Source: a virus. Taken from it: a stretch of DNA of 43,504 bases. Below, in pieces: positions 1-43,504 of the stretch. The notes below the pieces were generated by a model. The model saw only the letters and a list, made by a program, of their open reading frames with translations, had not been told where the DNA came from and did not search any database. The position numbers were made by a program, and so were the translations under genes. The stretch is from the IMG/VR virus record IMGVR_UViG_3300049048_000153, positions 1 to 43,504 of that record; one strand, given 5' to 3'. Position 1 is the stretch's first letter. The number at the start of each line of letters is the position of its first letter.

Positions 1-300
1 TCATACGCCTATGCCCACTATGTCTTTATGAGGCCCAGCCTTGATGAGCATTAAATTATTAAGTTCCTCAATTATAATCACATTTTCCAGTGGAACGTCT
101 CTTTGCGCAATCAAGGCCAAAACAGCATTAGTACTCTCTAAGCTAAAACGCTTGGCGTACTCCTGAATAGTTACCCATTCGGATAAAGAATACTTGATAC
201 CCTTCGATACCAGATAGTCCTCTGCTACCTTTCGGGCGGCATCAGCGTCAGTCAGTATCTTGTCTAATACCTCTTTTCTCGTTTGTGCTTCCTTATCCAT
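1..300 (-). CDS. Small HTH-like protein (99 aa)
   Basis: Complete ORF with ATG at 298-300 and TGA at the first bases of the window. The middle of the protein (WVTIQEYAKRFSLEST, about residues 42-57) looks like the recognition part of a small excisionase/MerR-type helix-turn-helix protein, and it is followed by a short beta-type tail (NVIIIEELNNLMLIKA). This suggests DNA binding, but no family is recognised with certainty. It lies beyond the terminator of the phage lysis operon and has its own candidate promoter, so it may be either the last phage gene or the first host gene. Confidence 0.55.
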   Translation of the reverse strand: MDKEAQTRKEVLDKILTDADAARKVAEDYLVSKGIKYSLSEWVTIQEYAKRFSLESTNAVLALIAQRDVPLENVIIIEELNNLMLIKAGPHKDIVGIGV

Positions 301-443
301 TTTTTCTCTTTGGATGACGACTTCAATTTACTCATAATAGGTAATTCCTCAACCCAGTTAGTGAAATCCTCTTCTGGTTGTCTTGCAACAACTATAGTAA
401 CTGGTCCAAGGATGAAAATGTATAGTACAAAAGTACATATCAG
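264..443 (-). other. Open frame for a possible TM peptide, no ATG
   Basis: The frame upstream of and overlapping the 99-aa gene reads a hydrophobic stretch (LICTFVLYIFILGPVTIVVA) followed by an acidic then a strongly basic tail, ending with TAG at 264-266. This composition looks like a small single-pass membrane protein. No ATG precedes the hydrophobic part; only CTG at 441-443 or an internal ATG after the membrane segment is available. It may be a decayed gene, a gene with a non-standard start, or chance. Confidence 0.2.
428..435 (-). promoter_or_regulatory. Candidate -7 box (TACTTTTG)
   Basis: On the minus strand the bases read TACTTTTG, a match to the Bacteroidota -7 consensus TAnnTTTG, about 128 bases upstream of the 99-aa gene. 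No convincing -33 TTTG is seen at the expected spacing, so this is a weak assignment. Confidence 0.3.
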
Positions 444-529
444 TGACTCGCTGAAAAGCGCATTAAAGACTTAAAACGTCATTTCCGCATTTATACCTAA
501 GTTTCCACTGAAATATTCACCTCAAAAAA

Positions 530-569
530 CAAGAAAATAAAAAGTCCGACCACAAAGCAGCCGGACTTT
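530..569 (-). terminator. Rho-independent terminator of lysis operon
   Basis: The arms AAAGTCCG (541-548) and CGGACTTT (562-569) form a perfect 8-bp stem. Reading leftwards the stem is followed by a T-rich run (TTATTTTCTT). It lies just downstream of the last lysis gene, which ends at 603. Apart from this terminator, the promoter box at 428-435 and a doubtful frame, the 301-602 stretch holds nothing recognisable. Confidence 0.75.
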
Positions 570-602
570 CGCCTAATCTTAACCTAAATCTAAATCCTTG
601 CT

Positions 603-1103
603 TTAAAAGGCTTGTCCAGCCTTGAATGCGGTATAAGCACCGGCACCGATCAGTAGGTACGTGCCAACTTTGATTATTGTCTTTTTTCGCTTTTCTCTTT
701 TCCGTTTCTTCTCATCCACCTGAAGTGTGACCTTTCCTTCGCTGTCGATTTCCGCTGTTACGTAATCCGGAAGATTGGTGTACGTATTGACCAGACTCAC
801 ACCCGTAGGCGTCAGCTGCTCTACCTCCAGTCGGCCGGTGCGGTACCGCACGGATCCTACCAGGGTATCCCGCTCCACCTTCTTTCGACGGACTGAATCC
901 GGCCGCTGGTGGATGGTCACCTCCCTGGGAGGCGTGATCCGGAGGGGAGGAATCCGCACTGGCTTATAATCCTTATACGTCCGTGCCGTATCGGGTACCC
1001 GGGTCTGATCGATCGGGGTATCGATGGAGCTGCTGCAGGAGTCAAGCTGCAACACTATATATATAAGGAGTAGTACTCCCAGTGCAATAGCAGCGTATCT
1101 CAT
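603..1103 (-). CDS. Lysis-module membrane protein, candidate spanin
   Basis: A 166-aa protein whose ATG overlaps the amidase stop by 4 bases (ATGA). It has an N-terminal hydrophobic segment (residues 4-19) ending in LDSC, a possible lipobox with Cys23, then a Pro/Arg-rich central region, a basic cluster (KRKREKRKK) and a C-terminal hydrophobic segment (about 142-165). A lipoprotein signal plus a C-terminal TM is the layout of unimolecular spanins, which fuse inner and outer membrane at the end of lysis. Position after holin and amidase agrees. The basic cluster just before the C-terminal TM fits the spanin topology poorly, so the call is tentative. Confidence 0.5.
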   Translation of the reverse strand: MRYAAIALGVLLLIYIVLQLDSCSSSIDTPIDQTRVPDTARTYKDYKPVRIPPLRITPPREVTIHQRPDSVRRKKVERDTLVGSVRYRTGRLEVEQLTPTGVSLVNTYTNLPDYVTAEIDSEGKVTLQVDEKKRKREKRKKTIIKVGTYLLIGAGAYTAFKAGQAF

Positions 1104-1582
1104 TTCAGATAGATATTTTTCGCGGGAATGCCGATTGCTTTCAGCCAGGCAACGGTGTTGAAGCTGGGGCAGGCCTTGGCCGCAAACTGGTTATGTCCAC
1201 AGACCAGGATATCCGGGTGCTGAGCAATGGTCTGCACGATGTAATTGCGCATGGCCTGCAGCTGCTCTTTGGTGCGGGTATCCTTGGCCGCTTTGCCGTC
1301 GGATGTCAGTCCGCCTACGTACACCACGTGCCGGGAAATGCTGTTGATACCGGCCGCTCCGTTCGTGATTTCCCAACTATCCACTTCATCATCTCCATCG
1401 TAGGGCACTAGGTTCTCCACCATTCCATTCAGGTGGATCATATCACTGTAGCCGACTTGGCTCCAGCCCCGGCCCCTGGGAGGCCTGGCCGTATGCCATT
1501 CGCGCAGAGTGCAGGCAGTAACAGCCCTGCCCTCAGGCGTGGCCGTACAGTGAATGCAGAGGTAAGTCAGGCGTTTAGGCAT
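1100..1582 (-). CDS. Endolysin: N-acetylmuramoyl-L-alanine amidase
   Basis: A 160-aa amidase_2 / T7-lysozyme-type enzyme that cleaves the amide bond between MurNAc and the stem peptide. His11 in the IHCTAT motif and the C-terminal GHNQFAAKACPSF motif give the zinc ligands His, His and Cys; the His-x5-Lys-x-Cys spacing equals that of T7 lysozyme (H122, K128, C130). No signal peptide is present, so the holin is needed for export. The ATG at 1582 is preferred because MPKRLTYLCIHCTAT matches the usual N-terminus; an in-frame ATG at 1594 would add four residues. It overlaps the 3' end of the holin gene. Confidence 0.9.
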   Translation of the reverse strand: MPKRLTYLCIHCTATPEGRAVTACTLREWHTARPPRGRGWSQVGYSDMIHLNGMVENLVPYDGDDEVDSWEITNGAAGINSISRHVVYVGGLTSDGKAAKDTRTKEQLQAMRNYIVQTIAQHPDILVCGHNQFAAKACPSFNTVAWLKAIGIPAKNIYLK

Positions 1583-2081
1583 TGATCTCATCATCCTTTC
1601 TTAAATCTTCTTTGGGCTCACCAGAGTCATTATCGAAAGCCTGTAGCCGTTTCAGGATCCACTTGGGTACCAAGTCGGGATTGATCCGGCCGACGTTGGT
1701 GAGAATGGAAATGGCCTCCCGGACGATAATGCCCGAATAGAGGGAGTCGTCGATAAAGTTAAATATGCCCAGATGCTGCCCCTGGATCCGGAAAGAGATC
1801 AGCACGTGCGTGACGACCAACAGGGCGCTGTAGACGATCAGTTTGCTGAAGAACTTTCCGAAGCCTTTTTCGTTAATGGATTTGTTGCGCCAAGCAACGT
1901 ACAAACCCAGGACAGTATCCAGCCCGACCAGCGTGAGCAACGAGGCCAGGAACTGCCAGTCGGCAAAGAAGTAGGTTTGAAAGACTTCTACTACCGGAGC
2001 CAGCGACACCGACAGAGCGAAAAGAAGGGTAAGTTGACTGGATAACAACGTATCCAGGAAGTGGATCAGTCGGTGTGGCAT
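1575..2081 (-). CDS. Phage holin
   Basis: A 168-aa protein with several hydrophobic segments (about residues 16-35, 44-63, 80-101) and a hydrophilic, charged C-terminal tail ending KEDLRKDDEINA. The pattern resembles the phi29/TcdE-like phage holin family often found in Bacteroidota prophages. A holin forms the inner-membrane lesion that lets the endolysin reach peptidoglycan. It directly precedes and overlaps the amidase, as in ordinary lysis cassettes. Confidence 0.8.
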   Translation of the reverse strand: MPHRLIHFLDTLLSSQLTLLFALSVSLAPVVEVFQTYFFADWQFLASLLTLVGLDTVLGLYVAWRNKSINEKGFGKFFSKLIVYSALLVVTHVLISFRIQGQHLGIFNFIDDSLYSGIIVREAISILTNVGRINPDLVPKWILKRLQAFDNDSGEPKEDLRKDDEINA

Positions 2082-2126
2082 TTTGATTGTGAATTTTTAA
2101 GAGAGAAAGTTTATAAAATGACAAGC

Positions 2127-2153
2127 AAGCCCGGGCGTCCTTCACCCGGGCTT
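2127..2153 (-). terminator. Terminator after the lyase-like gene
   Basis: Perfect 9-bp stem AAGCCCGGG (2127-2135) and CCCGGGCTT (2145-2153) placed 5 bases after the stop of the 896-aa gene. The following leftward sequence is moderately T rich (GCTTGTCATTTTATAAA). It separates the tail genes from the holin gene. Confidence 0.65.
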
Positions 2154-2158
2154 CTTCG

Positions 2159-4849
2159 TTATTGGTCAAACACCTTAAATTCGACCAGTGAGGCCTGGCC
2201 AGGATCGTAGAAAACAATTCGGACTTTGGAGGTGGATACGGGGCTGGAGAATACGTTTTCATTCCGGACAGAACCCACGGAGGACTTGTATTCATAGATC
2301 GACTCGCTGATCCAGCTACTGCCATTCCAAGCATACAAGCGATAGTTCCGGGCCGGAATCCGGTCACCCCGCCCGGTGAATAGCACTACCCGTTTTACGG
2401 CTACCGTTTCGCCCAGGTCAATCACAATGTCCTTGTTGAATGAAGCCGGCTTATTGGCCGTCACAAACCGGTTGGTGATGCTGGTAGAATCTCCATCAAT
2501 GGCATAGTTAGCGGCATAATTGCCATAGCTTGTATTAGCTGTCACAGTGGCTCCATTAGCTGCCAGGGCGAAGTTGAACCAGCCCGGAGGCAGGATCACA
2601 ATAGCCACATTGGAGTAAGCTGAGTACACGCCTGACTTGACCGCCCGCACCTGGTAGCGGTAGGTATTGCCTTTCGATACGGTCGCATCCAGATAAGTAG
2701 TGGAGCCTGCTGCCAGGGTAGTGAGCAAAGAGAAGCTTCCGGATCCGGTAGCCCTTTCCACTTCGTAGCCGGTTTCATCAGTGGCATTGTCAAACCACCT
2801 CAACCGTACGGCCGGTGCAGCCACCGGAATGCCGGCATAACGGGCAATAAGTACAGTAGGTGCATTGGGCACTGTGGTACCAGACAGGGTGCTGGCATTG
2901 TTGACGTCGCTCCAGTCGGAAAGTCCTACCAAGGATTCAGCCCGGGCCCGAACATAATACACTGTGTTTTCCGAAAGCGAAGACAGCGTGCCGTAGAGCT
3001 CGGTACCGGTCCAGCTTGTTACGGTAGCCTTGGGCGTCCAGGTCGTGCCGTTGGTAGAAATTTCAATGTAAACTGTGGCCGTCCGATCGTCGGGAGCGGT
3101 AAGCGCATAGTCCAGGGTCGTATTGCCCGGGTTGAATAAAGCCAATCCCATCGGCTTTGCTGTGGTGTACGGACTGGCATTTTCTTCAGTGGCACCGTAC
3201 ATGAACAATACACCACTGTAGCTTCCAGCGTGGCCAAACCAAACCAGATTGGCTCCGTTGGCCCTTGGCCATTGCGGGATATTTCTGGTACCAGTAAGTG
3301 TCCTTTCATACTGATTCTTCCAGGTTGAATTCTTATAATACTTATTCGGGTACGCTAACCAAGTATCGGCCGGCATATCGGAAGAATTGCCACCTGAATT
3401 GATGGTTAAATCCACTCCGTCAATAAGCCTGGTTGAGGTCTGGCCACCGGAAGTATTGGTATTGTATCGGGCATAGCCACCGTTCGCCGAAGGGATATAA
3501 TACTTCCTTGCATCGTCCCAAATGAGTTCCAAGCTTTTCGCAGTGCCAGTGGTCGTATAGGCTCCTTTCGTAGTGGTGTAGGCAAAGAGGTTGCCTTTCC
3601 CATTGCGATGAAATACATCGGCCAACTGCGTGAGTTTGAAAGCAACTGACACCTTATAGTTGAGGCTATTCTCTGTTTTCTGATCAGCCTGGGTGTCGGT
3701 GTAGCCTCCTGAATTACTGTCCCTCCAGGAACGCTCATCATCACCTACCTCACCATTTGGCCAGGTCGAATAACACAGATACTCCTTATAGTAGAACTCC
3801 GCGGTTTTCGTCAGGTAATTATCATTCTGGTCAATTCCTATGTAGGCGCAGATAAGTGCGTGATCAGAATAGCGGTTATTCCATTCCTGCTGTAACCCAT
3901 TGGTTGAGTAGGTACTATTATAATAATGCTGGTAGGTTGTGCCGCTGGCAGTACCGGCTCCGTAGCTGCTCAAGGCATCCTGCGCATTGGAGAAAGACTC
4001 GAAATAAGGATTCGTTCGCACCACGCCAACGGCGCTGTACATCCTTTCCGCATAGCCCGAAGTGTACACCTGGCTACTATTGTTCCAGGATCCAAACCGC
4101 TTGTTGAGGTTGCCATTCACGTTGACGGCCGCAAAATCCGCTGCCCGTTTGAAGAATAGATTGATGGTAGTTTTATCTCCAGACGAGACGTACGGCCGCA
4201 CATAGTCGAAAGCCTTATAGAGCCTTTGAATATGCCCCAATATCGGAAAGAGCGGGTTCGTGCTCCCAATCAAATTGGTAGTGCTCCACCGGGTAGTGTT
4301 GGAAAAGTCGTAGAGTGAATTAGTAGCGTGCCACAGAAGCTCTGTGATCACCGGCGTAGCGTAAGCCTGAGCATTCGTGTTGTCTCCGATTGCACGGTAG
4401 CACAAGGAAACAAACGCACAATCTCTGAGCCTGTTACCCTGCACATAATTTCCCGATGAGGTATTGACCAGGCCCGGCTCTCCAGTACTGCTACTTCCAA
4501 TAACCCGGCCAGAAGACGTAACCAGGGAAGCACCCACATAGCGGTCGGCCTCCCTGGTGGACGCATTGTTCTTGAAATCGTTGGCAAGGGAGAGAATCCT
4601 TGAGCCGTCAGCCGGGCTATATTGATTTTTGCTGCCCAGCAGAGAAAGCATATCCCCTTGCGTGTAATACCTGCGCAGGCCAGCGCCCTGCAGTCCTAAT
4701 CGCGTTGCCCATACCTGTGCTTCCTGCATCGTATAGGTGATGCCGCCATTTCCCTTGGGCGGCCCTTGTGCCCGTACGCCCTGGCTGGTACTTATCCAGC
4801 AAAGGGCCAATACGAGCAGCAGCAATTTGCTCACTCGGTTTTGCTTCAT
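2159..4849 (-). CDS. Secreted lyase-like protein with FN3 and discoidin domains
   Basis: An 896-aa protein with a clear Sec signal peptide (residues 1-28: basic MKQNRVSK, hydrophobic LLLLVLALCWI, cleavage near VRA-QG). Residues about 30-560 are rich in aromatic residues and Asn/Ser and resemble the alpha/alpha-toroid lyases acting on acidic polysaccharides (alginate-lyase-like), though no catalytic set could be confirmed. Two FN3-like beta domains follow (about 565-655 and 660-757), then a C-terminal F5/8-type (discoidin, CBM32-like) domain (about 760-896). It overlaps the 122-aa gene by 4 bases (ATGA), so it belongs to the late operon. It probably degrades or binds capsule or biofilm polysaccharide. 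A signal peptide is unusual for a virion protein, so it may be exported by the lysogen. Confidence 0.65.
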   Translation of the reverse strand: MKQNRVSKLLLLVLALCWISTSQGVRAQGPPKGNGGITYTMQEAQVWATRLGLQGAGLRRYYTQGDMLSLLGSKNQYSPADGSRILSLANDFKNNASTREADRYVGASLVTSSGRVIGSSSTGEPGLVNTSSGNYVQGNRLRDCAFVSLCYRAIGDNTNAQAYATPVITELLWHATNSLYDFSNTTRWSTTNLIGSTNPLFPILGHIQRLYKAFDYVRPYVSSGDKTTINLFFKRAADFAAVNVNGNLNKRFGSWNNSSQVYTSGYAERMYSAVGVVRTNPYFESFSNAQDALSSYGAGTASGTTYQHYYNSTYSTNGLQQEWNNRYSDHALICAYIGIDQNDNYLTKTAEFYYKEYLCYSTWPNGEVGDDERSWRDSNSGGYTDTQADQKTENSLNYKVSVAFKLTQLADVFHRNGKGNLFAYTTTKGAYTTTGTAKSLELIWDDARKYYIPSANGGYARYNTNTSGGQTSTRLIDGVDLTINSGGNSSDMPADTWLAYPNKYYKNSTWKNQYERTLTGTRNIPQWPRANGANLVWFGHAGSYSGVLFMYGATEENASPYTTAKPMGLALFNPGNTTLDYALTAPDDRTATVYIEISTNGTTWTPKATVTSWTGTELYGTLSSLSENTVYYVRARAESLVGLSDWSDVNNASTLSGTTVPNAPTVLIARYAGIPVAAPAVRLRWFDNATDETGYEVERATGSGSFSLLTTLAAGSTTYLDATVSKGNTYRYQVRAVKSGVYSAYSNVAIVILPPGWFNFALAANGATVTANTSYGNYAANYAIDGDSTSITNRFVTANKPASFNKDIVIDLGETVAVKRVVLFTGRGDRIPARNYRLYAWNGSSWISESIYEYKSSVGSVRNENVFSSPVSTSKVRIVFYDPGQASLVEFKVFDQ

Positions 4850-5214
4850 TCGGTTATCAGGTTATCCATTAAATCAAAAAATTTCGGTTCTACGTCTTGC
4901 TGGGCCTCGAACATTTCCAGCTTCAAGTGAGGCAGGTCCAGCTCCAGCTCCTCATCCAGTAGCTGCATGACATCTGCCTGGTAAGCCGATTCGTTTTCCG
5001 GCTTTACCCTAAAATCTTCCGTGCCTTCTACCTGCGCTCCGTATACTTGAGAGATCAACCGGTTTTGCTCTTTGAGAAAATCCTGGCGCTCGGTTTCCGT
5101 CAGGCGGTGGATGCGGCCGATTCTCCAGGAGAGATTCGAAGATTTAATGGGTTTGGAAAGCAGCATTTTGGCCGCTGCGTTGATTTCCAGAATTCGGGTT
5201 AAGGTTAGTTGCAT
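4846..5214 (-). CDS. Conserved-type small tail-region protein
   Basis: A 122-aa protein, start chosen at the ATG 30 bases after the tail fibre stop (MQLTLTRILEINAAAKML); a longer upstream reading would run into the fibre gene. It is predicted to be helical and has an acidic C-terminal half (LLDEELELDLPHLKLEMFEAQQDVEPKF is the acidic part, positions about 84-111). It sits between tail fibre and lyase-like gene, so a chaperone or adaptor for either is possible. No family is recognised. Confidence 0.7.
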   Translation of the reverse strand: MQLTLTRILEINAAAKMLLSKPIKSSNLSWRIGRIHRLTETERQDFLKEQNRLISQVYGAQVEGTEDFRVKPENESAYQADVMQLLDEELELDLPHLKLEMFEAQQDVEPKFFDLMDNLITE

Positions 5215-5243
5215 TGGATTGATTGGATTAAGTGAATGAAAGA

Positions 5244-7478
5244 TTAAGCGGCCGCGATGTTCCAGGTGCCTCCGTTGTTCATTGTAGCCCGGTACCGGGT
5301 GCCATCGGGAGACTTCAGGATCAAGCCCTGTGCGGCCACGGTGCATTCAAAGGCCACATCGGAGACAATGCCGGCACTGCTGATGGTGAGTCGGTTGGCA
5401 GTCACGTTATTGAGGGCTGTATGAAATTCAAAGCGACTGGTTTCAGATCCGGCCGTGGCATTGGTCCACAAGTGCCGGATGTTGCCGGCCAGGATGTTGG
5501 CAGCCGCACTATTGGAAAGCGAAAAATCAATACCAGATCCCCCATTCACACCCAGTACACCGGTGGTCCGGCGCAGGTGCAGGGCAGAGGAATAGCCGGT
5601 GAGGTTTGAATTATTGTTTCTCGACAACTGCATCACATAGTTGTCAGAGGTCAATTGCAGGCCAATAATACCGGTTACACTACCAAGCGTATAGCCACCG
5701 GAAGCTGACATATTCATTACGCCGGTGCCCTTCGTGCGAATGTCCAAACCTATGTTGGTGTCGCCACCGATGGCATCCAGGCGGGGCGCTGATCCGGTCA
5801 CATTATTGCGGAGCTGCCAACCATTCACTGCGGAGGCGATTGGGAGCAAGGTGAGCAGCGCCACTCCGTTGGTATCGAGCAGTTCATTACAACGGGCGCT
5901 GGTCAGGGTCTTATTGGTGAGCGTCTGAGCGCCGGTAAGTGTTACATCTCCAACACCTGTGAGGGTACCTAACAGATTGATTGTTGCACCCACCCGCCCG
6001 ATATTGATCACGTTGGCATAAGTAGTGCCCAGGTTGAGCACGTCACTGCCAGCAGTCTCTTCTGCATCAATGGCAGCGCCTTCGGCCATGAACAGCTCCC
6101 CATACATCGTATCCCCGTTGATGCCTACCTTCTCCACCAAGGGAGAGTTCAACAATTCCAGGGGAATGCCTGGCCGGCCATCGGTGCCCAGTGACATTTG
6201 GATCATCGTCGGATCCACGGCAATATCCGGGCTCCACAGATCTGATTTCAAACCAAACTCCCCGGAAATGGAATTGTAGTAAACACCGGAAGTGCCTCCG
6301 AACTGGCCTCTTACTGCCGTGCTAGAGATAGAAAGTAGTCCATCGGTGTCTTTCAGTACAGGCAGGAAAGTGGCCTCTGTGGAGCCTAGTACGGCATCAA
6401 TGTCGAAGGGGTCGCCTCCACTATTTTCCGCCACGTAATCCACCATCCATTGCTTATGGACCAACGTACCTGGATTACTATTGCTGATAATATTTGTTAA
6501 CCTGGCTGGATTAGAGTATAGGTAACCAATTCCTTTGAACCCGGTAAGACCACCATCTAAAATAATTCGTATTTCATCTTTTACAATAGTAAAGCCGTGT
6601 TCAATTTCTTTAGATTCACCTATACTATTGCCTACTGAAAGTATAACTATATCTTTACCTACTGATATTCCACCACCAGTACCACCATCTGGTCTGATTT
6701 CTGCTGTACTTGTGTTAAAACCAAATCTGTCAAATATTATATTAGCAGATACAGTATAACTAGGATCGCTACCTACACCATTTACGGTAGTATTTAATAT
6801 GGTATCTATCTGATAATAGTTAGATAGATCAATCTCACCAGTTACATAGTCTTCTACATACTGCTCTAACCACCGTTTAGTGATATATGACCCTGGTAAG
6901 CCATTCGCTTTAATTGCATCTAACGTGAATGTATCTGCGTCAGAGTACAAGCCCAGTATACTACTCTTATCTACAATATCGGTACTAAAGGATACCTGGA
7001 TACTGTTTGGGTAAGCTACAATAGCAGAAGAGCGATTACGAGATAAAGAACTACTATAATCCGTGGCACCTATTCTACCCGAACCTGTGCTAGTTGCTAT
7101 ATAGTCTGAACCGGATGTAGTAGTTACTAGGGTATTTAATCCCTGTTCAGTAAATTGTAATAGTACGGTATTGGCACCTTCTATGTAAGTAGATGTAAAT
7201 TCCGCATCTTGTGTCCAGAACGGCGCGCTTATCCAGCTGGCCAGAGTGCCGTCCGTAGTTAGAAACTTGCCCGCATTTCCAGTCTGACTGGGCAATGAAT
7301 CTCCACCTAGCAGATCTGCCAATTGTTCTGCCAGTAGATCCCTCAGATCAGAAAACAACATCCGCTTGTCCCGGTCCTTCAGTACCAGTTCCCTGTCATC
7401 TACTACCGGCAAATACAGGTTATCATACCATTCGCTAATTAAGTCCAGTTGAGAGGTACTTCTGAGGATGATCTCCAT
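5244..7478 (-). CDS. Tail fibre / receptor-binding protein
   Basis: A 744-aa fibre. Support comes from the VGDVTLTGAQTLTNKTLTSA segment (about residues 509-528), typical of phage fibre repeats, long stretches of beta-rich low-complexity sequence, and the position between the large tail protein and the lysis genes. There are internal repeats: the pattern G-x-x-L-Y-S ... L/SNPGTLVHKQWMVDYV recurs as GLPGSYITKRWLEQYV about 120 residues earlier. The DNA for roughly residues 90-345 (about 6440-7210) is clearly more A+T rich than both flanks, which indicates a mosaic gene with a swapped central module. It ends 3 bases before the next upstream gene's stop region, in the same operon. Confidence 0.8.
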   Translation of the reverse strand: MEIILRSTSQLDLISEWYDNLYLPVVDDRELVLKDRDKRMLFSDLRDLLAEQLADLLGGDSLPSQTGNAGKFLTTDGTLASWISAPFWTQDAEFTSTYIEGANTVLLQFTEQGLNTLVTTTSGSDYIATSTGSGRIGATDYSSSLSRNRSSAIVAYPNSIQVSFSTDIVDKSSILGLYSDADTFTLDAIKANGLPGSYITKRWLEQYVEDYVTGEIDLSNYYQIDTILNTTVNGVGSDPSYTVSANIIFDRFGFNTSTAEIRPDGGTGGGISVGKDIVILSVGNSIGESKEIEHGFTIVKDEIRIILDGGLTGFKGIGYLYSNPARLTNIISNSNPGTLVHKQWMVDYVAENSGGDPFDIDAVLGSTEATFLPVLKDTDGLLSISSTAVRGQFGGTSGVYYNSISGEFGLKSDLWSPDIAVDPTMIQMSLGTDGRPGIPLELLNSPLVEKVGINGDTMYGELFMAEGAAIDAEETAGSDVLNLGTTYANVINIGRVGATINLLGTLTGVGDVTLTGAQTLTNKTLTSARCNELLDTNGVALLTLLPIASAVNGWQLRNNVTGSAPRLDAIGGDTNIGLDIRTKGTGVMNMSASGGYTLGSVTGIIGLQLTSDNYVMQLSRNNNSNLTGYSSALHLRRTTGVLGVNGGSGIDFSLSNSAAANILAGNIRHLWTNATAGSETSRFEFHTALNNVTANRLTISSAGIVSDVAFECTVAAQGLILKSPDGTRYRATMNNGGTWNIAAA

Positions 7479-7481
7479 GTG

Positions 7482-10400
7482 CTAAGCGGTTAAGCCGTTT
7501 TCTTCAGTTGATTTTGCGACCAAATTTTCATAATACTGTAATTGCCCATCTTCCCAGGTTCGATTGCCTGCCAGGGTACCAGGTGGCGGATTCGTGATAA
7601 TGTCACCAGCTTGGCCTGTACCCATTTCCACCCACTCACCACTCACAGTTGCTTCGTTATCGTTATAGGAAAAAAAAGCTGGCACAAACACCTTATCAGC
7701 CATGTGCGGGTCAGTAATGGCATGCTCAAAACCCAGGTCACCCTTTAGCTTTCCTCCCAGCTTGATCGAAGGCTGGGAATGAGCCAGCGCCCGGTTCTGC
7801 AAGGCAATGCGGAGAAGCAGCTGTTCGGGTTCGTTTTCCAGCGCTGTAGGTCCGACTCTCTTCCAGCTTACGGTCGGCACCATTTTGCCTTCCAGTTCTT
7901 CTGCTAGAAACACATAGCCAACTACTGGAAGAATGACCTCTCCAATGGGGAAAACCCGCTTGAGGATCACATCATTGGTAGCCGACACGAAGCCCTTCAC
8001 CAGGTAGGGACCTTCCCGATCATCGACCGTATTTCCGCTTCGCACCAGGTACACTTCGCTGTTGAGTTTGAAGCGGCCCAGTATCGCACCGGTGCCGCTA
8101 CCCCGCAGCACGGTATAATCATTCGTGTATCCCGCCGACGTCCCCGGCATCGTGCGCGAAAAGGTCAGTTGCGCCGGCTCCACTAGGTTCAGATACATTC
8201 CACCCGCGTAAGCAAGGGGCATATTCCGCTCACCAGGAGGCAGATCACCGTGATAAATCACCTCCTGATCCGGCACATAGGTATAGCGGCGATCAATCAG
8301 GCTTGAAAGTAGGAAACTGTCGGGGTAAGGGTCCCCGTATTTGATGAGTTGTAGCTTGAAGTCCCGGATGTAAAGGGAAACGGAGCTGTTTTCGAAGTAG
8401 CCTTTCGTGCCATCGTACAGCAGATTGCCGATTTCGGCGTACAGATCACCTGAAACGGGAAAGGGCGCAATGACCAGCTCAAAGGTTTCTTCTTCGTTGA
8501 TCTTGCCCGCTGAGAAGTAGATTTGTTTGGCTTCCGTTTCGTTGGTAAACAGCGTCCACCGCTCTTCCTGACCATCGTAGGCATAGTTGCCGATGCGCAA
8601 TTCAATGCGTCCTTGAAAGAATTTGGCGATTTCGCTCTTGGCATTGGCTCCGTACCGGCGCTCGGTCGCGTTGATCCGGAAAGTGAAAGAGACCTTCAAC
8701 CCTTGGCCAGCCAATTGCTCAATAGCAATGTGCTGAGAGCGTACGAATGCCGGCTGGCCATAGGTAACCGGGCAGGCGGTCGGTCCCGGCGCCAGCTCCT
8801 TCACCGCGAACGGAAGCGTAGAAGTGCGCTTGAACCAGTTTACGAATCCGCCTTCACAGGTCCGGTACTCGGCAATATCGCCTACGTCGTCGGTATGGGG
8901 CACATAATCATCTTCGGATTCCGCTGGCACCAGTTGAGCCGGCTGCACCGTCTGGGTTTCTACCTTCTGCGTCTGGATATTGTACCAGACCTTGAAGAAT
9001 AAATCAAGGGGCCCTATATCAAACTTCACCCGGAACAGGAGTACCCGCCCAAAGCTATCCACCTGCATATAGGTGCCTTCGATGATGAGCCCGTAGGGGT
9101 CTTTTTCCGCTACTTTGCGCTTGATCACTTCGCCGCTAAATGCCCGGGGCGGGATGTAGTCCAGTTTGCCGTCGTAGCCGGTAGGATTGGGCGTACCCGC
9201 CTGCCGGATACGCGCATCCCAGGTCCATTTTTTCAGATGGGTACTGTCGGCAAAATCTTCGTTATAAAATTCCCCGTCTGGACAAAAATTGTCCCGAAGA
9301 CCATAGTCCTGAAGCAGGGTATACAGCTTGCAGCCAGGCAGTACTTCCCGGTGCTGTTGGGCATGGAACCAGTATAGTGGCAGCGAACCCGTGTACGTAG
9401 GTGGATGGATCGCTCGGACGGGTGAGTAAACTGTCGCGGAATCAAATACTCCTTCTTCAGTGTAGTTCCGGATGCGCACGTCGTGCAGCATCTCGTTTAC
9501 GTTCAGAATCCACCAATTGCCTTGGCTTTGGAAGATGCGGGCACCGTAAGGCATCAGGTTGCGCTCCAATACCTCGAAGTGCGAAAGCGGATCATCATCG
9601 TCATGCAGGTGATAAGCCCGGTTGTCTACGTAGGTCTGTACCAGCGGATCGTCTTCGTCACCAGTGCTGACACGGCTTTCGTACACGTTGATGCCAGTGC
9701 GCATAGGGAGGCTCAGCCCCGTTTTTTCCAAGCAACGGCGGACAATCGTCATCTGGGTTTCCAGTCCTTCAAAAGGAAATTTCTCCACAGTCTGGTAGAA
9801 AGATTGCTGCAGATCACCCAAGCCATCCACCGCTCGAAGTGTAATGCCGTAACTGCTGGCCCGCACATAAGGATCTTCGTAGTAATCGGCAATTAGCCAG
9901 CCTTTCCAGAAAACCGTATCGTCCTTATAAACCTCCACCCGGTTTCGGCGATCATCGGACGAATACAGGTCTACAAAATCCAACCGGCTCTCGGCATACA
10001 GGTTGATGGTAGCAGAGGAGCCGAATACCGCCTGGTATTTATTGCGGACATTGCCGTCGTATTCAATGCTCAGGGCTCCCTTCAGGCTCAGCCGTTCAAT
10101 CACTGCTCCTTCGTAGCCGCGCTGAAAGATAGATATGACTGTATTGCGGCCCCGGCGATCCACGTAGCTGCTACGGTATCTTTCCCCGTAGACCGGTGCT
10201 GCCTCAGCTACGTAAATCAGCTTGTCTTGGAAACAGCCCTTGCTGTCACGGGCATACACCTGATAGAGGCCAAATGTCAGCCCGGAAAACACCGGAGATA
10301 GCTGCCAGTCGGCTACAATGAACGAAGTAGTTACCGAGCGCAACCGGTATTCGATCACTGGGTTGGAAGTGGAGGCTACGACTGCAATGGTTCCATCGGC

Positions 10401-10766
10401 TTCCCCGGGCGTTGCGTCTTCTTTAGAAAGAGAATCAATCAACAGATCACAGGCAACACCACAGTTTTCGTTGGTGTCTTCGATTTCCGCCGGCATCTGA
10501 TCCCCAAAGAAGACGCGGATCTTAAACCTCCGGACGCGGTTGTTTACGCAGACGGCTTCGGTCAGATAGGTGCCGGATGCCGGCAGGGTAGGATATTCCG
10601 CCAACTGATCAGCTGTCGGATCCTGGCCAGCGGGGATGCCGATGAATTCCCGCTCGAGCGTTCCCCCGTCGTAATAGTAGTACACCGAATACAGCTTCCA
10701 CTTTAGATCGAAGGGAGCATCAGCGGAAACGTTGCGGCGATATTTCAGGATCAGGAGCCTGTTCAT
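7482..10766 (-). CDS. Large tail protein (baseplate hub/tip region)
   Basis: A 1094-aa protein directly after the tape measure gene (ATGA overlap, 4 bases), which is the position of distal-tail and tail-associated proteins in siphophages. The N-terminus (MNRLLILKYRRNVSADAPFD) and the central VYGERYRSSYVDRRGRNTVI region followed by a beta-rich hub-like part resemble large tail proteins common in Bacteroidota phages. No lysozyme or peptidase motif was found. The C-terminal part contains WEDGQLQYYE, a short string also found at the end of the head-closure protein at 16467-16856. It likely forms the tail tip and holds the fibre. Confidence 0.7.
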   Translation of the reverse strand: MNRLLILKYRRNVSADAPFDLKWKLYSVYYYYDGGTLEREFIGIPAGQDPTADQLAEYPTLPASGTYLTEAVCVNNRVRRFKIRVFFGDQMPAEIEDTNENCGVACDLLIDSLSKEDATPGEADGTIAVVASTSNPVIEYRLRSVTTSFIVADWQLSPVFSGLTFGLYQVYARDSKGCFQDKLIYVAEAAPVYGERYRSSYVDRRGRNTVISIFQRGYEGAVIERLSLKGALSIEYDGNVRNKYQAVFGSSATINLYAESRLDFVDLYSSDDRRNRVEVYKDDTVFWKGWLIADYYEDPYVRASSYGITLRAVDGLGDLQQSFYQTVEKFPFEGLETQMTIVRRCLEKTGLSLPMRTGINVYESRVSTGDEDDPLVQTYVDNRAYHLHDDDDPLSHFEVLERNLMPYGARIFQSQGNWWILNVNEMLHDVRIRNYTEEGVFDSATVYSPVRAIHPPTYTGSLPLYWFHAQQHREVLPGCKLYTLLQDYGLRDNFCPDGEFYNEDFADSTHLKKWTWDARIRQAGTPNPTGYDGKLDYIPPRAFSGEVIKRKVAEKDPYGLIIEGTYMQVDSFGRVLLFRVKFDIGPLDLFFKVWYNIQTQKVETQTVQPAQLVPAESEDDYVPHTDDVGDIAEYRTCEGGFVNWFKRTSTLPFAVKELAPGPTACPVTYGQPAFVRSQHIAIEQLAGQGLKVSFTFRINATERRYGANAKSEIAKFFQGRIELRIGNYAYDGQEERWTLFTNETEAKQIYFSAGKINEEETFELVIAPFPVSGDLYAEIGNLLYDGTKGYFENSSVSLYIRDFKLQLIKYGDPYPDSFLLSSLIDRRYTYVPDQEVIYHGDLPPGERNMPLAYAGGMYLNLVEPAQLTFSRTMPGTSAGYTNDYTVLRGSGTGAILGRFKLNSEVYLVRSGNTVDDREGPYLVKGFVSATNDVILKRVFPIGEVILPVVGYVFLAEELEGKMVPTVSWKRVGPTALENEPEQLLLRIALQNRALAHSQPSIKLGGKLKGDLGFEHAITDPHMADKVFVPAFFSYNDNEATVSGEWVEMGTGQAGDIITNPPPGTLAGNRTWEDGQLQYYENLVAKSTEENGLTA

Positions 10767-13060
10767 CCGCTGGTTCGCATTTGAGTATAGTTATCCTGAT
10801 CCAGCACCAAGCGCAGGTCACGGCCCCTGGCCACGAATTCACCCACCAACTTGATGGCCTTTTGCGCCATACCACCGAACACGCCCGGGTTGAATTTTGC
10901 CGGAACAACTGCTTCGCCCTTGTGGAGGAACGCCAGTTGATTACTGGGCACGTAGTTGGTGCCAGTTTCGTACTGAGGAATGCGCCCGCCCCGTTGACCA
11001 CCTCTGCCTGTTTTACCAGCTCCCATGTCGGAAGCGAAAGTGCCTGCTGCAGCAGAAGCTGCGCCCGCTGCTGCCATTAAAAGTGTACCAGCTGCCAGGG
11101 CTGCCCAGGGATTGGTCAACATGGCTTGGGCAGCAATACCAGCAGTTCCGGCCGCAATCATTGCTTTACCAAATGAAGAGAGGAAGCTAGATATCTGACC
11201 TAAAAGCACAGAGAATATATTCTCCATGCCTCCTACACCAGCTGCCATCTGTCCAAAAGCAAATGCCGCTGAAGCAATCATATCCGTCATAGCAGACTGG
11301 ATCAGCGAGTTTACTTCTACCACCGTTCCGCCGGCTTCCTTGTATTGTTGGGCAAATTCTTCAGCGGTCATTCCCTCGGGCGTGAGTGCTCCGTCTACGC
11401 CACTACCCTGTACTTTAATTTCTTTCTGGTTACTGATGCGTTCCAGCATTTTTACTGAAGCCCCACCAGTGCCTAAGCTTTCCGCCCCGGTTTGCTGACG
11501 GGCCTTGATGGAGTTGAGCTCTTTTTCCTGCTTTTGGTAGCCCATCAGCATGCGAAGGTTGGCATCGTTTACCTCCTCCATGGCGTCACGCTCCTTTTCC
11601 AGGGCATCAATGCGACTTTTCGCATTGTTGAGGGCCGCATCCGTAGCAGTCGGGTCGGCAAAAGTGGAATACAACTCATCCAGCTGGATATACACCCGCT
11701 CCAGTTCGTTGGATTCGAGCAGCGCCTTGATCTGGAAGTTCACTTTCTCCAGTTGTCCTGCCAGCGAATCCACCAGCCCCGCCGTAGGAGCCTTCTCCAT
11801 CTGGTCCTTGAGGTCTTTGGCCCTTTTTTGCAGTGACTCCAGCAGGCCCAGCGCAGGCGGATTGGTGTTACCATCACCGGCCATTACTTTTGCCTGAATC
11901 TGATCTACTTGGTCGAGGGCATTCTTATAAGCCCAGGCTTTGGCCGTGGCCAGCTCAATTTTCTGGGCAATGCGCTGATCTGCTTCGGTACCAAGTCCCA
12001 TGCGCCGCAGTGGGTTAGAAGTTTGCATTTCTTCCAACCGCTGCCGTTCCATATCATATTTCTGGTAAAGTTGGTCCAGTCGTTCCCGTTCACGGTTTGC
12101 CTGACCAGGCACCGACCCAGCCGCGCCCATCACCATTGGGTTTCGTTTTTGGGCCGCATCCCCCTCCGCCTTGGCCTTACGAAGCCGTGCTTCCACTTTT
12201 TGCACCAGGTCGTCGGCGAAGTCAGCTCCTAACCGACGTCCTTTGTCGTCGAAGGTCTCAAACATCTCCCTGACGTTGGCCAGCAGGTTCTGTAGTCCGG
12301 AAATGGCCAGGCTGAATGCAGGTGCGGAGTTCTTGCCGATGGTAGTCATCAGGCCTTCCCAGGCATCACCCAGGTTGGAAAGCTGGCCCTCCAGGGTTTC
12401 GGCAATCTTGGCCGTAGCGCCCTGTACCCCGTTCAGATCACCCAGGCCCAGGATGTAACTACGGATAGAGGCTTCCGTGTTTTGGACTTCAGTCGTAACG
12501 CCCTTGAAGGTAAACTTTACCTGGTCACCAGACTTGCTGGCCCGGATACCAAATTCTTTCAACCGCTCAAACTCACCCACCTGGGCATCCAGGATGGCTT
12601 CGGTAAGTTGGGTAAATTGCTTGCCGGTAGAGTTGGCCAAGTCGGCCAGTTTCATCAGCTCGGCAGAAGTAGGCTTAAAACCCTGGTTGGCCAGACGGAC
12701 GTAGTTTTCCGTCAGTTCCGTAACTGAGTAGTTGGTTTTGGCAGCCAGGATTTGGATCTGTCCCATTCCGCGGGCAGCTGCTGAATCAGATCCCAGGGTG
12801 TTGCCTAAAACAGCTTCGAATTTCTGGGTCTGCCCGGTGAGGCGCAGCATTTCCCCGGTGAAATTCTTGATCTGGTCAATGGCGAAGATGGCACCCAGCG
12901 TTTCGCCTACGCCCTTAAATGCATCTTCGGACTGCTTGGCCTTGCGATTGACCTCCTTGCTGAACTTATCCAGCTTGGTATTGGCATCGCGCAGACCCTT
13001 ATCCAGCTTACTGAGTTCTGCGCCAATGGATACGGATAACTCCTCTATGGTTAGTGCCAT
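10763..13060 (-). CDS. Tail tape measure protein
   Basis: A 765-aa protein with a long N-terminal coiled coil (about 1-60), Ala-rich helical central region, and a hydrophobic Ala/Gly-rich stretch near the C-terminus (about 645-705) followed by FLHKGEAVVPAKFNPGVFGG, a tail typical of tape measure proteins. It fixes tail length and is ejected with the DNA. The ATG lies only 4 bases from a promoter -7 box (see 13065-13100), so its own message may be nearly leaderless. Confidence 0.9.
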   Translation of the reverse strand: MALTIEELSVSIGAELSKLDKGLRDANTKLDKFSKEVNRKAKQSEDAFKGVGETLGAIFAIDQIKNFTGEMLRLTGQTQKFEAVLGNTLGSDSAAARGMGQIQILAAKTNYSVTELTENYVRLANQGFKPTSAELMKLADLANSTGKQFTQLTEAILDAQVGEFERLKEFGIRASKSGDQVKFTFKGVTTEVQNTEASIRSYILGLGDLNGVQGATAKIAETLEGQLSNLGDAWEGLMTTIGKNSAPAFSLAISGLQNLLANVREMFETFDDKGRRLGADFADDLVQKVEARLRKAKAEGDAAQKRNPMVMGAAGSVPGQANRERERLDQLYQKYDMERQRLEEMQTSNPLRRMGLGTEADQRIAQKIELATAKAWAYKNALDQVDQIQAKVMAGDGNTNPPALGLLESLQKRAKDLKDQMEKAPTAGLVDSLAGQLEKVNFQIKALLESNELERVYIQLDELYSTFADPTATDAALNNAKSRIDALEKERDAMEEVNDANLRMLMGYQKQEKELNSIKARQQTGAESLGTGGASVKMLERISNQKEIKVQGSGVDGALTPEGMTAEEFAQQYKEAGGTVVEVNSLIQSAMTDMIASAAFAFGQMAAGVGGMENIFSVLLGQISSFLSSFGKAMIAAGTAGIAAQAMLTNPWAALAAGTLLMAAAGAASAAAGTFASDMGAGKTGRGGQRGGRIPQYETGTNYVPSNQLAFLHKGEAVVPAKFNPGVFGGMAQKAIKLVGEFVARGRDLRLVLDQDNYTQMRTSG

Positions 13061-13064
13061 AGAG

Positions 13065-13100
13065 CAAACGTCCAGCTTTAATTGCCAAAGCGTCCCCGTT
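13065..13100 (-). promoter_or_regulatory. Late promoter P-tape
   Basis: Minus strand: AACGGGGAC (13092-13100), 19 bases, then GACGTTTG (13065-13072), 4 bases before the tape measure ATG. The same two boxes at exactly the same distance occur at 24646-24681 and 19843-19878. The right box fits the Bacteroidota -7 element TAnnTTTG with one mismatch; the left box is not the normal -33 TTTG and is probably read by a phage activator. Confidence 0.6.
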
Positions 13101-13200
13101 ACGGTTGTCTGATAGGGAAATACTGAAAAATCAGTATAGGCACGTCTGTGCGAATGTGTATATTAATAGTCTTGAAAAACCTTAAAACTAAACCTTTGGA
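13092..13200. repeat. Moron cassette upstream region, copy 1
   Basis: This stretch resembles 19870-19975: both hold GTCCCCGTT, an identical hairpin about 20 bases further, then GTATATT, a GTCT and an AAACTAAA-type element at similar spacing. The two regions sit upstream of different plus-strand genes. It is a diverged duplicate or a template shared by moron cassettes of related phages. Confidence 0.55.
13120..13137 (-). terminator. Hairpin ATACTGA-AAAA-TCAGTAT
   Basis: A perfect 7-bp inverted repeat with a 4-base loop, identical to 19899-19916. Reading leftwards it is followed by TTT, so it could stop minus-strand transcription just before the late promoter of the tape measure gene. It could equally be an operator for the divergent moron. 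Confidence 0.45.
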
Positions 13201-13204
13201 TTAC

Positions 13205-13303
13205 ATGGGCTTAAAGTCACAAACAAGGTTAGTCTATATACAATTGGTTTGGTTAGAATTTACTAGATGCAACAGCTGTTTGAAAAACAAGCTAAATCAA
13301 TAA
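13205..13303 (+). CDS. Possible 32-aa leader or remnant ORF
   Basis: A short frame MGLKSQTRLVYIQLVWLEF... with CNSC, ending with TAA 12 bases before the 303-aa moron. Its ATG lies 67 bases after the hairpin, about the same distance as the ATG of the other moron (71 bases, gene at 19988). It may be a leader peptide or the stump of a former cassette gene. Coding status is not shown. Confidence 0.25.
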   Translation: MGLKSQTRLVYIQLVWLEFTRCNSCLKNKLNQ

Positions 13304-13315
13304 TATGCCCATTTT

Positions 13316-14227
13316 ATGAAAGGACTATCAAGTTCCATAAAGTCACTTTGGTCCTCAGTATCTGACCTATTGCTTGGTCTTTTAATTGTTGGAGCTGGTA
13401 TCGTATTAGTATCATATTTGGCTGATAGTTTGTATACACCCTTAAGGTTATTTTATACAGGTGATTATCACAAGGTAGTTGTTGTAAAAAAATATCAAGA
13501 AGTTCATTATACTAGGAATGGCCCGCTTACTGGCCACTGGATGCTTAAAATCAACCAATTGGATACAATATATGATGTACAAGGTAATATAATAGACGAG
13601 CCAGAAGTTGAAAGGGGAGATTCTATATATGTGTTCTGCAACAGTAAATTGAAAACTGGTGCATATACGCCAGAAAAAAGCATCACGCTATTTCGGTTGA
13701 TCATGCTTTACCCACTATTTCCATTTGGGAACATCATTCTGTCTTTTATTTTCTTTTTCCCTTTAATGGTTGCAAGTGTTCAGTATAATAAATATGCCAC
13801 AGTAAAATGGTTCAATTCGATAGTTGAGCAAAAAACCTCTTATGAAAATAAATATTTGTATTACATATTTTTCCTTAATGAACTGATACCAATATGCATT
13901 TCGATTATACTTATATTCATCATATGTTTCCTTTTAATAAAAGGAGTGCTCCTGATGGAAAGCTACAATCAACTAGCAAGAGGCGCTGCAGTATTTGTAA
14001 GCTTATTGACTTTTTGCTTTATGCCAGGTGCCATAATTACTGCAGCAAGTCATATCAAGAGTGGCACTAACGAAGTAATTAAAACTATAAAAGGCTTGGT
14101 GAAATTGATAGGCGGAGTGTTTTTGATAAAGCAAATTGGAGAATTTGCACTTACCAAAGATCTGACAAAGTATGATAATTTATGGAGTATAATTATAGAT
14201 GCTATAAAAGCCCTTTTTGAATTCTAG
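13316..14227 (+). CDS. Moron: polytopic membrane protein (303 aa)
   Basis: A plus-strand, A+T-rich gene embedded in the minus-strand structural operon, between tape measure and tail chaperone. It has an N-terminal TM (about 14-36), an extracytoplasmic beta-rich part (about 45-120, with YHKVVVVKKYQEVHYTRNG and ERGDSIYVF; a distant likeness to DUF3592-type modules), then three or more TMs (about 128-155, 183-212, 218-242). Opposite orientation, base composition and own promoter region mark it as a moron expressed in the lysogen. Many such phage membrane proteins act in superinfection exclusion, but nothing here proves that role. Confidence 0.75.
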   Translation: MKGLSSSIKSLWSSVSDLLLGLLIVGAGIVLVSYLADSLYTPLRLFYTGDYHKVVVVKKYQEVHYTRNGPLTGHWMLKINQLDTIYDVQGNIIDEPEVERGDSIYVFCNSKLKTGAYTPEKSITLFRLIMLYPLFPFGNIILSFIFFFPLMVASVQYNKYATVKWFNSIVEQKTSYENKYLYYIFFLNELIPICISIILIFIICFLLIKGVLLMESYNQLARGAAVFVSLLTFCFMPGAIITAASHIKSGTNEVIKTIKGLVKLIGGVFLIKQIGEFALTKDLTKYDNLWSIIIDAIKALFEF

Positions 14228-14262
14228 CCTGTTGCAGTAATTGTACTCCTGCAAAATTCACT

Positions 14263-14352
14263 TTTGGGCTCATAGATCAAAGTACATCGACAATTCGCCA
14301 AGTTACTAGCTTTGGCTCCGCGGTTGTAATCCCCCAAGTCAGCAGTTCTTCT
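14263..14352 (-). pseudogene. Fragment of MuF-like gene 3' end
   Basis: Thirty codons read ...GDYNRGAKASNLANCRCTLI and then YEPK, nearly identical to the C-terminus of the intact MuF-like protein at 20273-21067 (GDGNHGAKASNLVNCRCTLI, YEPKG). There is no start and the frame does not fit the neighbouring chaperone gene, which ends only 5 bases away. In the intact locus a moron also lies directly next to the MuF stop, so this fragment marks the right edge of a transferred moron cassette. Confidence 0.8.
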
Positions 14353-14356
14353 ATCG

Positions 14357-14704
14357 TCATTTCTTAGGCAGAAACTGTTTGAAAAAGTTATCTTCTTCCT
14401 TGGTAAGCATCACCCGGTTGGCCGGCAGGATCGTTTCCTCTTCCGGATCGTCGTGCAGGGTAAGCCGGATCTCTTCCGGTTCGGGTGGGTCAGTCATATA
14501 GCCGGCTACCAAGTAGGAAGCCAGCGTGCGTGTGTGCAGCCATACCCGGTCCAACCTGAGCCAATAGCCCCAGTAAGCGTTCCAGAACTCACCCCAGCTC
14601 ATCGACCAGAAGTGTTCGTGAGTGAGGCCCATCTCCCCGGTCGCAAAACAGTAGTAGTCCCAAAGGGTCTTGGGCTCTTCCTCCTTCTGCCCGGGGCTTA
14701 GACG
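14357..14704 (-). CDS. Tail assembly chaperone, frameshifted T part
   Basis: The frame is open from the CCCAAAC slippery site of the upstream gene to TAA at 14357-14359 and codes for about 115 residues. The first ATG is at 14632, but coding-like sequence (SPGQKEEEPKTLWDYYCFAT) exists before it, so the natural product is most likely a -1 fusion with the 154-aa protein (about 265 aa in all). It is rich in Trp/Tyr (FWNAYWGYWLRLDRVW), as common for GT-type chaperones, which bind the tape measure protein before tube assembly. It lies upstream of the tape measure, interrupted by the moron cassette. Confidence 0.75.
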   Translation of the reverse strand, partial: RLSPGQKEEEPKTLWDYYCFATGEMGLTHEHFWSMSWGEFWNAYWGYWLRLDRVWLHTRTLASYLVAGYMTDPPEPEEIRLTLHDDPEEETILPANRVMLTKEEDNFFKQFLPKK

Positions 14705-15162
14705 TTTGGGTTTTCCTGCGCCTCTTTGATTTTCGCCTGCACGATCTTAGGCAGCTCAGGTCCCCGATCGGATTCTGACTTGAGCATTACGATGCGGGCC
14801 AGTTCCGGACCAGTCAGATCATCCACCCACTGGCCTACCGTCCATTCGGTGAAATCCGGCTCTACCCCTCTGGTATAGCAGTCCGCCACCAGGGCGCAAA
14901 ACAGCAGATCGCGCACGTCCAGCAGGGTAAAATAAGGCTTGATGGTAGGTGCTGCGTTGGGATGCCGGATAACGTCGTAGCGAAACATCGCTTCGTAATC
15001 GGCAACGGAAGTCATCCCGCGCATGCGCATGAACAGGCCAGTGCAGTTGGTACCGAACTGGAAAGTGCGCTTCTTCCCGCCGAAATTGGCGGTTACTTCG
15101 CCCTTGGTGCTCTGCGCCGTCGGAAAGGCCGGGGAAGGTTTGGTGGACTTTTTGCTTTTCAT
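14698..15162 (-). CDS. Tail assembly chaperone G-like protein
   Basis: A 154-aa protein located between tail tube and tape measure genes, the position of gpG-type chaperones. It has a basic N-terminus, a compact alpha/beta middle (VTANFGGKKRTFQFGTNCTG) and an acidic-helical C-terminus. Its last codons hold the slippery heptamer C CCA AAC two codons before the stop, from which a longer -1 product would be made. The protein with the shift and the one without normally occur in a fixed ratio in tail assembly. Confidence 0.8.
   Translation of the reverse strand: MKSKKSTKPSPAFPTAQSTKGEVTANFGGKKRTFQFGTNCTGLFMRMRGMTSVADYEAMFRYDVIRHPNAAPTIKPYFTLLDVRDLLFCALVADCYTRGVEPDFTEWTVGQWVDDLTGPELARIVMLKSESDRGPELPKIVQAKIKEAQENPNV
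14704..14710 (-). promoter_or_regulatory. -1 frameshift slippery site CCCAAAC
   Basis: In the zero frame the codons are C CCA AAC GTC TAA, a perfect X XXY YYZ heptamer. A -1 slip gives CCC AAA CGT CTA AGC and enters the open T frame. A G+C-rich segment (GCCCCGGGC) follows 9 bases later and might form a stimulatory structure. Such sites are conserved in chaperone genes of long-tailed phages. Confidence 0.75.
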
Positions 15163-15190
15163 AGGCTAGATTAAGATCAACAGGATAGGA

Positions 15191-15212
15191 AAAGCCCCGC
15201 TTACGGGCGGGG
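15191..15212 (-). terminator. Terminator after tail tube gene
   Basis: Stem CCCCGC (15195-15200) with GCGGGG (15207-15212), loop of 6 bases, followed leftwards by CTTTTCC. It lies 15 bases after the tail tube stop and probably reduces readthrough into the chaperone genes, giving more tube protein. Confidence 0.65.
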
Positions 15213-15227
15213 ACTGGAGGTTAGCTA

Positions 15228-15659
15228 TTATTCTACCGGCTGCACAGCTTTTGCAATGACGCCAGTGCCCTGCAGGGAGCAGGAGTAAGTTCCAGCAGCT
15301 TTACTGGTACCCTTCTGGCTGATGTTAGACACCCAGCATTTTCCGGTGTAAACCGTATCGCCATCGTCTACCGAGCCGGCTACTGCGTCCAGGATAGTAC
15401 CCGCCAGCAGGAAGTCGGTCAGGTCCACATAACCCACATTGGTAGTGGCGTCGGGAGTTGTGTACAGACGGGAAGTGCCGGATAAGGACATATTCCAGTT
15501 TATGGAGCCCGGCTCAAATTCATCAAAGTCACCGGAATCAATACAAGTTGTTTCATCGGTTGCCCGGGTAATATTCAATTCTACGTCCGTTGCGCAACCC
15601 ACCATTACCCCGTTGAGGTAGAGGGCGAACTTCTTCATCCGGATTGTTTTCTTAGCCAT
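15228..15659 (-). CDS. Major tail tube protein
   Basis: A 143-aa protein of the TP901-1-type tail tube kind: short, beta rich, with the N-terminal KKFALYLNGVMVGCATDVEL strand pair and the WNMSLSGTSRLY hairpin seen in tube proteins. It builds the hexameric rings of the tail. Position between the tail terminator gene and the chaperones, and a terminator straight behind it, agree with a highly expressed structural gene. Confidence 0.85.
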   Translation of the reverse strand: MAKKTIRMKKFALYLNGVMVGCATDVELNITRATDETTCIDSGDFDEFEPGSINWNMSLSGTSRLYTTPDATTNVGYVDLTDFLLAGTILDAVAGSVDDGDTVYTGKCWVSNISQKGTSKAAGTYSCSLQGTGVIAKAVQPVE

Positions 15660-15670
15660 TGTTTTTCGTT

Positions 15671-16108
15671 TTAAAGTTGTTCTACCAGATTTTCAAGTCG
15701 TATGAGGCGCCGCACGTAGAAGCGGGAAGCGCCCTGTGATTCAGTGGTGACATTCATCGTGATCTTGCTTTCAACCATTTGAAAGCGTTCGCCCAGATCC
15801 GGCAGCGCCCCTGATTCAGGAAAGCAGAGCTGCACCAGCTGGTCTGCGATCAGGTCACTTTCGTGCTTTCCTCCCTGGCTTTTCCCGGAAAACGAAGTCA
15901 CGATGTCAAACAGAATCGTCGTTTCGTAGACATGGCAGCCCGTCAGGGAAGGGTCTGGATCCATTGACTGTTCGCTGATCCGGATGTATTCGTGGGGTTC
16001 CTTTTCTGGCACACGGTCGACTACGGGAATAATGCGGCCCTGTAGGGTAATATTTCCGTTCAGCAACTGCCCGTAGGCTACCCGGATGTCTCTGGTTGGA
16101 TCAATCAT
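15671..16108 (-). CDS. Tail terminator / tail completion protein
   Basis: A 145-aa alpha/beta protein between the gp10-like gene (4-base ATGA overlap) and the tail tube gene. The length, the N-terminal segment and the RFYVRRLIRLENLVEQL C-terminus fit proteins that cap the tail tube and join it to the head. Sequence alone does not place it in a named family with certainty; gene order carries most of the weight. Confidence 0.65.
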   Translation of the reverse strand: MIDPTRDIRVAYGQLLNGNITLQGRIIPVVDRVPEKEPHEYIRISEQSMDPDPSLTGCHVYETTILFDIVTSFSGKSQGGKHESDLIADQLVQLCFPESGALPDLGERFQMVESKITMNVTTESQGASRFYVRRLIRLENLVEQL

Positions 16109-16467
16109 GGAACCATTGCTTTTCTGATGTTAGCCAGGAACCTGGGTTTCTCTGCCCGGTAAGCCGGTCCCAGGTAAGGGGTATAGCCGTAATTGGGCTT
16201 GGATGGATCACCGAATTCCTGCGCCAGGGCGTATTCCACGTTGGTACCTACTGATGCCGTCAGCCCATCGCCAGCATAGGAAGGAGCAATGCTGCTTCTC
16301 AGCCTCCCCAGATCCACCCGTACCAGTTGTTTGGCAGTCGACTCAATCCGGAGAGCGCTTTTGGCTACCTCCTGTTGCACCCGGCTATTATAAGTTTTGC
16401 TCAAGCGGATCAGTGCCTTTTGCACCAGGTTGAGATTTGACTTACCAACAGATATAGAGACACCCAT
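16105..16467 (-). CDS. HK97 gp10-like head-tail connector protein
   Basis: A 120-aa protein. The ATG at 16467 (MGVSISVGKSNLNLVQKAL) is preferred because it shares one base with the preceding stop (TGATG); a longer reading would overlap the head-closure gene. The middle shows the typical LRSSI...SVGTNVEYALAQEFG motif of the HK97 gp10 family, with a conserved hydrophobic C-terminal part. It is a neck protein between connector and tail. Confidence 0.85.
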   Translation of the reverse strand: MGVSISVGKSNLNLVQKALIRLSKTYNSRVQQEVAKSALRIESTAKQLVRVDLGRLRSSIAPSYAGDGLTASVGTNVEYALAQEFGDPSKPNYGYTPYLGPAYRAEKPRFLANIRKAMVP

Positions 16468-16856
16468 CAGCCTTCGTAGTATTGGAGTTGACCGTTTTCG
16501 TAGATCTGAGGACCGGAAACCGTTACGGTACCAGTCAGATCGGCAAAACCTTTCACCGTGCACACTTGGCCGCGCTCATCCACATTGATGATGCTATGCG
16601 GAATGATGTCGATGCCCTTGAAGTGAAAGCGCTGGGTGATATCCAGCTTAAAATTCCGGTTCCAGCGAAGCATCAGCCGGTAAGGCTGTGTAGTAACCGT
16701 CTGGCCGTCCAGCAGCTGAATGCTGGCCTCCTCCGCCATCACCTTTGCCCAGAGATCCTTCACTTTGCTCCACACCGCTTTATTGCCCAGCGCCCCGTCA
16801 TCCATTGGGGACTGTTGCCATACTTCAATGCGGTGCCTGAGTTCTCCGATTCTCAT
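16467..16856 (-). CDS. Head closure (head-tail adaptor) protein
   Basis: A 129-aa protein of the SPP1 gp16/head-tail adaptor type: N-terminal LRHRIEVWQ strand, WAKVMAEE and RLMLRWNRNFKLDITQRFHF segments in the usual order. It closes the portal after packaging and receives the tail. Its last residues, YENGQLQYYEG, extend beyond the usual fold and contain a string shared with the C-terminal part of the 1094-aa tail protein, though encoded with different codons. Confidence 0.85.
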   Translation of the reverse strand: MRIGELRHRIEVWQQSPMDDGALGNKAVWSKVKDLWAKVMAEEASIQLLDGQTVTTQPYRLMLRWNRNFKLDITQRFHFKGIDIIPHSIINVDERGQVCTVKGFADLTGTVTVSGPQIYENGQLQYYEG

Positions 16857-16859
16857 TTT

Positions 16860-17441
16860 TCAGAAAAGGGTATTGCGCCGGTAAGGGTTGAGCAGTGCTT
16901 TGTGGTTGTTGGACAGCGTGGCGACAATGGTTCCGATTACGGTGTCTCCCCGGTTTTCGTAGAGGTCAGCCAGCAGTTTGCAGACGGCCTGCAGGCATAA
17001 CTTGGGAAGCAGTACTTCCTCATCGTAGCCGGCCGTGTAGGTCACCCGGATCTGTCCGTTGCTGCGACCACAACCAGACTTCCACACGCGGTTGACATTG
17101 AGGGAAAGGAAGTCCTGCCCGTACTTGCCGTAATCAGATCCCTCGGTGAGTGCGGAGAAAGTGCCGTCGGTATCACTGCGCTCTACGGACACGATCTGCT
17201 GATTGGGACCGAACGGAAGTACGAGCAGGCCTGCATTTACCTCAGCCAGCGAAAAGACGACCGCTATCGTTTTGGTCCGGAAAAACACTTCCGTGTAGTT
17301 TTCACAGGCCTCCATGGCTGCTTCTACCATCTCCTCAATCAGGGCGTCATCTTCCGTTTCTTCTACCTTCAGATAGTTTTTCGCTTTCTGTAAGGAGAGG
17401 AGGGCGGTGACTGGAGCTGATTCAAGGATCCGGTGCTGCAT
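16860..17441 (-). CDS. gp6-like head-tail connector protein
   Basis: A 193-aa protein of the HK97 gp6 / phage QLRG family: SLQKAKNYLKVEETEDDALI at residues 16-35 followed by EEMVEAAMEACENYT is the family's helical start. It forms the ring under the portal. Its first base overlaps the last base of the small upstream gene, and it ends 3 bases before the head-closure gene region. Confidence 0.85.
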   Translation of the reverse strand: MQHRILESAPVTALLSLQKAKNYLKVEETEDDALIEEMVEAAMEACENYTEVFFRTKTIAVVFSLAEVNAGLLVLPFGPNQQIVSVERSDTDGTFSALTEGSDYGKYGQDFLSLNVNRVWKSGCGRSNGQIRVTYTAGYDEEVLLPKLCLQAVCKLLADLYENRGDTVIGTIVATLSNNHKALLNPYRRNTLF

Positions 17442-17626
17442 TATTTGGTCTCAGTATTAGCGTTCTTTTCTTCCTTAGTTTGGATGGCAGCTTTTTCCTG
17501 CTTTTTAGCCAGGCCTAATTCAATCAACTCCTTGGCAAGGCTAGGAGCCGTTTCGAAGGTTTCGCCTTCTGGGATCAGGCCGTAGACACCATCCAGGGGT
17601 TGTAGTGCGACAAGAGTTACTTTCAT
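17441..17626 (-). CDS. Small structural-region protein (61 aa)
   Basis: A short protein with a compact N-terminal domain (VTLVALQPLDGVYGLIPEGE) and a Lys/Glu-rich disordered tail. Similar short proteins with a VxLxxxxxFxGxxxxxxxGExxxV pattern often sit between capsid and connector genes. No specific function is known; a head decoration or assembly aid is possible. Confidence 0.65.
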   Translation of the reverse strand: MKVTLVALQPLDGVYGLIPEGETFETAPSLAKELIELGLAKKQEKAAIQTKEEKNANTETK

Positions 17627-17655
17627 AGAAATGGAATGGATAATGACCGTTTGAA

Positions 17656-17683
17656 AGAATCCCTTCAGTTGTGAAGGGATTCT
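17656..17683 (-). terminator. Hairpin after major capsid gene
   Basis: Perfect 11-bp stem AGAATCCCTTC (17656-17666) and GAAGGGATTCT (17673-17683) with 6-base loop, 27 bases after the capsid stop; only a short T run (TTC) follows. It likely acts as a leaky terminator or a 3' stabilising stem, giving more capsid message. Confidence 0.6.
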
Positions 17684-17710
17684 TATATTAAAGGTCAGAT
17701 AATGGAATAA

Positions 17711-19072
17711 TTAAGCAGTGGTGATGTCGGTGATACCGGCAGTGAAGGTGCCTTTCACGAATCCCTGTGGGAAGTAGATCGGCAGCGCCAGACGCTCAGC
17801 CAGGCGAACCGTTACCAGACCTTTTTCGAAGTTGTCCTTGTTTTCGGTGCTGATCTGGATGCTCACCTGACGGCGGTCGATCAATTCGGCTGCCCGCTGG
17901 AAATCACCCATTAGGAAGTTGCCGGCAGTCATATAGGTATTGTCAATCACGGGCACCATCATCACCGTTTTCTGGCCGCCTGAGTTCATAAAGATGATTG
18001 GCAGTAGGTAGCGGCCTTCGTCATCCTTAGTCAAAGCCATATCCAGTAAGTCAACCGGGCTTACGATAACAGCAGTAGCGCTGTATTCCGCAATGCGCAA
18101 TTGCTTCCAGGCCGTGGCCAGCACGTCCCATTTCTGAGGCTTTGCTACTACAGTGGTGCCGGCTGCGAAAGCAGTACCGGCGGTATACACCCCGCGCAGG
18201 TTGTTGCCGGTGCCATCCCCAAAAAGGATTTGGTTGTCCTCTCTGTTCATCAGCTTCTGCATCAACCGACCGTTCAGATAGGTATACAGACCCGGAATGT
18301 CTTCCAGGATTTCTTCGGACAAGTCCATGGCTGCCGTGACCTTTTTCACGTCTACGCTCTTCTGCTCCAGGGTGAAGTCAGATTTGCCGTAGGCAGCACC
18401 TTCAGCGGTCATTGCGGTGCCATCTGTGTAGGCAGTTTCTTCGGTGTAGCTCCACTTGTTAGAAGAAGTCTGGCCAACACTCATCAAAGAGCGCACGTGC
18501 TGCTGACGCTCAGGAGCGACAACGACGCCTGGCCTACGATCCGGATCAATCACATCACCCGTCAGGGCAGAGCTCTCCAATACGATGGCTTTGGTATCGA
18601 TATCAATTTCGTAGCTTTTGCCAGATACATTTCGCAGGCCCTTAATCGTGTCTTTGCCTTTTTCCAGCGCTTCGAGCACTTTGCCTTTGAAGCTTTTGGG
18701 CCGATTGTCGCCTCCTTCGCCCAGGCGCTTTGTCAACGTGTCCAGCTTATCCAGTTGCTCCTGTGCTTTGTTGAATTTTTCGGCCAGGCCTTTTAGCTCG
18801 GTTTTGGTGTCTTCAGCGATTTTGCCGGTTTCCTCTACCTGCTTGTTGGTCTTTTCGATGGTTTTGCCGATTTCCTCACCCAGCTTTTTTACCTCTTTGG
18901 CCGCATCTTCGGCCGTGAAGAATACCAAAGCAGCTGCGGAGTGCAGTAACTTCTGAAAGGGAGAAAGGCGGGCTCCGTTGGAGAAAGCGAAGGCGTAGGC
19001 ATTACCCAGGCCGTTCTGCATGAAGTTAAAAATGGCCAGCAACCCCAGTGCGACCAGCATGAATTTTTCCAT
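17711..19072 (-). CDS. HK97-type major capsid protein
   Basis: A 453-aa protein. Residues about 60-130 form a long Lys/Glu coiled coil, the scaffold (delta) domain; the capsid fold starts near residue 180 (GVVVAPERQQHVRSLMSVGQ) and has EDIPGLYTYLNGRLMQKLMNREDNQILFGDGT features, written here in part as EEILEDIPGLY and NQILFGDGTG. The first about 55 residues are hydrophobic (LVALGLLAIFNF and LLHSAAALVFFTAEDA), which is odd for this family. The gene lies 3 bases after the prohead protease, which should remove the N-terminal part during maturation. Confidence 0.9.
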   Translation of the reverse strand: MEKFMLVALGLLAIFNFMQNGLGNAYAFAFSNGARLSPFQKLLHSAAALVFFTAEDAAKEVKKLGEEIGKTIEKTNKQVEETGKIAEDTKTELKGLAEKFNKAQEQLDKLDTLTKRLGEGGDNRPKSFKGKVLEALEKGKDTIKGLRNVSGKSYEIDIDTKAIVLESSALTGDVIDPDRRPGVVVAPERQQHVRSLMSVGQTSSNKWSYTEETAYTDGTAMTAEGAAYGKSDFTLEQKSVDVKKVTAAMDLSEEILEDIPGLYTYLNGRLMQKLMNREDNQILFGDGTGNNLRGVYTAGTAFAAGTTVVAKPQKWDVLATAWKQLRIAEYSATAVIVSPVDLLDMALTKDDEGRYLLPIIFMNSGGQKTVMMVPVIDNTYMTAGNFLMGDFQRAAELIDRRQVSIQISTENKDNFEKGLVTVRLAERLALPIYFPQGFVKGTFTAGITDITTA

Positions 19073-19075
19073 TGA

Positions 19076-19816
19076 TTAAATTTTAGCTGCGTTTTTAAAT
19101 ACATTAAATATTTCCCTGATCTCGCTGCTGTCCGGCTCAGCTGACTTGTTACCAGTGGGCTCTCCGCCCGGCTGGTCGTCTTTCAGAAGTGGTGCAATCA
19201 ACCCATCATAGGCATCCTGGATCTGCTTGAGTTCGATCTCCAGCATTTCGAAGGTTTCATCAGTGAAGGTGCCTTTGCGCAAGGCTTTGAAAAGCTTACT
19301 CATCCGATCGTTGAGGGCATTGAGTTGATCGGTTTTGGAAAGGGATTTTATACCCACGAGCGGGGTATTGGCATTCGCTCCCCAAGTTACGGAGGAGTAC
19401 TCCCAGAGCATTACTTCCTTGATCAGGTAAGCGCTTTGGGTCATGTCTGGCTCCCCTTTGACGGTCTGGAATCCCACCGAGTGCTCGAATAGGTCCATTT
19501 CATAGAGTTTCAGAGCATCATTTCCATCGGTGGTATCGGCCAGCAGAGAAGAGACCAACAGGCCTTTGATGTCTTCTTCCATTTTAGCGGGCTTACCGAT
19601 CATCCGGTAAGGGCTGTGCTGGAGCAGGTGTTTGATCCGGCAGTTAGAAGCACCGGGACCGCGCTCAGCGATGGTTTTCTTGTAGGCACCAGGCAGGATG
19701 ATATCTCCGTCGGAATCCTTGCTGCCGAATTCGCTGACGTAGATCTGTACGGACCGGCCTTTGATGTCCAGATCCTTTACTTTGAGGTTACATTGCTTGG
19801 TCTGATAGTGTGCCAC
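19076..19816 (-). CDS. Prohead protease (U35, HK97 gp4 family)
   Basis: A 246-aa protein with a GTG start (GTG GCA CAC). It shows the family pattern: SVQIYVSEFGSKDSDGDII near residues 22-40, His in RIKHLLQHSPYRMIGKP as the likely catalytic His, and Ser in LFEHSVGFQTV as the likely nucleophile. The C-terminal third is helical and may serve as scaffold. It cuts scaffold domains from capsid subunits. A late promoter lies 27 bases upstream. Confidence 0.9.
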   Translation of the reverse strand: MAHYQTKQCNLKVKDLDIKGRSVQIYVSEFGSKDSDGDIILPGAYKKTIAERGPGASNCRIKHLLQHSPYRMIGKPAKMEEDIKGLLVSSLLADTTDGNDALKLYEMDLFEHSVGFQTVKGEPDMTQSAYLIKEVMLWEYSSVTWGANANTPLVGIKSLSKTDQLNALNDRMSKLFKALRKGTFTDETFEMLEIELKQIQDAYDGLIAPLLKDDQPGGEPTGNKSAEPDSSEIREIFNVFKNAAKI

Positions 19817-19842
19817 CCGGAACAGAGATGTTTAAGCTGACA

Positions 19843-19878
19843 CAATGGTAAGGAGTAGAAAAAGGAAGGGTCCCCGTT
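19843..19878 (-). promoter_or_regulatory. Late promoter P-protease
   Basis: Minus strand: AACGGGGAC (19870-19878), 19 bases, TACCATTG (19843-19850), the latter one base off TAnnTTTG. Geometry is identical to the promoters at 13065-13100 and 24646-24681. It would drive protease, capsid and following genes. Confidence 0.6.
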
Positions 19879-19898
19879 CCGATTTTGGGGCATAAAAA

Positions 19899-19916
19899 AT
19901 ACTGAAAAATCAGTAT
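19899..19916 (-). terminator. Hairpin ATACTGA-AAAA-TCAGTAT
   Basis: Same 18 bases as at 13120-13137. Leftwards it is followed by TTTTTTATG, so here it looks like a good terminator for minus-strand transcription that crosses the moron from the MuF gene, placed just ahead of the late promoter. Confidence 0.55.
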
Positions 19917-19987
19917 AGCATGAGATAAAAGCCATTCCGTATATTGACGGTCTCAAATATTCACAAACTAAAAACTATCAAAACGAA

Positions 19988-20272
19988 ATGGCAATCATTA
20001 ATAAGACAGATTTAGTTTATACAGATTATAGTTGGACAGCTATCAAGGGCGATGACCCTAAGATATCTGGAGAGCCTGATAGTACACTCTTTAACAAACA
20101 CGAGGGATATGAAATGCTGTATCTCCTGAATAAAATGGTTAAAAACGGGATCGCACCAAGAGCGACAGCTCAAAAAGCGGAAAGATTGATTCGACAACAT
20201 TTGCCAGGCTCCATAAGAAGCCAGACGAACGTATACAAATGGGTGGTAGATAATTGGGATAGCTATAAGTAA
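19988..20272 (+). CDS. Moron: 94-aa protein of unknown function
   Basis: A plus-strand gene inside the minus-strand head operon, between protease and MuF-like gene, with its own A+T-rich upstream region. The stop codon directly abuts the stop of the convergent MuF gene with no spacer. The protein is soluble and helical in its second half (YEMLYLLNKMVKNGIAPRAT...). No domain is recognised. Orientation and cassette structure support expression from the prophage. Confidence 0.7.
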   Translation: MAIINKTDLVYTDYSWTAIKGDDPKISGEPDSTLFNKHEGYEMLYLLNKMVKNGIAPRATAQKAERLIRQHLPGSIRSQTNVYKWVVDNWDSYK

Positions 20273-21067
20273 TTACCCCTTCGGCTCGTAAATCAAAGTA
20301 CAGCGACAGTTCACCAGGTTGCTGGCCTTGGCCCCGTGGTTGCCATCGCCTGGGTGCATTAACCTTTGGCCATTGATTTCAAAAAAAGTATCGATATCCA
20401 CCTTTTGCCCGTTCGCCTTCCTATGTGGGTCGCGCGTACGGGCATCTTTGGTGCTCAGCCAAATCTTATCCAGTAGTAAACCAGTAGCTTTGGCGCCAAC
20501 GTAGCTGCCGTAATTCCCAGCCGACACCAGCTCCGTACGCGCAACGACTATGGCCCGGCTCTTGTTCAGCGCCTGGGTATATCCTGCCAGCTCCTTGGCC
20601 GTGCGCTGAGTGCTCCACCCCTCCCCGATCGCATCTTCCACAAATTGCCGGACCTTGCTGCGGGTTGTTTCGGTAATCCGCCTGATCCGATCTACGCCCT
20701 GGGTCTGCACGTACTGCCTGGCCCGGGCCACCCACTTGGAGTTGAGTAGATCGTCCCAGCCTGGCAGGCCTCTTTTCAGGGTCAGCTCCAGATCATCGCT
20801 TTTATGGTTAGTCAGATCACCATAGGCCATCGAAGCGAAGGGAGGCAGCACTTTCATATAGATGGCCAGCATGGCCTGCTCGATCGGAGCGATACTGATC
20901 AGGTCCACCACATCAACGGACAAAGTATCAGCCTTCCGGATGGCATTGATTACTGGCCGCACCTGAAGCGCCAGCGCTTTGCGCATGGCTGCCCGACAAA
21001 AGGGATACAGTGCCATTCGGCGGGTCTCTATGATGCGGAGGTAACGACGTTGGCCTACTTCGTTCAT
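20273..21067 (-). CDS. MuF-like head morphogenesis protein
   Basis: A 264-aa protein of the SPP1 gp7 / Mu F type: helical N-terminal part and the C-terminal motif set ARTELVSAG, TRDPHRKANGQKVDIDTFF, MHPGDGNHGAKASNLVNCRC. It is a minor head protein that binds the portal and helps assembly or DNA ejection. It overlaps the next upstream gene by 4 bases. A broken copy of its 3' end exists at 14263-14352. Confidence 0.9.
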   Translation of the reverse strand: MNEVGQRRYLRIIETRRMALYPFCRAAMRKALALQVRPVINAIRKADTLSVDVVDLISIAPIEQAMLAIYMKVLPPFASMAYGDLTNHKSDDLELTLKRGLPGWDDLLNSKWVARARQYVQTQGVDRIRRITETTRSKVRQFVEDAIGEGWSTQRTAKELAGYTQALNKSRAIVVARTELVSAGNYGSYVGAKATGLLLDKIWLSTKDARTRDPHRKANGQKVDIDTFFEINGQRLMHPGDGNHGAKASNLVNCRCTLIYEPKG

Positions 21068-21381
21068 TTAGGTCCCGGACGAAAATGACTTTCCAAGTAA
21101 GTCAACCTTTTTTGATACTCCAGCACCACTAATTCCAGCCGGTTTACGCGATCATGAAGTTCTTTTTCAGGCTCTATCTCTTCAAACCAATCAGGCTTAC
21201 GCAGGCAGTTTTCAATGTATTCTTCCATGAACTTGCCGTTCGTGGCCAGAAACTCAACGTGCGTGTTTACCTGATGCGGGTTATCGTCGTCTTTGAAGGT
21301 TTGGTAAGGTCTGCTGATGGTTCCTGCCTTGACTGTACACCAGGGGGTAATCCAATCATTCAGGAGTCGAAAGGTTTTCAT
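21064..21381 (-). CDS. Small protein between portal and MuF genes
   Basis: A 105-aa protein with an aromatic N-terminal half (FRLLNDWITPWCTVKAGTI) and a C-terminal coiled coil (ELHDRVNRLELVVLEYQKRL). It is co-transcribed with the portal gene. No family recognised; a minor head protein or assembly aid is plausible from position. Confidence 0.65.
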   Translation of the reverse strand: MKTFRLLNDWITPWCTVKAGTISRPYQTFKDDDNPHQVNTHVEFLATNGKFMEEYIENCLRKPDWFEEIEPEKELHDRVNRLELVVLEYQKRLTYLESHFRPGPK

Positions 21382-21398
21382 AAAAAAGCATAGTTAGG

Positions 21399-22706
21399 TT
21401 AGTCAATCGTTTCTTCTTCCTTGTCTGCGGTTGCCTCTTCCGGATCGAACATCAATGGCACTCCATTCGGATCGAAATAAGCATCCATAATCGGGTCTTC
21501 CTCAATGCCCATTGCCCGCTGCTTATCGATGCCCTTCATCCAGAAACAGTTCCTCAGCCACTCCACCTGCTCTTTCTTATCGTCCTGCAGCACCGATATA
21601 CCGGACGTATCAATGTCCAAATACAGGTCCTCTCCATATGCCGGCACCAGCCAGCGGTTCCACTCATCCCGCAGCGCGTACAGTTCCGGAAGAATGCAGT
21701 CCTCATAAGCTGCTTTCTTGGCTTCCCGCATATTGTTGTAAGTGGAAGCCTCCTTATCGTTGAGAATCTGGGAAGGGAATTTATAGAGGTTGCAAAGCTT
21801 GTGGAAGCTCCATTTCTGGGTTTCCAGGATGTCCAGATCTACCGGTGAAAGGCCCATCTTCTGCCACTTCAGGTTGACGGATGTAATGATAATTTTTCCG
21901 TAGTTCTCTGGACCGCCAAACTTCTCCTTGTACTTCTGCTCAATTTCGGATGCCTGTTCGGTATTTAGCGCCACACCATCGCTTCCTTCCTGGGAAAGTA
22001 TGCCCAAGGCGCCTTGATTTTGAAAAGCCTTCGTCTGGGCCGTACGGCCATCGTTACTCTGGGTAATGATCCGAGAGCCGGCACGCAGCCTGGACATCCC
22101 ATATAGATCCGATCCGGACTCCACCAACGGGTTCCACTCTTTGCGGTGCAGTACGTTTGCGGCCGGAATATCATTCTCATAATCGTGGATCAGCTTAAAT
22201 GCCTTATAAGGCTTATATCTATTTCCAAAGACGATTTCGGTCAGGTGGGCAGGCATTACGTACAGCTCAGTGGTCTGGCCAGCATTATTCCCGGATTCCA
22301 GTTTAGGTGCATACTGATAGGTATTGCCCGTTACCAGCTTATATCCCAGCTCAGCGGCAATGAACTCAGATTGACCCTGCCATGGGTTCGGCCGCTCAAT
22401 CAGATTCAGCAGCTTATGCTTTTTGATCTCCGTCATCGTACCATCGGCTTTGACCTTATACAGCTTCCAAGGCACCCGGCCAGCGGTGGTTACGATGTAG
22501 TTGATCACGGAAAAAACGTCGTCATTGCGGGCATAGGCATTCTTGATATAACTCTCCGGATTGTCACCCATCCAGATGGGCATATTCTGGCCCAGGAATT
22601 TATACAGCGCTGTAAACAGCTGATTCTGCTGAATGCTGACCGCTGTGGTTGCGGCCTTCTGAGAGAGCCAGCGGAAGGGGTTGGAAAGCTTGGGGAGTAG
22701 ATTCAT
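21399..22706 (-). CDS. Portal protein (HK97 type)
   Basis: A 435-aa portal. It shows the family features NAYARNDDVFSVINYIVTTA near residue 50, WNPLVESGSDLYGMSRLRAG near 190, and the long C-terminal helical stem region ending with an acidic tail (EEATADKEEETID). It forms the 12-fold ring through which the terminase packs DNA. It overlaps the large terminase gene by 4 bases. Confidence 0.92.
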   Translation of the reverse strand: MNLLPKLSNPFRWLSQKAATTAVSIQQNQLFTALYKFLGQNMPIWMGDNPESYIKNAYARNDDVFSVINYIVTTAGRVPWKLYKVKADGTMTEIKKHKLLNLIERPNPWQGQSEFIAAELGYKLVTGNTYQYAPKLESGNNAGQTTELYVMPAHLTEIVFGNRYKPYKAFKLIHDYENDIPAANVLHRKEWNPLVESGSDLYGMSRLRAGSRIITQSNDGRTAQTKAFQNQGALGILSQEGSDGVALNTEQASEIEQKYKEKFGGPENYGKIIITSVNLKWQKMGLSPVDLDILETQKWSFHKLCNLYKFPSQILNDKEASTYNNMREAKKAAYEDCILPELYALRDEWNRWLVPAYGEDLYLDIDTSGISVLQDDKKEQVEWLRNCFWMKGIDKQRAMGIEEDPIMDAYFDPNGVPLMFDPEEATADKEEETID

Positions 22707-24208
22707 ACAACGACGAATTGTTTTTTCTTGGTAAACACGAAGTATCGGATGGCATCCATCCCGTGATTGTAAGCGTCAATGGGAATGTTGGTAGGCTTAT
22801 TGCCGTTCATGACCCACTCGTAATTGCGTTGCTCAAGCCAGAGATTGAAGGAATCGGTAGTCAGGTGTACCTCCAGGTCTTTGACCAGAGCAATGCCTCC
22901 GGTTACTGAATCCGGACCTTTGGCAGCACCCATCACATTGAGGCCTGGCAGCCGGTAGTATTCCTTTCCGGAAAGATCCTTGAACAGGTAGCCACTCAGC
23001 CGGGGGAACTGCTTTTTGGTCTGCTCAGTGGCCTCCACCACTGTAATTTCCTGTAGCTCCCGGATGCTTTTGGGCTCAGCACTGTCAGCAACGATCAGAT
23101 CGATTGGCCGTACCCCTGCCTGCAGGATGTGCATTTTAATTTGGGAGTTGGTCAGGCCAGTCAGGTAGAAGACCTCCCGACCGTACAACCGTTTTCGATC
23201 CATGGCCAGCTGCACAAAGGCAGTCGGGTCATTGGTAAAGCCAAAGTCCAGGGCATAGCCAAAGGGATAGTCCATCGGCATTTTGGTGATCTCCTTGAAA
23301 TGCGAGTACACCAGTGCCTCTTTGTTCGGCTTAGGATCCTGCTGATAGAGCGAGTCGAATGTAACCGGGTTATTTTTCTGGATGGCCTGCAAACGCTCGA
23401 GCGAGTGCTTTTCCGGAAACAGTACTTCGCCAGGCTCCCGTTGGTCATAGTCGGTTTTTGGCCCCGTTTTGATGCCCTCAAACTTGACCAGGTGCCAGTC
23501 CCTATCCCGAAGCAGCACCCGACCTACCAGGTCATCCTGGTCCCAGCGGGTCATAATGATGAGCACCTGGCTGTCATTGTGCAGGCGGGTCTCAAACACA
23601 TCCACGAACCAATCCCACACCCGCTGCCGGTAGGTAGGTGATTTTGCCTCCTGCCGGTCTTTGATCGGGTCATCGATGATGCCGATGTCGACCGTCGTGG
23701 AGGTAAGCGGCCCACAGACACCGGTGCTCTTTAAGAAGCCGCGATGGCCGACCGTTTCAAACATTTCCGAGTTACGCAGGTAAGAGCCTTTGGCCACGGT
23801 GACCACATTGGACTCATTGAGGTAGGTTTCCGGAAAAACGTTCTGATAGGCTTTGTCATCAATCACCTGCTGGATGTTGCGGTTGAAGCCTTCTGCGACA
23901 GTGGCCGAATACGAACAGATGGCAATGCGCAACTTCGGATTCAGACCCAGCAAAAAGGCCGGAAAGCGCCGGGTAGTGAGCTCGCTCTTGCCGTGCTGGG
24001 GCGGCATGGTCACGATCATTTTTTTGATCTTGCCTTGGGCAAAGGCATCCAGCTTACGGCACAGCTCGTTATTGAAGGGTTTGACGATATAGTCGGGTTT
24101 GGTATAACAAACAAAGCCCTGCATACTGGTGCGGGCTTTGCGTCGGGCCAGCAGCTCCAAGGCTGCCTCCTGTTTACTCACCTGCGGCAATAGCGGCAAG
24201 CCTGTCAT
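22703..24208 (-). CDS. Terminase large subunit
   Basis: A 501-aa packaging motor. Walker A is MPPQHGKS (residues 68-75) and Walker B is IGIIDDP (about 175-181). The nuclease domain has YALDFGFTNDP, DLIVADSAEP and a final Asp in YNHGMDAIRYF, the acidic residues expected for the RNase-H-like fold. It cuts and pumps DNA into proheads. The start overlaps the small terminase by 35 bases; the first ATG is kept since no better one follows. Confidence 0.93.
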   Translation of the reverse strand: MTGLPLLPQVSKQEAALELLARRKARTSMQGFVCYTKPDYIVKPFNNELCRKLDAFAQGKIKKMIVTMPPQHGKSELTTRRFPAFLLGLNPKLRIAICSYSATVAEGFNRNIQQVIDDKAYQNVFPETYLNESNVVTVAKGSYLRNSEMFETVGHRGFLKSTGVCGPLTSTTVDIGIIDDPIKDRQEAKSPTYRQRVWDWFVDVFETRLHNDSQVLIIMTRWDQDDLVGRVLLRDRDWHLVKFEGIKTGPKTDYDQREPGEVLFPEKHSLERLQAIQKNNPVTFDSLYQQDPKPNKEALVYSHFKEITKMPMDYPFGYALDFGFTNDPTAFVQLAMDRKRLYGREVFYLTGLTNSQIKMHILQAGVRPIDLIVADSAEPKSIRELQEITVVEATEQTKKQFPRLSGYLFKDLSGKEYYRLPGLNVMGAAKGPDSVTGGIALVKDLEVHLTTDSFNLWLEQRNYEWVMNGNKPTNIPIDAYNHGMDAIRYFVFTKKKQFVVV

Positions 24209-24641
24209 CGGTTAAATCCTTGGCGTTAAATAGTCTTTCCCCATCCTTCCCTGTGTGCTCGGTTCGTTCCACATAACCCCTTTCCTTGCCCTTCGTCTTC
24301 AGGTAGAAAATCACCGCCGTGGTATCCGGTCCGATGTGTTTCTTTATCGGCACAGTCACTACCTGGTTATCCGGACGGGCATCCTTATTGAAGAACACCT
24401 TAGTTTCCGGCAAGGTGTAGCCCTTCATCAGCTTAAACAGCTGGCTCTCGGCAAAATCCAGCGCTTGTTCTTGAATATCAGCAACCTGAGCCGCAAAATC
24501 TTTATCCTCATCCCGGTACAGGTAGAAGGTGGAGCGAGCTACTTTGGCCTTTTTGCAGGCCGTAGTAACCACGCCACAGGTCTTCTCCAAGGCTTTGAGC
24601 AATCGCTTTTTTAGGATGTCCGATTTGTCTAATGAGCTCAT
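24174..24641 (-). CDS. Terminase small subunit
   Basis: A 155-aa protein with an N-terminal helix-turn-helix (GVVTTACKKAKVARSTFYLY, about residues 23-42) of the phBC6A51-type small terminase, followed by helices and a C-terminal AKDLTDDRLAAIAAGE tail. It recognises the packaging site and recruits the large subunit. A late promoter ends 4 bases before the ATG, so its message would be nearly leaderless. Confidence 0.85.
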   Translation of the reverse strand: MSSLDKSDILKKRLLKALEKTCGVVTTACKKAKVARSTFYLYRDEDKDFAAQVADIQEQALDFAESQLFKLMKGYTLPETKVFFNKDARPDNQVVTVPIKKHIGPDTTAVIFYLKTKGKERGYVERTEHTGKDGERLFNAKDLTDDRLAAIAAGE

Positions 24642-24645
24642 AGGG

Positions 24646-24681
24646 CAAACGTAGTGAAGCAGCTCTCAAACCGTCCCCGTT
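24646..24681 (-). promoter_or_regulatory. Late promoter P-terminase
   Basis: Minus strand: AACGGGGAC (24673-24681), 19 bases, TACGTTTG (24646-24653), a perfect TAnnTTTG, then 4 bases to ATG. It is the best of three copies and marks the start of the packaging and head genes. Confidence 0.65.
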
Positions 24682-25145
24682 CACCAGGACCATTTTGCCA
24701 TCTGATTGAGGTAGTAGCGGCGCAGGTTGTCCCAGTCGTCTTTTTCCTTGCCGGACAAAAATTCGCTTTCGATCGATTGGATGACGAACCTGGCCAAAAA
24801 CTTCAGTGGACGCGGATCATCATCGTAGGAAGGATCGCAGAGGTGCATAATGAAATCGTAGCACAGGGGATCCACGGTTTCGATGTAGCGTTTGGCGTGG
24901 GGGACCTCACCCAGCATAATCATCCGTTTGGCGGTAATAAGCCGCTCCCGGGTATAATCGTAGGTGATGGGCGGAAAATACACCCGTTTGGTTTTTTCAA
25001 TAATAACAGTGGTAGGTGGTCGAAGTGTGTTTTTTGGGGATTCTTTCATTGGGAGCGCGGTACGCCGCACGGATGGAATACAGTGGTTAATTTCTGTCAG
25101 CAGGGATTTGATCAGGTTGCGATAGCTGGTATTTAAGATAGGCAC
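24681..25145 (-). CDS. Protein of unknown function before terminase
   Basis: A 154-aa protein with basic N-terminus and helical C-terminal half (RLITAKRMIMLGEVPHAKRY, DDWDNLRRYYLNQMAKWSW). It overlaps the VRR-NUC gene by 13 bases and its stop codon touches the late promoter. It may be the last gene of the early operon. No family is recognised; a late regulator would fit the position but there is no direct sign. Confidence 0.65.
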   Translation of the reverse strand: MPILNTSYRNLIKSLLTEINHCIPSVRRTALPMKESPKNTLRPPTTVIIEKTKRVYFPPITYDYTRERLITAKRMIMLGEVPHAKRYIETVDPLCYDFIMHLCDPSYDDDPRPLKFLARFVIQSIESEFLSGKEKDDWDNLRRYYLNQMAKWSW

Positions 25146-25495
25146 AAGTACTTTTCAATTTCATACTGGAACTGTGGCTGGTTGTCGACGACTGCGAAGT
25201 GAAAGCCAACTTTGATGAGCTGGAAGGATACTTCCGCCTGCTCATCAGAGAGTTTTTCCCCGGGCTTTTTGAATTCGATATAGAATCCGTGATACTTTCC
25301 TCTGGGAAGAGCAAGGAAGGTATCTGGAACGCCGGCAGTTAATCCCATCGCTTTGGCGATCGCTCCACGCTTTTTTCCGATGGAATTGTTGTTGTTCATA
25401 TGGTAGAGGTCTGCGTACTGACGATAGGTATTCTTGAACCAGGTCACGCAGTCTGCCTGGATCCGGGCTTCGGAAAGTTTCTTCTCTGCGATCAT
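25133..25495 (-). CDS. VRR-NUC domain nuclease
   Basis: A 120-aa stand-alone VRR-NUC protein. The active-site pattern is visible: Glu/Gln near the start (EARIQADCVTWF), G-V-P-D at residues 55-58, and FYIEFKKPGEKLSDEQ with E-x-K (about 73-76) followed by Q. Such phage proteins act on branched DNA in replication or recombination. It overlaps the preceding small gene by 4 bases. Confidence 0.88.
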   Translation of the reverse strand: MIAEKKLSEARIQADCVTWFKNTYRQYADLYHMNNNNSIGKKRGAIAKAMGLTAGVPDTFLALPRGKYHGFYIEFKKPGEKLSDEQAEVSFQLIKVGFHFAVVDNQPQFQYEIEKYLCLS

Positions 25496-25701
25496 AACAG
25501 CGAAAGTTGATTTTTGGAGATGTCTTCCCAGGGCATTTCGTATTTGTCCACTGCTTTCTGTAGTTCATCGGCTTTCTCCTTTTTTGATCGGATATGAAAA
25601 AAGGAATGCATTTCCGGCCGGGTGGCCATCGCCTGATACTCTTCTTGCGTTTTGCGCATTTCCCTCACGAGTTTGACGTAATCTTTGAATCTTTCTTCCA
25701 T
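25492..25701 (-). CDS. Small helical protein (69 aa)
   Basis: A charged helical protein (MEERFKDYVKLVREMRKTQE..., KKEKADELQKAVDKYEMPW). It is the first gene after the repeat region at 25738-25839 and overlaps the VRR-NUC gene by 4 bases (ATGA). Function unknown. Confidence 0.6.
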   Translation of the reverse strand: MEERFKDYVKLVREMRKTQEEYQAMATRPEMHSFFHIRSKKEKADELQKAVDKYEMPWEDISKNQLSLL

Positions 25702-25737
25702 TGTATGTTGCTGAATTTGAATGAGTTGATAATTTTT

Positions 25738-25839
25738 ACCATCAAACCATCAAGCTACCATCACATTACCATCACTGATGGTTACCATCAACCATCAAAC
25801 CATCACCCCTTATATATATAAGGGGGTGATGTTGATGGT
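25738..25839. repeat. ACCATCA iteron-like array with inverted repeat
   Basis: Seven exact ACCATCA copies on the plus strand start at 25738, 25746, 25757, 25768, 25784, 25791 and 25799; two exact inverted copies (TGATGGT) start at 25776 and 25833, and two partial ones follow inside the gene end. In the middle, 25801-25831 forms a long inverted repeat: CATCACCCC and GGGGGTGATG arms around TTATATATATAA. Clustered iterons plus an A+T-rich melting segment beside a RepA-like ATPase gene suggest a replication origin. A ParB-binding site is the main alternative, since a ParB-like gene is in the same operon. Confidence 0.6.
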
Positions 25840-26951
25840 TAATTGATGGCTGGATTGATGGCATATTTTCCTAGTAAATCGACGGTGAGTATACCAAGCG
25901 ATTTTGCTGTGGCAATCCGTCTTTCTGAAGTAGCTGGTGCCTTGCCAGTCATCTCGGAATACACGCCTTTCAATTCGGTGTAATTCATCGGCTGGCAGTT
26001 TTTGATAATGCGGGTGAACTCCTCAGTGAGCTCCTTACGCTGTTGCTCCGCCTTGGCATCTTCCCGGGCTTTTTTGTCCCGCTCCTTGGCATCGACCTTA
26101 TGCTGCTGAGTGATCACGCCAGTGGTCACGTGGAAGCCCTTCTGATCATCGTACTCGAAGTTGATGGCCGGGATCTTGATCGGGTCCGAATTGCGGGTAT
26201 AGGTAGCCGTCATCTGGCTGGTGGACGTGTCGGGAATCTTGACCACCTGCAGCACCGATTCGCTCTTGCGCTCCAGTTGGCTGCCCAGGTGGCCACGTGC
26301 TTTGTTGGTACCCGGGTTATAGTGGAGCACGGTGATCAGCGGGCAGGCATACTTAATACATAGCTTCTCGGCCCAGTCCACCAGCTCGTAGGCTTCGGTT
26401 TCATCATTGGGGGATTTGCCCAAGTCAGCCAGGCCATCCAGCACCCAGAAGTACACTCCGCCAAACAGTTCCGCATACACTTCCATGGCATCCTCCACCA
26501 GCGCCCGGCGGTTGCTGAAGTCAATACTGCGGAGGTTGAAGCTTTTGAAAAAGTCGGTGTCCCGGGATCGGTTCACCCGTTTGTAAGCGTTGGAAAAAGA
26601 GCGGAAATGGTTGTAATCACTCTGCTCGGTATCGAAGTGCAGGATGGCCTTCTTGTCGCGGTTGGGCGCAATCTGCAGGCCCAGCAGATCCACGCCGGCA
26701 TCGCCCTGGATGGCCAGGCCACCGGCAATGGAAGCGGTGACCAAAGCCGATTTTCCGGACTTTGCCTGGCCGGCCAGCGTGGTGATGTTTCCCGATGTGG
26801 AGATGGTTTCCCCTCCGATGGTTATAACCGGCACCGGCCTAGCCACTGGTTTATCCAGTGAGTAGGCCAGCAGCTCCAGTTGGTCAAAATTGAAACGTTC
26901 CATCTGCCCTTTAGTGAGCAGATCGGTTTGGGTTTGATATGGATAATTCAT
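25839..26951 (-). CDS. RepA-like AAA ATPase / RecA-fold helicase
   Basis: A 370-aa protein with Walker A GQAKSGKS (residues 61-68), a FDTEQS motif (106-111) and Walker B FWVLDGLADL (168-177), followed by TVLHYNPGTNKARGHLGSQ. This is the hexameric RepA/DnaB-like RecA-fold group found in plasmids and phages, probably the replicative helicase. The C-terminal 90 residues are charged and end in a small winged-helix-like part (YTELKGVYSEMTGKAPATSERR). Its 3' end runs into the iteron-like repeats. Confidence 0.85.
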   Translation of the reverse strand: MNYPYQTQTDLLTKGQMERFNFDQLELLAYSLDKPVARPVPVITIGGETISTSGNITTLAGQAKSGKSALVTASIAGGLAIQGDAGVDLLGLQIAPNRDKKAILHFDTEQSDYNHFRSFSNAYKRVNRSRDTDFFKSFNLRSIDFSNRRALVEDAMEVYAELFGGVYFWVLDGLADLGKSPNDETEAYELVDWAEKLCIKYACPLITVLHYNPGTNKARGHLGSQLERKSESVLQVVKIPDTSTSQMTATYTRNSDPIKIPAINFEYDDQKGFHVTTGVITQQHKVDAKERDKKAREDAKAEQQRKELTEEFTRIIKNCQPMNYTELKGVYSEMTGKAPATSERRIATAKSLGILTVDLLGKYAINPAIN

Positions 26952-27504
26952 TCAGCCGGCGTAACAGTCCTCTCGATTTCTTTTGTTCAGCAACCAGGTC
27001 CATAGCTAAGTCCCGGTTCTGCTCATGCGCATTCAGTAATTGTGCTACCAGGTCGTCCCGGATCGATTCCCGGAAACGAAGCCGGGCGAAGGTGATCATC
27101 AGGCCTACGCAGTAATCATAGGCAACGCGCTCAATATGCACCTGCCGGATCAGCACGGCAGTCTTTTTGGATTTGGGCCAGTCCTTCATCTGGGTAGCTG
27201 CTTCCTGCTCCCGTTCTTTGATCACGCTTTCAAACTCCTGCATTGCAGACATAATCCTGGTATGCATGCCACTCTGCTGATCCCACTCCATCTGATCACC
27301 CATGCGGTGGATCTCCAGTAATCGCGGGGTAGAAGTACTTGGATTGAAGGACAGGTTGTGCTCACGTACCGGCCGGTACCGGGGCAGGCCATAGCCTTCG
27401 ATACCCAGCGCGGAGCGGAGCACGTCCCATACCTGCAGCTGCACGTCGGCCGACTGATCACCCACCAGGGCAATGAAACTTTCAATGAGATCTGAGGCTG
27501 TCAT
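26911..27504 (-). CDS. Replication-region protein of unknown function
   Basis: A 197-aa mostly helical protein. The second half (about 90-190) has long amphipathic helices (ESVIKEREQEAATQMKDW, AHEQNRDLAMDLVAEQKK). It overlaps both neighbours (4 bases with the SF2 helicase, 41 with the RepA-like gene), so it is translationally coupled and may be a helicase loader or accessory factor. No known domain was recognised. Confidence 0.6.
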   Translation of the reverse strand: MTASDLIESFIALVGDQSADVQLQVWDVLRSALGIEGYGLPRYRPVREHNLSFNPSTSTPRLLEIHRMGDQMEWDQQSGMHTRIMSAMQEFESVIKEREQEAATQMKDWPKSKKTAVLIRQVHIERVAYDYCVGLMITFARLRFRESIRDDLVAQLLNAHEQNRDLAMDLVAEQKKSRGLLRRLNELSISNPNRSAH

Positions 27505-29021
27505 AGGTTTTTGATTTGAATATTTACCCAGCCCGGGCGATACTTTTTGATGGAAGCGTACATTTCAAAATAGCCCTTGGCCAGCTGTTGGTAGGCCTTC
27601 CCGGATTCGGCAGGCTTGAACACCCCGGCATCCACGTGCCTGGCCAGTTCCTCAATGGCCTTGTCCTTCAGGCAGCGAACTACCCAATCAGTCGTATAGC
27701 GTTTGAACTTGCGGAACTCCTCCAGCTCCGTGACACTCATCTGCTCCCAGGGCTTTTGCAGATGGTCAGGCAGTGTAGAGGAAACCTCCACGAATTCTTC
27801 CGATGTGATCACCTTGGGGCCCTCCCGTTGAACCTGGAACTTATGGCCACATTCCGGGCATTCGGAAGCCGACAGCGGCACGATGGCTCCACACTTCATG
27901 CACTGCTTCACCGGCCGTACACCTTCGGTGTCGGACTTCTTTTTGGGATTGCGGAACAGTTCGCACCAGTCTACATCCTCATTCCACAGCCCGTGCTCCA
28001 GGAAATTGGAGCCCATATCCAGAATAGTGAAGTGAGACTTATTCTGATACAGCCGTGAGCCGCGGCCGGCCATCTGGAAGTAGAGGGGCAGGGATTTGGT
28101 TTTTCGGTTGATGATGATGCTCCGGACGGACGGCTCATCGTAACCGGTAGTCAGTACCCCTACATTGTTGAGCAGATCCAGGTCTCCGTCGGAGAAAGCT
28201 TTGAGCACCTTTTTGCGGGAATGCTCATCCATCTCCCCGTCGACGTGGCCCGATCGGAGACCTGCCGCACGCATACGCTCATCCATATGCTTGGAGTGAG
28301 CGATGTTGACATTGAAGCAAAGCGCCTTCTCACCCTTGCAAAGCCGGCCGTACTGATCGATCACCCCGTCATACATACTACGCTTATCAAAGGCATCCAT
28401 CAGGGACTGATCCGTGTACTCACCCCGCTCTACCTTCAGGTTCTTAATCTCCTCTTTAGCGCCATAAGTACGTGCATTGACCAGGAAGCCCATCTCAATC
28501 AGCTCCCGGATCCGGACCGGCTCGACTATATCCTCATAGAGATCATTGAGCGGCATATTCCGGTTGGAGGAAACCGGCGTTGCTGTGGCACCTACGATAT
28601 AAGTATCTGGATACTGGCTGATGATCTTCGAAAAAACCATTTTATGAGCCTCATCAATGATCATCAGATCCGGTTTGCCCAACGCCATCCGGAAGGAATT
28701 GCGCTTGATCCGGTTGTTGAAGGTTTCGACCATGGCCACGTTCAGCAGGTGCCCGGGAATGATCGTGCGGTTATTGGCAGTGATGTACTGTGGTTCCATC
28801 CCCCCCTTGAACAGTGTATTGCCTGCCTGGGAAAGCAGCTCGATGCGATCGGTCAGGATGATCACTCGTTTGCCTTTGGCCGTTGCCTGAGCGGCCATCG
28901 ATGCAAACGTAACGGTCTTGCCGGCACCGGTGGGCAGGCAGAGAATGACCCGCAACTTGCCCAGGGCGAAGCAGCGGGAAAGCAGGGTTTTGGCTTCTAC
29001 CTGGTAGGGCCGTAGATTCAT
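27501..29021 (-). CDS. SF2 DEAD/DEAH-box helicase with zinc ribbon
   Basis: A 506-aa UvrB/RecG/Rad25-like superfamily 2 helicase: Q-like start LRPYQVEA, Walker A PTGAGKT (30-36), DEAH (123-126), VGATATP motif III, and motif VI QMAGRGSRLY. Near residue 375 a CxxC...CxxC zinc ribbon (CMKCGAIVPLSASECPECG) follows. Phage SF2 helicases of this type work in replication fork opening or recombination. It overlaps both neighbours by 4 bases. Confidence 0.92.
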   Translation of the reverse strand: MNLRPYQVEAKTLLSRCFALGKLRVILCLPTGAGKTVTFASMAAQATAKGKRVIILTDRIELLSQAGNTLFKGGMEPQYITANNRTIIPGHLLNVAMVETFNNRIKRNSFRMALGKPDLMIIDEAHKMVFSKIISQYPDTYIVGATATPVSSNRNMPLNDLYEDIVEPVRIRELIEMGFLVNARTYGAKEEIKNLKVERGEYTDQSLMDAFDKRSMYDGVIDQYGRLCKGEKALCFNVNIAHSKHMDERMRAAGLRSGHVDGEMDEHSRKKVLKAFSDGDLDLLNNVGVLTTGYDEPSVRSIIINRKTKSLPLYFQMAGRGSRLYQNKSHFTILDMGSNFLEHGLWNEDVDWCELFRNPKKKSDTEGVRPVKQCMKCGAIVPLSASECPECGHKFQVQREGPKVITSEEFVEVSSTLPDHLQKPWEQMSVTELEEFRKFKRYTTDWVVRCLKDKAIEELARHVDAGVFKPAESGKAYQQLAKGYFEMYASIKKYRPGWVNIQIKNL

Positions 29022-29596
29022 AGGTTCTGTGGATTAAAGGCAACCCCATGTCTCCAATGAACTGCCAGATAAGGCAGTAACTGCAAGTCCAACGGCACTA
29101 AGCGTCCTTGCTGATAGTGAAAACGTTGAACCCGTTTCGGCCGGAAGTTGATCAGTATGCCGTGCTGAGTCTGAATAAGCTGATGCTTATCAGCATGGAT
29201 GAGGCAAATGATATCCGGCTTGTCCGGGACGGCACCATCAGGTTTAGAGATATTTTCCGGAAGGTTGGACTCACGCCGATCCAGGCTTTGGATAGCCAAA
29301 TGTGGGCAGGCCTCCAGGGCAAAACGTGCACAGGCTTCGTGCATGAATGTGTCAGAAGAAACCCGATTATCTAATCCGGATTGCCCGCCTACCAGGAAGC
29401 CGCTTTCGTAAGGAAGCTTCTTACCACAGATAAAACAAAGGTGATACTTCAGGCAGGAACGTTGTTTCTTTCCATCGAACAAACGAAAGTCTGCCCGCTT
29501 CTTCCCGTTGACTTCTGGCCAGGCTACGAAGTAAGGAACCGGATAGCCCCCCTGAACCGGCAAATGGTTTAAGGATTCTGGAATAACTATTTTCAT
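29018..29596 (-). CDS. Zinc-binding-type phage protein (192 aa)
   Basis: The protein contains a CFICGKKL pair and, about 35 residues later, MHEACARFALEACPHLA, giving four Cys/His ligands likely for one zinc. Proteins with this His-x2-Cys-x8-Cys-Pro pattern occur in many phages and are of unknown role. It overlaps the helicase and ASCH genes by 4 bases on each side, so it belongs to the replication operon. Confidence 0.7.
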   Translation of the reverse strand: MKIVIPESLNHLPVQGGYPVPYFVAWPEVNGKKRADFRLFDGKKQRSCLKYHLCFICGKKLPYESGFLVGGQSGLDNRVSSDTFMHEACARFALEACPHLAIQSLDRRESNLPENISKPDGAVPDKPDIICLIHADKHQLIQTQHGILINFRPKRVQRFHYQQGRLVPLDLQLLPYLAVHWRHGVAFNPQNL

Positions 29597-30063
29597 ATGC
29601 TCAGCCGATTAAAATCCTCCAGTGAAATATGAGCAAAACCCTGATTACCCTTGAAAGGAATGAGTTTTTTGAAGGCAGTATGGTTCTGGCAGAAGGTGAT
29701 CCAGCGGTCAAGTGAGTAGTCACCAAAATGCTTTTCATCCCCCCAAGGCAAACCCCAGTGTTGCTTGGGGCTTTGAATGAATTCTTGCATTCCGGATTTT
29801 TTAACCTGACCACAATCAACCACCTCCACCTGGCCAATGATACCACCGGTGGGTAGTTCCTTCCAGGAAGAAATGCCAATGCTGGCCAGCGCACTACGGT
29901 ACGGCTCCTGCTGGCACAGCTCCTTCTCGAGAGGTGTTACTTTCTGGGTAGCGTGAATGAGGAGCAACCCACGGTGCTTCATCTCCCAGGAGCGGGTTTC
30001 ATTTTTCTTCAGGGCGTGCACCAGCAGCACGGCCCAAAGTGGATATAAGGAAATGACTTTCAT
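29593..30063 (-). CDS. ASCH-domain protein
   Basis: A 156-aa protein starting VISLYPLWAVLLVHALKKNE and continuing ETRSWEMKHRGLLLIHA, the hallmark of ASCH (PUA-like) domains, which bind RNA or modified nucleotides. GGIIGQVEVVDC is the expected core strand. Phage copies may act on modified bases or RNA; the substrate is unknown. Confidence 0.82.
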   Translation of the reverse strand: MKVISLYPLWAVLLVHALKKNETRSWEMKHRGLLLIHATQKVTPLEKELCQQEPYRSALASIGISSWKELPTGGIIGQVEVVDCGQVKKSGMQEFIQSPKQHWGLPWGDEKHFGDYSLDRWITFCQNHTAFKKLIPFKGNQGFAHISLEDFNRLSI

Positions 30064-30263
30064 TGCAGGAATAAGTTGACGGGGTTGCAGGCCTGGGAGG
30101 TACCGCCACTGAAGCGGACGAATACCCAGTTCTCATTGACGGAAGTAATAAATCCCATCTCTGCATCTGGGTGGTTGGCAACACCAAGGGCGTGATCAGG
30201 AATGTAGGTCACCCACTCACCAATGTGATCGGCAAAGCAGGTCGGGCGGGATATCTGATTCAA
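30060..30263 (-). CDS. Small protein, 67 aa
   Basis: A small beta-rich protein (IGEWVTYIPDHALGVANHPD, FITSVNENWVFVRF) resembling a short SH3-like fold. It is coupled to both neighbours by 4-base ATGA overlaps. No function can be given. Confidence 0.6.
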   Translation of the reverse strand: MNQISRPTCFADHIGEWVTYIPDHALGVANHPDAEMGFITSVNENWVFVRFSGGTSQACNPVNLFLQ

Positions 30264-31849
30264 GTGGCCACCCCCTTCTTCTTGCCCTTGGTCTTGTCTA
30301 CCATCGAAGTGGCCTGCTCCTGAATTTCGTCCCTTTGAATCAGGGTCAGCACTTTGGAAGACAACTCAATGATTGTTGAGTCATATTCACTGGAGGCATG
30401 CCGGATCAGATCGTAATGAAAGTAGAGCTGTAGCATCCGCTCCGTGGTCAGCCTGGCAATACCTTCTGACATCCAGGTCTTCTTGGCATTGTAAGCACTG
30501 TCGTAGTACTCACCGAAGCCATACTGATCCGACAGCAGCGCTTTGGTGTCTTTGGATACGGTACCATAACTCAGCTTTTTATTAAGGAAGAAAGCCATTG
30601 TCTCGCGAAGCCCATCAGGAAAGCTCAACTGCACATAGATGGACTCAGCAGTAAGCTGCTTCACCTTGGCTTTGATCTTGTTCTCCCGGATCGTGGCCAG
30701 TCGCTCCAGCCGGGCCTGCTCTTTCTGTTCGGTTGTTTCCAGAACTTCTGTTCTGCCGCGAAGCTTGACCATTACTTCCTTACCAGCATTATCACCATCG
30801 ATGATGATCGCTTTTTTGCATTGGTCAGTAACCTGGTCCGGCTGAACTAAATCGTAGGATCCAGAGGTAACAATATCCTTGGAAGCATCTGGCAAATACC
30901 ACTGAGAAGAAACGGTAAGGAAGTTTTCGCCCTGGCTCTCCAGCCTTTGCTTCTGCTGAGCAACAAAGCGATCTTTCTTGAGCTGGAAACAAGTACTGTC
31001 CAGGCAATAATCCTTCTCGTTGATTTCAGCAAAGAGGGTTTTGTTATAGCCAGTTCTTTTGGCACAGGTAAGGCAGGCACCCCGGGCAGGATTCAGCTCC
31101 GCATCATCCTTTGGAAAAATAGTGGCAGCCAGGTCTAAATAAACATACCGGTTAATGGCGTCCTGGATCACTTTTGAGGACCAGAAAGCATCCACTAATG
31201 ATCTGCCAAAGTGTTCCGTTTCCTTGAGTACCTTATCCTGATTGGCTTTGTCCAGCCTGGCCAGCAGTAAGGCAGCTCCCAAAGCAAGTTTGCCTGCCTT
31301 TAAATGTTCGGTCCAATTCTTATTGAGGTTGTTCAGCCGTAAGCGCTGCGCGATGAAAGTGCGGGTCTTGCCCAGTTTGTCAGCAATTTCCTCTTCCGAA
31401 AATCCGTGTTGCAGCAGCCTCTTAAATCCAAGCGCTTCCTCCAGTGGATGCACGTCCCGGCGCTGTAAGTTCTCCAGGATCTGGACCTCATAGAATTGCT
31501 TATCATCCAGGTGCCGAACCATCACCGGTACCCACTCGAAGCCGGCCAACTGAGCAGCCCGGAACCGGCGCTCCCCGGCGACCAGTTCATAGAAGCCTTC
31601 ATCACCCGGGCCAGGCCGCACGACCAACGGCTGAAGAATGCCATGCTGTTTGATGGATTCGGACAGCTCATTCAAAGCAGCTTCGTCAAATGTCTTCCGG
31701 AAGTTCTCCCGGATGAGGATCTGATAAGTGGACAGCTCTAGGAACTTGGCCGCATAGATACTGTCAGTGACTACTTCAGCGGGTGGCTCCTGGGGAGTTA
31801 ACAGAGCTGCCAGCCCGTTGCCCTGGGGTTTCTTGGTTTTGGTTGCCAT
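30260..31849 (-). CDS. ParB/Srx-like DNA-binding protein
   Basis: A 529-aa protein. The N-terminal ParB/Spo0J domain shows ESIKQHGILQPLVVRPG (64-80), GERRFRA (92-98) and ENLQRRDVHPLEEA (126-139); a helix-turn-helix follows (FSEEEIADKLGKTRTFIAQR, 150-169). The centre has a Cys cluster (ACLTCAKRTG ... CLDSTCF) likely to bind zinc, a feature of some mobile-element ParB-like proteins. The C-terminal part is helical. No ParA partner is seen, so a role in replication control or DNA organisation is as likely as partition. GERRFR may bind CTP, as in classical ParB. Confidence 0.85.
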   Translation of the reverse strand: MATKTKKPQGNGLAALLTPQEPPAEVVTDSIYAAKFLELSTYQILIRENFRKTFDEAALNELSESIKQHGILQPLVVRPGPGDEGFYELVAGERRFRAAQLAGFEWVPVMVRHLDDKQFYEVQILENLQRRDVHPLEEALGFKRLLQHGFSEEEIADKLGKTRTFIAQRLRLNNLNKNWTEHLKAGKLALGAALLLARLDKANQDKVLKETEHFGRSLVDAFWSSKVIQDAINRYVYLDLAATIFPKDDAELNPARGACLTCAKRTGYNKTLFAEINEKDYCLDSTCFQLKKDRFVAQQKQRLESQGENFLTVSSQWYLPDASKDIVTSGSYDLVQPDQVTDQCKKAIIIDGDNAGKEVMVKLRGRTEVLETTEQKEQARLERLATIRENKIKAKVKQLTAESIYVQLSFPDGLRETMAFFLNKKLSYGTVSKDTKALLSDQYGFGEYYDSAYNAKKTWMSEGIARLTTERMLQLYFHYDLIRHASSEYDSTIIELSSKVLTLIQRDEIQEQATSMVDKTKGKKKGVAT

Positions 31850-32096
31850 TGGATTTGATAGAGGTTAGATTTATAAAAGCGGTCGTATCAGAAATGCCAA
31901 ACCGGCTGAAGTGCCGGACGCCCATATCGTACTTTCGGATCAGGCGTTTGAACAGAGCCAGGGAAATAAATGGCACATCCCGCTGGATGGTATGAGCAAC
32001 CAGTACCACATCTTCATTACTGATCCGCGGGTGAAGGATCAGGCAGAGCAATAGAGAATGCAGACCCGGTTGCGTGCGAAATTTCATGGCCTTCAT
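31776..32096 (-). CDS. Small protein overlapping the ParB-like gene
   Basis: A 106-aa frame starting by an ATGA overlap with the 131-aa gene. The first 75 residues look like a compact helical domain (LHSLLLCLILHPRISNEDVV, ISLALFKRLIRKYDMGVRHF). The last 25 codons overlap the ParB-like gene in another frame and are low complexity, so the natural end may be functionally unimportant. Overlap of 74 bases is unusual here. Confidence 0.5.
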   Translation of the reverse strand: MKAMKFRTQPGLHSLLLCLILHPRISNEDVVLVAHTIQRDVPFISLALFKRLIRKYDMGVRHFSRFGISDTTAFINLTSIKSNGNQNQETPGQRAGSSVNSPGATR

Positions 32097-32488
32097 TTCT
32101 TAGCCGCGGCAGTAAGAATGGCAAACAAGGGCGGGCAGTCAGGCACCTCCAGGGGAGTGATGGCAACTGGTAGGGTAAACGATTTACCATCAGAAAGCTT
32201 CAGCGCGTCCAACATTCGGCCATAAATGCATCTCGAACTGAAGACGAGCACCGATGAATCTTTCTTGACGCGCAACTCATACCCATCAGGGCTTTCGCTT
32301 AGAAACAAATAAAAGTCCACCGGGCGGTCTTCGTCCTGAGCAAATTCAACCTTATCTCCGGGTTTCAACTTCAGGGCATCTACTGCACCCTTATTAAAAG
32401 TAATGAGGCCGGACTTTCCAAAATTGATGGTAGAAGCCATCACCCGGGTGGGGTTTTCAATTGACAGATTAATGATCTTAAGTTTCAT
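32093..32488 (-). CDS. AbrB-like small protein
   Basis: A 131-aa protein whose residues 18-50 (STINFGKSGLITFNKGAVDA, then LKLKPGDKVEF) resemble the swapped-hairpin AbrB/SpoVT fold, suggesting DNA binding or dimerisation. The start at 32488 overlaps the SSAP-like gene by 11 bases; an internal ATG at residue 17 is an alternative start and would begin right at the AbrB-like part. Confidence 0.6.
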   Translation of the reverse strand: MKLKIINLSIENPTRVMASTINFGKSGLITFNKGAVDALKLKPGDKVEFAQDEDRPVDFYLFLSESPDGYELRVKKDSSVLVFSSRCIYGRMLDALKLSDGKSFTLPVAITPLEVPDCPPLFAILTAAAKK

Positions 32489-33491
32489 TTTTTGAGAGAG
32501 AAATAAAGTGAGTGAAAGAAGGGATTAAGCCGGCACGTCCTGAGGAGCGGTCTTTGATGACTTTCTTCAGCTTTTCAATAGCCTGAGTAGCCCGCTCCGT
32601 ATCGAAAGTATTGACCTTGGCCACCATCCTTTCTTTCTCCTCTTTGGTGATCACGCTGTTGTTGAGCAGCAGAAGGATCTGCGTTTTCTGATTGATGGTA
32701 AGCGGCTTGGGAGCGTTGGGATCAACAGCCGGCTCTTTGGATTTCAGCTGTGCTTTACGAGCTTCGAGCAAACCCTGTACGGAGTTGATCAGGCCGGCCG
32801 CGTTATCCTTACTCATTGTGCGGATGCGTTTCTGGTAGTCCATTTGCTCTTCGGGCGTGAAGACGGAAGATGATACCAGCTTGGAAAGCAGCTTAAACTG
32901 TTCAGAGCTATAGGACTCCACCGGATTGCCTTTGTCGTCGAAAAGCGGCTGCTTTTTCTCTGCTTCAAAAGCCTGCACGTCCGGCCGGGATTCGGTGATA
33001 GTGGGTTGCTGATTCTTGTAATCCATCTCCTCAGCTGGAGTGGGCTCGTAGCCAGCAGCACGGATGATCCAGGCCAGAATGTTCCGGTACGCTTTGCCGA
33101 TCGCCCGGGTCTGGGACATCGAAGCAATGGCAAATTCCTGGTAATACTTTTTTCCACTCTCCTTATTGGAGCACATGGCAAAGCCAGTACCGACAATGGC
33201 ATTGGTGCGCAGATCCACCAACTTCACTTTCGCCTGGTACTTGATTTCGGCTTCGTCCGCAGTCTGGATCTGGTTCAATGCCTCCACTACGGGCAGAATG
33301 CCCAGCCGACAGCCAGCATATTGCCAACCTTCCACGTTGACATACTCCTTACCCTGGATATTATGAAACAACTTATTCTCCCGGATGAAGCGGGCCAGGT
33401 CGTTGGCCAGGTGCGTAGTTTCGTGAGGAGAAGTAATGTGAAAGGTAGGCTCTACAGGAGTCGCGGCCTCTTGGTTAGTTTGATTTGCCAT
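32478..33491 (-). CDS. Rad52/SSAP-like recombination protein
   Basis: A 337-aa protein. Residues about 45-155 hold VNVEGWQYAGCRLGILPVV and, further on, FAIASMSQTRAIGKAYRNIL and GYEPTPAEEM, a pattern shared with phage proteins thought to be single-strand annealing/Rad52-like. The C-terminal half is charged, helical and probably flexible. A single-strand annealing protein beside a VRR-NUC nuclease and helicases would form a phage recombination module. Family assignment is by motif memory only. Confidence 0.6.
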   Translation of the reverse strand: MANQTNQEAATPVEPTFHITSPHETTHLANDLARFIRENKLFHNIQGKEYVNVEGWQYAGCRLGILPVVEALNQIQTADEAEIKYQAKVKLVDLRTNAIVGTGFAMCSNKESGKKYYQEFAIASMSQTRAIGKAYRNILAWIIRAAGYEPTPAEEMDYKNQQPTITESRPDVQAFEAEKKQPLFDDKGNPVESYSSEQFKLLSKLVSSSVFTPEEQMDYQKRIRTMSKDNAAGLINSVQGLLEARKAQLKSKEPAVDPNAPKPLTINQKTQILLLLNNSVITKEEKERMVAKVNTFDTERATQAIEKLKKVIKDRSSGRAGLIPSFTHFISLSKNET

Positions 33492-33762
33492 AACGATTGA
33501 ATTTTTCCGGATTGCAGACCGGACATAGACATTTAGACTTTTTGAAATTCTTGAGCTTTCTCTCGAAAGCCCTGTCCTGGTTTGCCCAGGTCCGGACTAC
33601 TTGCCAACTGATGCCAGCCTCATTGACTTTTTTGAGAAACCAGGCACCGGTACCGTTGCGATGGTGGGTGATCCGGGCTTCCATTCGCTCCGAAAACCCG
33701 ATGTAGTGGAGCGCATGCCCAAAGGGTACATCCAAATGGATCAGATAAACCGTGGCCATCAT
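33475..33762 (-). CDS. GIY-YIG nuclease domain protein
   Basis: A 95-aa protein with VYLIHLDVPFGHALHYIGFS, a GIY-YIG core (VYL...HYIG), Arg in SERMEARITHHRNGTGA and the conserved Glu in DRAFERKLKNFKK. A CLCPVC motif follows, probably zinc binding. Start at 33762 gives a 4-base overlap with the upstream stop; the next codon is also ATG. Such small proteins act as structure-specific endonucleases or are relatives of homing nucleases. Confidence 0.8.
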   Translation of the reverse strand: MMATVYLIHLDVPFGHALHYIGFSERMEARITHHRNGTGAWFLKKVNEAGISWQVVRTWANQDRAFERKLKNFKKSKCLCPVCNPEKFNRYGKSN

Positions 33763-33926
33763 TTGCTGAAGTAGATCCATACAGACAGGATCACCATCAA
33801 TGCGCCGATGCCTGCGGTAAGCGTGGTCGACCAACTGACTTCCGCTGGCCGGCGTCCCTGCCACTCTGCCGGCTCCCAGGTGGGGAGCACCGGCTTGTGT
33901 TCGTCTTGAAAATCCAGCTCTTCCAT
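33759..33926 (-). CDS. Small C-terminal-anchored membrane protein (55 aa)
   Basis: The start MEELDFQDEHKP is chosen because it follows the previous stop by one base; the longer frame would overlap the previous gene. Acidic N-terminal half, then a single TM segment near the end (LTAGIGALMVILSVWIYFSK). Function unknown. Confidence 0.6.
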   Translation of the reverse strand: MEELDFQDEHKPVLPTWEPAEWQGRRPAEVSWSTTLTAGIGALMVILSVWIYFSK

Positions 33927-33927
33927 A

Positions 33928-34122
33928 TCAGGGGCGGTGAACGGTTTTAAGTGGTGTCTTTGGCTTAGTGAACTGATTGGGAGCAGACGGCTGCCAAACC
34001 TGGATACTACAGAGGTAGGCCTGAAAGTAAGCTGCACCTACGATGCTGACAATCTGAGAATCACTCAGGTAGGAGCCCATTGAATCAATCCATTGGCGCT
34101 CCCGGTCGGTGAGCTGGATCAT
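33928..34122 (-). CDS. Small protein, 64 aa
   Basis: Starts by a 4-base ATGA overlap with the coiled-coil gene. The N-terminal half (LTDRERQWIDSMGSYLSDSQ) is helical with a helix-turn-helix-like spacing; the C-terminal end is Pro/Lys rich. No family recognised. Confidence 0.6.
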   Translation of the reverse strand: MIQLTDRERQWIDSMGSYLSDSQIVSIVGAAYFQAYLCSIQVWQPSAPNQFTKPKTPLKTVHRP

Positions 34123-34364
34123 ACCAATAGGGCAAATTCTTCCGCTTCCGTTTCCAGGATGGCAATACGATCATTCAGTTCCCGGATATCGGCATTGAGC
34201 AGCGTGACTTCGTGCATCCGGATGTTTTTGCGGGCAATGCTCAACTCCTTCAGCTCCAGCACCTGACGGAGGTGGTTGATCTCCTTGGTAATGAAGTGAA
34301 GTTTGGTTTCGGCAGGCGATAGAGATCCTGTGTCCACCGTGGAGGGGGATGATAAAGCTTTCAT
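34119..34364 (-). CDS. Coiled-coil protein (81 aa)
   Basis: About residues 20-78 form one heptad-patterned helix (LHFITKEINHLRQVLELKEL ... LLNADIRELNDRIAILETEA). No catalytic features. Probably an oligomerisation or adaptor protein of the early operon. Confidence 0.6.
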   Translation of the reverse strand: MKALSSPSTVDTGSLSPAETKLHFITKEINHLRQVLELKELSIARKNIRMHEVTLLNADIRELNDRIAILETEAEEFALLV

Positions 34365-34431
34365 AAGAGAGAGAAAATTTAGGGTTTACTCGATTTCTAA
34401 GGCTAGGATCAGGCGGGTAGGCGGGAATGCA

Positions 34432-34773
34432 TTAATAGTTATCGGGGTTGTAATCATCTTCGTCATCCTGATCACGGCCAACTGAAGTCAGCTGACGGGA
34501 TGGCGGGATATAGCCTACGATCGGAGTACCATAGATGGTTTCAGCTACGCGTTTTGCCACTTCTTCAGTGGTAGGAGTCAGGCAGTAGATAGAGTTGGCA
34601 CCATAGAATTTGGTGAAAGCCGGCTGTCGGGAGGTTTCCGGAACATCAATCCGTACCATAGGAGTACCGAACACAACTTCTTCGGATACTTTGCCTGCCC
34701 ACTTGACGTGGCCCATCAGCTCGACTACGGCCCAGCTGTCAAAAGTTTTTACTGTGGTGGTTTCAGTAGACAT
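34432..34773 (-). CDS. Conserved-type phage protein (113 aa)
   Basis: A protein with an alpha/beta middle (WAVVELMGHVKWAGKVSEEV, FGTPMVRIDVPE, KFYGANSIYCLTPTTEE) and an acidic tail (DQDDEDDYNPDNY). The pattern of a short conserved domain followed by a negatively charged tail suggests interaction with nucleic-acid-binding proteins. No known function. Confidence 0.7.
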   Translation of the reverse strand: MSTETTTVKTFDSWAVVELMGHVKWAGKVSEEVVFGTPMVRIDVPETSRQPAFTKFYGANSIYCLTPTTEEVAKRVAETIYGTPIVGYIPPSRQLTSVGRDQDDEDDYNPDNY

Positions 34774-34804
34774 GATTCGTTCAATTAAAAGATAGGTAGT
34801 CTAA

Positions 34805-34918
34805 CTATTTGCGCAACCTTCGCCGGATGGCCAGCAGATCACGCATCAGGAAAATGCTGAAGCTGATTAACACAATGCCCAGGCAGGCCAGAGCAATCCA
34901 GTGAACCGGGGAAAACAT
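34805..34918 (-). CDS. Tiny membrane protein (37 aa)
   Basis: ATG at 34916-34918 overlaps the stop of the HTH gene by one base (TGATG) and the frame ends with TAG at 34805-34807. The peptide is one TM helix (HWIALACLGIVLISFSIFLM) with a basic end (RDLLAIRRRLRK), so N-out/C-in is likely. Coupled start and clean TM profile argue that it is real in spite of its size. Confidence 0.6.
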   Translation of the reverse strand: MFSPVHWIALACLGIVLISFSIFLMRDLLAIRRRLRK

Positions 34919-35253
34919 CAGGAAGCGATTTTCATTGACTTGGAAAAATTCATTTCCAACTGATGCACGGACCCAAAATCTCTTAGGTCACTCAGCTCCA
35001 CCCGGTAGTGGTTAGGTGCAAACTGGTGCGCTTTCAGCTTGACCACTTTTCCCTTGGGATTCTTTTTTCCCTTCTCAATCCAGCTTACTACCGTATTTCG
35101 GCAATGTCCAGTGATCTCCACCAGCTCAGGCACGGAGTAGAACTTCACTGGTTCAGGTTTGGGCAGGGCAGCGACCCAGGCAGCCAGCGCCCGATCGGCA
35201 CTCTGCTGGAGGGCTTCCTTCAGCATTTCGTCAGGGATGGAAATGGAAACCAT
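34918..35253 (-). CDS. Helix-turn-helix DNA-binding protein
   Basis: A 111-aa protein; the ATG at 35253 (MVSISIPDEMLKEALQQ) is taken because it follows the previous stop by one base. The C-terminal half (FYSVPELVEITGHCRNTVVS, WIEKGKKNPKGK) is an excisionase/MerR-like winged HTH. It may be an early regulator or an excisionase; the latter would pair with the integrase at the other end. Confidence 0.7.
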   Translation of the reverse strand: MVSISIPDEMLKEALQQSADRALAAWVAALPKPEPVKFYSVPELVEITGHCRNTVVSWIEKGKKNPKGKVVKLKAHQFAPNHYRVELSDLRDFGSVHQLEMNFSKSMKIAS

Positions 35254-35254
35254 A

Positions 35255-35509
35255 TCAGGCAACGAGTTTTTGAATGTTGAAACTGGGATACTGGTACTCT
35301 CTGTACACTTTGGGGGGATCAGACCGGTACCGGACTGTAATCCGATAACCGGTCTCAACATCGCCCTCCATCAGGATGTTGACCGCTAGGATGATACCTT
35401 CACCGAAGCGTTTGTTTTTGAATGTTTGCCCGGCCAGAGGCACAATTCGCGGTTTTCGCGGTCGTTTTACAGGCTTGCCAGATACTGGCAGTTTGATTAC
35501 TTTTGTCAT
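35255..35509 (-). CDS. Small basic protein (84 aa)
   Basis: First gene of the long early operon. Basic N-terminus (GKPVKRPRKPRIVP) followed by a beta-rich part (GIILAVNILMEGDVETGYRI). It could bind nucleic acid. No family recognised. Confidence 0.6.
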   Translation of the reverse strand: MTKVIKLPVSGKPVKRPRKPRIVPLAGQTFKNKRFGEGIILAVNILMEGDVETGYRITVRYRSDPPKVYREYQYPSFNIQKLVA

Positions 35510-35551
35510 GGTTGCTGTTTTGGATTAAAGGATTCAACAGTGATTAAATAG

Positions 35552-35580
35552 ACCCGCCGACTGGTACTCGGTGGGTTTTT
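35552..35580 (+). terminator. Plus-strand terminator 1
   Basis: Stem ACCCGCCGA (35552-35560) with TCGGTGGGT (35568-35576, one G-U pair), loop of 7 bases, followed by TTTTTCTTTTT. The orientation is plus, although no plus-strand gene lies upstream. Confidence 0.6.
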
Positions 35581-35588
35581 CTTTTTAT

Positions 35589-35618
35589 AGCCCGGTGGCT
35601 TTCACCAACCGGGCTTTT
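35589..35618 (+). terminator. Plus-strand terminator 2
   Basis: Perfect 8-bp stem AGCCCGGT (35589-35596) with ACCGGGCT (35608-35615), followed by TTTG. It lies 40 bases before the plus-strand gene at 35659, so the two hairpins together would insulate that gene from upstream plus-strand transcription. Confidence 0.55.
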
Positions 35619-35658
35619 GTCCTATCTTTTGAGTTCTCACACTTAAATATTTAGGACA

Positions 35659-35904
35659 ATGATTAGAGTCATCAACAAGGCCCGCTTCGTTAAGAAAGCT
35701 GGCGAATCAGATTTATCAGCCAAGTTGTATGAGACAGCCTTCAATGCATTCATTCAGTCTGTTATCAAAGAATTTTCAAAGAAGCAGTGCCCGGAAAAAT
35801 GTCCCAATTGCCAACTGGTTATCACAGGCAGTCGAATTGAGAATCTCAAGGCAGAGTCACCCAACTGTCCTGAACTTCAAGTGAGCATCACGACGAAGAG
35901 ATAA
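35659..35904 (+). CDS. Small Cys-rich protein (81 aa)
   Basis: Plus-strand gene in the switch region, isolated between two terminators and convergent minus genes (its end overlaps the next gene by 17 bases). It has a CPEKCPNC cluster (three Cys) and a final Cys in NCPELQ, possibly binding zinc, after a basic helical N-terminus. Its own transcription from the lysogen is likely. Role unknown. Confidence 0.55.
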   Translation: MIRVINKARFVKKAGESDLSAKLYETAFNAFIQSVIKEFSKKQCPEKCPNCQLVITGSRIENLKAESPNCPELQVSITTKR

Positions 35905-36136
35905 TCTGTAGCTGAAAAGCCTGTAGTTCTTCCAGTGCTTGTTGAGCTGCTCTGCATTTCTCCACAAATTCTTCGTGATTACTCACTCTAATTTGAATGA
36001 TAGTGGAGGTTTGCTCGGTGACAAGACTGGTCATTTCCCGGGCTGGCTCTAACCCCATTACCCCCATTTCCCCTCGGATTACCTGTCGAAGCTCCCCTAC
36101 GGTCAGGTCAGATACTTTTTTGTCATTGTGGCACAT
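35888..36136 (-). CDS. Small helical protein (82 aa)
   Basis: A protein with the segment VSDLTVGELRQVIRGEMG (a motif often seen in small Bacteroidota prophage proteins) and a C-terminal helix (EKCRAAQQALEELQAFQLQI). First or second gene leftwards from the switch promoter. Possibly an antirepressor-type or regulatory protein, but this is inferred from position only. Confidence 0.55.
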   Translation of the reverse strand: MCHNDKKVSDLTVGELRQVIRGEMGVMGLEPAREMTSLVTEQTSTIIQIRVSNHEEFVEKCRAAQQALEELQAFQLQIISSS

Positions 36137-36181
36137 AATTCTTATGGATAATTATTAACTAAAGACTCTGACGTTTTGCTC

Positions 36182-36409
36182 TTATGATAAAGCCTCCGCG
36201 AGCTTGCGCTCGTTTTCAGCCTTCAAAGCTTTTTGTTCTTCAATTCGCTTTATAACCCACTGCCATTCAGTCCGATTCGTTTGCAGCTGGTTGACCATTT
36301 TTGACACGAAATCGTGGGACTTCTGCGCGTTTTCCATTAGATAAGCGAGCCAACCCCTACCCATTTCCTCCTTGATCTGTGCCACTTTGGCTTTTTCAGC
36401 TTTATTCAT
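36182..36409 (-). CDS. Small charged helical protein (75 aa)
   Basis: A highly charged helical protein (MNKAEKAKVAQIKEEMGRGW ... EEQKALKAENERKLAEALS). It is the gene divergent to the repressor across the operator, the position of cro-type or other early regulators, but no HTH is evident. Confidence 0.55.
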   Translation of the reverse strand: MNKAEKAKVAQIKEEMGRGWLAYLMENAQKSHDFVSKMVNQLQTNRTEWQWVIKRIEEQKALKAENERKLAEALS

Positions 36410-36468
36410 TGCCTTTGTCTGATATTTGTTTGATATTTCGCATACAACTTGCTGAAGTTTAACTGAAG

Positions 36469-36476
36469 CAAATATA
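36469..36476 (-). promoter_or_regulatory. Early leftward promoter -7 box
   Basis: Minus strand TATATTTG, a perfect TAnnTTTG, 60 bases upstream of the 75-aa gene and directly next to the operator palindrome at 36477-36493, which covers the spacer between -7 and -33. This is the expected arrangement for a repressible lytic promoter. Confidence 0.6.
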
Positions 36477-36493
36477 GTATGTTTTAAACATAC
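36477..36493. promoter_or_regulatory. Repressor operator palindrome
   Basis: GTATGTTTTAAACATAC: two perfect 8-base half-sites (GTATGTTT, AAACATAC) around one central base. It lies between the divergent early gene and the repressor. A second, smaller inverted repeat AACTT-gctg-AAGTT is at 36446-36459 and may be another site. Confidence 0.7.
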
Positions 36494-36533
36494 AAGTCAA
36501 GCATAAACAGAAATATTTTCTTGTAAGTAAGCT

Positions 36534-37259
36534 GTGGACATACAAAACGCAGAAATAGAGGACAGAAAGAAGCAACTGGGGAAGAGAATCAATGAGCAGA
36601 GGCTAAAGTCGGGGCTTACTCTGGAGCAATTAGCATCTTCTGTCGGACTGAAAAAAGCATCTATTTCTCAGCTCGAAAACGGTAAAAACTTCCCTTCTCT
36701 TGAAAATCTGATTTTAATAGCTAACAGGCTCGATGTTGATACAGGCTGGCTTCTACAAGGCTCTTATAGCCGCGTCACTGCCATTAGGCCATTGGATGAT
36801 GCTGACATAACGTTAAACATTGGGTCACCGAAAGCCAACATATATTACGTTCCAAATCCGGCTCAAGCAGGCATTTACCGAGGCGTTTTTGATTACCAAC
36901 ATTCGGATCTGCCCAAGGTTTACATACCTGGCTTTGAAAACGTAGGGGATGCCTTCCTCTTCCACGTGGAGGGTGAAAGTATGTATCCCTTCCTGAGCAA
37001 TGGGGATATGGTAATAGCTGTGAAGATCAATTCAATCAATGAAGTAAAGCCTGGTTTTGCTTACGTGGTCTGCACCCGGGAAATGCTGGTAGTGAAACGT
37101 ATCCAGCGGATTGAGGAAGAGGACAAAATACTGCTGATATCTGATAACTCAGAAGTGCAGGATGCCTATAAACTTCACGTAAGTGAAATCACAAACATTT
37201 TTTTGGTGAGGGGAGCAATCACTACCAACACCAGTAAGCGATTCATATTGGGTCGCTAA
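36534..37259 (+). CDS. CI-like repressor, XRE HTH plus S24 peptidase
   Basis: A 241-aa protein with a GTG start (an in-frame stop precedes it and no ATG follows). Residues 15-70 are an XRE helix-turn-helix (LTLEQLASSVGLKKASISQL); 125-235 form an S24/LexA-like domain with Ser149 in GESMYP and Lys188 in MLVVKRIQR as the catalytic pair. An Ala112-Gly113 bond between the domains fits the LexA/CI self-cleavage site. It likely maintains lysogeny and is cut after DNA damage with RecA. Confidence 0.9.
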   Translation: MDIQNAEIEDRKKQLGKRINEQRLKSGLTLEQLASSVGLKKASISQLENGKNFPSLENLILIANRLDVDTGWLLQGSYSRVTAIRPLDDADITLNIGSPKANIYYVPNPAQAGIYRGVFDYQHSDLPKVYIPGFENVGDAFLFHVEGESMYPFLSNGDMVIAVKINSINEVKPGFAYVVCTREMLVVKRIQRIEEEDKILLISDNSEVQDAYKLHVSEITNIFLVRGAITTNTSKRFILGR

Positions 37260-37274
37260 AACATAGCTTACCCA

Positions 37275-37296
37275 ATCGAAATGGGCGCGTTTCGAT
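37275..37296 (+). terminator. Weak hairpin after repressor gene
   Basis: Stem ATCGAAA (37275-37281) and TTTCGAT (37290-37296) with 8-base loop, followed by GAATGAAATTTTTT. The T run begins 9 bases after the stem, so termination would be weak. Confidence 0.35.
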
Positions 37297-37352
37297 GAAT
37301 GAAATTTTTTAACCTACGAATTCCATTTATTCACTTATCAATTAACACGCCC

Positions 37353-37889
37353 ATGAAGACAGTTGTACTTCTATTATTACTTATTGCCCCTTTTGTATCC
37401 AGGGGCCAGGATGCCAACTCTGACGATTTATACCATTCCAGAAAAGACCGGGTTGAAAAAGGCCGGATTGACGCAGATCCTGAAGCCTGGCAAACGCAGC
37501 CTTTTCGCAAGTGTAATCAGATAAAACTCGACACGCCTGACAATTCCCAAGACGCATTCAGAACATTTATAATGCTATTGCAGGATGCTGGCGAAGTAGT
37601 AGAGAAAGCGGACAAAGAAATGCTCTCATTTCAAACGGAATTCAGAGCATACAAAGGGAGCTATATGCTATCAATTCAAGGCTATGTTCGGGATAATACC
37701 ATCATTTTAAAGGCTAAGTGGAAGATTGATACTGGCGCTAGGAATCCATTTGGCACTGTTCAAACAGCTGCGAATGACGCTTGGTATGGTACAGATAATG
37801 GTAACATGGCTTCCAGAGCGTTCAAAATAATGGAGGCCATAGCCAAAAGTTATCCAGATGGCAATGTGATGTATCGCCTCAAACAATAA
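37353..37889 (+). CDS. Secreted DUF4468-like protein
   Basis: The ATG at 37353 is chosen, giving 178 aa that begin with a signal peptide (MKTVVLLLLLIAPFVSRGQ); the upstream in-frame ATG at 37299 would place 18 residues before it. The mature part (RKCNQIKLDTPDNSQDAFRT, MLSFQTEF, GYVRDNTIILKAKWKID) resembles the DUF4468 family of Bacteroidota periplasmic proteins with a TBP-like fold. Function unknown. It starts the cargo region downstream of the repressor. Confidence 0.65.
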   Translation: MKTVVLLLLLIAPFVSRGQDANSDDLYHSRKDRVEKGRIDADPEAWQTQPFRKCNQIKLDTPDNSQDAFRTFIMLLQDAGEVVEKADKEMLSFQTEFRAYKGSYMLSIQGYVRDNTIILKAKWKIDTGARNPFGTVQTAANDAWYGTDNGNMASRAFKIMEAIAKSYPDGNVMYRLKQ

Positions 37890-38156
37890 ATGACCCACTA
37901 CGAATTCAATCAGCTCAACCTAAATGACAAGGTGATGTTCGTCTGGGACAACTGTCAGTTCCTGTTGAACCGGCCAGCCGATGAAACTCATACGGCTGCG
38001 CTGTACTATCGCAAAGCCAGGCTGTACCGGGAGGAGTACTTTATTGAAATGTGGTACAACGTCAACGGAGCCAGCATTGATTCGATCATCACCTTCCGGG
38101 CAACAAGGCTATTGGAAGGATACTTGGAAAAGATTGAAATGAGGGAACTGGAATGA
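37890..38156 (+). CDS. Small protein, paralogue A (88 aa)
   Basis: ATG directly abuts the previous stop. The core VMFVWDNCQFLLNRPA ... FIEMWYNVNGASIDSI ... RLLEGYLEKIEM can be aligned over its full length with the 82-aa protein at 38478-38726, so the two are paralogues. No known domain. It overlaps the ArsR-type gene by 4 bases. Confidence 0.65.
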   Translation: MTHYEFNQLNLNDKVMFVWDNCQFLLNRPADETHTAALYYRKARLYREEYFIEMWYNVNGASIDSIITFRATRLLEGYLEKIEMRELE

Positions 38157-38470
38157 AGGATAAAGACAACACGAATAATGATGAGTTCATTGCAAAAGCA
38201 GCCAAGGCGTTGGGTGATCGCTCTCGACTGCTGATTTTCCGGGAAATAGTCGATGGTGGCAGTCTGAAAATAACGGAGATAGTTCAACGCACCAGCCTGG
38301 CTCAACCATTGGTTTCCATAAACGTCAAGCAGCTAGTGAATGCAGGATTGGTAGATTCCCAGAAAAGGGGAAGAGAAGTGTATATCACCGTCAACCAAGC
38401 AAAGCTGGAGGAGTTTCTGTCGGCTATTGGCTCCATCCCAGCAATTAGGAAGAACACTGACCCGGTTTAA
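38153..38470 (+). CDS. ArsR-type winged-helix regulator
   Basis: A 105-aa protein with KALGDRSRLLIFREIVDGGS near the start, the typical ArsR opening, recognition helix SLAQPLVSINVKQLVNAGLV and wing KRGREVYITVN. The Cys metal-binding motif of classical ArsR is absent, so it is more likely a non-metal repressor. It is coupled by ATGA to paralogue A and lies 7 bases before paralogue B; it probably controls this small unit. Confidence 0.85.
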   Translation: MKDKDNTNNDEFIAKAAKALGDRSRLLIFREIVDGGSLKITEIVQRTSLAQPLVSINVKQLVNAGLVDSQKRGREVYITVNQAKLEEFLSAIGSIPAIRKNTDPV

Positions 38471-38477
38471 TTTATTA

Positions 38478-38726
38478 ATGAAACTAAAGGAGTATCACGC
38501 CCTACAATCAGAGAACCAGCTGGTCTACATCTGGGACAATGGACAATTTCTGATGGCTCGCTTTGAGACCATCGGAGTGCGGGTAGGCCTGTATGACTGC
38601 GGGGAATTTTTCGCGGAGATATTCTACGATACAAAGACCAATGCCATTGTTTCTCATCGGGCCTTCAACAGTGCCAAGCTGCTGGAGCCGTACTTGGGGC
38701 AGATCAAATTGAACGATATGAAATGA
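38478..38726 (+). CDS. Small protein, paralogue B (82 aa)
   Basis: The ATG at 38478 (MKLKEYHALQSENQLVYIWD) matches the N-terminus of paralogue A; an earlier in-frame ATG at 38427 lies inside the ArsR gene. Shared features with A are WDNGQFLMAR, EIFYDTKTNAIVSHRAF and KLLEPYLGQIKL. Function unknown. Paralogues on both sides of a regulator suggest a duplication. Confidence 0.7.
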   Translation: MKLKEYHALQSENQLVYIWDNGQFLMARFETIGVRVGLYDCGEFFAEIFYDTKTNAIVSHRAFNSAKLLEPYLGQIKLNDMK

Positions 38727-38828
38727 GACTGATAACATTGCAATCAGCAGCGTCTTTGATGAGCTAACATAAGTACCAATGAAGAGCTGATGTGGTTGAT
38801 TAGAGTGGCTTCGGAATACAGTTGAAGA

Positions 38829-40052
38829 ATGAGTAATCTTTTGACCTATAACAAACTTACTATGAAATTACTAGTGATGGCAACTGATGCTGTAATTAAC
38901 CAAAAAACATCAAAAATATTCGATGGCCTAGAAGCAAGTCTTGATAAATTTCTTAGTTTAGAAAAGGGGAATAAAATTGTAGTTTTCTCTGGTCACGCAC
39001 ATAAGCTACAAAACATTCCCTCAAAGTACCACCGTCAGACCATCAATCTTAAGATAAGGAGAAATAAAGCCTTAATCGAACAATTAATAAATGAGCATGG
39101 CTTTCAGTTTTCCAATATAATTATTTTAGGTTCTAAAGATGATGACTTACACTTAGCAGCAAATTCGCAAGTCTTATTGCTAAATGCAGGTTATTCAAAA
39201 TCTAATAATCCAAGCTCAAAAGTATTTGAGTATGGTATTTCCCTTAACACCACAGATCTATTATACACATTTTTTTACTTTTTTTCAGGAATTAGTAATC
39301 CTTGGTACTTTAATGCGAAAATTACGGATACAACCACCATCTATGCATTGACAAATGCAAATACGATGAGTCCTCACCAAGGAGACGATGAGAAAAGTCT
39401 TAATAATAAATTTAAAGAGTGTTTGAAGGATGGTAAGTCGGAGTACCGTGATCTTTTTATAATATATTTTCTGATGAGTATATATACTCCAGCAGTAGTA
39501 GATATTTTTAGAGAAGTTGATTATTGGGGGATTTATCCATCATCAGGTACCGATACTAACCAAGATTTAGATTACTTTAAAGAAACAGTAAGAAAATCTC
39601 TGAATAGTGGACCTAAAACAGAACAGCCTATACTAATAAGAAAAGAGGCAACCAGCAAACGACACGAACTGTCACAAAATCAAAGGATTACTAATGCCTG
39701 TGATTCTCAACTCGATACTATTGTCATTAACCCATACTATGAAGGTAAGATTGAAGGAAAAGTAATATGTATCATCGACGACTTCACTACATATGGGACA
39801 TCCTGTGAGACAGTAAGGCTTTTATTAGAAAAAGCTGGCGCAAGCAAAGTGATTTTTATTGCGCTAGGCAAATTTGGACACACTTATTATAAGTTCGACT
39901 ACATTATACACGGGGACGTATTCAGAAACTATACCTTTAAGAAACTGTCACACAAATCGCTGTCTTTCCCGTATTCTAATTATAACAATAACGCTAATAA
40001 AGATTTACTTCTTTCACTAGGGAAATACATTAAAAATCTTTCAAATGCCTGA
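38829..40052 (+). CDS. ShosT-like phosphoribosyltransferase (toxin/effector)
   Basis: A 407-aa, A+T-rich gene. Residues 12-120 look like a degenerate HAD fold (MKLLVMATD, VVFSG at 51-55, GSKDDDLHLAANS at 101-113), with the first HAD nucleophile not evident. The C-terminal third is a ComF-like phosphoribosyltransferase with the PRPP loop VICIIDDFTTYGTS (312-325). It overlaps the DprA-like gene by 8 bases. A PRTase followed by a DprA-family protein is the composition of ShosTA, known as a toxin-antitoxin pair and as an anti-phage system in prophages. Start at 38829 is used; ATG at 38862 (MKLLVMATD) is equally plausible. Confidence 0.7.
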   Translation: MSNLLTYNKLTMKLLVMATDAVINQKTSKIFDGLEASLDKFLSLEKGNKIVVFSGHAHKLQNIPSKYHRQTINLKIRRNKALIEQLINEHGFQFSNIIILGSKDDDLHLAANSQVLLLNAGYSKSNNPSSKVFEYGISLNTTDLLYTFFYFFSGISNPWYFNAKITDTTTIYALTNANTMSPHQGDDEKSLNNKFKECLKDGKSEYRDLFIIYFLMSIYTPAVVDIFREVDYWGIYPSSGTDTNQDLDYFKETVRKSLNSGPKTEQPILIRKEATSKRHELSQNQRITNACDSQLDTIVINPYYEGKIEGKVICIIDDFTTYGTSCETVRLLLEKAGASKVIFIALGKFGHTYYKFDYIIHGDVFRNYTFKKLSHKSLSFPYSNYNNNANKDLLLSLGKYIKNLSNA

Positions 40053-41028
40053 GATTAAAGACTTATTATTTCTAATATATCTAACAAATTATAATGTTAA
40101 GGAAATATATTATGCAATTGACACAAATCAACTAACTGATGTTAAGAAGTATGTTAATTCATTTTTGAAAAAGAAAAATGAAAATGCAAAGTTCACTACT
40201 TCAACAATAGATATTACCATCAAGAAAGCTGTAAAGGAGGCAGAATATTGCTTTGATTCTCTTAGGTATTTTGATATTAAAGCAATACCATATTTTTCTC
40301 ATAGCTATCCTGAAAACCTGCGTAAAATAAGCAATCCCCCTCCTATTTTATTCGTTAAGGGCATTTTTTCAAATAACATTTTTGCAGCCGTTGTTGGCTC
40401 AAGAGAAACTTCAAAGTATGCCCAAGAAAATACAAAAAATGTGGTTGAAGTTCTTAAATCAAAAAATTATGGTATTGTTTCCGGCTTAGCTAGTGGTATA
40501 GATACTATGGCGCATAAGTCAGCCTTAGAAATGGATTGTTATACAATAGCAGTTTTACCAAATTCTTTAGATTCCATTTACCCTAAAGAAAACATGAGGT
40601 TAGCATCCGAAATTATTGATCACGGAGGAGCCCTTGTTACTGAAATACCTTTAGGAATAAACTTAGGTAAGCAAAGCTTTATTGAAAGAAATAGAATTCA
40701 AACTGGCTTGTCAAATATTGTAATTCCTGTTGAGATGGGAGTTAAATCAGGGACAATGCATACAGTCAATTTTTGCAAACAACAGAAAAAGAAACTTTTC
40801 TTATTTCAACCGAAAGTTGAATATAGGAATTTACCGAACTACCAAGGTATTAATTATTTAATTGATGAACAGGTTAAGAAGAAGAATGATTTAGTCGTTG
40901 TTGTGAAATCTATAAATGATTTTGAAATAAAATTAGAACATAACGATATAGTTTCGATAAAAGGACCTAATTATAAATCGATAACCGACAAGGATAATGA
41001 TGGATCACAATTGAACATATTTCAATAA
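40045..41028 (+). CDS. ShosA-like DprA-family protein (antitoxin)
   Basis: A 327-aa protein of the DprA/Smf SLOG superfamily: VVGSRETS (116-123), SGLASGIDTMAHKSAL (146-161), FIERNRIQTGLS (212-223) and KSGTMHT are the nucleotide/ssDNA-binding motifs. It lacks extra C-terminal winged-helix content of housekeeping DprA, and A+T content equals its partner. It overlaps the PRTase gene by 8 bases, so production is coupled. In ShosTA this partner neutralises the toxin. Host DprA in transformation is the alternative, but the pairing argues against it. Confidence 0.78.
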   Translation: MPEIKDLLFLIYLTNYNVKEIYYAIDTNQLTDVKKYVNSFLKKKNENAKFTTSTIDITIKKAVKEAEYCFDSLRYFDIKAIPYFSHSYPENLRKISNPPPILFVKGIFSNNIFAAVVGSRETSKYAQENTKNVVEVLKSKNYGIVSGLASGIDTMAHKSALEMDCYTIAVLPNSLDSIYPKENMRLASEIIDHGGALVTEIPLGINLGKQSFIERNRIQTGLSNIVIPVEMGVKSGTMHTVNFCKQQKKKLFLFQPKVEYRNLPNYQGINYLIDEQVKKKNDLVVVVKSINDFEIKLEHNDIVSIKGPNYKSITDKDNDGSQLNIFQ

Positions 41029-41048
41029 GCTAGGTATTTTTATTTCTT

Positions 41049-42395
41049 ATGGAAGCCATCCGAACCCTCCGCCTGGATAAGAAGAACAGCAAAGGATACT
41101 GCCCAATCCGGATCACCTGCTACTTTGAAGGCAAGCGCGTGTTTCTTTCCCCAGGCATATCCGTGGAGGAGAAGAACTGGGATGATGAAAAGAAGAAAGT
41201 CAAGTCCAAAGATCCGGCTCCCCTGCACAAAAACCAGATTCTGGACCGCTGGGAGCAGGCTGCCAATGACGTACGCTACCTGGCCACTGCTGCCAATCAG
41301 CAGCTAAGCGTAGAAGAATTCAAAAAGCGGGTGGAGGTAAAGTACGCCGAATTGTCGGCCGGCCCCTCTCCTGCTCCACCAGTGCCTGATCCGAAAGGCC
41401 CCGACTTCTTTTCCCTCTATGATCAGTTCTTAACTGCCAAAGCCAAAGAGATTTCTCCTGTAACAAAAAAGCGTATTGCTCCTTCCACGATTGTTAGCTT
41501 GGATGGCACCCGTCAGCGCCTACTCCATTTTGCCACAGTCAAGCACCGGGAGCTCACACTGGAAGGTATGGATCTGAAGTTCTACAATGCTTTCCGTGAT
41601 TATGTGTTGAATGAGGCGCCCATGCCCGATGGCAGCAAAGGGCAGAGTGTAAACAATTTCGGAAAGCACATCCGCCACCTGAAAACCTTCCTCACCTGGT
41701 GTGAGGATCAGGAGCTGGCTGTAAATCTTAAATACCGCAAATTCGATGCTCCAGAATCGTACGTAGGCGTAGACAGCCTATTTCCCCACGAAGTCAGAAA
41801 GCTATACGACTTCGACTTCAATACGGATGAAGTGAAGAAATACATCCTGGATACATCAAGAAGAAAATTCGGTAAGGCGCTCAACCGGCTTCAGCTGGAG
41901 CAGAGGTTGCAGCTGCTGGGTGAATGCCGGGACGCCTTTCTGTTTGGCTGCTCCACTGGCCTATCCATTTCAGATGCCTTTGCTGTGAAAGAAGCTACGC
42001 ACGTGCGCAATGGCTTAATCATCATTCCTCGCACCAAGACTTCCAACGAATGCTATATCCCACTAGTAGATGATGATCTGTTCCGGGCGCAGTACTTTAT
42101 TGATAAGTACCGAGAGAAGCAGAAGACCTGCATCCCCGTCATCCGTGACATCAATAAGCACCTGAAGGATATTGCCCACCTGGTAGGAATCGGAATCAGC
42201 CGACTCAACCTCTCTTATAAGATTGCCAGAAAGACCTACGTGACCAATAAAGTGTACCAGGGAGTACCTACTCGACTGATTATGCAGTCAACCGGCCACA
42301 AGACGGAAGCGGCATTCAATCGGTATCTGGGTGTGGATGTGGAGGAGCTGAAGCGACAATTCCAACTTATAAGTAACAAACAGAAAGTAGCATAA
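41049..42395 (+). CDS. Tyrosine-recombinase integrase (Bacteroidota type)
   Basis: A 448-aa enzyme with an arm-binding domain (AIRTLRLDKKNSKGYCPIRI, residues 3-22), SAM-like core-binding domain (about 115-225) and a catalytic domain (about 260-440). The Arg I box reads CSTGLSISDA, with Ser at the canonical Arg position, as in IntDOT-like enzymes of this phylum; box II has KT-x-NECYIP; the HxxR box reads KIARKT; STGHK and Tyr in NRYLGV close the active site. It integrates and excises the prophage. The 20-base gap from the DprA-like gene indicates co-transcription is possible. Confidence 0.92.
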   Translation: MEAIRTLRLDKKNSKGYCPIRITCYFEGKRVFLSPGISVEEKNWDDEKKKVKSKDPAPLHKNQILDRWEQAANDVRYLATAANQQLSVEEFKKRVEVKYAELSAGPSPAPPVPDPKGPDFFSLYDQFLTAKAKEISPVTKKRIAPSTIVSLDGTRQRLLHFATVKHRELTLEGMDLKFYNAFRDYVLNEAPMPDGSKGQSVNNFGKHIRHLKTFLTWCEDQELAVNLKYRKFDAPESYVGVDSLFPHEVRKLYDFDFNTDEVKKYILDTSRRKFGKALNRLQLEQRLQLLGECRDAFLFGCSTGLSISDAFAVKEATHVRNGLIIIPRTKTSNECYIPLVDDDLFRAQYFIDKYREKQKTCIPVIRDINKHLKDIAHLVGIGISRLNLSYKIARKTYVTNKVYQGVPTRLIMQSTGHKTEAAFNRYLGVDVEELKRQFQLISNKQKVA

Positions 42396-42406
42396 TAACT
42401 AAGTTT

Positions 42407-43504
42407 ATGATTGATGGAGATACCTTACTCGAATTACACAAAATAAGACGTCAAGAAGAAACCGCATTCTTTTTACTTGATTCTCAGGATACTCAAATAG
42501 GAAAAAATGTGAAAGTAATTTATTCCTATCTGTTAGAAATGGCAGAAATAGTAACGAAAAACAGAGAAGTATTTAATAACTATGGCAACTTTGTTCAAAC
42601 CCTTTCGACATATTTAAAGCGATATAATTTTTTCATTGAGACGATTAAAAAATATTCTGCACCTGGTGGAGCACAGAAAAGCGAAATTGCAGATTTAGGC
42701 AGGCAAATAAGAAGTTTTATTCACGAACAGCTTGAATTTGATACTGGTAATGGGCTAGACTTCAACCCTCCCAATTTAATTGTTTTATACAATACTATAA
42801 AGAATCACATTCCAGCTTCCAATAATACTTTAGACAAACAATTAAAAGAGTTGACCCTCCTTCAGTCCCAATCATCAACTCTGAAAGATGATCTTTCGAA
42901 TTATGTACAAACTGCCAGGAGTTACGTTGAGGAATTAGGCAGAAAATCAAGTGAGATTGTAATTGCAGACTATGTTACGTTTTTCACTAATCAAGCTGAA
43001 AAGCATTCATCTTACAGTATCACTTTTACTTCAAAACGACCTTTCATACATCTTAAGCTGGGCCAATCTGAGAAATATTTACTGTCTGGCATCTTATTAA
43101 TGATTGGTACTATATTTTTTGCTTTTAACTATTTACTTGAGCCGAGGAATATAACAGTCCAAGAGCCAAGTTTATCCAATCATTATATATATATCTACTA
43201 TATCACTCGCTTATTAATTGTTTCTTTCGGAGTTTATTTAATATCATTCTGCTTCAAACAATTCTCAATTAATAAGCACTTGTACACAGTAAACAAACAC
43301 AGAGAAAACACATTGAATTCTTATAAACTATTTATTAGTAGTTTAGATAATGATGATCAAGCATTAAGGAACACTGTGATGGTTGAAGTTGCGAAATCAA
43401 TTTATGATATGGGCAGTACTGGATATCTCCCAGGACAAGGACAACAAGACAATTCTCCTTCTATCATCGAACTTACTAAGTTCGTAAGCGAACGAGGTAA
43501 ATAA
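42407..43504 (+). CDS. Two-TM coiled-coil protein of unknown function
   Basis: A 365-aa, A+T-rich gene 11 bases after the integrase. The N-terminal 220 residues are helical/coiled coil and soluble (LHKIRRQEETAFFLLDSQ..., LKELTLLQSQSSTLKDD). Two TM segments follow (about 226-246 and 265-287), then a short helical tail ending with the last codon of the window. Layout resembles membrane-anchored sensors or abortive-infection effectors, but no motif supports that. It may lie inside or just outside the right prophage end. Confidence 0.6.
   Translation: MIDGDTLLELHKIRRQEETAFFLLDSQDTQIGKNVKVIYSYLLEMAEIVTKNREVFNNYGNFVQTLSTYLKRYNFFIETIKKYSAPGGAQKSEIADLGRQIRSFIHEQLEFDTGNGLDFNPPNLIVLYNTIKNHIPASNNTLDKQLKELTLLQSQSSTLKDDLSNYVQTARSYVEELGRKSSEIVIADYVTFFTNQAEKHSSYSITFTSKRPFIHLKLGQSEKYLLSGILLMIGTIFFAFNYLLEPRNITVQEPSLSNHYIYIYYITRLLIVSFGVYLISFCFKQFSINKHLYTVNKHRENTLNSYKLFISSLDNDDQALRNTVMVEVAKSIYDMGSTGYLPGQGQQDNSPSIIELTKFVSERGK

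Follow-up and report, generated by a model that had tools for sequence, protein, structure and literature searches.

A 303-aa accessory (moron) gene in this phage probably reached its present position within the slot content of a related phage, which was joined into the very start of the tape-measure protein (TMP) gene, where the 303-aa gene would still act as a moron. Read from the sequence, this history is suggested by the homology of both flanks to another site of the same phage, by a silent-site signature in a displaced piece of the MuF gene, by a residual ("ghost") TMP start and by an accessory slot that recurs in related phages. We regard the 303-aa gene as a real case of a mislocated moron, of a known kind but with an unusually legible history. 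The window, by which we mean the whole 43.5-kb stretch analysed, is a virus record with the gene content of a temperate siphophage-like prophage; its host was presumably a member of the Bacteroidota, judging from the integrase domains and from the relatives of TerL, TMP and ShosTA/DprA in that phylum. Coordinates are collected in Table 1.

Table 1. Position and strand of the features discussed in the text.
Feature	Position	Strand	Remarks
TerL, portal, MuF, S78 protease, HK97-type capsid, tape measure		-	head and tail genes
TMP gene	10763-13060	-	begins M-A-L-TIEELSV, not M-TIEELSV
Cassette left flank	13088-13139		divergent promoter/leader region, homologous to 19866-19918
20-nt dyad, copy 1	13120-13139		ATACTGA-AAAA-TCAGTATAG; identical to copy 2
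GTATATTAATAGTCT	13158-13172	+	candidate -7/-10 box of the 303-aa gene, common to 19939-19953; putative promoter role
303-aa accessory (moron) gene	13316-14227	+	no known family; opposite strand to all neighbouring late genes
MuF C-terminal fragment	14263-14352	-	G-D-Y-N-R-G-A-K-A-S-N-L-A-N-C-R-C-T-L-I-Y-E-P-K; reliable homology 14263-14334
TMP ghost start	14343-14360	-	ATGACGATAGAAGAACTG = MTIEEL; 4-nt ATGA overlap with the stop of the 91-aa gene
91-aa gene upstream of TMP	14357-14632	-	homologous genes in L101 and L179; L102 has a gene of similar size at this place
Prohead protease (Peptidase_S78) gene	19076-19816	-	other border of the native slot
20-nt dyad, copy 2	19899-19918		in the native slot
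94-aa moron gene	19988-20272	+	phrog_33929; lies in the native slot between MuF and protease
Intact MuF (minor head protein) gene	20273-21067	-	the fragment corresponds to its 3' end (20279-20350)
Tyrosine integrase (Bacteroidota-type domains) and S24 repressor genes	right end	+

Within the minus-strand gene array (603-31849) only two gaps exceed 140 bp, measuring 1296 and 456 bp, and each houses a single plus-strand gene, encoding the 303-aa and the 94-aa protein, respectively. As is typical of morons, the 303-aa gene is inserted between genes that are adjacent in relatives, and its base composition is unlike that of its surroundings (34% GC, compared with about 50% in the late genes). The encoded protein has four predicted transmembrane segments (residues 18-36, 137-155, 190-208 and 223-241) and returned no match in phages, plasmids, PDB sequences, Pfam, PHROGs, NCBIfam or PADLOC; AlphaFold models made without an alignment were unusable (mean pLDDT 50.5 and 52.8). 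The search for known RNA families found none, and a stem following the gene (TTGCAG/CTGCAA, around 14232-14254) was no more stable than shuffled sequences (-5.3 kcal/mol, z = -0.66).

Compared with itself by blastn, the window yielded just two direct repeats that are dispersed and low in E-value, and both frame the 303-aa gene. The left one is 80% identical to its counterpart over 54 columns (E = 2.5e-4), and the right one, 14264-14334 against 20280-20350, is 79% identical (E = 9e-10). The initial annotation had proposed that both flanks belong to another site of this prophage, and the alignments are indeed far better than chance, with local scores of 50 (left) and 67 (right) against maxima of 32 (500 shuffles) and 31, respectively. 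On the left the homology stops at about 13087, with no further similarity toward the TMP start. The repeats lie 6 kb apart and flank the protease, capsid and head-tail genes, such that recombination between them would delete essential genes; their identity of about 80% may keep such a deletion rare.

The right flank is a piece of MuF. Searching with the MuF protein (tblastn) matched residues 234-263 to 14352-14263 with E = 3.5e-9, so that homology is established; the description of this fragment as almost identical to the intact gene did not hold, since identity is 73% over the 30 aa, rising to 20 of 23 residues in the core. The fragment has lost its own stop codon, its reading frame running on to a TAG, and the upstream part of the gene is absent. 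Over 23 codons, fragment and intact MuF differ by 15 nucleotide changes that cause only 3 amino acid changes. The neutral expectation for as many changes is 10.1, and none of 20,000 simulations gave as few as 3. These mostly silent differences imply that the fragment stems from a separate functional MuF allele rather than from a recent self-duplication; during their divergence each copy was under selection as a MuF protein, and the relocation is recent relative to that divergence. Together, the flank homology and the silent-site signature support the earlier proposal that the cassette came from the MuF-adjacent site of another phage.

The same numbers weigh on the idea of an internal duplication, in which this phage's own slot supplied the MuF end and the promoter and the gene was exchanged for another afterwards. 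Among known loci, both flanks are indeed closest to this phage's slot, and the MuF fragment scores 108 against its own MuF and 68 against the next best, that of L179. Yet 3 amino acid changes where 10 are expected is unlike a decaying duplicate, unless the duplicate was itself selected, and we consider such an internal origin very unlikely. A scan of the relatives for the NCRC motif found no other misplaced MuF end outside MuF, save for pieces at contig ends.

The cassette lies inside the 5' end of the TMP gene, a point absent from the initial annotation. Reading along the minus strand, the 91-aa gene is followed by the ghost MTIEEL and by the MuF piece; TMP proper begins 1.3 kb further on as M-A-L-TIEELSVSIGAEL. 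Once the flanks are joined they read MTIEELSVSIGAEL, to be compared with the start of the L099 protein, MTIEELSVAIGANL. Joining thus restores a standard TMP start, which indicates that the cassette split it. Of the 234 ATG triplets that the late strand has in the late region, MTIEEL is the sole full match; shuffled sequences gave none in 42,199. Relatives begin TMP at the position of the ghost start. In 48 of 65 of them TMP lies ≤30 nt from its upstream gene (mostly encoding about 90-110 aa), and in 23 the two overlap by 4 nt, L179 with its ATGA overlap among them; the corresponding distance in the window is 1296 bp. As an aside, we considered whether the present TMP start had been taken over from the protease start, and rejected this, the shared TGGCAC being a chance match (P = 0.5).

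One feature fits less well. Between the ghost TIEEL and the real one, 5 of 15 nt are changed, all at silent sites. Had the cassette simply been inserted into a single TMP gene in recent times, these differences would not be expected; this is the main loose end of our reading. It is also a hint that cassette and present TMP may have arrived jointly, presumably from a donor (phage or satellite) that carried slot content beside its TMP, with a single junction inside the recipient TMP start that left MTIEEL behind. Such an allele swap is, tentatively, a possible course of events. The TIEEL divergence resembles that of the MuF fragment (15 of 69 nt), adjacency of protease and TMP exists in an integrated element (L099/L100, described below), and no TMP homolog was detected in L101, L102 or L105 despite their common head genes (and, in L101, the 91-aa gene). 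Against it, L179 shares TMP, the 91-aa gene and the head genes with the window in the usual order, so TMP need not be foreign, and the adjacency MuF end-moron-TMP was found in no record. The divergence of the TIEEL duplication, together with the lack of a recombinase, also sets the cassette apart from transposons.

We return to the preferred reading, insertion of slot content into the TMP start, and to the slot itself. Relatives were gathered by alignment-based scans with TerL, protease and TMP, giving 60 dereplicated loci; single-protein scans with MuF, TerL, the 94-aa or the 303-aa protein returned no relatives. In this sample, which was collected with the phage's own proteins, inserts of more than 250 bp were present at the MuF-protease junction in 24 of 55 cases, compared with 0 of 54 at protease-capsid (p = 5e-9), 1 of 28 at TerL-portal and 10 of 45 at portal-MuF. 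Opposite-strand ORFs were likewise concentrated there (12/55 vs 4/127 at the other junctions; Fisher p = 1.4e-4), and removal of the high-GC loci L101-L103, whose ORFs may be spurious, left p = 3e-4. L179, the nearest relative found (63% identity in TerL), has five opposite-strand ORFs at this junction, one of them UmuD-like; in Flavobacterium phage pippi8-1 the protease is directly preceded by two reverse genes, and in Porphyromonas phage005 the minor capsid gene is followed by a reverse block that includes an integrase. Gene content thus varies among relatives, and the junction carries differing cargo more often than other junctions do, as expected of a hotspot. In related phages, accessory genes recur at the MuF-protease junction, a slot prone to exchange, and these independent phages support the idea of the initial annotation that the slot at MuF is variable.

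The initial annotation had gone further, taking the hairpin and the MuF end as homology arms of a mobile cassette exchanged between phages. Relatives do carry genes between protease and MuF, as just described, and flanks that match the native slot could drive exchange there, and phage recombinases tolerate divergent substrates (PMC3945230); at the native slot, homology-arm exchange may well apply. At the present site, though, the arms match nothing native. None of the relatives examined carries the window's flanking sequence, slot-flank homology being seen within the window only, and the dyad with these flanks occurs in no other record: an exact scan of IMG/VR with an 18-nt dyad gave 5 matches, none with the shared flanks. 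Moreover, the MuF piece has no stop codon, and the unit is devoid of recombinase, integrase and nuclease ORFs. As an account of how the gene came to lie in TMP, we judge this mechanism unlikely.

The left flank contains a 20-nt dyad, ATACTGAAAAATCAGTATAG, with the same letters in both copies, which are the only two in the window; shuffled sequences gave no match. Apart from this dyad, only short inverted repeats were found in the cassette. Weaker similarity of the left flank extends to GTATATTnAnnGTCT, about 20 nt downstream of the dyad. If the TATATT box 20 nt downstream is the -7/-10 element, the dyad would lie outside the moron mRNA, and its position about 20 nt upstream of the shared GTATATT box on the moron strand suggests that it is bound by a protein and does not form an RNA hairpin in the moron transcript. 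A consensus promoter scan upstream of the 303-aa gene detected weak sites only, and GTCCCCGTT, previously put forward as a late promoter, found no independent support. Two other roles for the dyad were considered and rejected. It is not a strong terminator (-6.4 kcal/mol alone, z = -0.8 and -2.0 in minus-strand contexts), nor does it appear to act as operator for the S24 repressor, since a dyad of another sequence, GTATGTTTTAAACATAC, lies in the repressor region; the S24 repressor is accordingly not an obvious binder. That palindrome lies at 36477-36493, just upstream of the repressor gene (36534), and is likely its operator.

Full conservation of the dyad amid surroundings of 80% identity, some 20 nt from the shared TATATT box, could also mean that the left flank is simply a divergent promoter/operator used twice, unrelated to any movement. 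Reuse of this kind would leave both the MuF fragment and the split TMP start unexplained, and the dyad is absent elsewhere, repressor region included. We think it rather unlikely as an explanation of the shared flank.

In the native slot, as had been noted, a different moron abuts the intact MuF: the 94-aa gene, with 0 bp between it and the MuF stop. On small E. coli plasmids, relatives of its product (41% identity) are encoded immediately upstream of genes for HindIII-family endonucleases, and on the C. necator plasmid pHG1 upstream of avs1a (Avs1 defence). These loci of the family are L258, L259 and L263. By this guilt by association, the 94-aa protein may be a defence-linked small regulator. 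Neither it nor the 303-aa protein matched PADLOC or Pfam, and on this basis neither is assigned to a defence family.

For the promoter, the recombination route and the role of the 303-aa protein, we infer the following course. The MuF/prohead-protease junction serves as a moron slot in this family of phages, its genes often read against the late operon, presumably from a promoter on the protease side. The segment 13088-14340 would be the slot content of a related phage, comprising the last ~24 codons of MuF, a gene for a 303-aa membrane protein and a divergent promoter region with the dyad. Illegitimate recombination at ectopic positions probably put this segment into the very start of the TMP gene, the MuF end being a passenger scar and no working part. 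TMP would have survived through a new start 1.3 kb downstream, with MTIEEL left as a ghost. The 303-aa gene most likely has a promoter that drives it antisense to late transcription and without depending on it, and its product would reside in the membrane; our guess is that it protects the lysogen or excludes other phages. The donor is a presumed one, since no other phage was found to carry this cassette or dyad.

In several respects the gene resembles the morons of lambdoid and Mu-like temperate phages (PMC4378225): a single gene of deviant composition, located between two genes that lie next to each other in relatives, running against the late operon and with a plausible promoter of its own. 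It differs from them in that the cassette includes a truncated piece of a structural gene that belongs at another site and splits a structural gene at its 5' end, and in that no clear terminator was seen. In the plasticity regions of Pseudomonas Mu-like phages, too, short accessory ORFs lie at set positions within a conserved core (PMC4378225). In that survey, however, there was no usable flanking signal or recognisable flanking sequence, and the mechanism of acquisition was called mysterious, whereas the present cassette shows its flanks as well as its junctions. In P2-like phages and P4-like satellites (PMC9122126), hotspots also occupy a fixed position among core genes with cargo that differs per relative, and one cargo family here is defence-associated; the present slot, by contrast, lies between MuF and protease inside the head operon of another phage group, and its two genes are known by sequence only. 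Finally, mosaicism through relaxed homologous recombination (PMC3945230) entails exchange between divergent temperate phages that leaves similar sequence at the borders, but the TMP-side junctions, at least, look illegitimate here.

How morons arrive is an open question, and the cassette offers a rare visible scar of accessory-gene acquisition by phages, with both junctions readable to about 10-25 nt and the source site identified. The opposite strand just upstream of the prohead protease is also a site to mine for accessory, possibly anti-phage, genes of Bacteroidota phages. Were it a one-off scar only, it would still be a clean example of an ordinary process. More generally, moron slots might be exchanged as units with borders inside the neighbouring structural genes and be mis-targeted, as here, to the start of a second late gene (TMP); the MuF piece and the ghost start would then mark the acquisition breakpoints, and slot genes would be switched on through the dyad as a common control site. 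This is a speculation that we ourselves consider rather doubtful.

Some further observations concern other elements. At L100 (1-18963), with L261, and L099, a contig carries two neighbouring integrated elements; both have a small terminase (Terminase_2) and a gene resembling a primase, and their tyrosine integrases nearly match. In one of them an S78 protease (63% identical to the window's) is directly followed by a tape-measure gene (39%), and no TerL homolog was found in that two-element record. The L099/L100 element looks like a Bacteroidota phage satellite with its own protease and tail ruler; tape-measure genes have been reported in PLE and cf-PICI satellites (PMC12987554).

In the window itself, a ShosTA pair at 38829-41028, which looks complete (ShosT, PADLOC E = 1.3e-44; ShosA/DprA-like, E = 2.4e-71), adjoins the integrase gene (41049-42395). 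A 26-nt direct repeat (38022-38047 and 42078-42103; 88% identity, E = 0.13) has one copy just before the ShosTA genes and the other near the end of the integrase gene. A near-perfect long inverted repeat (25780-25850; -36 kcal/mol, z = -6.6) lies between the genes at 25492-25701 and 25839-26951, and a strong hairpin in the gap after the capsid gene (17655-17684; -19.9 kcal/mol, z = -6.3) is probably a terminator or attenuator.
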